In this document: positions 1 to 64,000 of the stretch, in pieces | Position numbering within the stretch: position 1 is the stretch's first letter | Layout: each line of letters opens with the position of its first letter | DNA from: Pseudofulvimonas gallinarii | GTDB taxonomy: Bacteria > Pseudomonadota > Gammaproteobacteria > Xanthomonadales > UBA2363 | Reading direction: 5' to 3' | Assembly: GCF_004343305.1 (NCBI RefSeq) | Contig: NZ_SMAF01000007.1 | Span: 62,001 to 126,000, forward strand | DNA length: 64,000 bases | Notes under the pieces: generated by a model | What the model saw: the letters and a program-made list of their open reading frames with translations, nothing else | Told to the model about the DNA's origin: nothing | Database searches by the model: none | Made by a program: the position numbers and the translations under genes

Positions 1-1
1 C

Positions 2-742
2 AAGCGTTATGGCGGCGGCATCCACCTGAAGACGCGTGTGACCGCCATCGAAGCGCAGAAGAAGGGCCTCAAGGTCAGCTTCGACGGTGAAAAGGCGCCG
101 GAGGCGCAGCTCTACGACCGCATCCTTGTCTGCGTTGGACGCGCGCCGAACGGCGCGAAAATCGGTGCCGACCGCGCCGGCGTGCTGGTCGGCGAACGCG
201 GTTTCATTCCCGTCGACCGGCAGATGCGCACGAACGTGCCGCACATCTTCGCCATCGGCGACATCGTCGGCCAGCCGATGCTGGCGCACAAGGCGACGCA
301 CGAAGGCAAGCTGGCAGCGGAAGTCGCCGCCGGCGAGAAGAAGGAATGGGTGGCGCGGGTGATTCCGTCGGTCGCCTACACCGATCCGGAAATCGCCTGG
401 GTCGGCACCACAGAAACCGAGGCGAAGGCCAAGGGGCTCGATGTCGGCGTCGGCAAGTTCCCGTGGGCGGCGTCCGGCCGCGCCATTGGCGTCAGCCGAA
501 CCGAAGGCTTCACCAAGGTCATCTTCGACGAGGCCACGCATCGCGTGGTCGGTGCCGGCATCGTCGGCATCAACGCCGGCGAGCTGATCGCGGAACTGGC
601 GCTGGCCATCGAGATGGGTGCGGAAGCCGGCGATATCGGCCTGACCATCCATCCGCATCCGACGCTGAGCGAATCGGTGGCGATGGCGGCCGAGGTCTAC
701 GAAGGCACCATCACCGACCTCTACATCCCGAAAAAGAAGTAG
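2..742 (+). CDS. lpdA: Dihydrolipoyl dehydrogenase (E3), C-terminal part
   Basis: The reading frame is open from the window edge, so the N-terminal FAD-binding half lies outside. E3 reoxidises the dihydrolipoyl arm of 2-oxoacid dehydrogenase complexes and passes electrons to NAD+. The visible part holds the end of the NAD domain (ILVCVGRAPNG), the second FAD-contact motif (IFAIGDIVGQP, followed by LAHKATHEG) and the dimerisation domain. It ends with the active-site HPHPTLSE, whose His and Glu form the catalytic dyad of the partner subunit. The C-terminus (DLYIPKKK) is typical for the family. Upstream E1/E2 genes are expected but not visible, so I cannot say whether it serves the pyruvate or the 2-oxoglutarate complex. 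Confidence 0.95.
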   Translation, partial: KRYGGGIHLKTRVTAIEAQKKGLKVSFDGEKAPEAQLYDRILVCVGRAPNGAKIGADRAGVLVGERGFIPVDRQMRTNVPHIFAIGDIVGQPMLAHKATHEGKLAAEVAAGEKKEWVARVIPSVAYTDPEIAWVGTTETEAKAKGLDVGVGKFPWAASGRAIGVSRTEGFTKVIFDEATHRVVGAGIVGINAGELIAELALAIEMGAEAGDIGLTIHPHPTLSESVAMAAEVYEGTITDLYIPKKK

Positions 743-1039
743 CGCGCGCTGGCGACTGGCGGCTGCCTTCTATGCGCTGGACGGGCACGCTCCGTGCCGT
801 CTCCTGCACGAGGCCCAGGCGCAGTTGCGCGCCGAGGCCTGGCAGGAGGGGATGGCTGTGCGACAGGCACCTGCACGATCCGGGCGACAGCGGCCCAACC
901 GGCGCGAGTTCCGCCTGCCCACGGCGTCCGACCCGCTGGCGCTGGTCTGAGCGCCCACCGCCTCCATCGCTTCGGGTTGCACCCGACCGGCTGGCCGCCG
1001 GGGTGACCCGGCCGCCGGCCCATCGGCTGACGGCCGCCC
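743..1039. other. Intergenic region with a possible gene remnant and hairpins
   Basis: About 300 bases separate lpdA from the convergent Asp-box gene. One plus-strand frame right after the lpdA stop reads RWRLAAAFYALDGHA and continues to a TGA at 948-950. It looks like the tail of a protein but has no credible start, so it may be a remnant or chance. Two short inverted repeats near 972-1012 may end transcription. Confidence 0.3.
972..1012. terminator. Two small hairpins between convergent genes
   Basis: TCGGGT-TGC-ACCCGA (972-986) and GCCGGG-GTGA-CCCGGC (997-1012) are perfect 6-bp inverted repeats between convergent genes. No T-tract follows on either strand, so terminator function is a guess from position. 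Confidence 0.3.
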
Positions 1040-3853
1040 TTACGGCTCGAAACCGTTGGCGAAGATGGACTCCGACAGGGCGACACCGCCCTGGAAGAGC
1101 ATGGCATTTTCAGTGGCACGCAGGTCGCCCAGCTGGTTGTCGGTCAGGATGACGGTCCAGGTGTTGCCATCCCGCGTGAATGGCAGGTCGCGCCAGGCAT
1201 AGGTATGCGTCGCCTCGGGTGTGAGGGGCGCGAACACGCGGAAGCGCCAGCCGGCACCGAAGCCGGCTCCGTGGTAGTGCAGCCGCAGCCGTGCCTGCGT
1301 GCAGTTGCCCAGGTCCAGGCGCACCAGGCCCAGCGGGTAGTCGTGGCCGGTATCGACCGGGAAGGCGCTGGCCGGCAGGGCGTGGGCATTCTCCAGACGT
1401 GCGCAGGCACCCTGCAGCGGTTCCACTTCGATGGTGATGTAGCGGTCACCGCCGCGGCCGGCCCCATCGCCCGCGTCCAGGAGCGAGGCCACCTGGGCCT
1501 GGACGGTGTCGGGAATGCCATCACCGTTGCCGTCACCGCCTGACGGGGCGCCACTTTCGATGGCGCTGGGGACGCCGTCGGCATCCTCGTCCGGCACCTG
1601 GTCGATGCTGAAGACACCGTGGCGGGTGCCGGCATACAGGCGTGGCACGGCGCCGGAGAGGTCCAGTTCCAGGGCAGAGGCGGCACTGGGTGGCAGGCCG
1701 ATACTGTACGAGGTCCAGGTCTGGCCACCATCGGTGGTGCGATAGACACCGCCGGGATTGGTTTCCGAGCCGGTCGAGCCGGCATAGGCGATATCGGGAT
1801 CGGTGGGGTCGACGATCAGCGCCCGGATGTCCGACTGCGGGGCGATGCCGTTGTTGGCCTCGTACCAGCTGGCACCCGCGTCGTCGCTGCGGAAGATGAC
1901 TGAATCACCCAGGAGGTTGTGGGTGGCGGCGTACAGGCGTGACGGCAGGCTGGGCGCCAGCGCCAGCGCCAGCACGCTGCGCTGGGCGCTGTCGGGATCG
2001 GCCGGATTCATGCGCGGCAGGCCGACACTGCTGTGCAGCCAGTTGGCGCCGCCGTCGGTGCTCTTGAACACGCCGTTGATGACACCGCGCGAAACCAGCG
2101 GATTGGTGTAACCGGGTTCGTAACCGCTGGTGGATGTGCCCACGTACAGCGTCGTTGGCGTCACTGGATCGATCACCAGCGGCACCGCGATCACCGCGTA
2201 GCTTTGATGGGTGACGGTGTCATACAGGGGAATCGGCAGGCCGTTGTCGGACGCTGTCCAGTTGCCGCCGGCGTCGGTGCTCTTGTAGATGCGGGCGGCA
2301 TTCACCGTTGGCACGCCGGTGTTGTAATCGTAGGAAATGCTCCCGCTGCCACTCAGATACAGGGTCTGCAGCGGACCGGTGCCGGCCGGCGCACCGCCGC
2401 TGGAAGGATCGGCCACCACGGTCCGGGCGATGTTGAAATAGCTGCGCTTGTAGCCGGCACTGGTCTGGAACGGAATGCCGTTGTCGATGGTCGACCAGGT
2501 TGCGCCGCCGTCGCTGCTCTTGAACACGCCGGCATTGCCGTCGCGGACGGTGCCGGACATGGAAAACAGCGGTTGCCCGTAACCGGCCGCGTACAGCGTG
2601 GTGCTGAAGGGACTGCTGGTGGTGTTGGGGTCGACAAGGATGGTGCGCAGTCCGCTGGCTTCCAGAGACGGCGAGGCGGAGAACCAGCTGCCGCCGCGGT
2701 CGATGGAGCGGAACAGGCCATCGCTGGGCGTATCGAAGGCGTCGCCATAGCCGGCGAATACCCACAGCGGTTGCGTGGGATGCACCGCTAGGGCGCGGAT
2801 CGCCGCCTGGCGCAGGCCGGTGTTGCGCCGGCTCCAGCTGGTGCCGCCATCGTGGGTGACATAAAAGCCGGTGAAATCGGCCCCGGCATACAAGGTGTTG
2901 ACGTCATCGGGGCGGACGAACAGGGCATTGACGCCGTTGTCGTAGCTGCCACCGGCAACCGGGCGGATGCCCTGCCCGACCACGCTGTAGCTCATACCGC
3001 CGTCGTTGGTGCGCGCCAGGCCAACATTGGTCGCGATCCACCACACACTCGGGTCCGATGGATGCGCTTGGATGCGCCGGATGGCACCGACTTGCGGCAG
3101 ATCCACGGCGGCGAGCAGGCTGAAGCTGGCACCGCCGTCGACGCTGCGGAAAATCGAGCCCTGGGTGCCGACCAGGACCATGCCCGGGGTGCTCGTGAAG
3201 GCGAAGGCGCCGTTGATGTAGTAGCCGGAGCCGGGAAGTCCGGTTGCCGCCGTCCAGGTCGCGCCAGCATCGGTGCTGCGGAACAGCTCCTCCCCGTAGC
3301 TGCCCAGCAGCCGCCCGGGGACATGCGGGTCGGCGACGACGTGCAGGGGCATGCTGGTCAGGCCGGTGGCGGGGAGCTGCGTCCAGGTGTCGCCGTCGTC
3401 CAGACTCTGCCAGAAGCCGGCGCTGCCGCTCGCCCAGACGCGGCCGGGAGTGGTCGGATCGAACGCCAGTTCGGAGAAGCCGCCCGGTACCGGCAGGCCG
3501 CCGGCCAGTGCGGACCAGTTGCTGCCACCGTCGGTGCTGCGGAAGATCTGCCAGAAGTTGGTGACCAGCAGCAGGTCGCCGTCGTGCGGGCTCATGCGCA
3601 GCCGGTTCAGCACCGCCGCATACGGCGCCACATTCAGTGTCGTCCAGGTCAGGCCGGTATCGGTGCTCTTGTGGACAGCGCTCTGCGCGCCGAGGAACAC
3701 GGTCGCCGGCTGTGCCGGATCGACGGCGATCTCGAAAATGGTGCCGCCCTCCGGTCCGCTCGATGTCCACACGCCCGGTCCCGCTTGTGCCGGGACGGCG
3801 AGGACAAGGGCGAGCAGGGAGGGAACGGCGAGCTGCAGGAGATGACGGTACAT
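1040..3853 (-). CDS. Secreted Asp-box (BNR/sialidase-like) repeat protein with C-terminal IFANGFEP
   Basis: A 937-residue exported protein. The start at 3853 is chosen because it begins a clear signal peptide (MYRHLLQLAVPSLLAL, ending near VPAQAG) and has GAGG 8-11 bases upstream; the frame runs further upstream without such features. About thirteen repeats of the type F-x-S-x-D-x-G-x-x-W (for example FKSSDGGATW, YRTTDGGQTW) are Asp-box motifs, pointing to one or two beta-propellers as in VPS10/sortilin or photosystem assembly factor-like proteins. An Asp/Gly-rich calcium-binding-like stretch (DADGV, GDGNGDGIPD) follows, then a C-terminal beta domain resembling the choice-of-anchor U type. 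The last residues, IFANGFEP, match the ends of two other exported proteins in this window. No catalytic residues were recognised and the substrate is unknown. It stands alone, convergent with lpdA. Confidence 0.85.
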   Translation of the reverse strand: MYRHLLQLAVPSLLALVLAVPAQAGPGVWTSSGPEGGTIFEIAVDPAQPATVFLGAQSAVHKSTDTGLTWTTLNVAPYAAVLNRLRMSPHDGDLLLVTNFWQIFRSTDGGSNWSALAGGLPVPGGFSELAFDPTTPGRVWASGSAGFWQSLDDGDTWTQLPATGLTSMPLHVVADPHVPGRLLGSYGEELFRSTDAGATWTAATGLPGSGYYINGAFAFTSTPGMVLVGTQGSIFRSVDGGASFSLLAAVDLPQVGAIRRIQAHPSDPSVWWIATNVGLARTNDGGMSYSVVGQGIRPVAGGSYDNGVNALFVRPDDVNTLYAGADFTGFYVTHDGGTSWSRRNTGLRQAAIRALAVHPTQPLWVFAGYGDAFDTPSDGLFRSIDRGGSWFSASPSLEASGLRTILVDPNTTSSPFSTTLYAAGYGQPLFSMSGTVRDGNAGVFKSSDGGATWSTIDNGIPFQTSAGYKRSYFNIARTVVADPSSGGAPAGTGPLQTLYLSGSGSISYDYNTGVPTVNAARIYKSTDAGGNWTASDNGLPIPLYDTVTHQSYAVIAVPLVIDPVTPTTLYVGTSTSGYEPGYTNPLVSRGVINGVFKSTDGGANWLHSSVGLPRMNPADPDSAQRSVLALALAPSLPSRLYAATHNLLGDSVIFRSDDAGASWYEANNGIAPQSDIRALIVDPTDPDIAYAGSTGSETNPGGVYRTTDGGQTWTSYSIGLPPSAASALELDLSGAVPRLYAGTRHGVFSIDQVPDEDADGVPSAIESGAPSGGDGNGDGIPDTVQAQVASLLDAGDGAGRGGDRYITIEVEPLQGACARLENAHALPASAFPVDTGHDYPLGLVRLDLGNCTQARLRLHYHGAGFGAGWRFRVFAPLTPEATHTYAWRDLPFTRDGNTWTVILTDNQLGDLRATENAMLFQGGVALSESIFANGFEP

Positions 3854-4148
3854 GACGGTTGCCTCGAAAGTGTCTGGCCGTACGCACGGAGTGGGTCGCC
3901 GACAGGGCGCGAGCGGCAGGGAATGTCCACGGGTACTACGGGAAATCCGCCGCAAATACGTCAGATGGCCCACCGTCGGCCGTGAAACGGTCCGGAACTG
4001 GACGGCAGGCGCCGGTTACGACCATAGCACCCGGCGCAACAGGTGCCCAGTGCGGCAGGCTCAGTCCGCGCTGGCCGGCATTATTCATGAGCGTTCTTCG
4101 CGAGGCCGTCGCGTCCCGGCAGATGGATCGGCGGTCGCAGCAGAAGGG

Positions 4149-4799
4149 TCATGAATGATGCGGGCCAGGCTGAAACAGGATGGTGCGTGGCGGACCTGAC
4201 CACACGGCGGCGCCGACGAGGTGCGCGGGCAACGCCAGTTCGGCACACGACCAGCGTGAGGCCGGGGCGGCGGCGCCGTCCAGCTGTGCCAGCGTCAGCT
4301 GGCCGTCGGCGCCGGGCTGGAAGCAGGCCTTGCCCAGACCGTAGCCCAGGCCGCGGCCGATGGCCTTGAACAGCGCTTCCTTCATCGTCCACAGGCGCAG
4401 GAAGGCGTGGTCGAGGTCCTCCTGGGCGGCCAGCCAGTCGACTTCGGCGGTGGGGAAATGCCGGCGTGCCAGCGCCATCGCCTTCGGACGCGGTTGCCGC
4501 AGTTCCAGGTCGACGCCGATGTCGGCACCGTCGACCATGCCGAACAGGTACCAGCCGCCGCTGTCGCTGGGATTGAAGCCGAAGCGCTCATGCGGCACCG
4601 GCAGGTAGGGCTTGCCGTTGGGGCCGCGTCCCAGCTTCGACATGTCCAGGCCGGGGAACACGGTTTGCAGGTGGTCGCGGGTGGCCATGGCGGCGGCGCG
4701 CTTGCGTGCCTGGGCCGCCTCGATCACACCGAGTCCCGCGGCGACCGGCAGCGGTTGGCACCAGATCCGCACCGGCGCAAGGGCAGGCGTCGCCGTCAT
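4149..4799 (-). CDS. 4'-phosphopantetheinyl transferase superfamily protein (Sfp-like)
   Basis: 216 residues, the usual size of single-chain Sfp-type enzymes, which move 4'-phosphopantetheine from coenzyme A to a serine of a carrier protein. The two family motifs are present: GVDLEL (magnesium and CoA contacts) near residue 115 and WTMKEALFKAIGRG near 150. The start codon overlaps the stop of the upstream methyltransferase gene (ATGA, 4796-4799), so the two are likely translationally coupled. No polyketide or non-ribosomal peptide genes are nearby, so the carrier-protein partner cannot be named from context; it may serve fatty-acid ACP or a distant cluster. Confidence 0.85.
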   Translation of the reverse strand: MTATPALAPVRIWCQPLPVAAGLGVIEAAQARKRAAAMATRDHLQTVFPGLDMSKLGRGPNGKPYLPVPHERFGFNPSDSGGWYLFGMVDGADIGVDLELRQPRPKAMALARRHFPTAEVDWLAAQEDLDHAFLRLWTMKEALFKAIGRGLGYGLGKACFQPGADGQLTLAQLDGAAAPASRWSCAELALPAHLVGAAVWSGPPRTILFQPGPHHS

Positions 4800-5977
4800 C
4801 GCGGCTGCAGCTGGTAGCGCAGGTCGGCGTCGAAGCCGTGCAGGCGCGCGGCGTCAAGCCGGCGCGACAGCGCCATGACCTGGAAGCGCTCACCCATTTC
4901 CCCGGGCAGCATCAATGTCTTCACGGCGCCGACGCGGTTCAGCCGGGTCGCGAAGGGCAAGGCATCCAGCGACGCCAGATAGCCCTGGATGTCGTTGCCG
5001 AGCAGGAACTGCGCCTGCGAGGTGTAACCTGCGACATCGAGGCCGCAGGCCAGCGCGGCTTCCGCCACCGCGGTGAAATCGACAAAGGCGGTGATGTCCT
5101 GCAGGCCCGGCAGGTGCAGCGGATCGCCGTGGGCGTGATGGCGGTAGTGGCAGACCAGCGTGCCGTCCAGGCGCTCCGGGCTGTAGTACACCGGCCGCGG
5201 ATAGCCGTAGTCGACGAACAGCGCCAGCCCTTGCTGCAGCGAACCGGTCAGGGCGGCCAGCCAGGGCTGGAGGCTCAAGTGGATTTCCGAGCGGTAGGGG
5301 CGCGGCAGCGCGTCCAGGTCATCGCCCAGCCGCTTCCGGATCTGCGCCGCCAGGGCGGGCGACGCCGGCTGTTCCAGCCATTCGAACCGCTCGGGCCCGC
5401 CGCCGACGAACTGTTCGTACAGGCCGTCGTCGCGCAGCGCGAAGCGCGTCGCCGGCAGTGCGTCGATGACTTCGTTGGCGACCACGGCGCCGCGCCAGGG
5501 CGACCGCGGCGGCTGGTCCAGCCAGTCGACGCGGTCCAGCCACTGCGGACAGCGCGCGGCGATCCGCCCGCGCTGCCGTTCGCGCAGGTCGGCACTGATT
5601 TCCAGCAGCCGGTAGCGCCGTGGCAATGCGTCGCGTGCGGCGAGTGCCTGCAGCAGGTCCGCCGCCAGTGCCCCGCTGCCGCCGCCGGCTTCGAGCAGGT
5701 CCCAGTCGCCGTCGCCGGCCATCGCGCTGGCCAGGCAATGGGCGAGACCGTGTGCGAACGCCGGGCCCAGCTCGGGCGCTGTCACGAAGTCGCCCTCGGC
5801 GCCGAACTTGCGGCTGCCGGCGCTGTAGTAGCCCAGGCCGGGCGCGTACAGCAGCAACTCCATGAAGCGCGAAAACGGCACCGGGCCACGCGCGGCGATC
5901 TCGGCCGCGACGTGGCCGGCCAGGCGCCGGGAATGCGCGAGAGCCTCAGCGGAGGGTTCGGGAAGACGGGCGGACAT
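4796..5977 (-). CDS. MidA/NDUFAF7-family SAM-dependent methyltransferase
   Basis: 393 residues from the ATG at 5977. The longer frame to 6025 overlaps the divergent gene and lacks family similarity. The N-terminus reads PVPFSRFMELLLYAPGLGYY, typical of the DUF185/MidA family, followed by a glycine-rich SAM site EAGGGSGALAADLL near residue 100. NDUFAF7, the mitochondrial relative, methylates an arginine of a complex I subunit; the bacterial substrate is not established. It is first in a two-gene unit with the phosphopantetheinyl transferase and divergent from an SDR gene across a 38-bp gap that must contain both promoters. Confidence 0.85.
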   Translation of the reverse strand: MSARLPEPSAEALAHSRRLAGHVAAEIAARGPVPFSRFMELLLYAPGLGYYSAGSRKFGAEGDFVTAPELGPAFAHGLAHCLASAMAGDGDWDLLEAGGGSGALAADLLQALAARDALPRRYRLLEISADLRERQRGRIAARCPQWLDRVDWLDQPPRSPWRGAVVANEVIDALPATRFALRDDGLYEQFVGGGPERFEWLEQPASPALAAQIRKRLGDDLDALPRPYRSEIHLSLQPWLAALTGSLQQGLALFVDYGYPRPVYYSPERLDGTLVCHYRHHAHGDPLHLPGLQDITAFVDFTAVAEAALACGLDVAGYTSQAQFLLGNDIQGYLASLDALPFATRLNRVGAVKTLMLPGEMGERFQVMALSRRLDAARLHGFDADLRYQLQPR

Positions 5978-6015
5978 GGTCGACGGCGGTGGTTCGGACC
6001 GGTAGCGTAGCGGAC

Positions 6016-6771
6016 ATGCCCCCATCCCGGTCCCCCGACAACCGCCCGGTCGCCCTCGTTACCGGCGCCGCGCGCCGCATCGGCGCGACCATCGCCCGGA
6101 CGCTGCACGGCGCCGGCTACGACCTCGTCCTGCACTGCCATGCCTCGCTGCATGAGGGGCAGGCGCTGTGCGATGAACTGCTGGCGGCGCGCGCGGACAG
6201 CGCCATCGTGGCCAGTGCCGATCTCGCCGACGACACGGCGCCGACGCGGCTGGTCGAGGCGGCGGTTGATCGCTTCGGTCGCCTCGACGCGCTGGTCAAC
6301 AACGCCAGCCGGTTCCGGCCGACGCCGCTGGGCACGATCACCGCCGCGGACTGGGACGAGCTGTTCGCCAGCAATGCCCGCGCACCGCTGTTCCTGGCCC
6401 AGGCGGCGGCGCCGCTGCTGCGCGACCGGGGCGGCGCCATCGTCAACCTGGTCGACATCTACGCCGAGCGTCCGCTGCCCGACCATCCCGTCTACGTGAT
6501 GGCGAAGGCCGCCCTGTCGGCGCTGACGCTGGCGCTGGCCCGCGACCTCGGACCGGCGGTGCGGGTGAATGCCATCGCACCGGGCGCCATCCTCTGGCCC
6601 GAGCAGCCGCCGCCCGACTACGGCAAGGAGCGGCTGCTGGAATCCACGGCGCTGAAGCGGACCGGCACGCCGGCGGACATCGCCGGCGCGGTCCTCTACC
6701 TGCTGCGCGATGCCACCTACGTCACCGGCGAGATCCTGCGCGTGGACGGAGGACGCTGGCTGTCGATCTGA
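6016..6771 (+). CDS. Pteridine reductase-like short-chain dehydrogenase
   Basis: 251 residues from the ATG at 6016 (an upstream GTG at 5989 is in frame but less likely). The nucleotide site is TGAARRIG; the arginine pair after the first Gly-Ala is typical of pteridine reductases such as FolM and PTR1, which reduce dihydrofolate, dihydromonapterin or biopterin with NADPH. NNAS and the catalytic YVMAK follow. The residue that is serine in most SDRs appears to be aspartate (NLVDIYAERPLP), as in PTR1. The end (TGEILRVDGGRWLSI) is normal for SDRs. It is divergent from the MidA-like gene and just upstream of the peptide transporter. Exact substrate is inferred. Confidence 0.82.
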   Translation: MPPSRSPDNRPVALVTGAARRIGATIARTLHGAGYDLVLHCHASLHEGQALCDELLAARADSAIVASADLADDTAPTRLVEAAVDRFGRLDALVNNASRFRPTPLGTITAADWDELFASNARAPLFLAQAAAPLLRDRGGAIVNLVDIYAERPLPDHPVYVMAKAALSALTLALARDLGPAVRVNAIAPGAILWPEQPPPDYGKERLLESTALKRTGTPADIAGAVLYLLRDATYVTGEILRVDGGRWLSI

Positions 6772-6847
6772 CCGCGGCCGGATTCTTGGGTTACCCTGCC
6801 TGCCGTTCATCACCTTGACCGGACCGGCGTGGTCCATCGGGAGACCC

Positions 6848-8461
6848 ATGGCACAGGCAGAAAGCGGGCGCATGCCCCGGCAGATCGGCTACATCATCGG
6901 CAACGAGGCGTGCGAGCGCTTCAGTTTCTACGGCATGCGCAACATCCTGGTGCCGTTCCTGATCAGTTCGGTGCTGCTGCAGTACCTGCCGGAAGCCGAA
7001 CGCGCCGGCATGGCCAAGGACGTCTTCCACAAGTTCGTCATCGGCGTCTACTTCTTCCCGCTGCTGGGCGGCTGGCTGTCCGACCGCTTCTTCGGCAAGT
7101 ACAACACCGTCCTCTGGTTCTCGCTGATCTACTGCGCCGGCCATGCCTGCCTGGCGCTGTTCGAGGACAACATCAACGGCTTCTACACCGGCCTGTTGCT
7201 GATCGCCCTCGGCTCGGGCGGCATCAAGCCGCTTGTGGTGTCGTTCTGCGGCGACCAGTTCGACCAGACCAACAAGGACAAGGCGAAGCTCGTTTTCGAC
7301 GCCTTCTACTGGATCATCAACTTCGGTTCGTTCTTCGCCTCGCTGTTCGCGCCGTTGCTGCTGCGCCATTTCGGGCCGGCGGTGGCCTTCGGCGTGCCCG
7401 GCGTGCTGATGTTCATCGCCACGCTGATCTTCTGGATGGGCCGGCACCGGTACGTGAACGTGCCGCCTTCGGGCCCGAATCCGCATTCGTTCCTCAACGT
7501 GGTGAAGACGGCGCTGCGCGAGCGCCGCGACGGCGAAGGCAACCTCGGCAGCATCCTGGCCTGGTCCGGCATCGCGCTCGCCGCCGCCATGCTGCTGTCC
7601 TGGGCGCTGTCGGTGCAGGGCTGGGCGGGGTTCTGGCCGCAGTCCCTGGATTTCGTCATCACCTTCTGCCTGGCGCTGGGCGTGCTGATCGCCTTCGGCG
7701 GCTGGGGCGCCTCGCTGCAGCTGGAGCGCGCCCGCGGCCTGCACCCGGATGCCGCGGTCGATGGCGTGCGCGCCGTGCTGCGCATCCTGATCGTGTTCGC
7801 CCTGGTGACGCCGTTCTGGTCGCTGTTCGACCAGAAGGCCTCGACCTGGATCATCCAGGGCAACGCCATGGTGATCCCGCATGACCAGTGGTGGTGGCCG
7901 AGCTGGCTCATCAAGGAACCGGCGCAGATGCAGGCGCTGAACCCGCTGCTGGTCATGCTGCTGATCCCGTTCAACAACCTGGTCCTGTATCCCGGCCTCA
8001 GGCGCATGGGCGTCACCGTCACACCGCTGCGGCGCATGGGCTGGGGCATCGCCTTCTCCGGCGTGTCCTGGATCATCGCCGGCGCGCTGCAGCTGTGGAT
8101 CGACAGCGGCGCGCAGGTGTCGCTGGCCTGGCAGTCGCTGCCCTACCTGCTGCTGACCTTTGGCGAGGTGCTGGTTTCGGCGACAGCGCTGGAGTTCGCC
8201 TACAGCCAGGCACCGCACGCGATGAAGGGCGTGATCATGGCGTTCTGGTACCTGACCAGCACCTTCGGCAGCCTGTGGGTGCTCATCACCAATGCCGGCG
8301 TTCGCAACCCCCGCTTCGAGTCGGTCATCGCCAGCAGCGGCCTGAGCGAGCCGGCGTTCCTGATGTTCTTCTTCGCCGGCTTCGCCTTCCTGGCGGCCGT
8401 GGCCTTCGGCCTCTACGCCCGCCGCTACCCGATGCAGGACAACTACCGCATCGCCACCTGA
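6848..8461 (+). CDS. POT/PTR-family proton-dependent oligopeptide transporter
   Basis: 537 residues from ATG 6848, with GGGAG just upstream. It belongs to the major facilitator superfamily; POT members import di- and tripeptides with protons. The signature EACERFSFYGMRN corresponds to the ExxERFxYYG motif of helix 1, and GGWLSDRFFGKYNTV is the helix 2-3 loop motif. Around 12-14 hydrophobic segments are visible, including paired extra helices in the middle. The gene fits with the window's several secreted peptidases (DPP-IV-like, tricorn-like, DUF885), which would supply small peptides; that link is inference. Confidence 0.9.
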   Translation: MAQAESGRMPRQIGYIIGNEACERFSFYGMRNILVPFLISSVLLQYLPEAERAGMAKDVFHKFVIGVYFFPLLGGWLSDRFFGKYNTVLWFSLIYCAGHACLALFEDNINGFYTGLLLIALGSGGIKPLVVSFCGDQFDQTNKDKAKLVFDAFYWIINFGSFFASLFAPLLLRHFGPAVAFGVPGVLMFIATLIFWMGRHRYVNVPPSGPNPHSFLNVVKTALRERRDGEGNLGSILAWSGIALAAAMLLSWALSVQGWAGFWPQSLDFVITFCLALGVLIAFGGWGASLQLERARGLHPDAAVDGVRAVLRILIVFALVTPFWSLFDQKASTWIIQGNAMVIPHDQWWWPSWLIKEPAQMQALNPLLVMLLIPFNNLVLYPGLRRMGVTVTPLRRMGWGIAFSGVSWIIAGALQLWIDSGAQVSLAWQSLPYLLLTFGEVLVSATALEFAYSQAPHAMKGVIMAFWYLTSTFGSLWVLITNAGVRNPRFESVIASSGLSEPAFLMFFFAGFAFLAAVAFGLYARRYPMQDNYRIAT

Positions 8462-8552
8462 GTGGTGGCTGCGCCGCGGTCCCACGGACCGGCCAACGGT
8501 CCGCGGCCGCGGTGTACGATGCCGCCCTGTCCCGTCGCCGGTCCCCAACTGC

Positions 8553-9566
8553 ATGGAAGCACCTAGCGCCGTCAATCCGCATCGAATCGCCGCCTGGGTG
8601 CTGGCCGGTATCGCCCTGGTCGTCGTGCTCCGCTTCGGCCTGCTGGTACCGCTGCTGGCCGGCCTGCTGGTCTTCCACCTGACGCATTCGCTGGCGCCGT
8701 TCATCGAGCGCCGCATCACGCCGCAGGGCCCTCGCCTGATCGCGGTCACGGTGGTGTCGATGCTCATCATCGGCCTTCTGACCCTCGGGATCGTCGCCCT
8801 GGTCGCCTACTTCCGCAGCGATGCCGGATCGCTGCAGGCGCTGCTCGACCGCCTGATGGCGATCATCGACGACTCGCGCGGCCAGATTCCCGACTCGCTG
8901 CTGGCGTATCTGCCCGAAGACAGCTCGGACATGCGCCGCGCGCTGGGCGAATGGCTGGCCAACCACCGGACCGAGCTGAGTCTGGTCGGCGCCGAAGCGG
9001 TGCAGACCATCGTCCGCCTGCTGATCGGCATGGTGCTGGGTGCGATGATCGCGCTCTACGACGAGCTGCCCAGCCAGTACCTGGGCCAGCTCGGCCGCGA
9101 GATGGTCGGCCGCACCAGCCGCTTCGCCGACGCCTTCCGCCGCATCGTGTTCGCACAGCTTAAGATCTCGCTGCTCAACACCTTCTTCACCGGCATCTTC
9201 CTGGCGGTGGTGCTGCCGGCTTTCGGGGTCCACCTGCCGCTGACCAAGACGCTGATCGTCATCACCTTCGTCGCCGGCCTGCTGCCGGTGGTCGGCAACC
9301 TGATCTCGAACACGGTGATCACCATCGTCGGCCTGTCGGTGTCGTTCTACGTCGCCGTCGCGGCGCTGGCCTACCTGATCCTGATCCACAAGGTCGAGTA
9401 CTTCCTCAACGCGCGCATCGTCGGCGGCGAGATCCATGCCCGTGCCTGGGAGCTGCTGCTGGCGATGCTGACGATGGAAGCCATCTTCGGCATTCCCGGC
9501 CTGGTTGCCGCACCGGTGTACTACGCCTACATCAAGCGCGAGCTGACCGACCAGGGCTGGATCTGA
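8553..9566 (+). CDS. AI-2E family transporter (PerM/YhhT-like membrane protein)
   Basis: 337 residues with the family layout: two N-terminal transmembrane helices (AAWVLAGIALVVVLRF and LIAVTVVSMLIIGLLTLG), a soluble middle segment, and a cluster of C-terminal helices containing LPVVGNLISNTVITIVGL and the conserved tail EAIFGIPGLVAAPVYYAYIK. Members are variously linked to autoinducer-2 export, Na+/H+ antiport or permease roles, so the substrate here is open. Its stop lies only 22 bases before the first Wadjet gene, so the two could share a transcript. Confidence 0.85.
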   Translation: MEAPSAVNPHRIAAWVLAGIALVVVLRFGLLVPLLAGLLVFHLTHSLAPFIERRITPQGPRLIAVTVVSMLIIGLLTLGIVALVAYFRSDAGSLQALLDRLMAIIDDSRGQIPDSLLAYLPEDSSDMRRALGEWLANHRTELSLVGAEAVQTIVRLLIGMVLGAMIALYDELPSQYLGQLGREMVGRTSRFADAFRRIVFAQLKISLLNTFFTGIFLAVVLPAFGVHLPLTKTLIVITFVAGLLPVVGNLISNTVITIVGLSVSFYVAVAALAYLILIHKVEYFLNARIVGGEIHARAWELLLAMLTMEAIFGIPGLVAAPVYYAYIKRELTDQGWI

Positions 9567-9588
9567 CCGTCACCCTGCCGCCCCGTTG

Positions 9589-11034
9589 ATGGCCAACCCG
9601 CAGCAACCGGCCCTGTTCTCGATCGTCCCCGGCGGCCTGTTCGGCCCGCTGGCGTCGCCCAACCGCGCGCATTACTGGCTGCTGCTGTGCCGGCTGTTCG
9701 ACGAGTTTTTCGGGCCGGACGCGCCGCTGCCGCCGAGCACCGGCCTGCCCCGGCGCGAAATCACCGCGGCGCTGGAGCGCTACCTGCTCGCCGATGATCC
9801 CTGGGAAGCCGAGGACGGCGATGCGCCGGACACGCCGATCGCGGTACGCGCCGGCCACATCTACGAGCGTTTCCGCAACGCCGGCTGGTTGCGCCAGGAG
9901 CGCATCGGCGCGCGCGAGATGGTCAGCATGGCGCCACTGGTGGCGCAGCTGCTGTCGACGCTGATCGAATTCGCCGAGCACGGGCCGACCTTCGTCTCGG
10001 CGCGCATGCGCTCGGTGGAACTGCAGCTGCAGCAGGTCGTCGAGGGCCGCGCCAGCGGTGACGCGCTCGACGAGGCCGCCGACCAGGCGCGTCGGCTGCT
10101 GGTGTCGCTGTCGTCGATGAGTCTGACCGTGCGCGACCTGATGCCGCAGCTCACGCGTGCCGAAACCACGGCGCAGTTCGCGCGGCAGTGGTTCGAGCGT
10201 TATGTCGGCGAGTTCTTCATCGGCGACTACGCCGACCTGCATCGCGCCGACCATCCGCTCGCGCGGCGCAGCGCGATCCTCGCCATGACCCGGCAGATCG
10301 AGAGCGGCGAGCGCCGCGCAGCGCTGCTCGCCTGGTACGGCGAGCACCACGGCGATGCCGGGCGCGGCGAACAGCGTTTCGCCCGCAGCCTGCGCCGGCT
10401 GCGCGAACTGGAACGCATCGACGACTACCTTGAGCGCCTCGACGACGACATCCGCCAGGCCAATCGCCGTGCGCTCGCCTTCCTCGACTACCGACTGCGC
10501 GCGCCGGCGCGGCTGGACACCCTGCTGCGACGTGCCGCCCGCGGCGCGCTGGCGGCGGCACCCGGCGACTTGCGCCTGCCTGTCGCCAGTGGCGGCCTGA
10601 TGGATGGCGAGCGCCTGCGCGCGCCGCGCACGCGCCCGGCGGCGATTCCACGCAGCGCCAACGCGACCACGCCGCCGACGCCGGAACAGCTGGCGAGGCT
10701 CGCCCTGTTGCGCCGGATGAAGCGCGCGCGCCTGGTCACCGCCGAGGACATGGCCGGCTATGTCGGCCGCCACCTCGCCGACGGTGCGCAGGTCGATTCC
10801 GATGCGCTGTCGATCCGCAGCATTCCCGACCTTCGCGCCTACCAGACCCTGCTGACGCTGGCCCTGCGCGGTCGCCGCGTCGGCGGCCTGCGCCGCGACG
10901 ACCCCCTCGGCCGCCTGCTGCGCGGCTTCCGTGTCGAACTGCTGGATGACGACGCGCGCAGCGACGGCCCATGGCTGCGCGGACCGCGCTTCGTCATCCG
11001 CCGCGTCGCCACACAGACCCGGACACCCGCATGA
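9589..11034 (+). CDS. jetA: Wadjet system kleisin-like subunit JetA
   Basis: 481 residues from ATG 9589; a TTG directly before it is in frame. The N-terminus LFSIVPGGLFGPLASPNR matches the conserved start of JetA proteins, and the rest is helical and charged, as expected for a kleisin bridging the SMC-like heads. In Wadjet, JetA, JetB and JetC form a condensin-like complex that extrudes DNA loops and JetD cuts small closed circular plasmids. No clear Shine-Dalgarno sequence precedes it, and it sits 22 bases after the AI-2E gene. The stop overlaps jetB by ATGA. Identification rests on the N-terminal motif plus the intact four-gene order. Confidence 0.88.
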   Translation: MANPQQPALFSIVPGGLFGPLASPNRAHYWLLLCRLFDEFFGPDAPLPPSTGLPRREITAALERYLLADDPWEAEDGDAPDTPIAVRAGHIYERFRNAGWLRQERIGAREMVSMAPLVAQLLSTLIEFAEHGPTFVSARMRSVELQLQQVVEGRASGDALDEAADQARRLLVSLSSMSLTVRDLMPQLTRAETTAQFARQWFERYVGEFFIGDYADLHRADHPLARRSAILAMTRQIESGERRAALLAWYGEHHGDAGRGEQRFARSLRRLRELERIDDYLERLDDDIRQANRRALAFLDYRLRAPARLDTLLRRAARGALAAAPGDLRLPVASGGLMDGERLRAPRTRPAAIPRSANATTPPTPEQLARLALLRRMKRARLVTAEDMAGYVGRHLADGAQVDSDALSIRSIPDLRAYQTLLTLALRGRRVGGLRRDDPLGRLLRGFRVELLDDDARSDGPWLRGPRFVIRRVATQTRTPA

Positions 11035-11675
11035 AACGAAGCTGGAACACGCTGAGCCAGCAGTCCAACGGCGCCTGGTCCGCGCAGGATTTCGAACGCG
11101 CCGCCTATAGACTGGTCACCGAACAGGTGCTGTCCGCAGGTGACCGCGGCACGCGCCTGGCCTATCACCTGGTCGAAGAGCACTTCGAGGACTTCGTCGC
11201 CGCGCTGGCGCCCCTGGGCGTGCGCCTGGAACGCAATGCGCACTACCGCTACGTCGTTGCCTTGCCGACGCACGGCGAAGGCGCGCCGGTGTCGCTGGCG
11301 GAGACGCTGCTGCTGCTGGTGCTGCGCCAGCGCTACGACGTCGCCATGCGCGAAGGCCTGATCGAGGACGACGGCCTGGTTACAGTCGAGCTGCCAGACC
11401 TGCAGGAAGCCTACCCGCAACTGACGGGACGGCCGATGCCCGACGTCGGCCTGCTGCGCGAACTGGCGCGCACGCTGCGGCGCTGGGGCGTGTGCCGCCT
11501 GGTCGAGGTCGACGGCGACGATCCGCAGCCGTTCCACCTGCAGGTGCGTCCGGCCATCGTCGAAATCATCGGCGAACAGTGGCTGCAGCGACTCGACCAG
11601 CACTACCGCGGCGGCGACGAGGACGACGCGCCCGACACCGCGGCCTTCGCAGGGGATGACGATGCAAAGGCTTGA
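11031..11675 (+). CDS. jetB: Wadjet system kite-like subunit JetB (DUF4194)
   Basis: 214 residues from the ATG at 11031, which overlaps the jetA stop (ATGA). The sequence contains AAYRLVTEQVLSAGD, PVSLAETLLLLVLRQRYD and a winged-helix-like stretch, fitting DUF4194 proteins that act like MukE/kite subunits binding the JetA kleisin. The C-terminal dozen residues are strongly acidic. The stop lies inside the start region of jetC (20-base overlap), so expression is probably coupled through all four genes. Confidence 0.87.
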   Translation: MKRSWNTLSQQSNGAWSAQDFERAAYRLVTEQVLSAGDRGTRLAYHLVEEHFEDFVAALAPLGVRLERNAHYRYVVALPTHGEGAPVSLAETLLLLVLRQRYDVAMREGLIEDDGLVTVELPDLQEAYPQLTGRPMPDVGLLRELARTLRRWGVCRLVEVDGDDPQPFHLQVRPAIVEIIGEQWLQRLDQHYRGGDEDDAPDTAAFAGDDDAKA

Positions 11676-14600
11676 GCGCGTCCACCTGGTGCAGTTCTTC
11701 CTGTTCGAGGCGCAGACGCTCGAACTCGACCGCACCTCCGCCGTGATCGCGCCCAACGGCGCCGGCAAGAGCGCGCTGCTTGACGCTCTGCAGATCGTGT
11801 TGCTGGGCGGCGACCGCAGCCGCATCCGCTTCAACGCACAGGCCGGCGGCAGCGCGCGGGCGCGCAGCATCCGCGACTACTGCCTGGGCGTGTACCGCAG
11901 CGGCGACGACGGCCGCAAGCGTCGCACCGCGACGACGTACATCTCGCTGGTGTTCCGCGACGAGGACAGCGGCCTGCCGCTGACGGCCGGCATCGCGCTG
12001 GCCGCGTCGGCGGACGAACCCGAACACCGTGTGCATGGCCTGTACCTGTTGCCGGGCGTGGCGCTGGAGCTGGACGACCACCTCGAACAGGTCGACGGCC
12101 GCACGCTGCCGCTGGCCTGGGCGACGTTCCGCGAACAGGCATCGCGCCGCTGCAAGGCGGCCGGTGGAACGCTGGAGCTGCACAGCGTGGCCGAGCGTTT
12201 CGTGAAGGACCTGCTGTTCCGCCTGCGCGCCACGGCGACCGCGAATCCCGACGTCAACGCCTACCGCAAGGCCTTCCTCAACGCGCTGAACCTGCAGCGC
12301 GTCGATGATGTCGACCTGTTCGTGCGTGACCTGGTCGCCGAGAACCGGCCCACCGACATCGCACGCTTCCGCTCGCTGCTGGAAAGTTTCCGGCAGATCC
12401 GCGACCGCATCGAGCAGGTGCGCCAGCGCATCGAGGCGGCCGAAGGCGCCGAGAAGCAGTACGAACGCATCGCCAGCCAGGCGGTGCGCGCGGCGTCGTA
12501 CCGCGCCCTCGCCGCCGAATACGCGCGCGACCTTTACGGCGAACAGATCGAAACCGCCGAGGCCGATGTCGAGGCCGCGCGCGAAGCGCTGTCACGCACG
12601 CGCCGCGAACTGGCCGAAGCGCGCAGCGAACGCGAGCGCCTGCGCGACGAACTCGAGCGCGGCAATGCGCAGTTGGCCGGCCACGGCGGTTATGGCGAGC
12701 AGGCACGGTTCGAGGAAGTGGCCGCCCGCGATCGCGAGCGCCTGGCGCAGATCCGGGGCTTGCTGCTGCGCGAGATCGCGGCGATCGCGGATCGCCTGGG
12801 TTCGCTGCCGGCCGTCGACGGCGTCGATGCGGCCATGCTGGCCGAGGCACGTCGCCCCTGGGCGCAGTGGTATGCGGCGCTTGGAGGCGACGGCGGCGAG
12901 GAACATCTGCCGTGGTCACCGGAAGACTTCTTCGACGCGGCGCGCACCGCGCTGCAGGCGGCACGGCCGCTGGTCGAGCAGCTCGAGTCCTTCGGGCGCC
13001 GCCTTCACGCCGAACTGGAACAGTCGCGCGCACGTGCGCAGGCGGCGCGGTCGAACCACGGCCGGCTCGCCGCCGGGCAGGCGGAACTGGCGCCGGATGT
13101 CGTCCGCCTGATGAACTACCTGCGTGACGAAGGTATCGACGCGCGCCCGGTCTGCGATCTCGTGCGCGTGCGCGATCCCGCCTGGCAGCGCGCCATCGAG
13201 GCCTACCTGCGCAGCAATGTCGAAGCGCTGCTGATTCCCGTCGAGCAGGAGGAAAAGGCGACGCGGCTGTACCGCGGCCTGCGCGACGGCCGCGCCGTCT
13301 ATGGCGTCAAGCTGGCACTGTCGAGCCACGCCCGCGCCGGCCGGCGCGACGAGCCCGCGTCGGGCACGGTCGCCGCATTGCTCGAGGGTCTCAACGACGA
13401 TGCGCTGGCCTTCCTGCGCCGGCAACTCGGCGACCTGCGCTGCGTCGACGGTGATGCCGAACTGCTGCGCACGCGCCAGGGCCTGAGCGCCGACGGCGTG
13501 CTCGCCAAGGGCGGCAGCATCGAACGCCTGCGCCTGCCGGCCGTCGGCGAACTGAAGATCGGCGCCGCCGACAATCGCGACCGCCTGCGCGTGCTGCGCC
13601 AGGACATGGATCGTGCCGAGGCCGATGTCCGCCGCCTTGAACCGCTGGTGCGCGCACTGGACGGCCATCATCGCGGCCTGTCGCGGCTGGCGCAGGGCGA
13701 CGAGCTGGCGCAGGCGCTGCATGCGCGCGTGCTGGAACACCACGATGTCGCGCAGCGCCTGCGCAGCAGCCGTGACACGGCCGCCGCATCGGCGGATCCG
13801 GACCTGCTGCGGCTGGCGGAAAAGGTGCGCGAACTGCGCGGCGAACGTGACGCCGCCGAACAGCGCGTCGAGGCGCTGGTCGGTCGCGAGGCAGTGGCCG
13901 ACGGCCGCCTCGCCAGGCTGGTCGAGATGCTCGAAGCGCTGCGCGCGCAGGAAGAGCTGATCGCGCGCAAGGCGGTGCAGGCCTTCGCCGATCCCGACGT
14001 CGATCCGAATCGCGTCGAGCGCCAGCGCGAGGACATGGACGACCGCTTCGCGACGCTGGAAGAACGCCGCCAGCAGTGTGAAGCGCGTGCCGGTGAATCC
14101 GACCGGCGGCTGGCGCACATGCTGCCCGAAGCCTGGAGCGTGCTGTCTCAGTACGCGCGCGACCATGGCCTCGACCTGGAGCTGGAGACACACGACTGGC
14201 GCCGCGCGCGTACGCTGCTGCAGCGCGAACTGGCGCAGCTGCGCGATACCGACCTGGTGCGCTACCAGGCCGATGCCGACCGCGCCTACGACACCGCCGT
14301 CGAGACCTTCCGCGCCAGCGTGGCCGCCACGCTCAACGACAACTTCGTCCGCCTCAAGGGCCAGATCGCCACGCTCAACCGCACGCTGCGCGCCAGCCCG
14401 GCGTTCTCGAACAACGAGCGCTACCAGTTCCACTACGAAGTGGTGCCGGAATTCCGCGATCTCGAACGCTTCATCCGCCGTGCCGCCGACGTCGGCAGCG
14501 AGGACAACCTGTTCGGCAGTGCCGGCGAGGTGCCGGCCGCGTTCCGCGAATTGATCGAGGACAATATCGCAGCGCGTTCAACCACTTCGCCACTTGACGA

Positions 14601-15084
14601 CTACCGGCGCTTTTTCCGCTTCGAGGTGCAGATCCGCCAGGACGACGAGGTGATCGGCACGCTCAGCGAACGCATGCGCTCCGGTTCCGGTGGCGAGCAT
14701 CGCGCGCCACTCTATGTGATTGCCGGCGCCGCACTGGCGGCCGCCTACGGCAAGAGCGAGGCGCAACCCGGCGGCATGGGCCTGATCCTGCTCGACGAGT
14801 TCGGCGACAAGATCGACGCCCAGAACGCGCGCGCGACCACCAACTACCTGCGTTCGCTGGGCCTGCAGCTCCTGCTGGCGGCGCCGGACACCGCCCAGGG
14901 CACGCTCAGTGGCGTGCTCGACAGCTACATCGAGCTGTTCCGCGATGGCGACCTGCTTCAGGTCGAACGCATCGAGGTCAAGGAGGCGGCGCGAGAGCTG
15001 CTGCTGTCCGACCAGTTCGACCTGCATCCCGGACTGCTGGTCGAGGAAACCGCGCGCATCGAACGCGAGCTGGGCTTGCAATGA
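11656..15084 (+). CDS. jetC: Wadjet system SMC-like ATPase JetC
   Basis: 1142 residues. The P-loop APNGAGKSALLDALQ is at residues 32-46. A long charged coiled-coil follows (for example TRRELAEARSERERLRDELE), with a central non-coil region near 500-640 as hinge, then a second coil. The ABC signature SGSGGE is at 1009-1014 and Walker B LILLDEFGD at about 1043-1051, with Asp1047 and Glu1048. All ATPase motifs look intact. Established Wadjet work shows ATP-driven DNA loop extrusion by this subunit. A second ATG lies six bases into the gene (11662). The stop overlaps jetD by ATGA. Confidence 0.92.
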   Translation: MTMQRLERVHLVQFFLFEAQTLELDRTSAVIAPNGAGKSALLDALQIVLLGGDRSRIRFNAQAGGSARARSIRDYCLGVYRSGDDGRKRRTATTYISLVFRDEDSGLPLTAGIALAASADEPEHRVHGLYLLPGVALELDDHLEQVDGRTLPLAWATFREQASRRCKAAGGTLELHSVAERFVKDLLFRLRATATANPDVNAYRKAFLNALNLQRVDDVDLFVRDLVAENRPTDIARFRSLLESFRQIRDRIEQVRQRIEAAEGAEKQYERIASQAVRAASYRALAAEYARDLYGEQIETAEADVEAAREALSRTRRELAEARSERERLRDELERGNAQLAGHGGYGEQARFEEVAARDRERLAQIRGLLLREIAAIADRLGSLPAVDGVDAAMLAEARRPWAQWYAALGGDGGEEHLPWSPEDFFDAARTALQAARPLVEQLESFGRRLHAELEQSRARAQAARSNHGRLAAGQAELAPDVVRLMNYLRDEGIDARPVCDLVRVRDPAWQRAIEAYLRSNVEALLIPVEQEEKATRLYRGLRDGRAVYGVKLALSSHARAGRRDEPASGTVAALLEGLNDDALAFLRRQLGDLRCVDGDAELLRTRQGLSADGVLAKGGSIERLRLPAVGELKIGAADNRDRLRVLRQDMDRAEADVRRLEPLVRALDGHHRGLSRLAQGDELAQALHARVLEHHDVAQRLRSSRDTAAASADPDLLRLAEKVRELRGERDAAEQRVEALVGREAVADGRLARLVEMLEALRAQEELIARKAVQAFADPDVDPNRVERQREDMDDRFATLEERRQQCEARAGESDRRLAHMLPEAWSVLSQYARDHGLDLELETHDWRRARTLLQRELAQLRDTDLVRYQADADRAYDTAVETFRASVAATLNDNFVRLKGQIATLNRTLRASPAFSNNERYQFHYEVVPEFRDLERFIRRAADVGSEDNLFGSAGEVPAAFRELIEDNIAARSTTSPLDDYRRFFRFEVQIRQDDEVIGTLSERMRSGSGGEHRAPLYVIAGAALAAAYGKSEAQPGGMGLILLDEFGDKIDAQNARATTNYLRSLGLQLLLAAPDTAQGTLSGVLDSYIELFRDGDLLQVERIEVKEAARELLLSDQFDLHPGLLVEETARIERELGLQ

Positions 15085-16298
15085 GTGGGCCGCAGGCGCC
15101 GGAGGACTCACCGGCATTGCGCTTCCTTGGGCGGCTGCTGGCGCGCGTCGACTCGGCCGCAGTCCGTGACGGCAGCATCGTGGTCAGTGTTCCTATGTCG
15201 ACGGCCAGCGCGCCGGAATACCACGCAGCGCGCACCTGGACGGAGCGCGAGGAATTCCACGCGGTGATTGCACTGGCCGAGCGCGCCGGTGCGGTAACCG
15301 TGCGCAGCGAGCGTCACCGGGACGATCCCGGACTAGTGCGGGTGACCGTTGCCGATACGCAGGCGCTGGCTGCGTTTCTGGGCAGGAAGACGCTGCGCCA
15401 GCAGGTGGAAGCCGCCAGGACGACGCTCGCCGGTGCAGCGCGCCGGTTCCCCGTCATTGAAGCGGTGCTTTCACGGTGGGCGAAGGGAAAGACCGTGCGA
15501 GGCAGGCGCTCCGAGGCGGCGGTCGATCTTGCAGATGCTGCGCGGGTGGTTGATGCAGGACTTCGCGAAGGCGGGCCGGAACGCCTCCTGCGGCGCGAGA
15601 GCATCCGCCTGTTCGGCGACAGCAAACGTGTAGAGGCGTTGACGCCGTGGCTGGAAGTCCTGCTGACGGGCGAACTGGCTGCCACCGGCCTCGATGATGC
15701 CCAGATCTGGTCGGCATTGGGCTTGCGTAAACAACCGCAGCCGTTGCTCCTGGCAGGCGGGGCAAGACTGCAACTGGTTGACGGACTTCACGTCGACCTT
15801 GTTCGCCCCTACCTGGGCATCGCGCCCGAATCACTGTGTGCCATCGACACGGCGGCACGGTACCTGATCAGCGTCGAAAACCTTGCCAGCTTCCATGACC
15901 TGGCGCGGGGCGCCGAGGAGCGCAGCGTCGTCATCGCCTACACCGGCGGAATGCCCTCGCCTGTGTGGCGGGAGGCCTACCGGCGTCTGCTCGAGGGCCT
16001 GCCTGACGACGCCCGGGTGCTGCATTGGGGTGACATCGATGAGGGCGGCTTCCGCATAGCGGCCGTGCTTGCCCAGACAGCGACAACAGTCGGAAGGACA
16101 CTCGAGCCGTGGCTGATGTCGCCCGCGGATCTCCCGGAGACGGTGCGCGCGGGTGCTTCAGTACCTTCAACCGCCACCCGGAACGCCATGCAACATTGGG
16201 CGCGTCGCGCCGGATGGGAAGAGCTCGCGGCAACGTTGATCGAACAGTGTGTCGTATGCGAGCAGGAAGCCTTGCCGGCAATCTTTCCGGGAGAATGA
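15081..16298 (+). CDS. jetD: Wadjet system nuclease JetD (DUF3322 + DUF2220, Toprim-like)
   Basis: 405 residues with an N-terminal DUF3322-like region and a C-terminal DUF2220 Toprim-like fold. The likely metal-binding residues are visible: Glu266 in LISVENLASFHDL, YTGGMPS near 290, and Asp318/Asp320 in HWGDIDEGGFRIA. JetD is the topoVI-like subunit that cleaves the plasmid after loop extrusion. It overlaps jetC by ATGA and is the last gene of the operon. Base composition in the middle of the gene looks less GC-rich than its neighbours, which fits an acquired defence locus; this is a visual impression, not a calculation. Confidence 0.92.
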   Translation: MSGPQAPEDSPALRFLGRLLARVDSAAVRDGSIVVSVPMSTASAPEYHAARTWTEREEFHAVIALAERAGAVTVRSERHRDDPGLVRVTVADTQALAAFLGRKTLRQQVEAARTTLAGAARRFPVIEAVLSRWAKGKTVRGRRSEAAVDLADAARVVDAGLREGGPERLLRRESIRLFGDSKRVEALTPWLEVLLTGELAATGLDDAQIWSALGLRKQPQPLLLAGGARLQLVDGLHVDLVRPYLGIAPESLCAIDTAARYLISVENLASFHDLARGAEERSVVIAYTGGMPSPVWREAYRRLLEGLPDDARVLHWGDIDEGGFRIAAVLAQTATTVGRTLEPWLMSPADLPETVRAGASVPSTATRNAMQHWARRAGWEELAATLIEQCVVCEQEALPAIFPGE

Positions 16299-16682
16299 CC
16301 GTCCACCGCCCGCGACGCGAGCTATGGACGCCGCGGTAACCAGGGGCGCCGTTTGCGTGGCGCAAATGCGCAGGGCGGACGTCAATTCCGCCCCAACCGG
16401 TCTGGACGATTCTTCCGCGACCCGTTAGCAATGAAGACCTGGCGCTTCCTTCATGGTGGCCGCGTGTCGCAGACAAGACAATGCCAGCATGGGACCGGCT
16501 TCCCGGCGGCGGCGTCCGTACCTGAACGTACTACGGAGCGGGCCGTCGACGTCGTGTTGCTGCAAAAGAGCGCCGTCGACATGCCGCCCGGTCGACACGC
16601 CCGTCATCGACGGCGCGGTGAAAACGGATCGGGGCTCACCGGTCGCAAATCCAGACATCCAGAAGAGCGCCCCAGCCTCTGC
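16299..16682. other. Non-coding gap after the Wadjet operon
   Basis: 384 bases between convergent jetD and the DUF423 gene. Frames are broken on both strands and no gene was recognised. The start holds two inverted repeats (listed separately). The rest is unremarkable and could include the right-hand junction of an acquired defence island, but no direct repeat, tRNA or integrase is visible. Confidence 0.5.
16352..16393 (+). terminator. Hairpins downstream of jetD
   Basis: TTTGCG-TGG-CGCAAA (16352-16366) and GGGCGG-N9-CCGCCC (16373-16393) are perfect inverted repeats 54-95 bases after the jetD stop. Neither is followed by a strong T-run. They may form the transcript end of jetABCD. Confidence 0.3.
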
Positions 16683-17093
16683 TCAAGTCGTTCCACCTGT
16701 TCGACTGCGGGCAGCGGCGACGGCGAGCGCCAACCAGCCGAGGATGAAGGCGACGCCGCCGGTCGGGACGATATAGCGCAGGCCGCCGGCGCCAAGTCGC
16801 GGCCACCACAGGTGCAGCACGTAGATGCCGACCGAGAAGCAGACGATGCCGGCGAGGAACAAGATGGCGGCGATCCGCAGCCATCGGCTGGGTCGTGCCG
16901 ACATCCACAGCGCCGTCACCAGCAGCACCACGCTGTGTGCCAGATGCAGATGCGTCGCCGACTGCGCCTGCGTCACCGCGCGTTCGAGGAGATCCGGCGG
17001 AAACGTCCGCGCCAGGCCGTGACTGGCCCAGGCGCCTACGGCCACCGCCATCGCACCGGAAAGACCTGCCGTCGTCGCCCAGAACCTTGTCAT
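16683..17093 (-). CDS. DUF423 family small membrane protein
   Basis: 136 residues from ATG 17093, chosen because it begins directly with the first membrane helix (MTRFWATTAGLSGAMAVAVG). The family hallmark GAWASHGL follows, with three further hydrophobic segments and the conserved end region YIVPTGGVAFILGWLALAVA. DUF423 proteins (for example E. coli YgdD) are inner-membrane proteins of unknown function. It stands alone, convergent with jetD. Confidence 0.88.
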   Translation of the reverse strand: MTRFWATTAGLSGAMAVAVGAWASHGLARTFPPDLLERAVTQAQSATHLHLAHSVVLLVTALWMSARPSRWLRIAAILFLAGIVCFSVGIYVLHLWWPRLGAGGLRYIVPTGGVAFILGWLALAVAAARSRTGGTT

Positions 17094-17243
17094 CGTTGCG
17101 CCGTCACCTGTGTGCTTGCCGGGAAAGGATAACGCCCGCACCGCCGCGCGGACGCCCGCGTCACGAGGGCGCCCGCGTTCATTACCCCCGGAGCGCCGGT
17201 CAACGGCGAGTGACGCCGCCCACGCGGCGGCGCTGGCTGCCGC

Positions 17244-17615
17244 TCAGCGATGCTGGTCGATGAGGACGGGATTGCCGTCGGGGTCGGCGACGACGATGTG
17301 TGCCGGGCCGCTGCCATGCTCGTCGGCGCGGGCGTCGAGCTGCACGCCCTGCGCCAGCAGGTGGCGCTGGATCTGGCGGACGTCGGCGAAATCCGGCAAC
17401 GGCTGCGCATCGCTGTCCCAGCCGGGATTGAAGGTCAGCATGTTCTTCTCGAACATGCCCTGGAACAGCCCGATCAGCGTCGTGCCGTTCTTCATGATCA
17501 GCCAGTTCTGTTCCTGGTTGCCACCGAAGACACTGAAGCCGAGCTTCTCGTAGAACGCCGGTGAGGCGGCGATGTCCTTCACCGCCAGGCTGACTGAAAA
17601 CGCACCCAGTTCCAT
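17244..17615 (-). CDS. VOC family protein (glyoxalase/bleomycin-resistance fold)
   Basis: 123 residues, the size of a single VOC module pair. It begins [21 protein letters not shown], with the typical beta-strand plus KD-x2-S start, has [12 protein letters not shown], and ends with the second metal-side strand [20 protein letters not shown] proteins are metal-dependent lyases, dioxygenases or drug-binding proteins; the substrate cannot be read from the sequence. GGAG lies about 10 bases upstream of the ATG. No operon partner. Confidence 0.85.
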
Positions 17616-17719
17616 GCGGCGTCACTCCGGTTGGCGTGGCGCGCACGGTGCGGGCCATCGCTGCATTGAACTACCCTTGCCTGTGCATCGCAACGGCACC
17701 CGCCTGCAGGTACCGCCCT

Positions 17720-18046
17720 TCAGCTGCGCAGGACCTTCTCCAGCGCCTTGCCCTTGGCCAGCTCGTCCACGAGCTTGTCCAGGCAACGGATCTGGCGCAT
17801 CAGCGGATCCTCGACCTCTTCCACGCGCACCCCGCAGACCACGCCGCTGACCAGGGGATGACGTTCCACAACCGCGGGAGCGCCCGCGAAGAAAGTCCGG
17901 AAATCCACCTGCTGTGCGATCAGTGCGTCCAGCTCCGCCTGGCTGTAACCGGACAGCCAGCGGATGACGGCATCGACTTCATCCTTCGTGCGACCCTTCT
18001 TCTCCGCTTTCTGTACGTACATTGGATAGACCTTCGCGAACGCCAT
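17720..18046 (-). CDS. DUF2200 family protein
   Basis: 108 residues from ATG 18046, which has GAGAG about 8 bases upstream. An in-frame GTG at 18055 would add VFA, which many relatives have (RVFxM), so the true start may be there. The family body is plain: [28 protein letters not shown]-like [15 protein letters not shown] and the conserved end [20 protein letters not shown] followed by [14 protein letters not shown]. The function is unknown; the family is small, soluble and widespread. Confidence 0.85.
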
Positions 18047-18219
18047 CGCGAACACTCTCTCGTTGCTGGCCCTGCGCGGATCTCCCGACGTCCGTGCCGA
18101 TCCTAGCGCAGTCCGGCCCCCGGCGAGCCCGTGCTTCCAGCGCAGCCGGCTTCCTTTCACCCGCCGCTGCAGGCCGGTCTTACGCGCGGGACAGCCTGCG
18201 CTCGGCGTCGCGGCCAGCG

Positions 18220-19033
18220 TCACGATCCGAGCGCTTCCAGCATCTTGTTGAAACCCACATCGCCCAGGGTCCGTGGCGCCAGAGAGGAGCTGCGCGGATT
18301 GCTGGATACGAACAGACGACCGGCCGCCCTCGCCTCGCGCAATTCGGGCACCGCCGCGTACCACAGGCCTTCGCAGCGCGTGACCACCAGCACGGCACCG
18401 CGGGCGATCGCTCGGCGCACCAGCGCGAAGCTGTACGCCTGGGACGGCAGGCGGACCGAGCCATGCGCGAAGCTCTGCGAGCGGTACGGAAAGAATTCGA
18501 TCGAGCAGACCCGCTGGTCGAGGCGACGCTGTGGATGCAACTGCCGGGCCACGGCTCCCATGCACCGGGACCACCGGCATGCACGCCAAGGGCTGGACGC
18601 GCGACCGCGCGCTGGCCTTCATGCGCGACAACACGGCGCTGTCCGAGCACGAGATCACCACCGAGATCGACCGCTACATCTCGCCTGCGGCCGTGGTGCC
18701 GATGTGCCGATGGCTCTCGTCGCGCAGACTGGCAAGCTGGTCGGGAACGTGCTCGCGGCTGTCAGCCGAAAAGCTGGCGTTCAACTGCAGGATGGCCAGC
18801 GGTGCATCGACCGGACCCAGTCGCGGCTCCGGTGTGTAATCGGGGCGGACCCTGGACGCGTCGCGGCAGGATGACGCATCCGCTCCGCAGGCGGGCCGTC
18901 CACAACGACCCCGGCAGCGCTCGCGCCGCCACTGGTTGAACGCGTGGACATAAGGCGCGTCCTGGGGCAACACGAAGGGCGCCCTGCCAGGCAGCGCCAG
19001 CCACGGATTCGGCAACGTCACCCCGTCCGGCAT
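18220..19033 (-). pseudogene. Disrupted conserved hypothetical gene, split by a DUF885 fragment
   Basis: Two pieces of one apparent gene lie either side of a foreign 110-bp segment. The N-terminal part (19033 to 18683) begins MPDGVTLPNPWLALPGRAPF and includes VLPQDAPYVHAFNQ and DAPLAILQLNASFSA. The C-terminal part (18572 to 18220) contains [46 protein letters not shown] and a normal end, MLEALGS. I believe these belong to one uncharacterised family with the order NPW-LP, LNPGFS, VEYFPYHS, LPSQxYSF. About 25-35 residues of the middle seem to be missing and replaced by the segment at 18573-18682, which puts a stop after GTTAAGEM. The product is almost surely not made. Family recall is from memory. 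Confidence 0.65.
18573..18682 (+). repeat. 110-bp exact copy of part of the DUF885 gene (copy 1)
   Basis: These 110 bases equal the reverse complement of 38596-38705 base for base; identity stops sharply at both ends (18572 C versus T; 18683 G versus C in the sense of the fragment). Read on the plus strand it encodes [19 protein letters not shown] and onward to [10 protein letters not shown], part of DUF885. Here it is out of context, inside another gene and antisense to it. Confidence 0.95.
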
Positions 19034-19045
19034 GGCTGCGGGAGC

Positions 19046-21262
19046 TCAGTCGAGCCGGCGGTCGCGGACGTGGCGGTGGAAGAAGTCGGCGATCGCGCGG
19101 TAAACGTGCGTGCGCATCCACGGCGACGACAGGCCGTGCTTGCCACCCGGATAGGTCATCAGCTCGAACTGGGTGCCGTTCCTCTGCAGGCGGTTCATCA
19201 GCTCGGTGGAGTGGCTGAAGAGCACGTTGTCGTCGGCCATGCCGTGCACCAGCAGCAGCCGCGAGGTCAGGCCGTCGAGGTACGGCCACAGCGCGCTGCG
19301 ATCGTAGCCCTCCGCATTGCGGGCCGGATGGTCGAGGTAGCGTTCGGTGTAGTGCGTGTCGTAGAGCCGCCAGTCGGTCACCGGCGCCACCGCGGCACCG
19401 GCGGCGATGACATCCGAATGCTTGGCCAGCAGCATCAGCGTCATGTAGCCGCCGTAGCTCCAGCCGAACACGCCGATGCGCTGCGGATCGACGAACGGCT
19501 GCGTGCGCAGCCAGTCGATGCCGACGCGCTGGTCGCGCGCCTCGGCTTCGCCCATGTGGCGGTGGATGGCGTCCTCGAACTTCTTTCCGCGGCGGTACAT
19601 GCCGCGGTTGTCGAGGCGGAACACGACGTAGCCCTGGCGCGTCATGTACTGCACGAAGTGGTCGCCCCAGCCCTTGTTGACCAGCTGCACGTGCGGTCCG
19701 CCGTAGTAGTGCACGAACACCGGATAGCGCTTGCCGGTCTCGAAGCCCTGCGGCTTGTACAGCTGGTAATGCAGCGCCTGGCCATCTTCCGCGGTCAGCG
19801 TGCCGAATTCCGGCAGGCTGTGGCCATCCAGGTAGGGCGCGTAGGGATGGCTGTCGTCGAGGGCATTGGCGAGCAGCACCGCGCGCTCGCTGCCATCGTT
19901 GCCGTGGAGGCTCACCCGCGGTGGCTGCGAGGGATTGCTGGCGATGTCGACGTAGATCGCGGCGTTGTCGGCGAACACCGGCGAATGCATGAAGGCCTCG
20001 TCGCTGACCCGGACGACGTCGCCGCCGGCCAGTGGCACGCGGTACACCTGCGCGCCCAGCGCATCCTCGCGGTTGCCGCGGAACCAGACCTGGCCGGCGT
20101 CCTCGTCCACTGCGAGCACGCCGTCGACGACCCATTCGCCGCGCGTCAGCTGGCGCTGGCGGCCACCATCGGCGTCGTGCACGTACAGGTGCCGGAAGCC
20201 GTCGCGCTCGGACGACCACAGGAAACGGCCGTCGCGCAGCGGACGCAGGTCGTCGTGCAGGTTGACCCAGGTGTCGGCCGTTTCCGTGAGCAGGACGCGC
20301 TGGCGGCCGTCACCGGGAACGGCCTCGATGAGTTCCAGGCGGCGCTGGTCGCGGCTCTGGCGCTGGAACCAGACGGCGCCGCCGTCGGCACGCCAGTTCA
20401 CGCGGGCGAGGTAGATGTCGGTGCTCGGTCCAAGGTCGATCCAGGTGGTGGACGGCGCCGGGTCATCGACGGCAATGACGCCCAGGCGGACATCGGCATT
20501 GTTCCCGCCAGCCGCCGGATAGCGCTGTTCGATGATGTCGACCGAACCGGCCTGGATCTCGAAGCGGCGCTGCATCGGCACGCGTGCCTCGTCGACGCGC
20601 ACGTAGGCGATGCGCGTACCGTCCGGCGACCACCAGTAGCCGCGGTGCCGGTCCATTTCCTCCTGGGCGATGAACTCGGCGACCGCATTGCTGACCGGTC
20701 CACCACCGTCTTCCGTCAGGGCGCGGATGCGGCCGTCGGCGATGGTGGCCACGTGCAGGTTCTGGTTGCGCACGAAGGCGACGTGGCGGCCGTCGGGCGC
20801 GATGAAGGCGTCGGTGACGAAGCCGTCGCCGGCATCGGCGAGCTTGCGTGCCGGGCCGTCCGGCAGCGGGTAGTGATAGAGCGATCCGTCAAGCGGAAAC
20901 AGCAGTGCGCTGCCGTCCGGTGCCCAGCCGTAGTCGACGATGCCGCTGAGGGCTGCGATGCGCAGGCGCTCGCGGCGCGCGGCCTCCCCGGCCGAGAGCT
21001 CGGCGGCGCCGGAGAGGGCGTCGGCATCGACCAGACGCCGGGTTTCACCCGATTCCAGGTGGTATTCCCAAAGGTCCTGGCGGTTCTGGTCGTCTTCGCG
21101 GCCGCGCAGGAAGGTGACGCGGCTGCCATCGGGCGCCACCTTCAGGCCACGCAGGCTGGGGCCGGCCAGCGGTGGATCGGCGAACAGCCGTTCAATGGTG
21201 AGTTCCGCGGCGGTGGCGGACAGCGACAGGCCGAGGGTCATGGCGGCAAGCAGGAGGCGCAT
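19046..21262 (-). CDS. S9 family peptidase, dipeptidyl peptidase IV-like
   Basis: 738 residues with a signal peptide (MRLLLAAMTLGLSLSATAAE). Residues about 40-480 form the S9B beta-propeller, with repeated blades such as WSPDGTRIAYVRVDE; the C-terminal alpha/beta hydrolase domain carries the triad Ser602 (GWSYGGYM), Asp677/678 (HGMADDNV) and His709 (GGKHGLSS). The Glu pair that binds the peptide N-terminus in DPP-IV has a candidate in EFIAQEEMDRHRGYWW. The enzyme should release X-Pro or X-Ala dipeptides in the periplasm. It stands alone and ends 12 bases before the broken gene. Its start context is shared with the DUF885 gene. Confidence 0.93.
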   Translation of the reverse strand: MRLLLAAMTLGLSLSATAAELTIERLFADPPLAGPSLRGLKVAPDGSRVTFLRGREDDQNRQDLWEYHLESGETRRLVDADALSGAAELSAGEAARRERLRIAALSGIVDYGWAPDGSALLFPLDGSLYHYPLPDGPARKLADAGDGFVTDAFIAPDGRHVAFVRNQNLHVATIADGRIRALTEDGGGPVSNAVAEFIAQEEMDRHRGYWWSPDGTRIAYVRVDEARVPMQRRFEIQAGSVDIIEQRYPAAGGNNADVRLGVIAVDDPAPSTTWIDLGPSTDIYLARVNWRADGGAVWFQRQSRDQRRLELIEAVPGDGRQRVLLTETADTWVNLHDDLRPLRDGRFLWSSERDGFRHLYVHDADGGRQRQLTRGEWVVDGVLAVDEDAGQVWFRGNREDALGAQVYRVPLAGGDVVRVSDEAFMHSPVFADNAAIYVDIASNPSQPPRVSLHGNDGSERAVLLANALDDSHPYAPYLDGHSLPEFGTLTAEDGQALHYQLYKPQGFETGKRYPVFVHYYGGPHVQLVNKGWGDHFVQYMTRQGYVVFRLDNRGMYRRGKKFEDAIHRHMGEAEARDQRVGIDWLRTQPFVDPQRIGVFGWSYGGYMTLMLLAKHSDVIAAGAAVAPVTDWRLYDTHYTERYLDHPARNAEGYDRSALWPYLDGLTSRLLLVHGMADDNVLFSHSTELMNRLQRNGTQFELMTYPGGKHGLSSPWMRTHVYRAIADFFHRHVRDRRLD

Positions 21263-21348
21263 GGCGGATTCCGGTGTGGATCAGACCTTTGCAGCCTGAC
21301 GCGTTCGCCGCGCAGTCTCAAGGGGTCCGCTCGCCGGTGCGCCGCGAC

Positions 21349-23100
21349 TCAGAGGATCGGCACCATCGGTGCGCCGAAAGCGGCCACCAGGCGCGCCCGG
21401 ATGCGCGCCAGGACATTTTCGACGCCGGGGAAATCACCGACGTCTTCATGGCAGCGGTAGAAATCCGGATGCTCGCGTGCCAGTGGCGGACAGCCCTCCA
21501 CCGGCTGGAAGCTGCTCGCATAGCGGAATGGCCACAGGTCGAACACCGGCAGCGCCGAGGAAATGTTCTCCAGCGTGCGGCTGAGCCAGTAAACCGGCAT
21601 CGGGCCGCGTTCGCGCGGGGCGATGATCCAGCTGTTCGCCGGCTCCATGTCACGTTCGATCAGCTGCGCCAGTTCGGCGGCGAAGCCGGTGTCCTCGATG
21701 ATCACCGCCGCTTCGGTGTTGAAACGGTCGGAACGCGGGTCGAAGTTGTGCGTGCCGACCAGGGCGATGCGGCGGTCGACGACGGCGCTCTTGCCGTGCA
21801 GGCTGACGCGGGGCGGCTGTCCCGGGTCTTCGGCCTCGATGATCCGCGGCCAGTGCGCCGGGTCCGGGCGCATCTCGTAGATCTGGAAGCCGAGCTCGCG
21901 CAGGTAGCGCTTCTTGTATTTGTAGGACAGCGCGTACACCGGATAGGCGTCGGTGGCCGCCAGGCTGTTCGTCGACACGCGCACGCGCATGTCCGGATGG
22001 TCGAGCTGGTGCTGCCGGAACAGCTCCCGCGAAGTGCGATCCAGCACCAGGTAGGGCGTCTGCAGCAGGACTTCCTTCTGCGCACCCGTGAACAGCTCGC
22101 GGATGGCGAGGCTGGCGGCATTGGCTTCCGGACGGCGCGAACCGATCTTGGAAGGCAGGTCGGCGACGAAACGCAGCTTTTCGACCGTGCGCATTGGCGC
22201 GATGAAGCGGGCCTGCACCAGCTCCACGTCGTTGGCATCGGCAACGAGTCCGCGCAGCCGCGCGGCGACCGGCGATGCCGGATCGGGCAGGTGGGCCAGC
22301 GCGCCGTCGCCTTCGTCGCCGCGCAGCAGGGTGCGGCCTACGTCGGCCAGGTGCGCGACACGCGACGCGTGGCGATGCCGCCAGAAGCGTTCGAAGGAAC
22401 CCAGCATGTCGGCGGTGGCCGGCCCGAGCACCAGGACTTCGCGATCGTAGTAGGCGAAGTCCGCTTTGAGGTCGTAGTAGCTGTCGCGGTAATTGCGGCC
22501 GCCGATGATCGCCAGCCGGCCGTCGATGGCGAACAGCTTGTTGTGCATGCGCTGGTTGAAGCGGCGGAAACAGCACAGTCCGCTGGCCAGGTATTCCCAG
22601 GCCTGCGTTCGTGCTTCGCGGAACGTCGGATTGAAATAGCGTAGCTGGAAGTTGGGATGCGCCAGCGCCAGCTGTGCCAGGCGGTCGACCTGGTTGAACG
22701 AGAAGAGCTGGTCAACGAGCACGCGCACGCGCACGCCGCGGCGCGCCGCCGCCAGCAGTTCGCCGATCAGCACTTCGGAGCTGGCGTCGTCCTGGAAGAT
22801 GAAGGTCTGGACGTCGATGCTTTCGCGCGCGGCGCGGACCAGGTGCAGGCGCAGGCGCAGCGCGTCGGCGCCGCGGTTGAGGATGAGCACGCGGTGCCTG
22901 CCGTCGTCGGCGTCCATCAGCGCATGGAAGGGCGACGGCATCGCCTGGCAGTGCTGGCCATCGCCACAGTCGCGGCTCTGCGCGTGGGCTTCGCTCACAC
23001 GGGCATCGACCTGGGCCCGCCTGGCGGGACCCAGGGCACAGCCGGCAAGCACGATGAGCATCGACGCCGCCAGCAGGAGGCGTCGCACGGGCACGTCCAC
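21349..23100 (-). CDS. Phospholipase D family lipoprotein (ClsC-like)
   Basis: About 583 residues if GTG 23100 is used; GTG 23094 and 23088 are alternatives, and none has a strong Shine-Dalgarno sequence. The N-terminus VRRLLLAASMLIVLAGCALG is a lipoprotein signal with a lipobox Cys. Two intact HKD motifs are visible, HNKLFAID followed by GGRNYRD, and HGKSAVVD followed by GTHNFDPRSD. This two-HKD layout with a long C-terminus matches cardiolipin synthase C/YmdC-type proteins, which condense phosphatidylglycerol with another phospholipid. A lipoprotein anchor would place it at the periplasmic face, which differs from E. coli ClsC; substrate is inferred. It begins 5 bases after the sixA stop. 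Confidence 0.85.
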   Translation of the reverse strand: MDVPVRRLLLAASMLIVLAGCALGPARRAQVDARVSEAHAQSRDCGDGQHCQAMPSPFHALMDADDGRHRVLILNRGADALRLRLHLVRAARESIDVQTFIFQDDASSEVLIGELLAAARRGVRVRVLVDQLFSFNQVDRLAQLALAHPNFQLRYFNPTFREARTQAWEYLASGLCCFRRFNQRMHNKLFAIDGRLAIIGGRNYRDSYYDLKADFAYYDREVLVLGPATADMLGSFERFWRHRHASRVAHLADVGRTLLRGDEGDGALAHLPDPASPVAARLRGLVADANDVELVQARFIAPMRTVEKLRFVADLPSKIGSRRPEANAASLAIRELFTGAQKEVLLQTPYLVLDRTSRELFRQHQLDHPDMRVRVSTNSLAATDAYPVYALSYKYKKRYLRELGFQIYEMRPDPAHWPRIIEAEDPGQPPRVSLHGKSAVVDRRIALVGTHNFDPRSDRFNTEAAVIIEDTGFAAELAQLIERDMEPANSWIIAPRERGPMPVYWLSRTLENISSALPVFDLWPFRYASSFQPVEGCPPLAREHPDFYRCHEDVGDFPGVENVLARIRARLVAAFGAPMVPIL

Positions 23101-23105
23101 GAAAC

Positions 23106-23579
23106 TCAGGGCGCCCAGTGGTCGAGCAGGCGGCCGCTGCCGCGCAAGGGGCGCGCCGGGCGGTCCGGGATGGTGAGGCGGGCGTGGGCGCAGGTCATCA
23201 TGGCCGGTGCGCGTGGACCGGTCAGGTAGACCAGCAGGTCCTGCAGTCCGGGATTGTGCCCAATCAGGACGGCGTGGCCGGCAAGCTGCTGGACCTCCGC
23301 GATCAGGTCGAGCAGCGTCTCCAGGTCGGCTTCGTACAGCCGCGGCTCGTCGACGGCGCGGCTGGTGAAGTCGTAGCCAAGGGCGCCGAGGGTCGCCCGC
23401 GTCCGCGCGGCCGGCGAACACCAGACGCGGTCCGGAAAGGTGCCGCGATCGCGCAGCCGCTCGCCCAGGATCAGCACCTGGCGCTGCCCCAGCGGCGAAA
23501 GTTCGCGTTCGATGTCGCTGCCACCCGGATCCTTGTTCCGGGCGTCGGCGTGTCGGATGAGCTCGAGCTGTAGGGCCAT
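23106..23579 (-). CDS. sixA: Histidine phosphatase family protein, SixA-like
   Basis: 157 residues. It has the RHG-type motif as LIRHADARN at residues 7-15, SPLGQRQ, the second arginine in VWCSPAARTRATL, and the second histidine in LIGHNPGLQDL. SixA removes phosphate from histidine of phosphorelay or PTSNtr proteins. The size and the ELSPLGQRQ context fit SixA rather than phosphoglycerate mutase. It is probably cotranscribed with the downstream phospholipase D-like gene. Confidence 0.85.
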   Translation of the reverse strand: MALQLELIRHADARNKDPGGSDIERELSPLGQRQVLILGERLRDRGTFPDRVWCSPAARTRATLGALGYDFTSRAVDEPRLYEADLETLLDLIAEVQQLAGHAVLIGHNPGLQDLLVYLTGPRAPAMMTCAHARLTIPDRPARPLRGSGRLLDHWAP

Positions 23580-23969
23580 AACTCTGCCCGCAGGCGGTCG
23601 TCAGGGTTGTAAAGGGCGGCTAGTAGCGCATACCGGGCATTCCGGCGCAACCGGGCCGCACAAGTGTTGACAATCCGGCACGGCACCGCCGCCGTTTCCG
23701 GGGACGTTCCGGGACCGGGTCCGGACCGCGCCCAGGTCGACCGGAAGGGTGTTTTCCCGCCTGCGCTGCAATGCGTCAGGGCGGCGATGATACAGGTACG
23801 ACGCAGACATCCCCACCCGGACGGGACCACACGCGCCACCCGCGCCGCAGATGGAGGTAACCCGGCCTTGCGCGACGATGCCGTTGGCAGGATGGACCGC
23901 CTGGTCCGCGCTTCGACCAGGCCACCAGGCCGGTGGCTCAGGCCGCCCGCAGCCCGTGCCGTGCGCGCC
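23580..23969. other. Non-coding gap between parA-like gene and sixA
   Basis: 390 bases with no supported gene on either strand. It should contain the minus-strand sixA promoter and the end of the parA-like transcript. TTGACA occurs at 23665-23670 on the plus strand but has no plus-strand gene to serve. Confidence 0.5.
23901..23937 (-). terminator. Inverted repeats downstream of the parA-like gene
   Basis: GCCACC-AGGCC-GGTGGC (23921-23937) and CTGGTC-N8-GACCAG (23901-23920) lie 33-69 bases past the stop on the minus strand. There is no clear T-run, so terminator function is tentative. Confidence 0.3.
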
Positions 23970-24599
23970 TCAGGCCAGCCAGCGCAACAGTTTCCGGTAA
24001 TCCTGCTGGCGTTCCTGGGCGACCTGGCTGTGGTAGTCGAACAGCCCCTTGCCCATGGTGGCGCTGAGCAGGTAGGCCTGGGTGTCACGGATCTGGGCGA
24101 GCAGCGGGAAAGGCTGACTGGACAGGCGTTCGACGGCGGTGCGGGCGGAAACCGTGTCGGAACGCACGCGGTTGAGCACCAGCCCGACCTCGACACGGCC
24201 GGAGGCCACCAGCGGCAGCGCCGCCAAATCGGCGAGGAAGCGCTCGGTGGCATCCAGGTCGATCACCGACGGCAGGACGGGCACGACCACCCGGTCGCCC
24301 TTCGCCAGCAGCTTGCCGAGATCGTCGGCATCCATGCCCGCGGGCGTATCGACCAGCAGGTAATCGATCCCGGCGGGGGGCTGGAACGCCTCCAGGCGCT
24401 TGATCCGGCGCAGCACCACCCATTCCAGCGGCGCGGCGTCGCCAGGCCGTCGTTCGCACCAGGCGGCCGTGGACAGCTGTGGATCGCAGTCCGCCAGCAG
24501 CACGCGCTTGTTGCGGTTGGCGAGTGCCACGGCCAAGTTGACGGTCAAGGTGCTCTTGCCGGCGCCACCCTTGCTGTTGGCGAGGAATACCCGTTTCAT
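23970..24599 (-). CDS. ParA/MinD-family ATPase
   Basis: 209 residues. The deviant Walker A motif KGGAGKST is at residues 10-17, with the signature lysine at the start; LLVDTPAGMD is the switch II/Walker B region, and LLADCDPQLST is also typical. The protein is short, with no N-terminal DNA-binding extension, so it resembles orphan ParA ATPases that position chemotaxis clusters, pili or other cargo rather than a full partition protein. No parB or parS is visible nearby. It is downstream of, and in the same direction as, the cca operon but 93 bases away. Confidence 0.88.
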   Translation of the reverse strand: MKRVFLANSKGGAGKSTLTVNLAVALANRNKRVLLADCDPQLSTAAWCERRPGDAAPLEWVVLRRIKRLEAFQPPAGIDYLLVDTPAGMDADDLGKLLAKGDRVVVPVLPSVIDLDATERFLADLAALPLVASGRVEVGLVLNRVRSDTVSARTAVERLSSQPFPLLAQIRDTQAYLLSATMGKGLFDYHSQVAQERQQDYRKLLRWLA

Positions 24600-24692
24600 G
24601 GCCCCTCCCGCGTGCGAATTCCCGGCGATTATGCCGCACGGGGGCGGGATGTCGAGCCGGACCGGCCGGCGGCCGGGCCGGCACGGCCGGAT

Positions 24693-25970
24693 TCAGCGCG
24701 CCCCGGCGTGGGCCAGGGCGGCAACCGCGGCCACGCGCGCGGAGCGCACGCGGTCGGCGATGGCGGGGCCGTCGAGGCCGGGCCCGGCCAACGCTCGCGC
24801 ATCGACCGCGCTCGCCGCCTCCAGCGCGCGGGCCAGGCGCTGCGCCTGCGGATAGGCGTGGTCACGGAAACCCTCGCGGCCGCGCTTGTCGGCTTCACAG
24901 GCCAGCAGGAAGCGGCGGAAGCGCTCCGGCCGGCGGAACGCATCGAGGCGACCCAGCAGGTCGACGATCGTCGTCGGCCGCAGCTCCAGGGCGCGGTGGC
25001 ATTCCAGGTGGTGGCGGCAGACCAGACGGGCCAGGTCGCCATGCTCGCGCGACACCTTCAGCCGGGCGTTCACCGCATCGACCAGCGGCACGCCGGCGTG
25101 CTCGTGGCCGATATGCGAGGGCAGCAGCGAAGGGTCGGTGGCGCCCTTGCCGAGGTCGTGCAGCAGGGCGGCGTAACCGACCACGCTGTCGCCGGGCGCC
25201 AGTTGCGCGGCCATGTCGCTGACCAGCTCCTGGTGGCGACCGGTATCCACTTCCGGATGGTATTCGGCGCGCTGCGGCACGCCATAGAGGCGGTCGACCT
25301 CCGGCAGCAGCACGGCCAGCGCCCCGCAGTCGCGCAGCACGCGCAGGAACGCCGAGGGCGTCGCTTCGCCGAGCGCGCGTTCCATCTCCGCCCAGACCCG
25401 TTCCGGCACCAGGTGGTCGAGTTCGCCATCGGCGACCATGGCGCGCATCAGCACCTGCGTTTCCGGCGCGACGGTGAAGCCCAGGCCAGCGAAGCGCGCC
25501 GCGAAACGGGCGATGCGCAGGACCCGGACCGGGTCCTCGACGAACGCCGGCGAGACATGGCGCAGCACCCGGGCCTGGAGGTCGGCGCGGCCGCCGAACG
25601 GATCGATGATCCGGCCCTGCGCGTCTTCGGCGATGGCATTGATGGTCAGGTCGCGGCGGCGCAGGTCGTCCTCCAGCGTCACCGAGGGGTCGGCATCGAC
25701 GACAAATCCGCGATAGCCGCGGCCGGACTTGCGTTCCGTCCGTGCCAGCGCGTATTCGGCATGCGTCTGCGGGTGCAGGAACACCGGGAAGTCGCGTCCG
25801 ACGGCACGGAAGCCGAGCGCGTGCATTGCCGCCTGGCTGGCGCCGACGACGACGAAGTCCTCGTCACCCGGCGCGCGGCCGAGCAGGCGGTCGCGCACGG
25901 CGCCGCCGACGCGGTAGGTGGCAAAGGACCCGGCGGTTGGAAACGGCAGGGCCGGCTGCGCTTCGGCCAT
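24693..25970 (-). CDS. cca: CCA tRNA nucleotidyltransferase (multifunctional, with HD domain)
   Basis: 425 residues from ATG 25970, one base after the upstream gene's stop. The nucleotidyltransferase core has [14 protein letters not shown] and the metal-binding pair in GDEDFVVVG. The arm [33 protein letters not shown] and [12 protein letters not shown] are characteristic of the gammaproteobacterial class II enzyme. The C-terminal HD phosphohydrolase domain is present ([19 protein letters not shown]). The enzyme adds or repairs the tRNA 3' CCA. Last gene of the slt, NDUFA9-like, cca operon. Confidence 0.93.
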
Positions 25971-25971
25971 G

Positions 25972-26913
25972 TCAGCGCAGGGTGTCACCGCGGCAGCGGT
26001 CCAGCCGCGACTGGTGGCGCCCGCCGGCGAGCAGGTCGGGCACGATCGCCGCGACTGGCGTCGGCACGATGCCGAGGACGGCCAGGCCATCGCGCGTGCC
26101 CACCGAATCCAGTTTCAGCGAGCGGAAGTTGTCGCTGGAGATCGGCTTGCCCGGCAGCAGGTCGCCGAACTGCGCCTGCAACCAGCCCAGCGCGTCCGGC
26201 AGGCCGATGATCCAGCGCCGGCGCCCGGTCCAGCGCGCGGTGTCCTCGACGATGCGGCGCAGGCTCATCACTTCCGGCCCGAACAGCTCGAAGGTTTCCC
26301 CGGCCGTCGGTGGCTGCAGCAGGCAGCGCGTGATCGCCTCGGCGACATCATCGACGAACACCGGCGCGAACTTCGCCTGCGCACGCGCCAGCGGCAGCAT
26401 CGGCAGCAGGCGCAGCAGGCGGGCGAAGCGCGTGTAGAGGCCATCGCCGCGGCCGAAGACCACGCTCGGGCGGACGATGGTCCAGGCCAGGCCGCTCTGC
26501 CGGACCAGCGTTTCGGCTTCACCGCGTGTGCGCAGGTAGTGACTCTCGCCTTCGCCGGCACGCAGTGCGCTCATCTGCACCAGGCGCTGCACGCCGGCGC
26601 GCCTGGAGGCGGCGATCACGTCCCGCGTCAGGTCGACATGCGCCTTCTGGAAGCCCTTGCCGCTGTAGCCACGCTCGTTGAGGATGCCGATCAGGTTGAC
26701 GACGGCACCGGCTCCGGCGAAGGCCGCATCCAGTCCGGCCGTCGAATACGGATCGACGCCCGGCACTTCGACGCCGGGCAGCAGGCGCAGGTCGCGATGC
26801 AGGTTCGGATTGCGACTGGGAACGCGCACGCGCAGCCCGCGCCCGACCAGCGTCGCGACCAGCCGGCGGCCGACGAAGCCGGTTCCGCCGAGGACGACCA
26901 CCGGCCCGTTCAT
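25972..26913 (-). CDS. NDUFA9-like NAD(P)-binding SDR (atypical extended SDR)
   Basis: 313 residues. The N-terminal [10 protein letters not shown] at residues 9-18 is the dinucleotide site; [31 protein letters not shown] and FVDDVAEAI are typical of the NDUFA9/complex I 39-kDa subunit-like family, in which the usual catalytic Tyr-x3-Lys is not conserved. Bacterial members are of uncertain function, possibly quinone-pathway or sugar-nucleotide related. It overlaps the slt stop by ATGA and is followed by cca after one base, so all three are likely one transcript. Confidence 0.85.
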
Positions 26914-28934
26914 GGCTGCCTCCCGGGCGAAGGCGCGGAGGCCAGCGCCGGTGCCGCACAGACCACCGGGCGATCCGGTGCCGGCACGCCGGCATAGGGC
27001 TGGCCCGGGTCGGGCAGGCGGCTGGACAGCGGCCGCACCTTGCCGTGCAGGCGCCAGTCGTAGATCACGCTGAAGGCGAGCACGCGGGCGACGTATTCAC
27101 GCGTCTCGTGATACGGGATGGTTTCGATGAAGACGTCGGCGGGCCGGTCGGAGCGTTGCGAGAGCCAGCGTTGCACCGGCGCCGGGCCGGCGTTGTAGGC
27201 GGCGCTGGCCAGCCACGGGCTGTTGCCGAAGCGCGAGGCCTGCTGCGACAGGTATCGGGTGCCCAGCCGGATGTTGAATTCCGGCTGGTACAGGCTGGAA
27301 GTGCCGGTCCAGGTCACGCCGAGCTGCTGCGCCATGGACCTGGCCGTGCCGGGCAGCAGCTGCATCAGGCCGTGTGCGTCGGCATGCGAGCGCGCGTCCG
27401 GCTGCCAGGCGCTCTCGGCGCGGATCAGGGCGAACACCCAGGCCGGGTCGATGCCGTTGTCGAGCGCGTCGCGTTCGACCTGCTCGCGCTGCGCCACCGG
27501 GAAGCGCAGGCCGTACTTGCGCAGGTGATCGCCGCTGTTGAGGGCGAACACGGCGCGGTCATGCCAGCCCTGTTCGGCGGCCAGGATCAGCGCCTGGTCG
27601 CGATCGGCCTCCGACAGCTTCGCGACATCGTGGTCCCAGGCGCGGGCCGCTTCACTGCGCCAGCCGACCCGGTGCAGTTCCAGCGCCCGCGCCAGGTCCG
27701 TGCGCCGGCGCAGCTGCGCCGCGCGCTGCGGATCGGCCGCGACCTCCTGGGGACAGATGGAGTAGGGCTGGTTGGAACGGTCGGCGGCCAGGAAGCCGTG
27801 GAAATTGGATTCGGTGGACAGTGCCGCGAAGGCATCGTGCGCGGCCTGCCGGTCGCCCAGTTCCTGCAGCGCCCGGGCGCGCCAGTAACGCGGACGTGCG
27901 CTGTCGGCCAGCGGCCGTGGCAGCCCGTTGGCGACGTCGCGCACATCGCTCCAGGCCTGCCGTGCCAGCGCCGCGCGCAGCTGCCAGTCGGCGAGCTGCT
28001 GGTCGCGGACGTCGGCGGGGACGCGCTGGAACCAGTCTTCGGCATCGGTGCGGTAGGCGACGGCGGCATACAGCGCCAGTTCGCGCAGGATGGCGGCGCG
28101 TTGCGTGGCGTCGAAATCGAAACGGCGCTCAAGGCCATGCCACTGGCCGATGGCGGCGACCACATCGGGTTTGGCGAAGCGGCGCAACGCCAGTGCAGCG
28201 GCCTCGCGGTTCGCCGCGGTGTCGGGCCACGTCGCCGCGGCGGCCAGCGTGGCCTTCGGGTCCGACAGCGCGCGCGCCAGGCGTTCGCCATGCGTGCGCT
28301 CGTCGCCGGCCGGCAGCTGACGCGCCAGGTGCGTGGTCAGGCCGGCGTCACCGGCATCAACGGCCAGCCGCAGCCGCTCCCACAGCGCCCGGGTGTCCAG
28401 CCAGCCGTGTTTGCGCGCGACCGCCAGTGCCGGATCGCAGGCATCGGGGAGGCTTTTGCCGGTCGGCCAGATGGCGAGGATCTCGCTGCGCAGTTCCTGC
28501 TCGGCGACACCGGTGCCCAGGCGCGCGCGCAGGCGCTGGCAGCGCAGTGTCGTGCCGGGGCTGTCGTCGCCCGGATCGAACTGCAGGAAGGTGTTCCAGT
28601 CCTCGCGGCGCGCCAGTTCGGCCAGCCATTCAATGCGGAACTGGCGGCCGAGCTGGGTCGCGGATTCGCGATCGAGGAATTCGCGCGCGCGTCGGGCATC
28701 GAGCGTGCGCAGGTCGCGGCGCAGCAATGCGTAGTCGAGGTAGGGCGCCAGCACGTAGTCGTCGAGATGCTGTCGGCGCGCCTCGTAGTCCGCCTGGCGT
28801 CCGGCCGCCAGCGAGACCGCGGCGGCAAGGAATTCGCGACGCTGGGCAGGCAACGGATCCTGCGCGCGCAGCGGCTTGGAGGCATCGACGGCAAGCAGGG
28901 CGCCGCAGAGCAGGAAGACAAGGCGTGTGTTCAT
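26910..28934 (-). CDS. slt: Soluble lytic murein transglycosylase (Slt70-like)
   Basis: 674 residues from ATG 28934, chosen because it starts a signal peptide (MNTRLVFLLCGALLAVDA). The long N-terminal part is an alpha-superhelical U-ring of short repeats. The C-terminal goose-lysozyme-like domain has catalytic Glu507 in FALIRAESAWQPDARS, then AHGLMQLLPGTA, LGTRYL and SAAYNAGPAPVQRWL. It cleaves peptidoglycan glycan strands to 1,6-anhydro products in the periplasm. First gene of a three-gene overlapped unit and divergent from the TSUP permease. Confidence 0.93.
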   Translation of the reverse strand: MNTRLVFLLCGALLAVDASKPLRAQDPLPAQRREFLAAAVSLAAGRQADYEARRQHLDDYVLAPYLDYALLRRDLRTLDARRAREFLDRESATQLGRQFRIEWLAELARREDWNTFLQFDPGDDSPGTTLRCQRLRARLGTGVAEQELRSEILAIWPTGKSLPDACDPALAVARKHGWLDTRALWERLRLAVDAGDAGLTTHLARQLPAGDERTHGERLARALSDPKATLAAAATWPDTAANREAAALALRRFAKPDVVAAIGQWHGLERRFDFDATQRAAILRELALYAAVAYRTDAEDWFQRVPADVRDQQLADWQLRAALARQAWSDVRDVANGLPRPLADSARPRYWRARALQELGDRQAAHDAFAALSTESNFHGFLAADRSNQPYSICPQEVAADPQRAAQLRRRTDLARALELHRVGWRSEAARAWDHDVAKLSEADRDQALILAAEQGWHDRAVFALNSGDHLRKYGLRFPVAQREQVERDALDNGIDPAWVFALIRAESAWQPDARSHADAHGLMQLLPGTARSMAQQLGVTWTGTSSLYQPEFNIRLGTRYLSQQASRFGNSPWLASAAYNAGPAPVQRWLSQRSDRPADVFIETIPYHETREYVARVLAFSVIYDWRLHGKVRPLSSRLPDPGQPYAGVPAPDRPVVCAAPALASAPSPGRQP

Positions 28935-29004
28935 TTTTTCCAGTCTAACCCAGTGCGCGTGAAGGCGAAGCCGGTTTCCGCCGTGCATCGTCGATAATCC
29001 GCCG

Positions 29005-29829
29005 ATGCCCTACGCCCTTTCGCTGTTCGACATCACGACCTTCCTCGCCCTGGGCGCCGCCGCCGGCTTCCTCGCCGGCCTGCTCGGCATCGGCGGCGGC
29101 CTGATCGTGGTCGCGGCGCTGGTCTGGCTGCTGCCGGCCCAGGGCATTCCCGAACCCGTGCTGATGCAGGTCGCGCTGGCGACGGCGCTGGCCGGCATCG
29201 TGTTCACGTCGATGTCCTCGACGCGCGCGCACTGGCGCCGCGGCGGCATCCGCTGGCCGCTGGTGGCGTGGCTGGCGCCGGGACTGGTGCTGGGCGGGCT
29301 GGCTGGCGCGGTGCTGGCGACGTGGCTGCCGGGCTGGCTGCTGGCGGCGTTCGTGTCCGTCTATTGCCTGCTCAGCGCCGCTCAGCTGGCCTGGGGTCGC
29401 AGCCGTCCCGCCACGACGCATGTGCACGACGTCGGGCGCGCCCTGCTGGCCGCTGCCGGCCTGGTGATCGGCGCGGTGTCCGCGGTGGTCGGCATCGGCG
29501 GTGGCTCGATGACCGTGCCGCTGCTGGTGTGGCGCGGCGTGCTGCCGGTGCAGGCGGTGGCCACCTCTGCGGCCTGCGGCGTGGTGATCGCGCTGGCCTC
29601 GGTGACCGGCTACGTCTTCTCGCCGCATGAACCGTCAGTGGCGTTGCCGCCGGGCACCTGGGGCTACGTCCAGCTGCCGGCGGCGCTCACCATCGCGGCG
29701 GCCAGCGTGCTGACGGCGCCCCTGGGCGCACGCCTTGCCCACCACCTGCCGCCACAACGGCTGCGCCAAGTCTTCGCGGTGTTTCTGCTGGTGATCGCCG
29801 CGATGATGGCGATCGCAGCGCTGCGGTGA
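29005..29829 (+). CDS. TSUP/TauE-SafE family membrane permease
   Basis: 274 residues, eight or so hydrophobic segments in two repeats. Each half carries the family's glycine-rich loop: LLGIGGGLIVVAALVW in the N-terminal half and VVGIGGGSMTVPLLVWRGV in the C-terminal half. TSUP proteins export sulfite, sulfoacetate or related anions, or act as sulfur or other organic-anion permeases; substrate not deducible. It is divergent from slt across 70 bases and convergent with the DsbA-like lipoprotein gene. Confidence 0.88.
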   Translation: MPYALSLFDITTFLALGAAAGFLAGLLGIGGGLIVVAALVWLLPAQGIPEPVLMQVALATALAGIVFTSMSSTRAHWRRGGIRWPLVAWLAPGLVLGGLAGAVLATWLPGWLLAAFVSVYCLLSAAQLAWGRSRPATTHVHDVGRALLAAAGLVIGAVSAVVGIGGGSMTVPLLVWRGVLPVQAVATSAACGVVIALASVTGYVFSPHEPSVALPPGTWGYVQLPAALTIAAASVLTAPLGARLAHHLPPQRLRQVFAVFLLVIAAMMAIAALR

Positions 29830-29834
29830 GCGCG

Positions 29835-29871
29835 GCAGGCGGTACGGCGCCTTCAGGACGGCACCGCCTGC
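29835..29871. terminator. Inverted repeat between convergent genes
   Basis: GCAGGCGGT and ACCGCCTGC form a perfect 9-bp stem around a 19-base loop, placed exactly between the convergent permease (stop 29829) and DsbA-like gene (stop 29880). Likely a bidirectional terminator, though no T-tract follows. Confidence 0.4.
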
Positions 29872-29879
29872 GCCGGAGC

Positions 29880-30527
29880 TCAGGGCTTGTTGGCGATCAG
29901 CCAGTCGGCGACGGCGGTCGGCTTGCTGGCGTCCGGCTGGTTGCGCTGCACGCGATAGCGGCCGGCGACCACCAGCGTCGGCGTCGAGCCGACCGCGGCC
30001 AGCTTCACGTAGTTGCGGCTGCTTTCCATGGCCGCCTCGACCTCGGGCGACGTCGCCGCCGTCATGAACGATTCGCGGTCGATGCCGGCGCCGGCGAGCA
30101 GGTCTGCGATCTGGTCGATGGTCTGCGCCGGCTGTCCGCCCCGGTACAGGCCTTCGAACAGGGCGCGATGGCCACGACCCAGGGCGCCGATCTTGCGCAT
30201 GGCGTGGAAGGCACGATTGAACGGCTGCCAGGCCGGATGGAACTCCGCCGGCTCATAGCGCAGCACGATGGCATTGCCGCGCTCGCGCTTCCAGGCATCG
30301 ATTTCCGGCTGGAACTGCGCGCAGGCCGGGCAAGCGTACGAGAACACCTCGACGACCTCGTTGTCGGCGGCGCCGGCGATCGGCGTCGCCAGGCGCTCGT
30401 AGTGCACGCCTTCGCGATAGGTGCCGCCGCTGGCGCCCGTCGACGAAGCGCTTGCGCTTTCCGACTTTCCGCCGCAGGCGGCGAGCAGGCCGGTGACCAG
30501 GGTGATGAAGAGCAGGCGCGGAATCAT
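29880..30527 (-). CDS. DsbA-family thiol:disulfide oxidoreductase, lipoprotein form (CPAC)
   Basis: 215 residues from ATG 30527. The signal is of lipoprotein type (LLFITLVTGLLAACGG), so the protein should be membrane-anchored on the periplasmic side. The thioredoxin-fold active site is SYACPACAQF and the cis-proline loop is GSTPTLVV. The helical insertion between is DsbA-like. CPAC differs from the classical CPHC; the dipeptide between the cysteines sets redox potential, so this may be a weaker oxidant or an isomerase/reductase. Its start lies 2 bases after the stop of the EEP gene, which separates it from the second DsbA-like gene. Confidence 0.88.
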   Translation of the reverse strand: MIPRLLFITLVTGLLAACGGKSESASASSTGASGGTYREGVHYERLATPIAGAADNEVVEVFSYACPACAQFQPEIDAWKRERGNAIVLRYEPAEFHPAWQPFNRAFHAMRKIGALGRGHRALFEGLYRGGQPAQTIDQIADLLAGAGIDRESFMTAATSPEVEAAMESSRNYVKLAAVGSTPTLVVAGRYRVQRNQPDASKPTAVADWLIANKP

Positions 30528-30529
30528 GT

Positions 30530-31378
30530 TCAAGTCTCCGTTTCGGAATCGGGAAAAACAGGGGCCCAGCTGCAGTCGGGCGGCATGCGCGCCGTCATCG
30601 CCAGCGGCAGGTGATCGGACAGCCCGACGGTCGGTGCGTCGCAATGCACCGGTTGCAGGCTGTCGGACAGCAGGATGTGGTCGATGCCACGCACCGGCGC
30701 CCAGCTGGGAAAGGTTGCCGGCGATGCGCTCGGCGGTGCCAGCGGCGTGTCGTCGTACAGGCGCAGCATCTCCGGCGCAGTCGCCGGGCAGTTGAAGTCG
30801 CCCATCACGACGACGTTGCGGTGGCCGTCGATGATCGAGCACAGGAAGTCGATCTGCCGCGCGCGGGCGCGGGGACCCAGTGAAAGGTGCACGACGACCA
30901 CCAGCAGGCTGTTCTCGTCCTCGCCGAAACGCGCCCACAGCGCACCCCGGCCGGGCAGCGTGCCGGGCAGCGCGTAGTCGCGCACTTCGGACGGCTTCTG
31001 GCGCATCAGCAGCGCATTGCAGGTGTGGGTGATGCCACCGATGCGGCGGTTGGTCTGGATGCTGAACCAGCCGAAGCCGGCGCCGTCGGCAAGGAACTCG
31101 ATCTGGTTCTGGAAACCCGAACGCAGGCTGCCGGCATCGGCTTCCTGCAGGGCGACGATGTCGAAATCCGCCACCAGCGTCGCCAGCTTGTCGAGGTTGC
31201 GACGGCGGGCACCATGCGGAAGCACATGGCGCCACGGGCGCGTCACGTAGTGCCGGTAGCGCTCGAAGTGCGCGCCAGCCTGGATGTTGAAACTCAGCAG
31301 CCGGATGTCGCGTCCGCCCCCGGCCGGGTCGCGAGACGACGGCGGCGTGGAGGAAGACCCGGGCCTGACCGACGCCAT
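30530..31378 (-). CDS. Endonuclease/exonuclease/phosphatase (EEP) family protein
   Basis: 282 residues from ATG 31378. The EEP core motifs are present: LLSFNIQAG, the metal-binding Glu in IVALQEADAG, VVVHLSLGPRARARQI, VVMGDFNCPA and the final RGIDHILLS and GLSDHLPLAM (catalytic His). Members cleave phosphodiesters in nucleic acids, lipids or phosphoinositides; the bacterial cytochrome-c4-linked copy has no known substrate. There is no clear signal peptide. It lies between two DsbA-type genes, 13 bases after the first. Confidence 0.87.
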   Translation of the reverse strand: MASVRPGSSSTPPSSRDPAGGGRDIRLLSFNIQAGAHFERYRHYVTRPWRHVLPHGARRRNLDKLATLVADFDIVALQEADAGSLRSGFQNQIEFLADGAGFGWFSIQTNRRIGGITHTCNALLMRQKPSEVRDYALPGTLPGRGALWARFGEDENSLLVVVVHLSLGPRARARQIDFLCSIIDGHRNVVVMGDFNCPATAPEMLRLYDDTPLAPPSASPATFPSWAPVRGIDHILLSDSLQPVHCDAPTVGLSDHLPLAMTARMPPDCSWAPVFPDSETET

Positions 31379-31391
31379 GGCCGCGCCGCGG

Positions 31392-32021
31392 TCAGCGCTT
31401 CGCGGGCGTCTCGAGGGTGACGAGATAGTCGACCACCTGCAGCATGCCCTGGAAGCCGGCGGCACCGGCACTGACCAGGTACTTGCCGTTGACGACCATG
31501 CTCGGCGTGCCTTCGATGCGGTAGCTCATCGCCAGTTCGCGCTCGCGCTGGATGCGCGCGGTTGTCTGCTCGGACTGCGCGGCGGCCAGGAAGGCGGCGC
31601 GATCGACGCCCTTGCCGGCGACGAAATCGGCAATCGCCTCCAGGTTGCCCAGCGGCTTGCGCTCCTGGTGAATGGCCTTGAAGAGCTCGCCGTGCAACCG
31701 CTCCAGCGCACCCATCTCGGACAGGGCGTGGTACGTGCGCGCCAGCGCTTCCCAGGTCGCGTTGAACACGGCAGGGATCGGGCGGAACTCGACGTGCTCG
31801 GGCAGCGAGGCCTTCCAGGAGGTGATGAACGGCTCGAAGTTCGCGCAATGGACACAGGCGTACGAGAACATCTCGACGACCTCGACCTTGCCCTCCGCGG
31901 CCTGCGTCGGCACCGGCGGATCGATGCGGCGGTAGTGCTGGCCTTCGTTGTAGAGCGACTGGGCGCCGGCAGCGACCGGGGCGATCAGGGCGAGGGCGGC
32001 TGCGGCAACGCGAACGAACAT
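31392..32021 (-). CDS. dsbA: Periplasmic thiol:disulfide interchange protein DsbA (CVHC)
   Basis: 209 residues with a cleavable signal peptide (MFVRVAAAALALIAPVAAGAQ). The active site is FSYACVHCANF and the cis-proline loop EGTPSMVVNGKY. The helical domain between is normal for DsbA, which introduces disulfides into exported proteins. It follows cytochrome c4 in the same direction by 47 bases, an arrangement familiar from other gammaproteobacteria. A second, lipid-anchored relative with CPAC is two genes further on. Confidence 0.9.
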   Translation of the reverse strand: MFVRVAAAALALIAPVAAGAQSLYNEGQHYRRIDPPVPTQAAEGKVEVVEMFSYACVHCANFEPFITSWKASLPEHVEFRPIPAVFNATWEALARTYHALSEMGALERLHGELFKAIHQERKPLGNLEAIADFVAGKGVDRAAFLAAAQSEQTTARIQRERELAMSYRIEGTPSMVVNGKYLVSAGAAGFQGMLQVVDYLVTLETPAKR

Positions 32022-32068
32022 GGGCGTGTTTCCTGCGATGGAGTCGACGACGGACCGTGTCCCTGGGC

Positions 32069-32866
32069 TCAGGTTCCCGGGACGGTGTCGGCGGATTCAG
32101 CCTCGGCGGGCTCGGCCTCACCCGCCTCGCCGGCTTCCGCCTCGGCTTCGACGGCGGGTGCGGCTTGCGCCGGCGCGGCAGCGGCACGCACCGCCGGCTG
32201 CGGGCCGCGCGGGGCGCGGTGCAGGCCTTCGATATAGGTCGCCAGCGCGTCGATCTCGCTACTTTCCAGGCGTCCGGCGATGGTCGACATCACCGTGCTC
32301 GGATCGGTCTCGCCGTCGTAGTGGCCGCCGGACTCGAAGAAGCGCAGGCGTGCCGCGGTATAGGTGGCATGCTGGCCGGCCAGCGAGGGATAGCCGGAAC
32401 CCGGAACGCCACGACCGGCGGCGCCATGGCAGGCGATGCAGGCCGGCACACCCTGTTCCATCTTGCCGGAGCGATAGAGCTTCTCGCCGAGCGCGGCATA
32501 GGTGACGCCATCGTCGCGACCGACCACCGGGCTGTCATCGGCCACGCCGGCACGGCCGGTCTGGGTGGCGAAATAGGCGGCGATGTCGGCGATGTCCTGG
32601 TCCGTGAGGTCCTGGACGAACGGCATCATCTCGAACACTTCTCGGCCGCCGTCGCGGATCAGGCGCGTCTGGCGGCTGACGTAGTCACTGTGCTGGCCGG
32701 CCAGTTTCGGCCAGTTCGGCATCGTCGAATTGCCGTCCATGCCGTGGCAGGCGGCACAGGTGGCGGCCTTGCTGGAACCCGCCTGCGGGTCGCCCACCAG
32801 GGGCGCCTCGGCGGCGAACGCCGTGAAGGAAACGAGGCCAGCGAGGGCGATCAGCCGCTTGCTCAT
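32069..32866 (-). CDS. Cytochrome c4 (dihaem) with acidic C-terminal tail
   Basis: 265 residues from ATG 32866 (an in-frame GTG two codons earlier is possible). After a signal peptide there are two class I c-type haem sites, TCAACHGMDG and ACIACHGAAG, each with distal Met regions (MPNWPKLAGQ and GYPSLAGQH, typical of c4). It carries electrons in the periplasm from the bc1 complex to terminal oxidases. After residue about 220 the protein gains an Ala/Pro/Glu-rich tail of around 45 residues (AAAAPAQAAPAVEAEAEAGE onward) that ordinary c4 lacks. Divergent from engB across 103 bases. Confidence 0.92.
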   Translation of the reverse strand: MSKRLIALAGLVSFTAFAAEAPLVGDPQAGSSKAATCAACHGMDGNSTMPNWPKLAGQHSDYVSRQTRLIRDGGREVFEMMPFVQDLTDQDIADIAAYFATQTGRAGVADDSPVVGRDDGVTYAALGEKLYRSGKMEQGVPACIACHGAAGRGVPGSGYPSLAGQHATYTAARLRFFESGGHYDGETDPSTVMSTIAGRLESSEIDALATYIEGLHRAPRGPQPAVRAAAAPAQAAPAVEAEAEAGEAGEAEPAEAESADTVPGT

Positions 32867-32969
32867 GGACACAGAACTCCGGACGAATAATCGGGCAAGA
32901 CGGCGATTCTAGCGGGGATGGGCGCCGACGTCATGACCGGCCGGCCTTGCCAGCCCCTATCATGGGCGC

Positions 32970-33581
32970 ATGAAAAACCCCTTCAACCGCGCGCGCTTCG
33001 CGCTGAGCGCCCCGCGAATGGGCGACATGGGCCCCGATGTCGGCCGTGAACTGGCCTTCGTCGGACGCTCCAATGCCGGCAAATCCAGCGCCATCAATGC
33101 GCTGACCAATATCGGTGGCCTCGCCCGCACATCGCGCACGCCAGGCCGTACCCAGCAGCTGGTGGTGTTCACCCTGGACGACGAACACCGCCTCGTCGAC
33201 CTGCCCGGCTACGGCTATGCCCAGGTGCCGATGGCCGTGCGCGAGCACTGGGGCCAGGAAATGGAGCGCTATTTCCAGCACCGCGGCGCGCTGGTGGGGC
33301 TGGTGCTGATCATGGACAGCCGGCATCCGCTGAAGGACAGCGACTGGCAGATGCTGGAAGCCTGCGGCCAGCGCGGCCTCCCGGCCCTGTGCCTGCTGAC
33401 CAAGGCGGACAAACTCAGCCGCAGCGAGCAGCAGTCCAGCCTGCGCCAGGTCCGGGCGGCACTGGCCGAGCACGGACAGCGCGCCGCCGTGCGCCTGTTC
33501 TCGGCGACGCGGCCGATGGACATCGACGGCCTGCGCGCCGAACTGGCCGCCTGGCTGTACGAGGGCGAGCCGCCGGCCTGA
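32970..33581 (+). CDS. engB: Ribosome biogenesis GTP-binding protein EngB/YihA
   Basis: 203 residues, the family size. The G-motifs are clear: G1 GRSNAGKSSAINAL, G3 LVDLPGYGYA, G4 LTKADKLS and G5 LFSATRP. EngB is a GTPase needed for late assembly of the large ribosomal subunit. It is divergent from cytochrome c4, the same arrangement seen in pseudomonads and xanthomonads, and convergent with apt. Confidence 0.95.
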   Translation: MKNPFNRARFALSAPRMGDMGPDVGRELAFVGRSNAGKSSAINALTNIGGLARTSRTPGRTQQLVVFTLDDEHRLVDLPGYGYAQVPMAVREHWGQEMERYFQHRGALVGLVLIMDSRHPLKDSDWQMLEACGQRGLPALCLLTKADKLSRSEQQSSLRQVRAALAEHGQRAAVRLFSATRPMDIDGLRAELAAWLYEGEPPA

Positions 33582-33587
33582 ACCGGC

Positions 33588-33601
33588 GCCGCGAAAGCGG
33601 C
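33588..33601. terminator. Small GNRA-loop hairpin between engB and apt
   Basis: GCCGC-GAAA-GCGGC sits between the convergent stops of engB (33581) and apt (33603). It is short, without a T-run, so only a weak terminator candidate. Confidence 0.3.
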
Positions 33602-33602
33602 T

Positions 33603-34124
33603 TCAGTACCGGAGCGTCGCACGCAGCGGCGCGGCGGCCGTCCAGCGCGCACGACCCTGCAGGGCGGTGAGTTCGATGAGCACGGCGGCACCGACGACCT
33701 GGGCCTGCAGGCGCTCGACCAGGCCCAGGGCCGCCACCAGCGTGCCGCCGGTTGCCAGGACGTCGTCGACGACCAGCACGCGGCTGCCGGGCTGGAAAGC
33801 GTCGGTATGGATCTCCAGCCGGTCGCTGCCATATTCCAGCCCGTAGTCGGCGGCAAAGGTCTCCGCCGGCAGCTTTCCCGGCTTGCGGATGGGCACGAAT
33901 CCTGCGTCCAGTTCGCGCGCGAGTGCCGCACCGAGGATGAATCCACGGGCTTCGATGCCGGCCACCCGCTCCACGCCGGCATGCCGCCACGGTTCCGCCA
34001 TCGCGGAGATGGCCTCGGCGAATCCGCTGGCGTCGGCCAGGACAGGCGTGATGTCCTTGAACAGGATGCCGGGCCTGGGGAAGTCGGGAACATCGCGGAT
34101 CAGTCGGGAAAAGGCTGTCGTCAC
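33603..34124 (-). CDS. apt: Adenine phosphoribosyltransferase
   Basis: 173 residues from GTG 34124, which overlaps the stop of the upstream permease gene (GTGA). The N-terminus [20 protein letters not shown] is the classical Apt start, [14 protein letters not shown] follows, and the PRPP site is [13 protein letters not shown]. Apt salvages adenine to AMP with PRPP. Only the GTG start gives a normal family length; longer versions run into the neighbour. Confidence 0.94.
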
Positions 34125-35038
34125 GGTTGCGGACCTTCGGAGTCGGCTGCGGAGTGTGCCTTGCCGAGGCCCAGACGGACACTGCCGACGAAAATGCCGG
34201 CCAGGGCGAGCGCCAGTCCGAGCCATTCGCCGGCACGCGTCGCGCGCTCGAACAGCAGCACGTCGAGCACGAACGCCAGCGCCGGCTGCAGCAGCAGCAA
34301 CAGACCGACCAGCGACGCCGGCAACTGCGGCATCGCGCGCACGATCAGCATCCAGCCCAGGCACTGGCCGACCAGGCCCAGCGACAGCAGCGCGACCAGC
34401 GAGCGCGGGTCGGGTATGCCCAGCGGCGCACCTTCCGCCAGCGCCAGGCCAGCAAGCAGCAGCGCGCACAGCAGCGAGTTGACCGCCAGCCAGGCACCGG
34501 CATCCAGTGCCGGCCGCCGACGGCGCTGCGCTTCACGGAATCCAAGCAGATACACGGTGTAGGCGACGCCGCTGAGCAGGCCCAGCCAGACCCCGGTGCG
34601 GTACGCCGGCGCGAACGCCGACCAGTCGGCCCCGACCAGCAGCCACGTGCCGCCGAAGGCCAGCACGGCGCCGGCAAGGAAGCGCGGTCCCAGGCGTTCG
34701 CGATAGAACAGCACGCCCGCCAGCGCCATGAAGAACACCTGGAAGTTCGTCAGCAGGGTCGCCAGCCCGGGACCGATGCCGTGGATGCTCCGGTGCCAGA
34801 GCGCGAGGTCGGCGGCCATGCCCGCCGCCGGCAGCAGCATCCACAGCCAGTCGCTGCGCCGCACGCGTCGCCAGACACCCGCCGGCAGCAGCGCCAGCGC
34901 CAGGATGCCGCCGCCAAACAGCATCCGCCAGAACGCGGACACCGTCGCCGGCACGTCCGCGAAACGGACCAGGATGCCGGTGAGGCTGATCAGGGAGGCG
35001 CCGGCCGCCAGCATGACGGCGGCTAAACGGTTGCTCAT
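34121..35038 (-). CDS. EamA/DMT-superfamily permease
   Basis: 305 residues from ATG 35038, with about ten transmembrane segments in two EamA repeats. The first runs from [20 protein letters not shown] and the second from [19 protein letters not shown]. Members export amino acids, nucleosides or other metabolites, or act as inner-membrane permeases of unknown substrate. It is translationally coupled to apt by a GTGA overlap, which hints at a nucleobase link but does not prove one. Confidence 0.87.
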
Positions 35039-35218
35039 TGACAGGGCCCGCGAACAGGAAAGTGTGTGACTGCGCGCACAACGCGGCTGGCGGCCCGTGT
35101 GACGAGCGCGCATGATGACGCAAGGCTGCTTGCCGCGCGCGGCGGCTGCGACGGAAGGCTGCAGCGCAGCGGTGTCTGCCGGAGACGCTCCCGATCCTCC
35201 CACTCAAGGAGTCCGCCC

Positions 35219-35764
35219 ATGCCTCGCCCCGCACTGTCCTGTTCCCTGCGCCTGTCGCCCGTTCTCGCCCTCCTGCTGTGCCTGCCGGTTTCCGCCCAGG
35301 ACCCGGACGAGGCGCCGCCGCGCACCCTGCGCGATCCTGCCGAGGCGCTGCCCAGCCGCGCTTCGGGCGAAGCGGTGATGAGCAGCCGGGATGCCTTCGA
35401 CCGTGAACAGCCGCAATTCCAGATCGGTCGTCGCAAGCGCAGCGAAACGCCCGCGGTCGATGCCACCGGCGCGCAGCTCGCCGGCGACGACCAGAGCCTG
35501 GGCTACGCCTGCGACATCGGCGAACGGGTCGAACTGGTCGGACACCGCAACACGGTGGACATCACCGGAGACTGCCTCGGCCTGAGCATCGTCGGCCACG
35601 GCAACCAGGTGACCATCGAGGTCGTCGACGACATCCGCATCGAAGGTCGCGACAACGATGTGCGCTGGCAGCGGGGCTTCACCAGCACGCGACCGAATGC
35701 CCTGGAACTGGGGGGTCGCAACAGCGTGCGCGCGCTGGCCGACGCCCGGGACGAAGGTGACTGA
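35219..35764 (+). CDS. Exported DUF3060-like protein
   Basis: 181 residues from ATG 35219, preceded by AAGGAG at ideal spacing, and with a signal peptide (SCSLRLSPVLALLLCLPVSA). The C-terminal half shows short beta-helix-like repeats of Cys/Gly/Asn pattern: GYACDIGERVELVGHRNTVD, ITGDCLGLSIVGHGNQVT and IRIEGRDNDVRW. This is the layout of DUF3060, a family of unknown function in exported proteins. Between the signal and repeats is a charged linker. It is divergent from the EamA gene and no partner is evident. Confidence 0.75.
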   Translation: MPRPALSCSLRLSPVLALLLCLPVSAQDPDEAPPRTLRDPAEALPSRASGEAVMSSRDAFDREQPQFQIGRRKRSETPAVDATGAQLAGDDQSLGYACDIGERVELVGHRNTVDITGDCLGLSIVGHGNQVTIEVVDDIRIEGRDNDVRWQRGFTSTRPNALELGGRNSVRALADARDEGD

Positions 35765-36198
35765 GCGCAGCTTCACGCGGCGCGCGCCCCGCACGGGGTC
35801 GCCTCGACGCGCATCACCTGCGGGCGGAGGGGCCGCGCACCCCGGATGCGTTCGACGAAATCGCTGGCGTCCATGCCGGCCAGTGCCTGGTCGAAGCGCG
35901 GCAGGCCAACGCCATCCATGCCCAGGCAGCCGCTCGATGCATATGCGCGCCGGCCTCAGCCGTGGTCGGCGGCCGATCGCGCCGCCACCCGGTCTTGCAC
36001 GCTGGCCCGCATCCGGTCGACGCCGAGCCAGCGCGCCACCCATGACGCTGACCGCCGGACGCGGATCGACAGCGGCTGCAGCATCACGCAGGGACATGAA
36101 GCCGCGTTCTCGCACTGGGAGCTCCGGGCGCGGGATGGGATCGGAAGACGTTCGCCCGGGCGCTATGCTGGGCCGCCCGTTTCAAGCGGACGAATCGC
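35765..36198. other. Gap with possible decayed coding sequence on the minus strand
   Basis: 434 bases without an intact gene. On the minus strand, two unlinked open stretches look protein-like: SSGCLGMDGVGLPRFDQALA running to FVERIRGARPLRPQVMRVEA and a stop near 35778, and, further upstream, LQPLSIRVRRSASWVARWLG ending at a stop near 35955. Neither has a start codon in context. They may be the remains of one or two genes; I do not recognise a family. The last bases should hold the promoter of the ArsC-like gene. Confidence 0.35.
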
Positions 36199-36552
36199 AT
36201 GAAGATCACCCTCTGGCACAACCCGCGCTGTTCGAAATCGCGCGGCGCACTGGCCCTGCTGGAAGAACGTGGCCACGCGCCCCGGATCGTCGATTACCAG
36301 AAGACGCCGCCCGACGCGACGCAGTTGCGCGAAGTGCTGCGCAAGCTCGGCTTGCCGGCACGCGCGCTGCTCAGGACGGGTGAAGCGCTTTACGGCGAAC
36401 TGGGGCTGGCCGATGAAAGCCTCGACGAAGACCGTCTCGTCGCCGCCATGGTCGCCCATCCCATCCTGATCGAGCGGCCGCTGGCGGTCAGCGACTCGCG
36501 GGCGGTGATCGGTCGTCCGCCCGAACGCGTGCTCGAGCTGCTGGACGACTGA
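36199..36552 (+). CDS. ArsC/Spx-family arsenate reductase-like protein
   Basis: 117 residues, a thioredoxin-fold protein with a single redox Cys at position 11 (WHNPRCSKSRGAL). IVDYQKTPP, LGLPARALLRTGE, HPILIERPLAV and IGRPPERVLELL are typical of glutaredoxin-coupled ArsC. A second Cys is lacking, as in the E. coli plasmid ArsC type. No arsB or arsR lies nearby, so it may be a general YffB-like reductase rather than a dedicated arsenic gene. Confidence 0.85.
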   Translation: MKITLWHNPRCSKSRGALALLEERGHAPRIVDYQKTPPDATQLREVLRKLGLPARALLRTGEALYGELGLADESLDEDRLVAAMVAHPILIERPLAVSDSRAVIGRPPERVLELLDD

Positions 36553-36608
36553 TGTTCGGCCACGCAGCGGATCCGGCGCTGCCGGTACGGTTCTGGAAAC
36601 GCCGGACG

Positions 36609-37238
36609 TCAGCGTTGCCGACCGGCGCGGCGAAAGGCGTTGCGTCCCGCACCGCGACGCGCGGGTTTCCTCGCCGGCGCTGTTGAAGGCTTCGCCGGCG
36701 TGGCGTCGATGACCCGGTGCTCACCGGGCGACAGCTGTTCCAGGGTGTGTCCGCCCAGCGAGGTGCGGATCAGCCGCAGCGTCGGCAGCCCGACGGCTGC
36801 GGTCATGCGCCGCACCTGGCGATTGCGACCTTCATGCAGCGAGATCCGCAACCAGCTGGTGGGAATGGCCGCGCGGTAACGCACCGGCGGATCACGTGGC
36901 CACAACCAGTCCGGTGGCCCGGGCAGAACTTCAACCCGGGCCGGAAGCGTCGGCCCGTCGCGCAGCATGACGCCGTCGCGCAGGGGCTGGACGGTCGTCT
37001 CGATGGCTTCGCCTTCGACCTGCACGACGTAGGTCTTGGCGCGCTTGTGGCGCGGATCGGTGAGCCGGTGCGCCAGACTGCCGTCGTCGGTGAGCAGCAG
37101 CAGGCCTTCCGAATCCAGGTCGAGCCGCCCGGCGGCATAGACGCCGGGCCAGGGGATCCAGTCCGCCAGGGTCGGCCGACCCTGGCCATCGGTGAACTGG
37201 CAGAGCACGCCATAGGGCTTGTTGAACAGGACGATCAC
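36609..37238 (-). CDS. rluE: 23S rRNA pseudouridine synthase RluE-like
   Basis: 209 residues from GTG 37238. The RsuA/RluE-type core shows [13 protein letters not shown], the catalytic Asp40 in [18 protein letters not shown], and the later [20 protein letters not shown] and [11 protein letters not shown]. There is no N-terminal S4 domain, which separates RluE from RsuA, RluB and RluF. RluE makes pseudouridine 2457 in E. coli 23S rRNA. The C-terminal 30 residues are a basic Ala/Arg/Lys-rich tail ([20 protein letters not shown]), probably rRNA-binding. Confidence 0.88.
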
Positions 37239-37289
37239 GGCGCGCTCAGGGCGCGCGGGGCGTCGCCGCCACCGCGCGCCGGGCAGGGA

Positions 37290-38222
37290 TCAGTCCATGC
37301 TGGTGCGCTTGATCTCGTCGGCGCGCGGCTTGACGAAGCGCAGCGTCATGCGGTCGGACTCGCCGATCGCCTTGTACTTTTCCGCATCCTCGCCTTCCGG
37401 AACCCGCAGCGAAGGCGCCAGCGTCCACACCCCGTTCGGGTGGTCGGTGCTGTCGGCGGGATTGGCGTTGACTTCGCTCTTGCCGGCCAGCTCGAACCCG
37501 GCGGCGGTGGCCAGAGCGATGATGGCGTCCTCGGTCATGTAACCGGAGCCGGCGTCTTCGGCCGCCTTCGAACCCGGCTGCGCGCGGTGTTCGACCACGC
37601 CAAGCACGCCACCCGGACGCAGTGCGTCATAGAAGCCCTTGAACATGCCCGGTGCCGCGCCGGCGCCGACCCAGTTATGCACGTTGCGGAAGGTCAGCAC
37701 CAGATCGACGCTGCCCGGTTCGCCGAACACCGGCTCGCTCATCGAGAACGGCGTGACGACGACCTGGTCATAGACCTCCGGGTTGGCGTCGAGCTTGGCG
37801 CGGAAGGCCTCGTTGCCGCGCGTGTAGTAGTCGCGCGAACGCTCGTTGGCGGCGGAGGCCGGATCAATCACGGCGGCGACCAGACGGCCGCTGCCGCGCA
37901 GCGCCGGCGCCAGCACTTCGGTGTACCAGCCGCCACCGGGCGTGACTTCGACCACGGTCAGGTCCGGCCTGAAGCCGAAGAAGGCCAGCGTTTCCTGCGG
38001 GTGCCGCCAGGCATCACGGGCGCGGTTCTCGTCGCTGCGGTGGGCACCGGACAGCGCGGCCGAAAGCGGATCGGCGGCCGGCTGTTCGACGACAGCGGAT
38101 GCCGGTGCGGCCTGCGGCTCGGGTGCCGGTGCCGGTGCCGGTGCGGGCGATTGGGAGCTGTTGCAGCCTGCCAGCGCGGCGACGATGGCCAGCGACAGCA
38201 GGGAGCGCAGGGAGACGGTCAT
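37290..38222 (-). CDS. Predicted SAM-dependent methyltransferase, lipoprotein
   Basis: 310 residues. The N-terminus MTVSLRSLLSLAIVAALAGC is a lipoprotein signal; the mature protein starts with an Ala-Pro linker encoded by short GGTGCC-type repeats. From about residue 60 it has a Rossmann methyltransferase fold, with motif I VVEVTPGGGWYTEVLAP and LTFRNVHNW and ALRPGGVLGVVEH later. Bacterial members of this exported methyltransferase-like group have unknown substrate; SAM supply outside the cytoplasm is puzzling. It stands alone between rluE and the DUF885 gene. Confidence 0.8.
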   Translation of the reverse strand: MTVSLRSLLSLAIVAALAGCNSSQSPAPAPAPAPEPQAAPASAVVEQPAADPLSAALSGAHRSDENRARDAWRHPQETLAFFGFRPDLTVVEVTPGGGWYTEVLAPALRGSGRLVAAVIDPASAANERSRDYYTRGNEAFRAKLDANPEVYDQVVVTPFSMSEPVFGEPGSVDLVLTFRNVHNWVGAGAAPGMFKGFYDALRPGGVLGVVEHRAQPGSKAAEDAGSGYMTEDAIIALATAAGFELAGKSEVNANPADSTDHPNGVWTLAPSLRVPEGEDAEKYKAIGESDRMTLRFVKPRADEIKRTSMD

Positions 38223-38393
38223 GACCAGGTCCTCGGAATGGGAACAGCCCGGAAGGCTAGCACAGCGTCATGGCGCCGAAACCGCCGCCAGTCATGGCCC
38301 GCCGCTGCACGACGGCGTGCACGGGCCACGCGGCTTTCCCACGCCTGCGCAGGCGCATCCGTCGCCGGTGCACCCATGCGATCGCGGCCGCGC

Positions 38394-40157
<1,764 letters not shown>

Positions 40158-40248
40158 GGCGGATTCCGTTCGGACAGTCGTTCCCGCCAGTCTAGCGCCG
40201 CGCCATCCGGTCCCAGTCCACCCGGCGCGGTGGCTTGCTCCGTTTGAG

Positions 40249-40279
40249 CGACGGGCTCCGCGTTGTGCGCAGCCCGTCG
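40249..40279 (-). terminator. Terminator-like hairpin after the three-gene secreted-protein operon
   Basis: CGACGGGCT and AGCCCGTCG form a perfect 9-bp stem with three further possible GC pairs inside a 13-base loop. It lies 13 bases past the stop at 40292. On the minus strand it is followed by CTCAAACG, so without a T-run, but position and strength favour a terminator. Confidence 0.5.
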
Positions 40280-40291
40280 TGGCGAGCGGTC

Positions 40292-41707
40292 TTACTCGAA
40301 GCCGTCGGCGAAGAGGACGTCGCCGGCCACCGCCCGCAGCAGGATCCGCCGCGGCGACGAGGGATCGTCAGTGCTGACCAGCACCCGTGCCCGCTGCTCG
40401 CCGTCCTGTGCCGGCGTGACCTGCCAGTGCAAGGCACAGCTTTCGCCGGGTTGCAGGACGAACGGCGGGGCGGCGCAGGCGTCCGCGCCGGCGACGGCGG
40501 CGAACGGGGCCACCACCGCGCCGATGCCCTGCACCGCCAGCGGCAGCGGCTCGACGTTGCGCAGCACCAGCGTCGCCGTTGCCGGTTGGCCGACTTCAAC
40601 GCCGCCGAAGTCGAGCACCGGCGTTTCGACATGAAGGCGGGGCAAGGCGCCGCGACCGGTCAGCACCACGCCGGCTTCGTCGTCGCCCGCCGTATCGATG
40701 GCCGGCAGCACCCAGATCGCGCGATGGGCCTGGACCAGGGCCGGGGAAAAGCCGACGACGATGTCGCAGTCCCCGCCGACGGCCAGCGTTTCGCCCGAGC
40801 AGCCGTCATCGACAACGGCGAACGGCGCCGGCGGCGCCGGCAACGGGTCGATGGCCACAGGCAGGTCGCCGGTCTGCGCCAGCCGGAGGATCGCCTGCCC
40901 GTTGCCGCCCGCGGCGACCGCGCCGAAATGCAGGGCCGCCGTCGCCGGCCTGTATCCGCCCGCATGGCCGCCGAAACGCAGGTTGCCGATCATCTGCGTG
41001 ACGCCGGACAGGCTGCGCACCTCGACGCGCTGCACCGGCACGGGACTGATGAAGCCGGCGAACACGCCTTCCGAGGGCACCTTGCCGGACAGCATGAAGC
41101 TGCCGAGGACCTGGTTGTCGCGTCCAGTCACGGTGAAGGTCAGCGGCGAACCGGCCTGCCAGTCGAAGGCCTGCATGGCGACGGCGACCGGCCCGTCATC
41201 GAAATCGACGTAGGTGATGGTCGCCGGCGAGATCGCGCCGACGACGTTGGTCTGCAGGCCGCCGATGGGCGCGGCGAACGCCATCAGGCCGTAGCCATGG
41301 GCGCCGACATCGAGATTGCTGCGGATGCTGAAGCCGCGTTTGACCTGGCCCGGCTCGAAGCACACCGGCGCAAGGAATGCGGCGCCGGGCTGGCCCATTT
41401 CGCTGTTGACGGGCTCCCAGCAGGGCGAGGCCGTACCCATGCCGCGTGAGGAGAAATCCTCGTGCGTCAGCGCTATGTGCGCGGTCGCCGCCTGGAACTG
41501 CGCATAGGTCGCGAACATCTGCAGCACGTTGCCGCCCGTTGGCGTCGCTGGCGGCTGTGCGGTGTGCAGCGGCGATGCCGCCGCCCACTGCTGCCACGGA
41601 CCGCCGGCCGGCTGGGCGAACGCGCCGGCACCCCCGAGAACGAGCACAGCGGCTGCCTGCGCCAGCTTGCGGGCCAGCGCCATGAATCCCATTGTCCTGC
41701 CGCTCAT
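40292..41707 (-). CDS. Secreted choice-of-anchor/ASH-domain protein ending LFADGFE
   Basis: 471 residues with a signal peptide (KLAQAAAVLVLGGAGAFAQ). After it comes a beta-rich domain shared with the two upstream genes: ALTHEDFSS, PVCFEPGQVKRGFSI, YVDFDDGPVAVAMQAFDW and EGVFAGFISPVPVQRVEV, ending in GNLRFGG. Two immunoglobulin-like ASH/choice-of-anchor D domains follow (LHFGAVAAGG with CSGETLAVGGDCDIVVGFSP; LDFGGVEVGQPATATLVLRN with LQPGESCALHW). The protein ends in GDVLFADGFE, the motif found on two other exported proteins here. It overlaps the preceding gene by ATGA. No function known. Confidence 0.85.
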   Translation of the reverse strand: MSGRTMGFMALARKLAQAAAVLVLGGAGAFAQPAGGPWQQWAAASPLHTAQPPATPTGGNVLQMFATYAQFQAATAHIALTHEDFSSRGMGTASPCWEPVNSEMGQPGAAFLAPVCFEPGQVKRGFSIRSNLDVGAHGYGLMAFAAPIGGLQTNVVGAISPATITYVDFDDGPVAVAMQAFDWQAGSPLTFTVTGRDNQVLGSFMLSGKVPSEGVFAGFISPVPVQRVEVRSLSGVTQMIGNLRFGGHAGGYRPATAALHFGAVAAGGNGQAILRLAQTGDLPVAIDPLPAPPAPFAVVDDGCSGETLAVGGDCDIVVGFSPALVQAHRAIWVLPAIDTAGDDEAGVVLTGRGALPRLHVETPVLDFGGVEVGQPATATLVLRNVEPLPLAVQGIGAVVAPFAAVAGADACAAPPFVLQPGESCALHWQVTPAQDGEQRARVLVSTDDPSSPRRILLRAVAGDVLFADGFE

Positions 41708-42702
41708 GGCGTCGCCTCCTCAACACTGCCGATGCCGTGGATGGAAAGAACCAGCGGTGCCGGGCTGAATTCGCCGGACACCTGCAGGCGTCCGAAGAAC
41801 GTGTCGGCCCAGGCGGGTGCGAACGCGATGCGGATCGTGCAGGTGCCGCGTGCCGGCAGCGGTGCACCGCTGCAGCCATCGTCGGCCAGCGCATAGCCCT
41901 CGCCGTGCACGACGGCCGCGTCGAGCTGCCATGGCCGGTCGCCCGGATTCACGATTTCCACGGCCTGTTCGCCCGGTTGCCCGATCGCCTGTGCGCCGAA
42001 GCGCAGCCTGTCAGTCGAAAACCGGGGTGCCTGGGCCATGCCCCCGAACAGCAGGTTGTCGATCTGCGCGCCCGCACCCAGCTCGCGCGTGCCGAACTCG
42101 ACCGCCGCGATCGGCACCTCTGAACTGAAACCGGCAAACGCCGGCTGGTTGAAGGCGGGCGGCATGACGACGAAGCTGCCCAGGCTGTTGTTGGCTTCAT
42201 CGAAGGCTTCGACGGTGACCGGTGCCGCGCTGCCGTTGGCGCTGCCGTTGGCCAGCCCGAAGCCGAACACATCCGCGGCAACGACCGTTGGCCCGTGCTC
42301 GAACTCGACGCGGGTGTAGTTCAGCGATGAAGGCGAGAGGCGGTAGGGCCAGGCGCCGATCGTCAGCGACGGGAACTGGATGATGTCCCTGCCCATGGAG
42401 AGCACGCCATGGCCATGCGTCGAGTGGATCGAAAAGCCGTCGGCAAGATCGCCGGGCGCGAAGCAGGCGTCATCGGACCGGCTGCTCACCGGTTCGATGC
42501 AGGCGGCGAATTCCATCGGATCGAGGAAGCGCGCCATGCTGCGCTCGAAGTCCTCGCTGACGAAGGTCATCGAGCCCTGCGCGGCCATCCGCCCGACGTC
42601 GGCGCGCTGCAGCGGGGTGATGCCTGCGGCCAGGACGAGGGCAGGCGAGGCGACGAACGCGGCCAGCATGGCGGTCCGAAGTACGTGGTCCGTGCGGCTC
42701 AT
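41704..42702 (-). CDS. Secreted protein related to its operon neighbours (one ASH domain)
   Basis: 332 residues with a signal peptide (LRTAMLAAFVASPALVLAAG). It has the same N-terminal domain as the genes on either side: TFVSEDFERS, DACFAPGDLADGFSI, RVEFEHGPTVVAADVFGF, NQPAFAGFSSEVPIAAVEF and DNLLFGG. A single ASH-like domain follows (LRFGAQAIGQPGEQAVEIVN with CSGAPLPARGTCTIRIAFAP). It lacks the LFADGFE-type end and any membrane anchor. ATGA overlaps join it to both neighbours. Confidence 0.8.
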   Translation of the reverse strand: MSRTDHVLRTAMLAAFVASPALVLAAGITPLQRADVGRMAAQGSMTFVSEDFERSMARFLDPMEFAACIEPVSSRSDDACFAPGDLADGFSIHSTHGHGVLSMGRDIIQFPSLTIGAWPYRLSPSSLNYTRVEFEHGPTVVAADVFGFGLANGSANGSAAPVTVEAFDEANNSLGSFVVMPPAFNQPAFAGFSSEVPIAAVEFGTRELGAGAQIDNLLFGGMAQAPRFSTDRLRFGAQAIGQPGEQAVEIVNPGDRPWQLDAAVVHGEGYALADDGCSGAPLPARGTCTIRIAFAPAWADTFFGRLQVSGEFSPAPLVLSIHGIGSVEEATP

Positions 42703-44096
42703 GGGGCACCTCCCTGGGTGGCGCGACCCGCCAGCGTGATGCCGTCGCCCTGGCCGTCGGCGTGGAACAGCGCCAGGTCGGCGTCGAATTCACCGGCAAC
42801 CAGCGGATTGAAGGCGATGTCCAGCGTGCAGGCTTCGCCAGGCGCCAGGTCAATGCCCGCGGACGGACAACTGCCGCCGGTGCGCACGAACGGCGCCGGC
42901 ACCGCGACAGACAAGCCGGTCTGTATGGCGACGGCGGTCGCGTTGCGGACGACGACCGTCTGCGTCGCCGAGGTGGCGCCGCTGGAAACGGCACCGAAGT
43001 CGAGATGGCCGGGTGCGGTCACCAGGCGCGACGGCAACACCTGCGCCGCCAGTTCCACCGACACGCCCGGTGCCGGTTGCCAGTGGTCGACATGCACGCC
43101 GCGGGCATCGCTGTCCAGCATCACCAGCACGTCGCAGCTGTCACCGGCGGCCAGCGTGCCGCCGCTGCAATCGTCGTCGAGCAGGGCGAACGGGGCCGGC
43201 GGCAGCTGAAGCGCCACCGGCAACGGCAGATGGCCGGCATTGCTGAAACGGGCGACCGCATGCGCGGCGCCGCCCTGCGGGACGGCGCCGAGATCGACGC
43301 GGTCCTGCGCCGCGGCGAGACGTCCAGCGCCGCCACCGAAGAGCAGGCGGCCGATCATCTCGCCGCTGCCATCATTGATCGCGTTGACCTCGACGCGGCG
43401 CACCGGGACGTCGCTGATGAAGCCCGCGAAGGCGCCGATGTTCAGCGCCGCCGGTTGCACAGCGAAGGCGCCGATCAGCGTGTCGTCTTCGGCGTAGGCC
43501 TCGATGCGGACCTCCAGGCCCTGCGTCGCGTCATACACGTCCATGCCGACGACGGTGGGATGCGGGTCGAAGTCGATGCGCGTCGGATTGCGCGGCAGGT
43601 CGAGCAGGTTGTTGCCGACGACTTCCGTCGGCATGTCGAACAGGTCGCGACCAAGCACGACGACATCGACGTCAAGGGCGTTGGCGTCGAAGATGCTGCC
43701 GCGGCTGCCGCGGATGCCGAAACCCGGCGCCAGCGTGCCAGGCCGGAAACAGGGATCGTTGGAGCGGTGGCCGAGCGCCTGGAAGCAGACGCGGACGCCT
43801 GTGGACGGTACGAAGCCGCCGGAGAAGTCCTCCTCGGTCAGCGCGAGGCCGGCGGCCGCGTCGAGCAGGGCCTGGCGATCGGCGAAGAGCTGCAGGCCGC
43901 CGCGGCCGGCCTCACTTCCGGCGGGCGCGCCGGTGGTGGCGCCGACCGGCCAGTGGTGTCCGCCCTGGTCTGTGGCGGTGGCGGCCGGCGCCAGCGCGGC
44001 GAGGATGGCGGCGAGTGGCCAACCGCATCGGGTGGCACGCCGGTTGGGCGGACGGGATCGACGCCCCTCCGCGTCGATCGGTTTTCCGGTTTTCAT
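42699..44096 (-). CDS. Secreted protein, first of three related genes (two ASH domains)
   Basis: 465 residues from ATG 44096, which has GGGAGAG at good spacing; an earlier in-frame ATG lacks this. A signal-like helix is CGWPLAAILAALAPAATA. The shared domain shows ALTEEDFSGG, DPCFRPGTLAPGFGI, RIDFDPHPTVVGMDVYDA, NIGAFAGFISDVPVRRVEV and GRLLFGG. Two ASH-like modules follow (VDLGAVPQGG with CSGGTLAAGDSCDVLVMLD; LDFGAVSSG with LAPGEACTLDIAFNP). The first gene of the operon, 190 bases downstream of the regulator's stop, with an inverted repeat between. The stop overlaps the next gene by ATGA. Confidence 0.82.
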   Translation of the reverse strand: MKTGKPIDAEGRRSRPPNRRATRCGWPLAAILAALAPAATATDQGGHHWPVGATTGAPAGSEAGRGGLQLFADRQALLDAAAGLALTEEDFSGGFVPSTGVRVCFQALGHRSNDPCFRPGTLAPGFGIRGSRGSIFDANALDVDVVVLGRDLFDMPTEVVGNNLLDLPRNPTRIDFDPHPTVVGMDVYDATQGLEVRIEAYAEDDTLIGAFAVQPAALNIGAFAGFISDVPVRRVEVNAINDGSGEMIGRLLFGGGAGRLAAAQDRVDLGAVPQGGAAHAVARFSNAGHLPLPVALQLPPAPFALLDDDCSGGTLAAGDSCDVLVMLDSDARGVHVDHWQPAPGVSVELAAQVLPSRLVTAPGHLDFGAVSSGATSATQTVVVRNATAVAIQTGLSVAVPAPFVRTGGSCPSAGIDLAPGEACTLDIAFNPLVAGEFDADLALFHADGQGDGITLAGRATQGGAP

Positions 44097-44256
44097 GTCG
44101 AGACTCTCCCTGGGTGAGACGGCTTGCGCCCGGTCGGCGGCAGCGTCCGACGCGTCCATGCGAGTCGGCCCTGCAACCAGTCGGGGACACGCACCGGCGG
44201 GTGCGGTCGTCAGGGAGTGTCGGCGCCGTGCCGGATGGGAACAACGGCAATCCGGA

Positions 44257-44284
44257 GCGGATTTCCGCCATGACGGAAATCCGC
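44257..44284. promoter_or_regulatory. 11-bp inverted repeat between regulator and secreted-protein operon
   Basis: GCGGATTTCCG and CGGAAATCCGC form a perfect 11-bp stem with a 6-base spacer, starting 2 bases after the regulator's stop codon (44287). It may terminate the regulator transcript or serve as an operator for the downstream genes. No T-run follows on the minus strand, which leaves the operator option open. Confidence 0.5.
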
Positions 44285-44286
44285 CA

Positions 44287-45264
44287 TCACTTTTCCAGCA
44301 GCCGTCCGAGCAGGAAACCGGCCTGGAAGCGGGTGCGTGCGCCCAGCGCGCGCAGGATCGCGGCGAAACGCCGTTCCAGCGTGCGCTGGGCGATCGACAG
44401 TTCGTGGGCGATCGCCTTGTCGTTCATGCCCAGGGCGAGCAGGTCGAGCAGGGCTTCCTCGTCGGCGTCCAGGCCAAGGCCGGCCATGCGCTGGTGTGCG
44501 GCGGCATCGCCGGCCAGGCCGACCGGCGCACCGCGCTGCCAGAGGATCTCGAACAGCGCGTACAGCGCATCAAGCAGCGCCGAGGAACGCACGACCAGGA
44601 TATGGCTGTCACTCTGCTCGAGTTTCAGCGGAATGATCGCGACACGGCGGTCGGCCATCACCAGCTTGAACGGCAGGTGCGGCACTTCGCGCGCCTCCAC
44701 GCCGGCGTCGATTTCGGCGTTGAGATAGCCGATGCCGCCGGGCGCATTGAGGTATTCGCCATCGACGATGGTGCGGAAGCGGACATCACGTTCGCGCGCC
44801 TGCAGCAGCAACGAGACGTCATACGGCGGCTCCATGCGCGATACGCGCATGGGCAGGCGCATCAGCGTCACCACTTCGTGCGCGGCGCCGATGTAGAGCT
44901 GTTCGAAGACCAGGCGCTCGCCTTCGCGACTGGCGATCAGTTCGACCATCTGCTCGGGCCCGCCGCCGGCGCGCCCGGCCGCCGCCGCTTCCTGCAGTGC
45001 CTGCGCGGTCACGCGTGCGCGCTGCAGCGATTCCTGGCGCTTCAGGATCAGCGCCTCGATCGCCAGGTCCGGCGGGGCCACGAAATAGCGTCGCGGCGTT
45101 TCCGGCGAATGCCGGACCAGGCCGTTGAGTTCCAGATGTTCCAGGGCACGCAGCGTGGTGCGCTTGCCGAGTGCCAGCGCCGCCGTCAGCTCGCTCAGCG
45201 TCAGGCCATCATGCAGGACCAGGTGCCGGTAGATCCGCTCGTCGACCGCGGAAATACCCAGCAC
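44287..45264 (-). CDS. Regulator with N-terminal TrmB-like and C-terminal LuxR-like helix-turn-helix
   Basis: About 325 residues if GTG 45264 is the start. The frame is open upstream, but no ATG/GTG has a good ribosome site, and CTG 45297 with GGAGCGGAG ahead is a rare-start alternative. The N-terminus VLGISAVDERIYRHLVLHDG then TLSELTAALALGKRTTLRAL is a TrmB-type winged helix. A middle alpha/beta region, possibly phospholipase D-like as in TrmB sensors, follows. The C-terminus LALGMNDKAIAHELSIAQRT then LERRFAAILRALG is a LuxR/GerE-type helix-turn-helix. It is divergent from the S41 protease and directly upstream of the three secreted-protein genes, which it may control. Confidence 0.75.
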   Translation of the reverse strand: MLGISAVDERIYRHLVLHDGLTLSELTAALALGKRTTLRALEHLELNGLVRHSPETPRRYFVAPPDLAIEALILKRQESLQRARVTAQALQEAAAAGRAGGGPEQMVELIASREGERLVFEQLYIGAAHEVVTLMRLPMRVSRMEPPYDVSLLLQARERDVRFRTIVDGEYLNAPGGIGYLNAEIDAGVEAREVPHLPFKLVMADRRVAIIPLKLEQSDSHILVVRSSALLDALYALFEILWQRGAPVGLAGDAAAHQRMAGLGLDADEEALLDLLALGMNDKAIAHELSIAQRTLERRFAAILRALGARTRFQAGFLLGRLLEK

Positions 45265-45529
45265 CGACAGTGAGTGGCCTTCGCTGTTGCTTTCCAGTGC
45301 TCCGCTCCCGTTCCGGCGCCGACACCGGCGCCACCGCCTTCGTCCGTTGAACGCGGAAGAGTGTACCCGTCCAGGGCGGACGCACCAGCCCACGACTGCA
45401 CAGGCGCTCCTGCCATCCGTCTGCCGCGATGCGGCCGGTATCCGTCGCCTGACCGGCACGCAGGGCCGGATACGGCGCCGGACAGGACTTACCATCGGCG
45501 TCCAGAAACCGCGAACCGGGGAAACCGAC

Positions 45530-48500
45530 ATGTCTGCTGTCCGTCGTGCACTTTGGCTGCCGCTGTGTCTGCTGCTGGGCCTGTCCAGCGCGCAGGCCGG
45601 GCCGGGCTACTACCGCCATCCCGCCATCCACGGCGACACCGTCGTCTTCACCTCCGAAGGCGACCTGTGGTCGGTGGCCGCCAGCGGCGGCGCCGCGCGT
45701 CGCCTGACCACACATGCCGCCGAGGAGACACGCGCGGCGATTTCACCGGACGGCCGCTGGATCGCGTTTTCCGCCACCTATGAAGGACCGCGCGAGGTGT
45801 ACGTGATGCCGATGGCGGGCGGCCCGCCGCGGCGCCTGAGCTTCGACAACGGCAATGCGCAGGTCATCGGCTGGAGTCAGGACGGCAAGGTCCTCTACGC
45901 CGGTGCCGGCGATGCCGGCATCACCTGGTCTTCGGCCGTCGCCGCCATCGACCCGCAGTCGCTGGCGCGCAGCGTGTTTCCGGTGGCCGAGGCCAACGAC
46001 GCGGTGGTCGATCCCGAAGGCCGCTGGCTGTATTTCATCCGCTACGGACTGGCGATGACCGGCGACAATGCCCGCGGCTACCGGGGCGGCGCGCTGGCAC
46101 AGCTGTGGCGTTTCGACCTGCGCGGTGGCAGCGAAGCCGAGCGCATCGGTCCGCGCGATGCCAACCTGCGCCGGCCGATGTGGTGGAACGGCCGCCTGCT
46201 GGTGATCGCCGACATCGACCATCGCGACAACCTGTGGTCGCTGGCCGCCGATGGCAGCGATCCACAGCCGCTGACGCGCCATGCCGACTTCGGCGTGCGC
46301 AGCGCACAGCTGCACGGCGACCGCGTCGCCTACCAGCTCGGCGCCGACGTGCATGTGTTCGACCTCGCCAGCGGGACCGACACGCGCCTGGACATCCACC
46401 TGGTCTCCGACTTCGACCAGCGTCGCAGCCGCTGGATCGACGATCCGCTGCGCTATCTCGACGCTGTCGCCTTCGCGCCGAAGGGCGACCGAATCGCCGT
46501 CAACGCGCGCGGCCGGGTGACGCTGGCCGGACTGGGCGCGCTGCGTCACGTCGATATCGGCGCCGCCACGCAACGGCTGGCCAGCCCGGTCATCAGTCCG
46601 GACGGCCGTTGGCTGTATACGATCAGCGATGCCGGCGGCGAACAGGAGATCTGGCGCTTTGCCGCCGACGGCAGCGGCACCGGCGAGGCACTGACCGATG
46701 ATGGCGGCGTGCGGCGATGGTCGCTCTGGCTGTCGCCCGACGGCCGCCATCTCGCCCACGACGACAAGCGCGGTCGCCTGTGGCTGCTGGACACCGAAAA
46801 CCGGCGCAACCGCCTGATCGACGACGGCGGCGTCGACGGCGCCGAAGGCTACGACCAGGTCGCCTGGTCGGCCGACAGCCGCCACCTGGTGTTCGTGCGC
46901 CAGAGCCGCGAGGTCGGCCGCTCGCGGCTGGCCCTGTTCACGCTGGCGGAGAACCGCCGCGAATGGCTGACCAGCGATCGCTACCACAGTCATTCACCGG
47001 CCTTCAGTCCCGACGGCCGCTGGCTGTGGTTCCTGTCCGACCGCGACTTCCGCCTCGCCAACGGTTCACCCTGGGGCGACCGCAACACCGGCCCCTTCTT
47101 CGACCGCCGCACGAAGATCTACGCGCTGTCGTTGCAGCCGGACCAGCGCTTCCCGTTCCTTGCCGACGACGAGCTGTCGCTGTCCGCGGCCGACAACGGC
47201 AGGCGCGAAGGCAGGGCGGACGAGAAGGACGGTGCGAAGGCGGAGCTGCCGGCACTGGTTCGCGAGGGCCTTGCCGAACGCCTGTTCGAAGTGCCGCAGC
47301 CGGGTGGCAACTATCGTCGTCTGCAGGCCGGCAAGGACAAGCTGTACTTCCTCGACGGCGACTGGAACAGCGCGGCGCTGAAGTCGCTGCCGGTCGGCAA
47401 CAAGGGCGAAGCGGCGACGCAGGTGGAAGGCCGCGTCGTCGAGTACGCGCTGTCGGCCGACGGCAGCAAGGTGTTCCTGCGCACGGCCGGCAATGGCGAC
47501 CGCGACTTCGGCCAGTTCCTGATCGCCGATACCGCGACCAAGCTGCCGGATGACCGCAGCCGGGTCACCGTCCGCCTGCAGGACTGGTCGCTGCTCATCG
47601 ACCCGCCGGCGGAGTGGCGACAGATGTTCGCCGACGCCTGGCGCATGCACCGCGACCACTTCTTCGATGACCGCATGCGCGGCGTCGACTGGCAGGCGGC
47701 GCGGGCCCGTTTCGAGCCGCTGTTGCCGCGTCTCGGCGATCGCCACGAGCTCGCCGACGTGCTCGCGCAGATGATGGGCGAACTGGGCGCGCTGCACTCG
47801 CAAGTGCGCGGCGGCGATGCCCGCGACGCCGATGACGGTGCCGAAGCCGGTGGCCTGGGTGCGCGCCTGGAACCGGTGCGCGACGGCCTGCGCATCGCCG
47901 ACATCCTGCGCGGCCCGCCGGAGCTGCCGGGCGAACGCTCGCCGCTGCAGGCGCCGGGCGTCGACGTCCGCATCGGCGACGTCATCACGCACATCAACGG
48001 CCAGTCCGTTGCCGGCGCGCGCCATGTCTCGGACCTGCTGCGCAACCAGGCCGGTCGCCAGGTCCTGCTCTCGCTGCGTCGAGGGGGCGGCGACTTCAAG
48101 GCGGTCGTGGTGGCCACCGATCGCGCCGGCGAGGAACGCCTGCGCTACAGCGACTGGGTGGAGCGCAACCGCGGCAAGGTCGAGGACGCCGGCGAAGGCC
48201 GCATCGGCTACCTGCACCTGTATGCGATGGGTGCGAACGACATCGCCACGTTCGCGCGCGAGTTCTACGCCCAGTTCGATCGCGACGGCCTGATCATCGA
48301 CGTGCGCCGCAACCGCGGCGGCAACATCGATTCCTGGATCATCGAAAAGCTGCTGCGCCGCGCCTGGGCGTTCTGGAAGCGTCCGAACGGCCAGCCCTAC
48401 ACGAACATGCAGCAGGCCTTCCGCGGCCATCTGGTGGTGCTCACCGACGCCTTCACCTATTCCGACGGCGAGACTTTCGCCGCCGGCGTGAAGTCGCTGG

Positions 48501-48805
48501 GACTGGCGCCGCTGATCGGCGCGCGCACAGCCGGCGCCGGCATCTGGCTCAGTGCCGGCAATGCGCTGGTCGACCGCGGCATCGCGCGCGTGTCGGAGTT
48601 CCCGCAGTACGGCGTCGACGGCCAGTGGCTGATCGAGGCGGTCGGCGTGCAGCCGGACATCGAGGTCGACAACCTGCCGCATGCCACCTTCAATGGCCAT
48701 GACGCGCAGCTGCAGGCCGGTATCGACTGGCTGCGGCGCAAGCTCGCCGAAGCGCCGGTGCCGCCGCTGCGCCCGCGGACGATCCCGCCGCTGCTGGCGG
48801 ATTGA
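45530..48805 (+). CDS. Tricorn-like S41 family peptidase
   Basis: 1091 residues from ATG 45530, with GGGGAAA upstream and a signal peptide (RRALWLPLCLLLGLSSAQAG). Two beta-propeller regions occupy roughly residues 30-690 (blades such as ISPDGRWIAFSATYEG, FSPDGRWLWFLSDRDF). A core domain and PDZ domain follow (IGDVITHINGQSVAGA near 820), then the S41 catalytic core with the nucleophile Ser978 in AFTYSDGETFAAG and GLAPLIGARTAGAG. The order and length match tricorn proteases (about 1070 residues), with export added. It should degrade oligopeptides in the periplasm. Divergent from the regulator. Confidence 0.93.
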   Translation: MSAVRRALWLPLCLLLGLSSAQAGPGYYRHPAIHGDTVVFTSEGDLWSVAASGGAARRLTTHAAEETRAAISPDGRWIAFSATYEGPREVYVMPMAGGPPRRLSFDNGNAQVIGWSQDGKVLYAGAGDAGITWSSAVAAIDPQSLARSVFPVAEANDAVVDPEGRWLYFIRYGLAMTGDNARGYRGGALAQLWRFDLRGGSEAERIGPRDANLRRPMWWNGRLLVIADIDHRDNLWSLAADGSDPQPLTRHADFGVRSAQLHGDRVAYQLGADVHVFDLASGTDTRLDIHLVSDFDQRRSRWIDDPLRYLDAVAFAPKGDRIAVNARGRVTLAGLGALRHVDIGAATQRLASPVISPDGRWLYTISDAGGEQEIWRFAADGSGTGEALTDDGGVRRWSLWLSPDGRHLAHDDKRGRLWLLDTENRRNRLIDDGGVDGAEGYDQVAWSADSRHLVFVRQSREVGRSRLALFTLAENRREWLTSDRYHSHSPAFSPDGRWLWFLSDRDFRLANGSPWGDRNTGPFFDRRTKIYALSLQPDQRFPFLADDELSLSAADNGRREGRADEKDGAKAELPALVREGLAERLFEVPQPGGNYRRLQAGKDKLYFLDGDWNSAALKSLPVGNKGEAATQVEGRVVEYALSADGSKVFLRTAGNGDRDFGQFLIADTATKLPDDRSRVTVRLQDWSLLIDPPAEWRQMFADAWRMHRDHFFDDRMRGVDWQAARARFEPLLPRLGDRHELADVLAQMMGELGALHSQVRGGDARDADDGAEAGGLGARLEPVRDGLRIADILRGPPELPGERSPLQAPGVDVRIGDVITHINGQSVAGARHVSDLLRNQAGRQVLLSLRRGGGDFKAVVVATDRAGEERLRYSDWVERNRGKVEDAGEGRIGYLHLYAMGANDIATFAREFYAQFDRDGLIIDVRRNRGGNIDSWIIEKLLRRAWAFWKRPNGQPYTNMQQAFRGHLVVLTDAFTYSDGETFAAGVKSLGLAPLIGARTAGAGIWLSAGNALVDRGIARVSEFPQYGVDGQWLIEAVGVQPDIEVDNLPHATFNGHDAQLQAGIDWLRRKLAEAPVPPLRPRTIPPLLAD

Positions 48806-48823
48806 CGCAACCTTGCGGATGCT

Positions 48824-48847
48824 GGACGCCCGCACCCGCGGGCGTCC
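48824..48847 (+). terminator. Strong hairpin after the S41 protease gene
   Basis: GGACGCCCGC-ACCC-GCGGGCGTCC, a perfect 10-bp stem with a 4-base loop, 18 bases past the stop. No T-run follows, but position and stability favour a terminator. Confidence 0.5.
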
Positions 48848-48882
48848 TCGACGGGTCGTCCGCCTTGGCTAGACTGGGCCGC

Positions 48883-50121
48883 ATGTCCCATCGCCATCGA
48901 CCCATGAAAGACGACGCCTCCTGCGCGCAGCGCGCGCGCCGCCAGTTCCTTCGCCAGTCACTGCTTGCCGCCGGCGTGCTCGCCATCGGGCCCCGCCTGG
49001 TCGGGCGCGCGTTCGCTGCGGCCACCGATGGCGGCCTGGAAGCCTGGGACTACGGTCCGCTGCTTCCGGCAAACGCCCATGGCCTGCGCCTTCCAGCAGG
49101 CTTTTCGTCGCGCATCATCGCGCGCGCCGACGAGGTGATCGGGCGCAGCGGCTATGCCTGGCACCGCGCGCCGGACGGCGGCGCCTGTTTCGCCGCCGGG
49201 GACGGCGGCTGGGTCTATGCCAGCAACAGTGAACTCGGCCCGGGCGCCGGCGGCGTTGGTGCCGTGCGCTTCGACCCGCAGGGCAACATCGTCGACGCCT
49301 ATCGCATCGCCGACGGCACCACGCGCAACTGCAGCGGTGGCCCGACGCCCTGGGGCACCTGGATCACCTGCGAGGAAACCGAGCGCGGTCGTGCCATCGA
49401 GTGCGATCCCTTGGGCCGTCGCCCGCAGCGCGAGCTGCCGGCCCTTGGCTGGCTCTACCGTGAAGCGGTGGCCATCGACCCGCGGCACGGGCACGTGTAC
49501 CACACGGAGGACCGCCATGATGGCCGCCTCTACCGCTCGCGTCATCCGGATTATCCTGATCTGGGTACCGGCGTGCTGGAAGCGGCGGTGATGGAACCCG
49601 GCGACATCCACCAGCCGCGCCGGCTGCGCTGGATTCCGGTGCCACACCCGAACCCCGATGACAGCCAGCCGTATACACGCCTGCAGGTGCCCGAGGCCAC
49701 CGTCTTCGATCGCGGCGAAGGGATGTGGTACCACGCCGGCATGGTGTATTTCACGACCACCGCCGACAACCGCATCTGGGCCATCGACTGCGCCGCGCAG
49801 ACCATCCAGTGCATCTACGACCGTGAAGCGACCTCCCCGGCCGGCATCGCCACCGGCGTCGACAACCTGTGCGCCACGGCGGACGGCAACCTGCTCGTCG
49901 CCGAAGACGGCGGCGAGCTGCGCCTGGTCATGGTGACGCCGGAGGGTCGCGCCGCACCGCTGCTCCAGGTCGAGCATGAGGGCTCCGAACTCGCCGGCCC
50001 GGCTTTCAGTCCGGACGGCACGCGGCTGTATTTCAGTTCCCAGCGCGGTCCGGCGGTGGATGGCAACTACGGGGTGACCTTCGAGGTCAGCGGTCCGTTC
50101 CGCGGCGCGCGCGCTGCCTGA
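48883..50121 (+). CDS. PhoX/DUF839 family protein with Tat signal
   Basis: 412 residues from ATG 48883 (ATG 48904 is an alternative). The N-terminus has a twin-arginine signal, RARRQFLRQSLLAAGVLAIG. Conserved PhoX/DUF839 stretches are present: TRNCSGGPTPWGTWITCEET, the metal-site-like CEE pair, HGHVYHTEDRH, PEATVFDRGEGMWYHAGMVY and FVSTTADNRIW-like YFTTTADNRIWAID. PhoX is a calcium- and iron-dependent alkaline phosphatase folded in the cytoplasm and exported by Tat. At 412 residues it is shorter than classical PhoX (about 600), so it may be a different member of the DUF839 group. Confidence 0.83.
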   Translation: MSHRHRPMKDDASCAQRARRQFLRQSLLAAGVLAIGPRLVGRAFAAATDGGLEAWDYGPLLPANAHGLRLPAGFSSRIIARADEVIGRSGYAWHRAPDGGACFAAGDGGWVYASNSELGPGAGGVGAVRFDPQGNIVDAYRIADGTTRNCSGGPTPWGTWITCEETERGRAIECDPLGRRPQRELPALGWLYREAVAIDPRHGHVYHTEDRHDGRLYRSRHPDYPDLGTGVLEAAVMEPGDIHQPRRLRWIPVPHPNPDDSQPYTRLQVPEATVFDRGEGMWYHAGMVYFTTTADNRIWAIDCAAQTIQCIYDREATSPAGIATGVDNLCATADGNLLVAEDGGELRLVMVTPEGRAAPLLQVEHEGSELAGPAFSPDGTRLYFSSQRGPAVDGNYGVTFEVSGPFRGARAA

Positions 50122-50172
50122 CGGCGATCGCGGACGTCGTCGCCTACGGCGTGCGGCGATCCGGAAAAACGG

Positions 50173-50198
50173 AAGGGCCCGGTTCGCACCGGGCCCTT
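50173..50198. terminator. Strong hairpin with minus-strand T-run (terminator of the icd remnant)
   Basis: AAGGGCCCGG-TTCGCA-CCGGGCCCTT, a perfect 10-bp stem. Read on the minus strand it is followed after three bases by TTTTT, giving a proper intrinsic terminator for transcription from the icd side; on the plus strand it lies 51 bases after the PhoX-like gene and may stop that transcript too. Confidence 0.65.
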
Positions 50199-50204
50199 CG
50201 TCGA

Positions 50205-50306
50205 TCACGCCAAGGCCGCAGCGAGCACTTCACTCCGGTCGCGCCTTCCATCAGGCGGGCGAAATCCCAGGTGACGTGCTTGCTGGCGATGGCGCCGGCC
50301 ATGCCC
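50205..50306 (-). pseudogene. Duplicated 3' end of icd (remnant)
   Basis: Bases 50221-50306 match 51097-51182, inside the intact icd gene, at 80 of 86 positions in the same orientation. The encoded stretch [20 protein letters not shown] then VKCS differs from the intact copy at two residues (Y to W, E to G). After KCS it diverges; a one-base shift would give AAALA and a TGA at 50205-50207, immediately before a proper terminator hairpin. It is thus a diverged icd 3' end with its own terminator, with the upstream part of the gene missing. Confidence 0.8.
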
Positions 50307-50393
50307 TCGGGCCTGTCAGACCCGGCGGCGTGGACCATTGCTGAATCCATGGTCCAGGAGTAGATTCGCGCAAGCGCGGAACAGGTGACGATT

Positions 50394-50983
50394 ATGCGAG
50401 CGACGACCGTTGTTGGCTGGACCGCCGCGGTTCTTGCCGTCAGGGCTGTCGCCTGGACTGGCGAAGTGACCGTCCCGCCCGACGCGTTGGCCTCGGCGGC
50501 GCAAGTCTGATCGGTGCCCAACCTCCAGATACCCGAGAACACGCCCGCAGGAATCACCTCCCAACTGGCGGTGCCCGGTTCGGGCATGGCCACCAACCTG
50601 CGTGTCCGTCTGGGCATCTCCCACACTTGGGTCGGTGACCTGATCGTGCGTCTGACGCATGCAGCCAGCGGCGTGACGATCACGCTCATGGATCAGCCAG
50701 GCGTGCCGCCCGGAACGTTCGGTTGCAGTGGTAAGCATGTGTTCGTGGTCGCCGACGACAGCGCGGTGGGAACGCTGGAGAGTGCCTGCGTGAGCGGAAT
50801 CCGGCCTATCAGTTCGAAGGGAGCTACAAGCCGAACCAGCCCCTGGCCGTTTTCGGGGCCCTGCCGCTCGCCGGAGTCTGGCAGCTCACCGTCAGCGACA
50901 ATTCTGCTGGCGACACGGGGACGCTGGTCTACTGGTGCATCGTCCACGAGGACCAGATTTTCCGCAACGGATTCCAGCCCTAG
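50394..50983 (+). pseudogene. Secreted P-domain (proprotein convertase) protein, inactivated
   Basis: ATG 50394 follows an AGGTGA site and opens a signal-like stretch (MRATTVVGWTAAVLAVRAVA). An in-frame TGA interrupts at 50508-50510. The same frame then resumes as a P/Homo B domain: VPNLQIPENTPAGITSQLAV and ISHTWVGDLIVRLTHAASG. Near 50795-50803 the frame shifts; frame +2 continues with AYQFEGSYKPNQPLAVFGAL, GVWQLTVSDNSAGDTGTLVY and ends IFRNGFQP at a TAG (50981-50983). Two lesions make it a pseudogene. It is short, lacking a peptidase domain. It lies between the icd remnant and intact icd. Confidence 0.8.
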
Positions 50984-51030
50984 CGCGCGATCCGCGATCC
51001 GCGGGCCATGGACCTCCATGCCCCGAAGAT

Positions 51031-51058
51031 CGGCGTGCGGAACCGCTTCCGCACGCCG
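51031..51058 (-). terminator. Terminator hairpin of icd
   Basis: CGGCGTGCGGAA-CCGC-TTCCGCACGCCG, a perfect 12-bp stem with a 4-base loop, beginning 6 bases after the icd stop codon. No T-run follows. Confidence 0.6.
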
Positions 51059-51064
51059 CCCGGA

Positions 51065-52390
<1,326 letters not shown>

Positions 52391-52528
52391 GATTGCTCCA
52401 AGTCTGCGTTGGCCTGCCGGACGGCAGGACGCGGGACCGCCATTGTCGCGCGTGCGGCGCTGCGGGTGAAGGGCGGCGGTGCCCGGAAGCGGCGGGCGTG
52501 CCCCTGGGGGTGCGCCCGCGAAGCCCTT

Positions 52529-52550
52529 GGCGCCGCGTTGCCGCGGCGCC
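52529..52550 (-). terminator. GC-rich hairpin after the 159-residue lipoprotein gene
   Basis: GGCGCCGCG-TTGC-CGCGGCGCC, a perfect 9-bp stem, 13 bases after the minus-strand stop at 52563. No T-run. Confidence 0.4.
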
Positions 52551-52562
52551 GCGGCGGGGTCG

Positions 52563-53042
52563 TTACTCGATCGAGAACGACTTGCTGGAAACGACGTTGC
52601 CGTCCAGCGTCACGTCGACCTGGTAGGTGCCGGTCGGGAAACCGTCTTCCATGTTGATGCGGAACAGGTGGCGCGACGGTCCGTCGGTGTCGATGCGGTG
52701 TTCTTCCTGGTGGACCGCCTGGCGGTCGGCGCCGTAGGTCCAGTTGGCCCCCAGGGTCGCGTTGCCGACGCCGGTGGTGTGGACGACCGCGTGGATTGCA
52801 TCCTTGGGCGAGAAGGCGCCGGTCATCGGCACGGCATCGCCGCTTTCGGTCAGCGCGTTGCCCAGTTGCACGTCGGCGACGGCCAGCGGCGCGGCAGCCG
52901 GGGCCGGCGGCGGTGCCGGGGTGGCGGCCGGTGCCGGCGACGGAGCGGGCGCGGGTGCCGGAGCGGGCTCGTCCTTCTTGCAGGCGGTGAGGCCGGCGAC
53001 GGCCAGGGCGAGGACAAGGGCGGTGGGACGAATACGGTTCAT
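52563..53042 (-). CDS. Hypothetical lipoprotein with Ala-Pro linker and beta domain
   Basis: 159 residues. The N-terminus [21 protein letters not shown] is a lipoprotein signal with a lipobox. A KKDEP segment and a long Ala-Pro linker, which could span the periplasm, follow. The C-terminal 100 residues ([40 protein letters not shown]) are a small beta-sandwich of the kind that reports increments such as 'X-x-PTGxYxVxVxLDG'. Not a named family that I can identify. The gene lies alone between icd and the LysM gene. Confidence 0.75.
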
Positions 53043-53128
53043 GGTGTCTCCCGGATCTGTTGGGTCTTCGAATGCACGGTGATGCTGGCGTTATGGCGAA
53101 CGGCCGGAATGGCGACAACGGCCGCGAT

Positions 53129-53151
53129 GGCCGCGGATGGCCTCCGCGGCC
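53129..53151 (-). terminator. GC-rich hairpin after the LysM gene
   Basis: GGCCGCGGA-TGGCC-TCCGCGGCC, a perfect 9-bp stem, 27 bases past the minus-strand stop at 53179. No T-run. Confidence 0.4.
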
Positions 53152-53178
53152 GGCCGTCGGTCATCCGGCCGCGCGCCG

Positions 53179-53535
53179 TCAGGTCGCTGTCGGTGCCGGC
53201 GGGATCTTCAGGACCCAGCCGATCTGGATCAGGTCCGGGTTCTTTATCACGTCGCGGTTGGCTTCGTAGATCAGGGTCCACAGCGACGCCTTGCCGTAGA
53301 TTTCCTTGGCGATCTTCGACAGCGAGTCGCCCTTGGCGACGGTATAGGTCGGCGTGACCGTCGTCGAATTGACGGGCATCAGGCCGGGCTCGGGCACTTC
53401 GTCGGCCGAGGCGAATCCGCCCTTGACCTTGCTGAAGTCGGGCTTCGGTGCTTCCGGTGCCGGCACCGGATCCGGGAGGCTGGCAAAGCCACCCTTGACC
53501 TTGGAAAAATCGGGTTTGACGGGATCGGAACTCAT
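53179..53535 (-). CDS. Small LysM-domain protein without signal peptide
   Basis: 118 residues from ATG 53535, which has AGGAGG at ideal spacing; the longer frame upstream has no such site. It starts MSSDPVKPDFSKVKGGFASL and holds two copies of PDFSKVKGGFAS, about 28 residues apart. A single LysM domain ends the protein (YTVAKGDSLSKIAKEIYGKA, then NPDLIQIGWVLKIP). LysM binds N-acetylglucosamine polymers or potassium-dependent partners, as in E. coli Kbp/YgaU, which also lacks a signal peptide. Function here is not known. Confidence 0.82.
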   Translation of the reverse strand: MSSDPVKPDFSKVKGGFASLPDPVPAPEAPKPDFSKVKGGFASADEVPEPGLMPVNSTTVTPTYTVAKGDSLSKIAKEIYGKASLWTLIYEANRDVIKNPDLIQIGWVLKIPPAPTAT

Positions 53536-53656
53536 CGCAGGAACCTCCTGGATCTGCGGGTGGACATGACAGCGCTTATACAACGGTCGGGTTAACGGGG
53601 CGTTATCCCGCCGCGCCAATGATGCCGCCACGGGGCATCGTCGTGCCGGATTATTT

Positions 53657-56600
53657 TCAGCCCGCTTCCAGCGGCGCCAGTTCGGCGTCCGGGAAGGGTC
53701 GGGGCTTCGAGAACAGGTAGCCCTGCAGCTCGTCGCAACCATGCGCGACCAGCCAGTCGCGCTGCCCCTGCGTCTCGACGCCTTCGGCGACGACGCGCAG
53801 CGAGAGGCTGTGCGCAAGGGCGATGATCGAGGCGCAGATCGCTTCCTGCTGGCGGTCCTCGAGCACGTCGCGCACGAAACTGCGATCGATCTTCAGGCGC
53901 GTGACCGGCAGGCGGCTGAGGTAGCCCAGGTTGGAATAGCCGCTGCCGAAATCGTCGATCGAGACTTCGACCCCGAGCGCACGCAGGTTCTCGATCGCGC
54001 GCACCACCCCGCCCGGGTCGGCGAGGATGACGCTTTCGGTGATCTCCAGTTCCAGCATCGAACCGGGCAGTCCGGTTTCCTCGAGAACCGAGGCGACTTC
54101 CGCGACCAGGTCGTCGTGCATGAACTGCTGCGCCGACACGTTCACGGCGACGCGGCAGGGCCGGCCGACCAGGCGTGACAGCTCGCCCTGGCGGAGGCAT
54201 GCCTCGCGCAGCACCCAGCGCCCGATCGGCACCATCAGGCCGGTTTCCTCGCAGATCGGGATGAAGCGTCCCGGTTGGCGCAGGGCACTGGGACCGTTGG
54301 GCCAGCGCAGCAGCATCTCCGCGCCGCTGACTTCGCCCGTGCGCGCGTCGTGCTGGGTCTGGAAGTACAGGGCCAGCTCCTTGCCGAGGTCGGCCTGGCG
54401 CAGGCGCGACACCAGTTCGAGGCGGTTGCTGGCGGTGCGGTGAAGGACATCGGAGAACATCGCCGAACGGTTGCGGCCCAGGCGCTTGGCCTCGTACATC
54501 GCGGTGTCGGCGCTGCGGATCAGCGTATCGGCGTCCTGGCCGTCGCGCGGCGCGATGGCGACGCCGATGCTGACGGTGAGGAACTGCGTCGCGCCCATCA
54601 CCTCGATCGGCTCGGCGACCACCTCCTGGATGGTCCGGATCAGCTCGTCGGCGGCATCGGCGTCGGCCAGCAGCATGAATTCGTCGCCGCCGAAGCGGCC
54701 GAGCGTGGTGCCCGGGCCGATGCTGCCGAGCAGGCGTTCGGCGACGGCGCAGATGACGTTGTCGCCGACGGCATGGCCGAGGGCATCGTTGATGAGCTTG
54801 AACTGGTCGAGGTCGATGAAGATCACCGCCAGCTCGCCGTGGTCGGAACCGGTGGCCAGCCAGGCACGCAGGCGATCCTTCAGCGCGCGCCGGTTCGGCA
54901 GGCCGGTGAGTTCGTCGTGCTGCGCCTGATGCGTGAGGATCTGTTCGAAGCGCAGCTGCTCGGTGAGGTCGCGGACGATCACCTGCAGCCCGCCACCGCT
55001 GCTGTCGTGATAATCGGAGACCGACAGTTCGGCCAGGTAGTGGCCGCCATTGGGCAGGTGGACGCGGACCTGGCGGCGCACCGCCTGCCACTCGGGATCA
55101 TGCAGCGAACCGACGACGTCGGCGTCGAACAGGGCCTCGATGCGGCGGCCGACCAGCGGCTGGCCTTCGCCGTCCTGCAGGGCGAAGCCGGCCGATGGAT
55201 TGGCGAACACGACCGCGCCGTCGCGCAGCACCAGCAGCGGCAGCGGCAGTCGTTCGATCAGCCCGCGGTAGCTGCTTTCGCGCTCGGCCAGCGCCTTCTG
55301 CGCGGCCAGCTCGCGTGAGCGGTCGAGGACGCCGCCAACCATGCGCACGGCGCGGCCGCTGTCGTCACGGAGAATGTAGCCGCGGTCCTGGACATGGGCA
55401 TAGCCACCGTCGCGGCGACGGTAGCGGTACTGCGCTTCCCAGTCGTCGGAACCGCCGTCGAGGGCCGCCTTGATGCCCTTCACCACCGCCTCGCGGTCGT
55501 CGTCGTGGATGCGCTGCGCCCAGGTGTCCAGCGAGCTGTCGTCGAGCTCGGGATCGGCGCCGAAATGGTGGTAGTAGCTGTCGCTCCACCACAGGCTGCG
55601 GTGGTTGGCGTCGAAATCGTAGATGGCGTCGTTGCTGACGCGGGCGACGAGGCGGAAGCGGGCCTCGCTGTCGGCCAGCTCGGCTTCGGCGCGCACCTTG
55701 TCGGTGAAGTCGAGGCTGGCGACCAGGCGCGCCTCGCGGCCCTCGAAGCTGACCGGCGTGCTGTAGATGCGCACGTGCACGATGCGGTTGTCGCTGGTGA
55801 TGTGGCGCCACATCAGGCCGTTCTCGGCGGTGGCATCGGTCAGCGCCGCGGCCTGCAGGTCCGGCGCGGTGTCGGGAACCGCGAGGTCGGACAGGCTCAT
55901 GTCCAGGAACTGCAGCGGCGACCAGCCGTACAGCTCGACTGTCGCCTGGTTCACGGCGACGAAGCGCCGGCTTTCAAGGTCGAAGACCCAAAGCGGCACC
56001 GGGCTCAGCTCGAACAGGTAGCGGTACTGCGCTTCGGCGAGCGCGAGGCGCTCCTGGGCCTCGGTGACATCGGTGACGTCGAGCAGCGTGCCGGTAAGCA
56101 CCTGCACGCCGCGGCGGTCGATGCGCGGGCGGGCACGCAGGCGCAGGTGCCGGACACGGCCATGGTGACGCAGGATGCGCATCGGGATGTCGACGGGGAC
56201 GTCGTTCACCACCGCCTGGTGCAGCTGCATCTCGATCGCCTCGCGCTCGCCGGGTTCGACGCGCGCCAGCAGCGCGCCGTAGCCCAGGCGCCGTGGCTGC
56301 GGATCCAGTTCGAGCAGGCGCTCGACTTCCTCCGAACACATCAGCTGGTCGGTCGCGGTTTCCAGCTCCCAGAAGCCCAGGCCGGCGATCTCCTGCACCT
56401 CGCTGAGCCGCTCCTGCTCCATGCCCACTTCGTTGGTGGCGGCCAGCGCCGTGTTCCAGGCGCGCCGGATCAGGCCGATGGCGGTCAGCAGCACCATGGC
56501 CATCAACACGAAGGTCGCCATCGCCGCCCAGACCAGGCGCCACCATCCGGAGAGGATGCGCGACTGCTCGCGCTCGACGGCGACCACCAGCGAATGGTGT

Positions 56601-57367
56601 GGCAGCCGTTCGAGCGCGACCGTCCGGTCGGCGCCTTCGGCGGCACCCTGGCGGACGCTCCGGATTTCGCCGCCCACGGCCGCCTGCTGCCAGGTATCGA
56701 GGGTCATGCCTTCGGCGGCGCGGTAGCGGTCGCCATCCTGGTGGCGCGCAACCAGCGGGCCGTGCTCGTGGAACACCAGCACGCCGCCACCGGGACCGAC
56801 ATTGATGCCGGCCAGCAGGCCGTCGAGCGCGTGCACGTCGAGCTCGCCGACCAGCCAGCCGATGCGCGGGTGGTCGAGCGGCAGGATCATGCGCATGAAC
56901 CAGCGGCCCGAACCCAGCTGGCGCGGTGGTTCGACCAGCGGCCGGCCGGCGGCGAGCCAGGTCTCGCGCTGCGCCAGGATGCCGGCATCGAGGGCGCGCG
57001 CGCCGCTGCCGCCATCGAGCACGCGGCCATCGGGGTCGACGATCAGCAGCTCGTCCAGCGCCGGAACGCTGGCCCTCAGTTCCGACAGCGCGGCAAGGCT
57101 GCGACCCAGGTATTCGCCATCCTCCACCGCCAGCCGGGCGACGGCGCGCAATGCCAGCGCATGCGTATCCAGGTAGCGGTCGACCATCGCGGTGACCGAC
57201 TTCGACAGCGACGACAGCTCGCGCGCGGCGTTGTCGAGTTCGCTGCGGCGCAGGTGACCGAGCAGCAGGACCAGCAGGATCAGCACCAGCACGATGACCA
57301 CGCCGCCGGACATCCACAGCAGGCGCGGCAGACGCTGCTCGGCCAGCTTGGGCAGGGTGCGGATCAT
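53657..57367 (-). CDS. Membrane sensor with PAS domains, GGDEF and EAL (c-di-GMP turnover)
   Basis: 1236 residues. A first membrane helix (LLWMSGGVVIVLVLILLVLL) and a second (LVWAAMATFVLMAMVLLTAI near 280) enclose an extracytoplasmic sensor domain of Cache type. Several PAS/PAC modules follow, from about 330 to 830. The GGDEF motif at residues 893-897 (LGRFGGDEFML) is intact; I see no RxxD inhibitory site five residues before it. The EAL motif at 1017-1019 reads EML (EMLLRWPNG), but DDFGSGYSNLGYL and VVAEGVETQGQRDWL are present, so both cyclase and phosphodiesterase activity are plausible. It ends a single-gene unit; ligand unknown. Confidence 0.92.
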   Translation of the reverse strand: MIRTLPKLAEQRLPRLLWMSGGVVIVLVLILLVLLLGHLRRSELDNAARELSSLSKSVTAMVDRYLDTHALALRAVARLAVEDGEYLGRSLAALSELRASVPALDELLIVDPDGRVLDGGSGARALDAGILAQRETWLAAGRPLVEPPRQLGSGRWFMRMILPLDHPRIGWLVGELDVHALDGLLAGINVGPGGGVLVFHEHGPLVARHQDGDRYRAAEGMTLDTWQQAAVGGEIRSVRQGAAEGADRTVALERLPHHSLVVAVEREQSRILSGWWRLVWAAMATFVLMAMVLLTAIGLIRRAWNTALAATNEVGMEQERLSEVQEIAGLGFWELETATDQLMCSEEVERLLELDPQPRRLGYGALLARVEPGEREAIEMQLHQAVVNDVPVDIPMRILRHHGRVRHLRLRARPRIDRRGVQVLTGTLLDVTDVTEAQERLALAEAQYRYLFELSPVPLWVFDLESRRFVAVNQATVELYGWSPLQFLDMSLSDLAVPDTAPDLQAAALTDATAENGLMWRHITSDNRIVHVRIYSTPVSFEGREARLVASLDFTDKVRAEAELADSEARFRLVARVSNDAIYDFDANHRSLWWSDSYYHHFGADPELDDSSLDTWAQRIHDDDREAVVKGIKAALDGGSDDWEAQYRYRRRDGGYAHVQDRGYILRDDSGRAVRMVGGVLDRSRELAAQKALAERESSYRGLIERLPLPLLVLRDGAVVFANPSAGFALQDGEGQPLVGRRIEALFDADVVGSLHDPEWQAVRRQVRVHLPNGGHYLAELSVSDYHDSSGGGLQVIVRDLTEQLRFEQILTHQAQHDELTGLPNRRALKDRLRAWLATGSDHGELAVIFIDLDQFKLINDALGHAVGDNVICAVAERLLGSIGPGTTLGRFGGDEFMLLADADAADELIRTIQEVVAEPIEVMGATQFLTVSIGVAIAPRDGQDADTLIRSADTAMYEAKRLGRNRSAMFSDVLHRTASNRLELVSRLRQADLGKELALYFQTQHDARTGEVSGAEMLLRWPNGPSALRQPGRFIPICEETGLMVPIGRWVLREACLRQGELSRLVGRPCRVAVNVSAQQFMHDDLVAEVASVLEETGLPGSMLELEITESVILADPGGVVRAIENLRALGVEVSIDDFGSGYSNLGYLSRLPVTRLKIDRSFVRDVLEDRQQEAICASIIALAHSLSLRVVAEGVETQGQRDWLVAHGCDELQGYLFSKPRPFPDAELAPLEAG

Positions 57368-57391
57368 CGTCCGTGGCGGTCCAGGATGGGC

Positions 57392-57408
57392 GGCCGGCTC
57401 GACCGGCC
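57392..57408 (-). terminator. Hairpin between the M20 gene and the GGDEF/EAL gene
   Basis: GGCCGG-CTCGA-CCGGCC, a perfect 6-bp stem, about 54 bases past the M20 stop on the minus strand and 25 bases upstream of the GGDEF/EAL start. Possible operon end; no T-run. Confidence 0.3.
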
Positions 57409-57461
57409 AGATACCGGCACGGTAGCGCCGATGCCTGGACCGGACAAGGCGCCTGGCACGA

Positions 57462-58781
57462 TCATGGCTGGCCCAGGAAATCCAGGCTCAGGCGCAACAT
57501 CGCGCGCGTGCCCAGCGCCAGTGCCGACTCGTCGAGGAAGAACTCCGGCGAGTGGTTGCTGGGCGCCGTGCGCGGATCCCGGTCGACCGGCGTCGCGCCG
57601 ACGAAGAAGAAGAACCCGGGCACGCGAAGCGCATACTCCGAGAAGTCCTCGGCGCCCATGTTCAACGGCATGGCGATGACCTTGCCGGCGCCCGCCACCG
57701 CTTCCAGCGAGGGCCGCATGCGCGCGCTCAGGGCCGGGTCGTTCGAAGTGACCGGATTGCCGTCCTGGTCGGGCACCTGGGCATCGACGGTGGCGCCGTG
57801 CGCGGCGGCGACGTTCGTCGCGATGTCGATCAGGCGCTTGAATACGTCCTGGCGCATGCCCTCGTCGAAGGTGCGGATGGTGCCGATCAGTTCCACTTCA
57901 TCGGGAATGATGTTGTAGCGGATGCCGCCCTTGATGGCGCCGAAGCTGACCACGACGGGCTGGCGGCTCAGGTCCATCTGCCGGCTGACGATGTGCTGGG
58001 CCGAACCGATGATGTCGGCGGCGGCGACGATGGGATCGACGCCACCCCAGGGCCGCGAGCCATGGGTCTGCCGCCCCTTGACGACGATGCGGAAGCGGTC
58101 GGAAGCGGCCATCAGCGGACCGGCGCGGTAGCCGAGTTCGCCGGCGCGCAGCGTCGAGAACACGTGCAGGCCCATCACCGCATCCGGCTTGAAGCGCTCG
58201 AAGATGCCTTCCTTCAGCATCATGAGGGCGCCGCCGTCCTCGCCTTCCGGCGGACCTTCCTCGGCGGGCTGGAAGATGAAGAGCACTTCGCCTGGCAGCT
58301 GTTCGCGCACGCTGGCCAGGGCCTGCGCCACGCCCATGAGGATCGCGGTATGCGCGTCGTGGCCGCAGGCGTGCATCACGCCGACGGTTTCGCCGCGGAA
58401 CTGCGCCGTCGCCTTCGATGCGAACGGCAGGCCGGTGCGCTCGGTCACCGGCAGCGCGTCCATGTCGGCGCGCAGCGCCAGCCGCGGGCCCGGAAGCCCG
58501 CCGCGCAGCACGGCGGTGACGCCGGTATGGGCGATGCCGGTGCGGACGTCGTCGAGCCCGAGCGCGCGCAGGTGGCCGGCGACCAGTGCGGAGGTACGGT
58601 GCTCGCGGTTGCCCAGCTCGGGATGTTCGTGCAGGTCGCGCCGCCAGCCGACGACCGCTGCCTCGACGCTGGCGGCGAGCGTGTCGGCATCAGGTGCGGC
58701 GACTTCGGCCGACACGGCGGGCGCCATCGCCGCAGTGATGACAGTGGCCAGCAGCGTGGCCGACAGGCGTGGATATCGCAT
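57462..58781 (-). CDS. M20 family amidohydrolase/carboxypeptidase, exported
   Basis: 439 residues from ATG 58781, which shares its A with the TGA of the preceding gene (TGATG). A signal peptide is present (LLATVITAAMAPAVSA). Conserved features: RRDLHEHPELGNREHRTS, the metal ligands in RADMDALPV and MHACGHDAHTAILMGVAQ, the Glu pair in FQPAEEGPPEGEDGGA, GLHVF and GAEDFSEYA. Relatives include hippurate hydrolase, N-acyl amino-acid amidohydrolase and indoleacetyl amino-acid hydrolases. It is the last gene of a tightly overlapped five-gene run. Confidence 0.9.
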   Translation of the reverse strand: MRYPRLSATLLATVITAAMAPAVSAEVAAPDADTLAASVEAAVVGWRRDLHEHPELGNREHRTSALVAGHLRALGLDDVRTGIAHTGVTAVLRGGLPGPRLALRADMDALPVTERTGLPFASKATAQFRGETVGVMHACGHDAHTAILMGVAQALASVREQLPGEVLFIFQPAEEGPPEGEDGGALMMLKEGIFERFKPDAVMGLHVFSTLRAGELGYRAGPLMAASDRFRIVVKGRQTHGSRPWGGVDPIVAAADIIGSAQHIVSRQMDLSRQPVVVSFGAIKGGIRYNIIPDEVELIGTIRTFDEGMRQDVFKRLIDIATNVAAAHGATVDAQVPDQDGNPVTSNDPALSARMRPSLEAVAGAGKVIAMPLNMGAEDFSEYALRVPGFFFFVGATPVDRDPRTAPSNHSPEFFLDESALALGTRAMLRLSLDFLGQP

Positions 58782-60145
58782 CAGTGTGGTCCTCCCTGCG
58801 GCAAGTATGCGCCAATGTCCGGGCGTCGGGGCCGCTCCGGCGCATCCGGTCCGGCCAGGCGCAATGCCGCCGCGACCATCACCGCCAGCACCGGCCAGAA
58901 CAGGTAGCGGTATTCGGCGCTGGCGGCGAGCAGCGGCAGCGGCGCCGCGAAGCACATCGCCGAGACCATCACCGGCAAGAACAGCGCATGCACGGGCCGG
59001 CGCAGGCTGGAGAGGACCAGCGCGATGCCCGCCAGCAGGTAGGGCCAGGCGGCGAACAGCGGCGTGGTCGCCAGCACCGAGAACGCGCGCATGACCGCGG
59101 CGTCCCAGGGCCATGCCGCTTCCACGGCCGGTCCCACCGGCGCCGCGACGCGGCCCGGCGCGATGGTGAGCGACAGCGGCATCTGCGACTGCCGCAATCC
59201 CAGCAGCAGGCCGGTCATCTGTGCACGGTGGCGGAGGAATTCACCCGGGTGGTCCCGCCATGCCGACCACCAGGCGCGATCGAGATCGGCGCGCTGCTGC
59301 GCGGTCAGGTCCTGGAAGGTGGCGATCACCAGCTTGCGGGTCTCGAAGGCCGTGATCAGGGCGTAAGGCTTGAGCACCGCGCGCAGTTCGTCGACCTGAA
59401 GCGGCTGCTCCTGCATGCTCCGGGGAATGAGCATCTGCCCTGTGCGCACGGACAGCGCCGCCAGGTCGCAGGTCTGCAGCAGCGGCCAGACCGCGCGTTC
59501 GGTGACCGCGGGCAGCTTGTTGGGCAGGGCGGCGACCACGGCGATCACGGCGGTGACCGCCAGCGTGGCGACGGTCCGTTGCACCGGCGACCCGTGCAGG
59601 CGTGGCCAGCGCCCGCTCCAGTACCACAGCAATGGCAGCACGAACGGCAGGGCGTTGTGCCGGAACAGGCAGGCGCCGAGCAGCACCATCGGTACCAGCC
59701 AGCGCAATCGCCGCGAGGGACGGCGCCGCTCGCGCAGCAGCAGCGCGCAGGCCCAGAGCGCGAAGAACGCCGTCGGAATGTCCTTCCACAGGTGCGCGAC
59801 CATGCCCAGGTTGGCCGGCCACAGACCGATCAGCAGCACGGTCAGCAACTGGGCGCGCGCGCCGCGGAACAGCTCGAAGGCCAGCCAGGCCAGCGCCGAC
59901 CAGTAGCCCGCTGCGAACAGCACGAACAGGCCACCGGAACCCGGCCACCACGGATCGATCCACGACCACAGCATCGCCATCGCGACCGGGTGGTCGCTGG
60001 TGTAGGCGCCGGTGCGGGCATGCCAGAGCTGCACGGCCGAATCGACGCTCAGCCAACCGGGATGGAACAGCAGCAGCGTGACCGCGAAGCCGGCGAGGGC
60101 AGCCCACCAGGCGGCGTGGGATCGCGTGGCGTGTGCGGATGTCAC
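58781..60145 (-). CDS. Polytopic membrane protein, GT-C glycosyltransferase-like
   Basis: 454 residues from GTG 60145; the longer frame to 60367 lies inside the neighbour and is not supported. About ten hydrophobic segments occur. The first periplasmic loop carries WLSVDSAVQLWHARTG, followed by YTSDHPVAMAMLWSW, an acidic-loop arrangement seen in GT-C enzymes that use lipid-linked sugars. No detailed family assigned. It overlaps the M20 gene by one base and follows the second GT-C-like gene by 10 bases. Function inferred, donor and acceptor unknown. Confidence 0.7.
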   Translation of the reverse strand: MTSAHATRSHAAWWAALAGFAVTLLLFHPGWLSVDSAVQLWHARTGAYTSDHPVAMAMLWSWIDPWWPGSGGLFVLFAAGYWSALAWLAFELFRGARAQLLTVLLIGLWPANLGMVAHLWKDIPTAFFALWACALLLRERRRPSRRLRWLVPMVLLGACLFRHNALPFVLPLLWYWSGRWPRLHGSPVQRTVATLAVTAVIAVVAALPNKLPAVTERAVWPLLQTCDLAALSVRTGQMLIPRSMQEQPLQVDELRAVLKPYALITAFETRKLVIATFQDLTAQQRADLDRAWWSAWRDHPGEFLRHRAQMTGLLLGLRQSQMPLSLTIAPGRVAAPVGPAVEAAWPWDAAVMRAFSVLATTPLFAAWPYLLAGIALVLSSLRRPVHALFLPVMVSAMCFAAPLPLLAASAEYRYLFWPVLAVMVAAALRLAGPDAPERPRRPDIGAYLPQGGPH

Positions 60146-60155
60146 GACCGTTCCG

Positions 60156-61664
60156 TCAGTCCAGGTGGATGCGGATGATCGACGGCGCCGCCGATGCATC
60201 GGGCGCTTCGAAGCCAGCCAGGCAGAGGTTGCCCAGCGCGCGCCGTACCGGCACGCCCTGCTGCATGCGCAGCCGCAGTCCGGGCCGCTCCGGCGCACTG
60301 CAGGCCGGGGCGGGAAGCACGCTGTGCGCGGGTGCGGTGTCGGTGAAGACGGCGCAGTCCAGGACACTGGCGTCGCGCGCCGCCGCGAACTTCACGATGG
60401 CGTCGGCGAAGGTCGGAAATGCGGTCGGCCAGTGCCCGTGTTCGAGCACGATCACGCAGCCCTGCGGATAGCTGCGCGCCGCGACCGGCGCCGCCAGCGC
60501 GAGGATGCGTGCGCTGACCGGTCCGGTGGTGGATGCCCAATCTCGTGTCTGCGCCCGCGCGGCGATGGCGGCGGGCAGCGCGACAAGCAACAGGACCGCG
60601 CCCACGGTTCGCGGGCGCAGCCGTGCAGGCAGCGCATCCAGTGCCAGCGCCAGCAGCATCGCCAGCGCCGCCGTTGCCAGATAGAAGAAGCGCAGGTTTT
60701 CGATGAACAGGCGCGCGCCGGCATCGGCGAACACCAGGTGCGTGATCGGCCATTGCAGCAGCGGTGGCAGCGCCAGCAGGATCAGCACCACGCCCACCGG
60801 CATCCGCAGTCGCGGTTGCATTCGCGCCGCCGACCCGGCGCCCAGCAGAACGGCGGCCACGGTGGCCGCCAGCACGACATGCAGCCACGCTGGACCGGCA
60901 AACCCGGCCAACGCCGCCGGTACCGTTTGCAGCCAGCCGGCGACGCCGGCCGGTGCGTCCGCGACCGAAATGCCGACGCCCACCGGCCACAGCATCAGCC
61001 GCCGCATCAGGAACAGCCCGGCGACCGGCAGCAGCAGCGCGAACCAGGCGCCGGCTGCCACTGCCGTGCCCTGGCGGCGCGCGCAGTACAGGCGCAGCAT
61101 TCCGGCGCTGGCGAAAACCAGTCCGGTTTCCTTGGACGAGATCGAGAGCGCCAGCAGCAGGGCCACCACCGGCAGCAGCCGGCGACGGTGCAGCGCGGAC
61201 TCGAGCAGGCGCAGCGCACCGAAGCCGGCCGCCACGGCGAGCAGCTCGTTGCGGTTCGACAACCACGACACCGTCCCCGCCGCCGATGGCGCGACCGCGA
61301 ACAGCAGGCCGGCCAGCATGGCCGCGGGCAGGCCCACGCCCCAGCGACGCAGCAGCGCGACGATGGCAAGACAGCTGGCCGCGTGCACGCCGATGTCGAC
61401 CAGGTAATGGCCGCCGCTGTCGTGCCCGGCCATGCGTTCGGCCAGCCACCACAGCGCGATCGAGCTGGGCCGGTAGAAGTACTCGTGAAGGATGCCGGTG
61501 ACGTAGGGCGAGAACGGGTGGTCGAGGTGGCGCACGATCGCCAGCCAGATCCAGTCGTCGGTGTGGAAGCCCGCCTGCAGCAGCGGCCAGGCCACGCAGG
61601 CGAGCGCCAGCCCTGTCGCGACCGGCCACGCGCGGCCCCAGGATGGCGCCGCTTCGCGGTTCAC
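60156..61664 (-). CDS. Polytopic membrane protein, GT-C glycosyltransferase-like
   Basis: 502 residues from GTG 61664, which overlaps the zapE stop (GTGA). It has 10-12 hydrophobic segments. The first loop reads QAGFHTDDWIWLAIVRHLDH, an Asp-Asp pair in the place where GT-C enzymes such as ArnT and PMT keep their catalytic acid. A C-terminal periplasmic domain contains VIVLEHGHWPTAFPTFADAI. Likely transfers sugar from a polyprenyl carrier in the periplasm, but substrate is not visible. Its pairing with the next polytopic gene suggests a shared pathway. Confidence 0.7.
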   Translation of the reverse strand: MNREAAPSWGRAWPVATGLALACVAWPLLQAGFHTDDWIWLAIVRHLDHPFSPYVTGILHEYFYRPSSIALWWLAERMAGHDSGGHYLVDIGVHAASCLAIVALLRRWGVGLPAAMLAGLLFAVAPSAAGTVSWLSNRNELLAVAAGFGALRLLESALHRRRLLPVVALLLALSISSKETGLVFASAGMLRLYCARRQGTAVAAGAWFALLLPVAGLFLMRRLMLWPVGVGISVADAPAGVAGWLQTVPAALAGFAGPAWLHVVLAATVAAVLLGAGSAARMQPRLRMPVGVVLILLALPPLLQWPITHLVFADAGARLFIENLRFFYLATAALAMLLALALDALPARLRPRTVGAVLLLVALPAAIAARAQTRDWASTTGPVSARILALAAPVAARSYPQGCVIVLEHGHWPTAFPTFADAIVKFAAARDASVLDCAVFTDTAPAHSVLPAPACSAPERPGLRLRMQQGVPVRRALGNLCLAGFEAPDASAAPSIIRIHLD

Positions 61665-62791
61665 GGCTGGTGTGCCTGCGCCAGGTAGTCCTGGCTCTGC
61701 ATCTCGATCAGGCGGCTTTCGGTCCGCTCGAACTCGGCGCGCAGCCGCCCGGCCGGGTACAGCGACGTCACCGGCACCTCGGCCGTCAGCAGCAGTTTGA
61801 CCTTGCGGTCGTAGAACTCGTCGACCAGGAGGATGAAGCGCTTGGCCTGGTCGTCGAGCGTCGCCGGCCCGAAGGCGGGCACGCCGCTGACCAGCACGGT
61901 CGAATAGCCGCGCGCCAGTTCGATGTAGTCGGAGACCGCGCGCGGACCGGCGCAAAGCTGGGCGAAATCGAACCAGGCGACGTCTTCGGCGAGGCCGCGC
62001 GCGACCAGCGTGCGGCCGGCGATGTCCAGCGTCGCCGGCATCCGGCCTTCCTCGCGACCGAGATCCACGAAGCGCTGCGCCTGGCGCGCCTCGGTGTCGG
62101 CGTTTACCGGATGCAGGTACACCGGCGCACGTGTCAGGCCGCGCAGCCGGTAGTCGGTGTCCGACACCAGCTCGACGACCTGGCAGTGGCGCTTGAGCAG
62201 CCCGATCGCCGGCAGGAAGCGCGCCCGCTGCAGGCCGTTCCGGTACAGGTTGTCGGGCGCGGTGTTCGATGTGGTGGCAAGCATCACGCCGCGCGAGAAC
62301 AGGCCTTCGAGCAGGCCCGACAGCAGCATGGCGTCGCCGATGTCGTTGACGATGAACTCGTCGAGGCACAGCACCCGGCATCGACGCGCCAGCTGCGCGG
62401 CGATGTCGTCCAGCGGATCGGCCTGGCCGCGCGCGCGCAGTCCGGTCAGCTGTTCGTGCACCTGTGCCATGAAGCGGTGGAAGTGCAGGCGCTGCGCGCG
62501 TCCCGAGGGCAGCGAGGCGGCGAGCAGGTCGAGGAGAAAGGTCTTGCCGCGACCGACGCCGCCCCAGAGGTACAGGCCCTGGGGCTGGACAGGTGTCCGC
62601 GAGCGCCGCAGCTTCGCCAGCAGCCCGCCGGCCGGCCGGGCCGGCGCGCGCGCGGCGGCCTGGATGCGGTCGAACAGCGGCAGCAGCGCGCGCTGGCGCG
62701 GATCGTCCTGCCAGCGGCCGGCGACGACTCCCGCCTCGTAGGCGGCACTGGGCGCCCGCCCGGGCATCGCCGACGAGCCGCCGTCAGCCAT
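61661..62791 (-). CDS. zapE: Cell division protein ZapE (AFG1-family ATPase)
   Basis: 376 residues. Walker A is GGVGRGKTFLLDLL near residue 77; Walker B is VLCLDEFIVNDIGDAMLL; TSNTAPDNLYRNGLQRARFL and DYIELARGYSTVLVSGVP are hallmarks of the AFG1/ZapE family. ZapE acts at the Z ring in E. coli, and the mitochondrial AFG1 handles misfolded inner-membrane proteins. The start ATG at 62791 overlaps the hydrolase stop by 8 bases, and the stop overlaps the first GT-C-like gene. Confidence 0.92.
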   Translation of the reverse strand: MADGGSSAMPGRAPSAAYEAGVVAGRWQDDPRQRALLPLFDRIQAAARAPARPAGGLLAKLRRSRTPVQPQGLYLWGGVGRGKTFLLDLLAASLPSGRAQRLHFHRFMAQVHEQLTGLRARGQADPLDDIAAQLARRCRVLCLDEFIVNDIGDAMLLSGLLEGLFSRGVMLATTSNTAPDNLYRNGLQRARFLPAIGLLKRHCQVVELVSDTDYRLRGLTRAPVYLHPVNADTEARQAQRFVDLGREEGRMPATLDIAGRTLVARGLAEDVAWFDFAQLCAGPRAVSDYIELARGYSTVLVSGVPAFGPATLDDQAKRFILLVDEFYDRKVKLLLTAEVPVTSLYPAGRLRAEFERTESRLIEMQSQDYLAQAHQP

Positions 62792-63476
62792 CGCCGCGCA
62801 AAGGCGGCAGGTTCGTCTTGACCGCGTTCTTCAGGGCGCCGCGCAGGTCCATCAGGCGGCGATGGAAGAAGTGGCCGGTTTCCGGCATGCGGATGAGCTG
62901 GGGCGCCGGCTTCACCGATGCCGCCCAGTCGAATACCGCCTCCGGCTTCACGACCTCGTCCTCTTCGCCCTGGATGACCACCCACGGGCAGTCCGGACGG
63001 CGCAGGCTGGCGAAATCGAAGTTCTCCACCGCCGGGCCGACGCTGATCAGCTGGCGGACGGGCAGGCGCTGGGCGGCACGCGCGGCGACGTAGGAACCGA
63101 AGGAGAAGCCGGCCAGCCAGAGGGCATCGCCGGGGCGCACGGTCTCCAGCCAGCGCGCAATGGCCTCGACATCCTCGGCCTCGCCCTTGCCGCCGTCGTA
63201 GCTGCCGGCCGATTCGCCAACACCACGGAAGTTGAAGCGAAGCGCCGCCAGGCCCAGTTCGCGCAGGCTCCGCGACAGCATGGTCACGACCTTGTTGTGC
63301 ATCGTGCCTTCGTGCAGCGGATGCGGGTGGCAGATGATCGCCACGCCGGCCCGCGCCTCGGCGGGCTCCGGCAGTTCAAGGAAGGCCTCGATCGGTCCGG
63401 CAGGGCCGACCAGCCTCAGTTCACCGGATTCCTCCGGGAAGGTGTCGGGATTGGCAGCAGGCGGAACAACAGGCAT
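62784..63476 (-). CDS. Alpha/beta hydrolase family protein
   Basis: 230 residues from ATG 63476. It has IICHPHPLHEGTMHNKVVTM with the oxyanion-side His-Pro, RFNFRGVGESAGSYDGGKGE, the nucleophile elbow as LAGFSFGSYVAARAA (G-F-S-F-G), WVVIQGEEDEVVKPE (Asp region), and a C-terminal PETGHFFH (His). This is the small dienelactone-hydrolase-like type seen beside zapE in other gammaproteobacteria. Substrate unknown. First gene of the overlapped run, divergent from the RND adaptor gene. Confidence 0.88.
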   Translation of the reverse strand: MPVVPPAANPDTFPEESGELRLVGPAGPIEAFLELPEPAEARAGVAIICHPHPLHEGTMHNKVVTMLSRSLRELGLAALRFNFRGVGESAGSYDGGKGEAEDVEAIARWLETVRPGDALWLAGFSFGSYVAARAAQRLPVRQLISVGPAVENFDFASLRRPDCPWVVIQGEEDEVVKPEAVFDWAASVKPAPQLIRMPETGHFFHRRLMDLRGALKNAVKTNLPPLRGDG

Positions 63477-63838
63477 GGGCGAAGTGGGTCCGGGCAACGC
63501 CGGGCATGATAGCGCAGGCCCGCCAGCCGTCCTCAGCCTGAACCCGGGCCGACTGGCGGACCGCAATCCGGGGACCCGTGTCGAATGACCCTTGCCGCAT
63601 TCGATCAGGGTCGCCACACTCGCGACCTTTACTGAACCCGAGGGTACTGGAACACCCCGCCTTCCACCCGGAGCGCCCGCGACCGGTTTGGTGACAGGAA
63701 CAGTCACCGCCCGGGCCTAACCTCCGTTCCCGTGGATATCGCACCGGCCGAGGGAGCATCGCGCCGGCGGTTCCAGTCCGTATTCCGCGCCGATCGAGCG
63801 CCCTTCCCTCTTGCCGCCCTTGCCCAGGAATGCCGTCC
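63477..63838. other. Divergent promoter region between hydrolase and RND adaptor
   Basis: 362 bases without a supported gene. It should hold promoters for both divergent units. The 19-base inverted repeat at 63690-63708 is the clearest feature; no consensus -35/-10 pair could be assigned with confidence. Confidence 0.5.
63690..63708. promoter_or_regulatory. Putative operator upstream of the RND efflux adaptor gene
   Basis: GGTGACAGGAACAGTCACC: the outer GGTGAC and GTCACC are perfect inverted repeats around a 7-base spacer. Its place 130 bases before an RND efflux adaptor start suggests an operator for a TetR-type or similar dimeric repressor, which is usual for such pumps. No regulator gene is inside the window. 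Confidence 0.4.
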
Positions 63839-64000
63839 ATGACCCCGCGTAACGCCCGACCCGAGAAGAAGCCTTCCACCACCAAGCGCATGATCATCAT
63901 GTTGATCCTCGCCGGGGTGCTGCTGGGCGGACTGTTCGCCGTCAAGGCCATGATGTCCGCCGGCATGAACCAGTTCTTCGACAACATGCCGCAGCCGGCC
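63839..64000 (+). CDS. RND efflux periplasmic adaptor (HlyD/MFP family), N-terminal fragment
   Basis: 54 codons are visible before the window ends. After a basic start (MTPRNARPEKKPSTTKR) comes a membrane helix (MIIMLILAGVLLGGLFAVKA) and then AGMNQFFDNMPQPA, the conserved entry of MexH/MdtA-type membrane-fusion proteins. AGGA lies about 10 bases upstream of the ATG. The pump gene should follow outside the window. Confidence 0.82.
   Translation, partial: MTPRNARPEKKPSTTKRMIIMLILAGVLLGGLFAVKAMMSAGMNQFFDNMPQPA

Follow-up and report, generated by a model that had tools for sequence, protein, structure and literature searches.

A short linear tag on unrelated, mostly signal-peptide-like proteins of one gammaproteobacterial order and its co-occurrence with one kind of type II secretion system

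Many unrelated and mostly signal-peptide-like proteins of one gammaproteobacterial order carry a short tag, which is real and co-distributed with one kind of type II secretion system (T2SS), here called type A'. That it is a sorting-type tag can be held with very high confidence. Confidence in the link to type A' is also high, but this link is correlative and inflated by shared ancestry, and no proteome-wide ranking of partners stands behind it. As a reading which appears somewhat more probable than its alternatives together, it is inferred from sequence comparison that D-x-[IL]-F-x-[DN]-G-F-[EQ] may be a linear sorting signal for export via the type A' T2SS. Against this reading it must be said that all of the evidence is comparative, without any experiment.

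The window, a stretch of 64,000 nucleotides from Pseudofulvimonas gallinarii, contains three copies of the motif, each directly before a stop codon, at the three ends (1040, 40292 and 50983) where an earlier note on this DNA had placed them. On the minus strand, the Asp-box protein at 1040..3853 (937-977 amino acids) consists of a signal peptide, a Sortilin/Asp-box propeller and the C-terminal tag IFANGFE followed by P (1043..1066, IFANGFE 1046-1066, stop codon 1040-1042; 63046-63066 of contig C7 in the genome of this organism, G000). Its match to the F510_1955 glycosylhydrolase is weak and below the cut-off. The choice-of-anchor D (ASH) protein at 40292..41683 on the same strand (NF012200, 2.4e-19) has a signal peptide and ends in LFADGFE (40295..40315, stop codon 40292-40294; C7 102295-102314). 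It is the last of three choice-of-anchor D-like (ASH) proteins arranged in tandem (40292-44159, minus strand) and the only tagged one; the two paralogues upstream of it (41704..44159, minus strand) end in ...VEEATP and ...TQGGAP, and for the one at 41704 the choice-of-anchor D match is below the cut-off. The third copy, IFRNGFQ followed by P on the plus strand (50957..50980, IFRNGFQ 50957-50977, stop codon 50981-50983; C7 112958-112977), terminates a frame-shifted P-domain-like remnant (50502..50983, plus strand), which is split over two frames, the last of which retains the tag; the fragment has no Pfam match. Elsewhere in the window an SbcC-like ATPase followed by a protein with a JetD C-terminal domain (11656-16298, plus strand) resembles a Wadjet (JetABCD) anti-plasmid defence operon.

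The whole genome of this organism (3.45 Mb, 57 contigs) was searched with a degenerate DNA pattern for [ILVMF]F-x-x-GF-[EQ] and with the reversed pattern as a control, which gave 84 matches and 0 matches, respectively. In 65 of the 83 distinct motif-bearing open reading frames (ORFs) the motif is located 0-11 residues before the stop codon. About six of the other 18 resemble chance frames without N or D at position 4; the remaining 12 are exported and have the motif at other positions. The 65 C-terminal tags show the composition D(56/65)-x-[IL](64)-F(65)-A(40)-[DN](58)-G(65)-F(65)-[EQ](65), in which F, G, F and E/Q were fixed by the search pattern but the Asp at -2 and the preferences for A and D/N were not. 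The core could be refined to D-x-[IL]-F-x-[DN/H/S]-[G/R/S]-F-[EQD], and an extended form, IFTDGFESGDTSAWTTTVP, is known too. In the loci of relatives, 106 motif matches were found in the last 20 residues of 832 ORFs, compared with 0.01 on average when the motif was permuted; this enrichment is inflated because the motif itself fetched most of those loci, whereas the genome count of 84 versus 0 is unbiased. A signal-peptide-like start, assigned by a crude and permissive heuristic, is present in 41 of 49 complete tagged ORFs versus 80 of 173 untagged neighbours. Of the checks which the earlier note had proposed, those for enrichment at C-termini and for enrichment on signal-peptide proteins came out positive.

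By BLAST the 65 tagged proteins form 36 mutually unrelated families, the largest with 16 members, and conservation is confined to the last ~9 residues. Nothing is conserved upstream of the Asp at -2, by which a common terminal domain is ruled out; the observation of the earlier note, a shared end on otherwise unrelated proteins, is confirmed. A repeat at the DNA level is ruled out as well, as there are 61 distinct 21-mers among the 65 tags and synonymous codons vary freely. Within 60 residues of the C-terminus none of 63 tagged proteins has a TM-like 18-mer, in line with the supposed absence of a membrane helix, and K/R account for 6 of the 123 residues after the tag in the same proteins. In an AlphaFold model of one tagged beta-helix protein the tail has a pLDDT <50, a low confidence consistent with a flexible tail; the alignment was shallow, with 14 rows, and prediction was likewise poor for the hundred residues before the tail.

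The suggestion of a C-terminal tag stands for most copies, but the motif is not restricted to this position. Four proteins of G000 have it right behind the signal peptide; in the sulfatase L093 it takes the form ...AAAAGDPIFANGFE-QRPNILLVILDD, and L107 shows two copies behind the signal peptide. In several proteases of the same genome the tag precedes an added domain of 128-170 residues. N-terminal tags exist also in relatives (L172, L174 and L140), and one protein of a relative has a tandem of NSFE and then NGFE at its C-terminus (L289:2354-3337, minus strand). Such N-terminal, internal and tandem tags speak against a signal whose function requires cleavage from a free C-terminus; they favour a short linear motif for binding. 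Two matches each, 27-39 bases apart, were also seen at G077:C1:1302962-1303008 and G007:C124:5203-5261. The proteins L058, L081 and L085 of G000 have in common a domain of ~165 residues directly after the internal tag, which starts near DPDIVDSG.VN and ends in ...YVYNSAGNPITIP, and for which no Pfam match was seen.

Choice-of-anchor Q proteins make up 14 of 61 tagged proteins; others belong to families that possess known sorting signals elsewhere (choice-of-anchor D, rhombotarget-A-like or MYXO-CTERM-anchored). A family with tagged and untagged members is DUF1501. In the tag-rich genomes G000, G013, G030, G109 and G005 the domain of its copies is followed immediately by the tag or a closely similar sequence (IFANGFQ, IFANGFD, IFRSGFEPA and LFQNGFESPA were seen), and the homologues of eight tag-negative genomes (families f2 and f12) end at the domain end. 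The closest tag-negative homologue, in G031, is also untagged, with an uncertain frame end. Both DUF1501 copies of G090, a genome with type A', are untagged. Together with the two untagged ASH paralogues among the three in the window, this indicates that the tag marks some members of a family, as expected of a routing label. Untagged copies of otherwise tagged families in genomes with type A' also weigh against the export reading.

Among the known sorting signals, GlyGly-CTERM with its rhombosortase is comparable in being a short C-terminal signal which various unrelated exported proteins share in proteobacterial genomes with a T2SS, and in its many-to-one relation. It differs in its transmembrane helix with a basic end and in its need for rhombosortase. 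The 63 tails examined lack the helix followed by basic residues, none of the searched tag-rich genomes has a true rhombosortase, and for G000 the match to the rhombosortase model TIGR03902 is below the cut-off. Furthermore, genomes with GlyGly-CTERM and rhombosortase also have a T2SS, but no T2SS subclass has been linked to them (PMC3237569), in contrast to the one tied to the tag. PEP-CTERM with exosortase (PMC1569441) and MYXO-CTERM with myxosortase are likewise patchy, C-terminal and present in many copies per genome, and MYXO-CTERM even has carrier families in common with the tag (MXAN_5453 and myxosortase-dependent M36). These signals, like the LPXTG type, are tripartite, with a motif, a transmembrane helix and basic residues, whereas the tag has ~8 residues, no helix and copies off the C-terminus. 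No NCBIfam model matched seven tag tails even at E 10. The known CTERM families are ruled out by these two findings, and the earlier view that no named family exists for the motif is borne out within this search.

The C-terminal domains (type A/B sorting domains) of the type IX secretion system (T9SS) are also signals of signal-peptide proteins without a transmembrane helix. Proteins with these domains and tagged proteins have choice-of-anchor carriers in common. The T9SS domains are folded, comprise ~70-100 residues and belong to Bacteroidota; the tag differs in sequence and length, with ~9 conserved residues and the poorly predicted tail in the one shallow-alignment model. According to the literature, T2SS substrates show no evident linear sequence in common, and their signals are supposed to be structural (PMC7949064). 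The nearest resemblance there is loop 3 of PelI (PMC7949064), a short exposed peptide of nine residues steering recruitment by GspC/GspD, but determinants of this kind are protein-specific loops. A paper describing the D-x-[IL]-F-x-[DN]-GF-E motif was not found in the open-access literature; most subscription journals were outside the scope of this search.

The tag is restricted to one order and patchy inside it. In 121 genomes of the order the tag counts are bimodal, with 15-100 per genome in many families and 0-3 in others, and the reversed controls are near zero. In low-count genomes many of the single matches lie by chance in unrelated frames; some represent true tags. Outside the order, 226 gammaproteobacterial genomes representing more than 160 families showed nothing above background (0-3, like the controls). 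Named carriers among the matches listed are Dokdonella, Tahibacter, Rudaea, Pseudolysobacter, several Marinicella and many metagenome-assembled genomes of Lysobacterales.

Two kinds of T2SS can be distinguished in the order with the GspG profile TIGR01710, type A at E 1e-44 to 1e-57 and type B at 1e-25 to 1e-38, and it is type A that follows the tags. The tag-associated form, type A', is a T2SS of canonical type; its gspGHIJKLMN cluster has rsmE, bioA, cysQ and nudE as neighbours (assigned by eye), and gspD lies elsewhere. Tag-negative genomes of family f2 which also score as type A have a different locus with gspD, gspE and gspF inside the cluster, which we take to be Xcs-like. Since tag-negative genomes carry type B or Xcs-like systems, the T2SS in general is ruled out as the partner; only the A' locus tracks the tag. 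G000 possesses both type A' and type B, with two copies each of GspG, GspK and GspD (C8:66503 and, for type B, C3:170164, are the GspD copies); gspC, gspE and gspF were outside the search. Two properties of T2SS substrates and their hosts, a Sec or Tat signal peptide (by the heuristic above) and an encoded T2SS, are thus met in this organism. A second GspD is found in tag-rich genomes including G000, but multiple secretin matches with the GspD profile also occur in several tag-negative genomes.

A GspK model built from A' loci (alignment A2) separates A' cleanly from other T2SS; four genomes of family f9, in which a split GspK match lies beside a GspG of type A, were assigned to A'. If tag-rich is defined as at least 8 tags per genome, 64 of the 121 genomes have both tags and type A' GspK, 49 neither, 5 only tags and 3 only A' (Fisher p 3e-24, without correction for kinship). 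Tags without A' occur in G032, G058, G072 and G075, which are incomplete or fragmented, and in G062 of family f7 (97% complete, 17 tags), the chief exception to the co-occurrence. Type A' without tags occurs in G063, G081 and G088, the last of only 1.8 Mb, so that A' is not sufficient for tags. Within family f12, A' was found in 3 of 3 tagged and 0 of 15 untagged genomes (p 0.0012), and the sole tagged genome among the 19 of family f2 is also the sole A' carrier (1/1 versus 0/18). The co-distribution is partly a matter of inheritance; by our own reading, made without a species tree, only about four or five independent co-losses support the link.

The co-occurring sorting gene which the earlier note had recommended to look for exists only in the sense of this machinery, as no dedicated sortase was identified. 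A dedicated sorting gene beside the tagged genes was rejected, since no untagged neighbour recurs in 155 loci of relatives or around single-tag genomes. A true rhombosortase is present in 8 of the 121 genomes, all of them tag-poor (p 0.0008), and is ruled out as a partner by this anti-correlation. A separate, unidentified sorting protein, such as a periplasmic chaperone, peptidase or ligase, could still read the tag in the manner of exosortase or PorU and be merely co-inherited with A'. The imperfect partnership, with three A' genomes untagged and one near-complete tagged genome without A', would suit such a protein. The missing recurrent neighbour speaks against it, and a cleaving enzyme fits poorly with tags at the mature N-terminus or before a domain of 130-170 amino acids; this explanation is considered distinctly unlikely.

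In another possible arrangement, export by A' would depend on ordinary structural determinants, and the tag would afterwards bind a receptor in the outer membrane or matrix and keep the protein on the cell. Many tagged proteins are adhesin-like or of choice-of-anchor families, and the confinement of rhombosortase to tag-poor genomes looks as if the two were alternatives. The strain Wenzhouxiangella AB-CW3 is presumably a member of the tag-bearing bacterial group. It has a T2SS, its proteolytic activity is cell-bound with none in the supernatant, and outer-membrane-anchored proteases, possibly exported by the T2SS, were assumed by the authors (PMC7691419); the tag content of this strain is undetermined. 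Rhombosortase itself renders T2SS substrates surface-associated in Vibrio (PMC13393428). On the other hand, no receptor family was found, and a receptor would need to have been lost repeatedly together with type A'. The N-terminal and internal tags fit either surface retention or export via A'. Such a handle for retention is a serious possibility, though an improbable one on present evidence.

A lineage-wide change of one residue was also seen. Nine genomes of genus g9 in family f9 (G010, G028, G036, G043, G057, G083, G093, G098 and G103) have 11-81 tags each with R or S replacing G and 0-2 of the DGFE form, and the D-R-F-E form extends across unrelated proteins. In some genera of families f3, f4 and f8, S occurs as an additional form. 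A change of one tag residue over many unrelated proteins at once is expected under one common receptor, and the simplest reading of the replacement of DGFE by DRFE is that the tag co-evolved with such a receptor; a separate sorting protein would explain it equally, as would any single receptor. Residues of the A' locus that track the switch from G to R were sought in GspG-N only (not in GspC, GspD, GspE or GspF) and gave scattered candidates, none convincing.

The motif might also have no receptor and be a structural cap or linker, convergent or spread by recombination, without a role in sorting. The first strand of jelly-roll/CBM-like domains reads N-G-D-F-E-x-G, and the extended form IFTDGFESGDTSAWTTTVP may resemble it. 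Against this stand the near-invariance of F, G and F, the strict on/off distribution over genomes tied to one secretion system together with the absence from the rest of the class, the lineage-wide switching of residues and the position of the tag appended to otherwise complete domains. These properties are hard to obtain without a common recogniser, and such a cap can be given hardly any credence.

Under the preferred reading, export via type A', a tagged protein would cross the inner membrane by its signal peptide (Sec/Tat) and then fold. A component of the A' T2SS or a linked factor might bind the flexible tail of the protein in the form of an extended strand or turn, and the [DN]-G turn between hydrophobic residues may fold into a small hairpin or contribute an additional strand. 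Binding would select the folded protein, which would leave the periplasm through the A' T2SS to the outside or to the cell surface. The proposal that the motif is recognised as a tag in secretion, processing or surface attachment receives support from the C-terminal and signal-peptide enrichment and from the co-occurrence with A'. Direct reading of the tag by the T2SS is an inference, with the odds about evenly balanced. The more specific idea that one T2SS clade directly recognises D-x-[IL]-F-x-[DN]-[G/R/S]-F-E as a portable export signal (C-terminal, post-signal-peptide or interdomain), which has diverged together with its receptor across genera, is tentative and leans slightly to the doubtful side.

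It has long been an open question how the T2SS distinguishes its substrates from the other proteins of the periplasm. The tag looks like a previously unrecognised address label for export in Lysobacterales-type bacteria, e.g. Dokdonella, Tahibacter, Rudaea and Marinicella. If it is indeed portable and tied to a single T2SS clade, the substrates of that clade would be predictable from sequence, the receptor could be found by binding or suppressor experiments, and a handle for the export of cargo would be available. Even if it proves to be a handle for surface retention, it would represent a new class of bacterial sorting signal, carried by tens of proteins per genome.

Follow-up and report, generated by a model that had tools for sequence, protein, structure and literature searches.

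An intact type I Wadjet operon of the PF18982-JetA branch in Pseudofulvimonas gallinarii, and the absence of JetD from part of its related loci

Does the cluster of four overlapping genes found in the window (the whole 64-kb stretch of DNA analysed here) defend its host against plasmids, does it mainly organise the chromosome, or is it a relic? We hold with high confidence that it is an intact chromosomal Wadjet, of PADLOC type I and of the branch with a PF18982 JetA, that would defend its host against small and medium plasmids by a mechanism known from other type I systems.

Organization of the operon and identity of its subunits

The genes jetA, jetB, jetC and jetD lie in this order and in the same orientation at 9589-16298, and the reading of the ORFs gave no internal stop (Table 1). 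JetA matches PF18982 with 158.8 bits (E 2e-46, Pfam cut-off 26.2) and the PADLOC model JetA1 (PDLC00456) with 749.6 bits, and is 61-77% identical to the aligned relatives. An in-frame TTG is present at 9586, one codon upstream of the start at 9589. JetB matches DUF4194 (71.7 bits, E 8e-20, Pfam cut-off 32.7) and JetB1 (301.9 bits), and JetC matches JetC1 with 1545.8 bits together with SbcC_Walker_B (1e-17) and AAA_29 (2e-9) from Pfam. For JetD, the scores are 53.8 bits with JetD_C (E 2e-14, Pfam cut-off 22) and 453.2 bits with JetD1. PADLOC assigns all four subunits to type I (models PDLC00456/00498/00513/00529), and since the best models score between 300 and 1546 bits, a chance match is excluded. 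An initial annotation of this DNA had proposed a complete Wadjet jetABCD operon, to be doubted if JetA or JetB scored poorly against their profiles. Both score far above threshold, and the proposal is upheld by Pfam, PADLOC, the conservation of residues and the resemblance of the JetD fold to JetD/MksG nucleases of known structure.

Gene order and overlaps are conserved among the relatives. Both ATGA overlaps described, between A and B and between C and D, are present, while the 20 bases given for the B/C junction hold only if JetC starts at 11656 and shrink to 14 bases with a start at 11662. In the JetC alignment the invariant first methionine of the relatives falls on residue 3, so the probable start is 11662; the overlap usual in relatives is 14 bases.

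Table 1. Coordinates of the jet genes and their catalytic motifs in the window, and related loci with a full JetC and no JetD homologue after it
Feature	Position	Strand	Remarks
JetA, kleisin-like subunit	9589..11034	+	481 aa; Pfam PF18982, PADLOC JetA1
JetB, KITE/MukE-like subunit	11031..11675	+	214 aa; DUF4194, PADLOC JetB1
JetC, SMC-like ATPase	11656..15084	+	1142 aa; with probable start 11662, 1140 aa; PADLOC JetC1
JetC Walker A, APNGAGKS, residues 32-39	11749..11772	+	conserved in full-length relatives with and without JetD
JetC ABC signature, SGSGGE, residues 1009-1014	14680..14697	+	invariant
JetC Walker B, LILLDE, residues 1043-1048	14782..14799	+	LDE invariant
JetD, Toprim nuclease	15081..16298	+	405 aa; JetD_C, PADLOC JetD1
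JetD E266, Toprim metal-binding glutamate (SVEN)	15876..15878	+	invariant in 29 JetD
JetD D318-I-D320, Toprim DxD (WGDIDEGG)	16032..16040	+	D318 and D320 invariant in 29 JetD
JetD E394-Q-E396, proposed alternative nucleophile pair	16260..16268	+	invariant in 29 JetD
JetD-less related loci			L004, L006, L019, L025-L028, L032, L033, L035, L038, L044, L047, L049, L051, L052

Catalytic residues and predicted fold of JetD

No catalytic motif is broken, and the motifs hardly vary among some 47 relatives. Those reported earlier for JetC (Walker A, signature and Walker B) are all present, and Walker A, the signature and the LDE of Walker B are conserved in all full-length relatives. The Toprim-like acidic residues ascribed to JetD were likewise found, as E266 and D318/D320, and the pair E394-Q-E396 can be added to them. 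By motif, E266 matches E236 and D318 matches D279 of MksG from C. glutamicum, where replacing these two residues by alanine drastically impaired the nuclease (PMC10123090). The spacing of E394 and E396 is that of MksG E349 and E351, which have been proposed as alternative nucleophiles (PMC10123090).

Searching by sequence gave no meaningful solved relative for any of the four Jet proteins. JetD has none even by profile, which places this branch far from the characterised ones. A Foldseek search with the AlphaFold (AF2) model of JetD (pLDDT 94.3, pTM 0.86, 29 alignment rows) ranked MksG (8b7f, E 3.6e-11) and the JetD of P. aeruginosa (7til, E 1.4e-7) highest, ahead of Topo VI-A and Spo11. With VIA-align the model gave Z 13.8 over 312 residues with 8b7f (rmsd 9.2), Z 12.9 over 322 residues with 7til (rmsd 8.8) and Z 14.0-16.4 with Topo VI-A; the large rmsd would fit a movable two-domain arrangement. 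DUF3322, named at first as a domain of JetD, stays below its Pfam cut-off (18.4 bits against 22) and is matched by 2 of the 29 relatives at E 0.01. The alignment of the modelled fold to 8b7f and 7til over its whole length suggests a related N-terminal domain. The AlphaFold model of JetA was poor (pLDDT 60, 12 alignment rows) and was left out of the conclusions.

The operon shares with the type I Wadjet of PADLOC the gene order, the four subunits, high full-length scores and the catalytic motifs, and differs from it in a JetA of the PF18982 branch (formerly DUF5716) and in a JetD whose N-terminal domain lies under the DUF3322 cut-off. Its JetD resembles that of C. glutamicum MksBEFG (PMC10123090; 8b7f) in fold and metal-binding motif, whereas the two nucleases have no sequence match, even by profile, and C. 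glutamicum lacks a PF18982 JetA.

Distribution in the order and loss of JetD

PF18982 JetA was detected in 43 and JetD_C in 77 of 397 genomes of the order, presumably the Lysobacterales, since contig coordinates in this draw are identical to those of named loci such as L004 (Pseudoxanthomonas mexicana). The operon is present in one of the three genomes of the genus and JetA is missing from both genus mates; presence is variable inside the genus. The initial annotation had allowed for a housekeeping role in case all relatives carried the same genes at this site, and the distribution found is a different one. Some nine tenths of the order lack JetA, which makes a housekeeping role unlikely, and we rejected it as the main reading. 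The patchy distribution points instead to an accessory defence rather than a housekeeping condensin.

A first alternative holds that JetABC in the window serves chiefly to organise the chromosome, as a condensin like MksBEF, with JetD as a dispensable add-on that in some species alone turns it into a defence against plasmids. Its support comes from the relatives. A JetD homologue is missing after JetC in 16 of the 46 related loci with a full JetC (Table 1). In the order-wide draw of 43 JetA genomes, which is a less biased sample than the 46 loci, JetD lies 5-6 kb from JetA in 29 and no adjacent JetD is present in 14. PF09983 matches nowhere in the genome in 13 of these 14, and an intact JetD was not detected in them. 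Re-searching with a 29-row JetD profile recovered the full JetD in each of the four controls, but from the JetD-less genomes only fragments or one weak distant match elsewhere (E 1.5e-6, X. massiliensis). This profile does not cover other kinds of JetD and missed a strong hit to PF09983 that lies on a different contig of the genome carrying L052. Both searches speak against an overlooked divergent JetD in the JetD-less relatives.

Remnants of the gene are visible at one collinear locus in Pseudoxanthomonas. JetD is present in two loci (L003 and L005), only about the first 107 and the last 31 of its residues remain in a third (L072, genome G200), and residues 1-37 together with a short 3' end are left in Pseudoxanthomonas mexicana (L004). 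Judged from these sequences, JetD in Pseudoxanthomonas is deleted in place and stepwise, with JetABC intact. Collinear excision of JetD was also seen in L006 compared with L009 and in L035 compared with L048. On a quick JetC tree the presence and absence of JetD need 13 changes and are clustered no more than shuffled labels, and in view of the remnants at least some of these changes are losses.

JetABC is intact and retains its ATPase motifs and reading frames in the JetD-less loci, with one exception. In Xanthomonas massiliensis (L026, 6896-8827), JetA is apparently frameshifted near its C-terminus, and homology ends at 7990 within a 643-aa ORF. One JetD-less clade shows dN/dS values of 0.14-0.45 for JetABC versus 0.18-0.29 for a neighbouring gene, which we read as purifying selection on JetABC. 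The dN of JetD exceeds that of JetA-C in all three pairs with JetD on both sides.

Most strains of S. maltophilia carry a Wadjet I without JetD, which its authors consider probably inactive (PMC11680222). Such systems and MksBEF consist of JetABC with no nuclease, an arrangement shared by roughly a third of the relatives found here, and a review proposes that MksBEF of P. aeruginosa arose by the loss of JetD (PMC10586767). The verdict of inactivity counts against a condensin role for JetABC, but purifying selection on the remaining genes does not fit simple inactivity and suggests a nuclease-free use. Since JetABC is retained after the loss of JetD, the defence function cannot always be the target of selection.

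For the window itself, we consider a mainly condensin-like role improbable. In contrast to the JetD-less Wadjet I and MksBEF, its JetD is intact and retains every catalytic residue, and JetA, found in 43 of 397 genomes, lacks the spread of a housekeeping MksBEF. A tentative reading, to which we give somewhat more weight, is that the JetABC core of this Wadjet branch in the Lysobacterales has a selected function independent of JetD, that the fast-evolving JetD has been lost repeatedly to leave an MksBEF-like condensin (or a plasmid silencer), and that the operon in the window would be the armed form of a machine with dual use.

While Wadjet without JetD in S. maltophilia (PMC11680222) and the origin of MksBEF by JetD loss (PMC10586767) had been described or proposed before, the present analysis adds the order-wide frequency of JetD absence, the stepwise deletion series and the purifying selection on the JetABC that is left. 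Relatives with and without JetD at one locus offer natural species pairs for the proposal that condensins of the MksBEF type descend from a Wadjet that lost its nuclease.

Proposed mechanism of plasmid defence

The operon is a well-supported ordinary member of a known defence family. Since no solved relative of this branch was found by sequence, we take its mechanism from work on distantly related type I systems (PMC10586767, PMC12287153, PMC10123090) and infer from them loop extrusion, collision-triggered cutting and the restriction of plasmids. JetABC would assemble into a dimeric SMC complex and use ATP to extrude loops of DNA. On small circular DNA both motors would exhaust the DNA and collide, and the collided state would admit JetD, which would then cleave the two strands. 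The large chromosome would be spared, as would linear DNA, and the host would be protected from small and medium plasmids. By this analogy the operon is likely active and would restrict small circular plasmids, and the predicted resistance of the host to small plasmids is relevant to anyone transforming it. JetABC may in addition serve some purpose without JetD, as relatives keep it once the nuclease is gone.

Genomic setting and acquisition

Upstream of the operon are genes for an SDR and a POT transporter (PTR2) and a gene at 8553-9566 that had been called AI-2E. This name found no backing, as the gene has no Pfam or NCBIfam match at E up to 1; a search of 40 other genomes gave homologues in 8. 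Downstream lies a convergent DUF423 gene and then a glyoxalase-like gene. No tRNA is present within the 64-kb window, and repeat searches of each flank separately gave no direct repeats resembling the ends of an element.

Both genus mates keep the SDR and AI-2E-like genes, lack the jet genes and have different genes after the AI-2E-like gene. Genes of the DUF423 side sit on separate contigs there or, in G002, at a distance of about 41 kb. Because the downstream gene order differs, these two genomes show no clean empty site. For the acquisition by recombination that had been suggested, the patchy distribution fits and a clean empty site was not found in the genus mates.

It is very improbable that the operon is silent or decayed as a relic of past transfer, given that its four frames, junctions and catalytic residues are all intact and that the one observation in favour, a consensus scan that found no sigma-70-like promoter, is weak evidence at 70% G+C.

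A PADLOC scan of ten larger ORFs of the window gave, in one protein only, cross-matches of the DrmC/PLD type and a weak one to MkoB. DISARM at 21349-23421 was rejected, the DrmC match being taken as a cross-match through the PLD domain. The earlier remark that no other defence genes are in view is valid for the scanned ORFs; the genome does carry another defence system on a different contig.

A second Wadjet in the same genome

This is a second complete Wadjet, on the minus strand of contig C20 (L065, 6713-13466), whose JetA belongs to the DUF3375 type (E 3e-153) and which further comprises JetB, JetC and a JetD that contains both DUF3322 and JetD_C and has the motifs ITEN, WGDID and LEQE. It has four genes in the same order as the operon in the window, but only the ATPase ends of JetC and the short WGDID motif of JetD align between the two, and the JetA proteins do not. 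Its neighbours include ParA (2335-3216), HipA (5444-6691) and AbiEi (13563-14174), which suggests that it may lie on an integrated mobile element. Also adjoining it is a gene for a FadH-like NADH:flavin oxidoreductase/pyridine nucleotide-disulphide oxidoreductase (14481-15947 of L065). A similar-looking gene directly follows JetABC(D) in Pseudoxanthomonas (from 5906 in L004 and from 12514 in L044), and the side of this gene is perhaps a favoured place of insertion.
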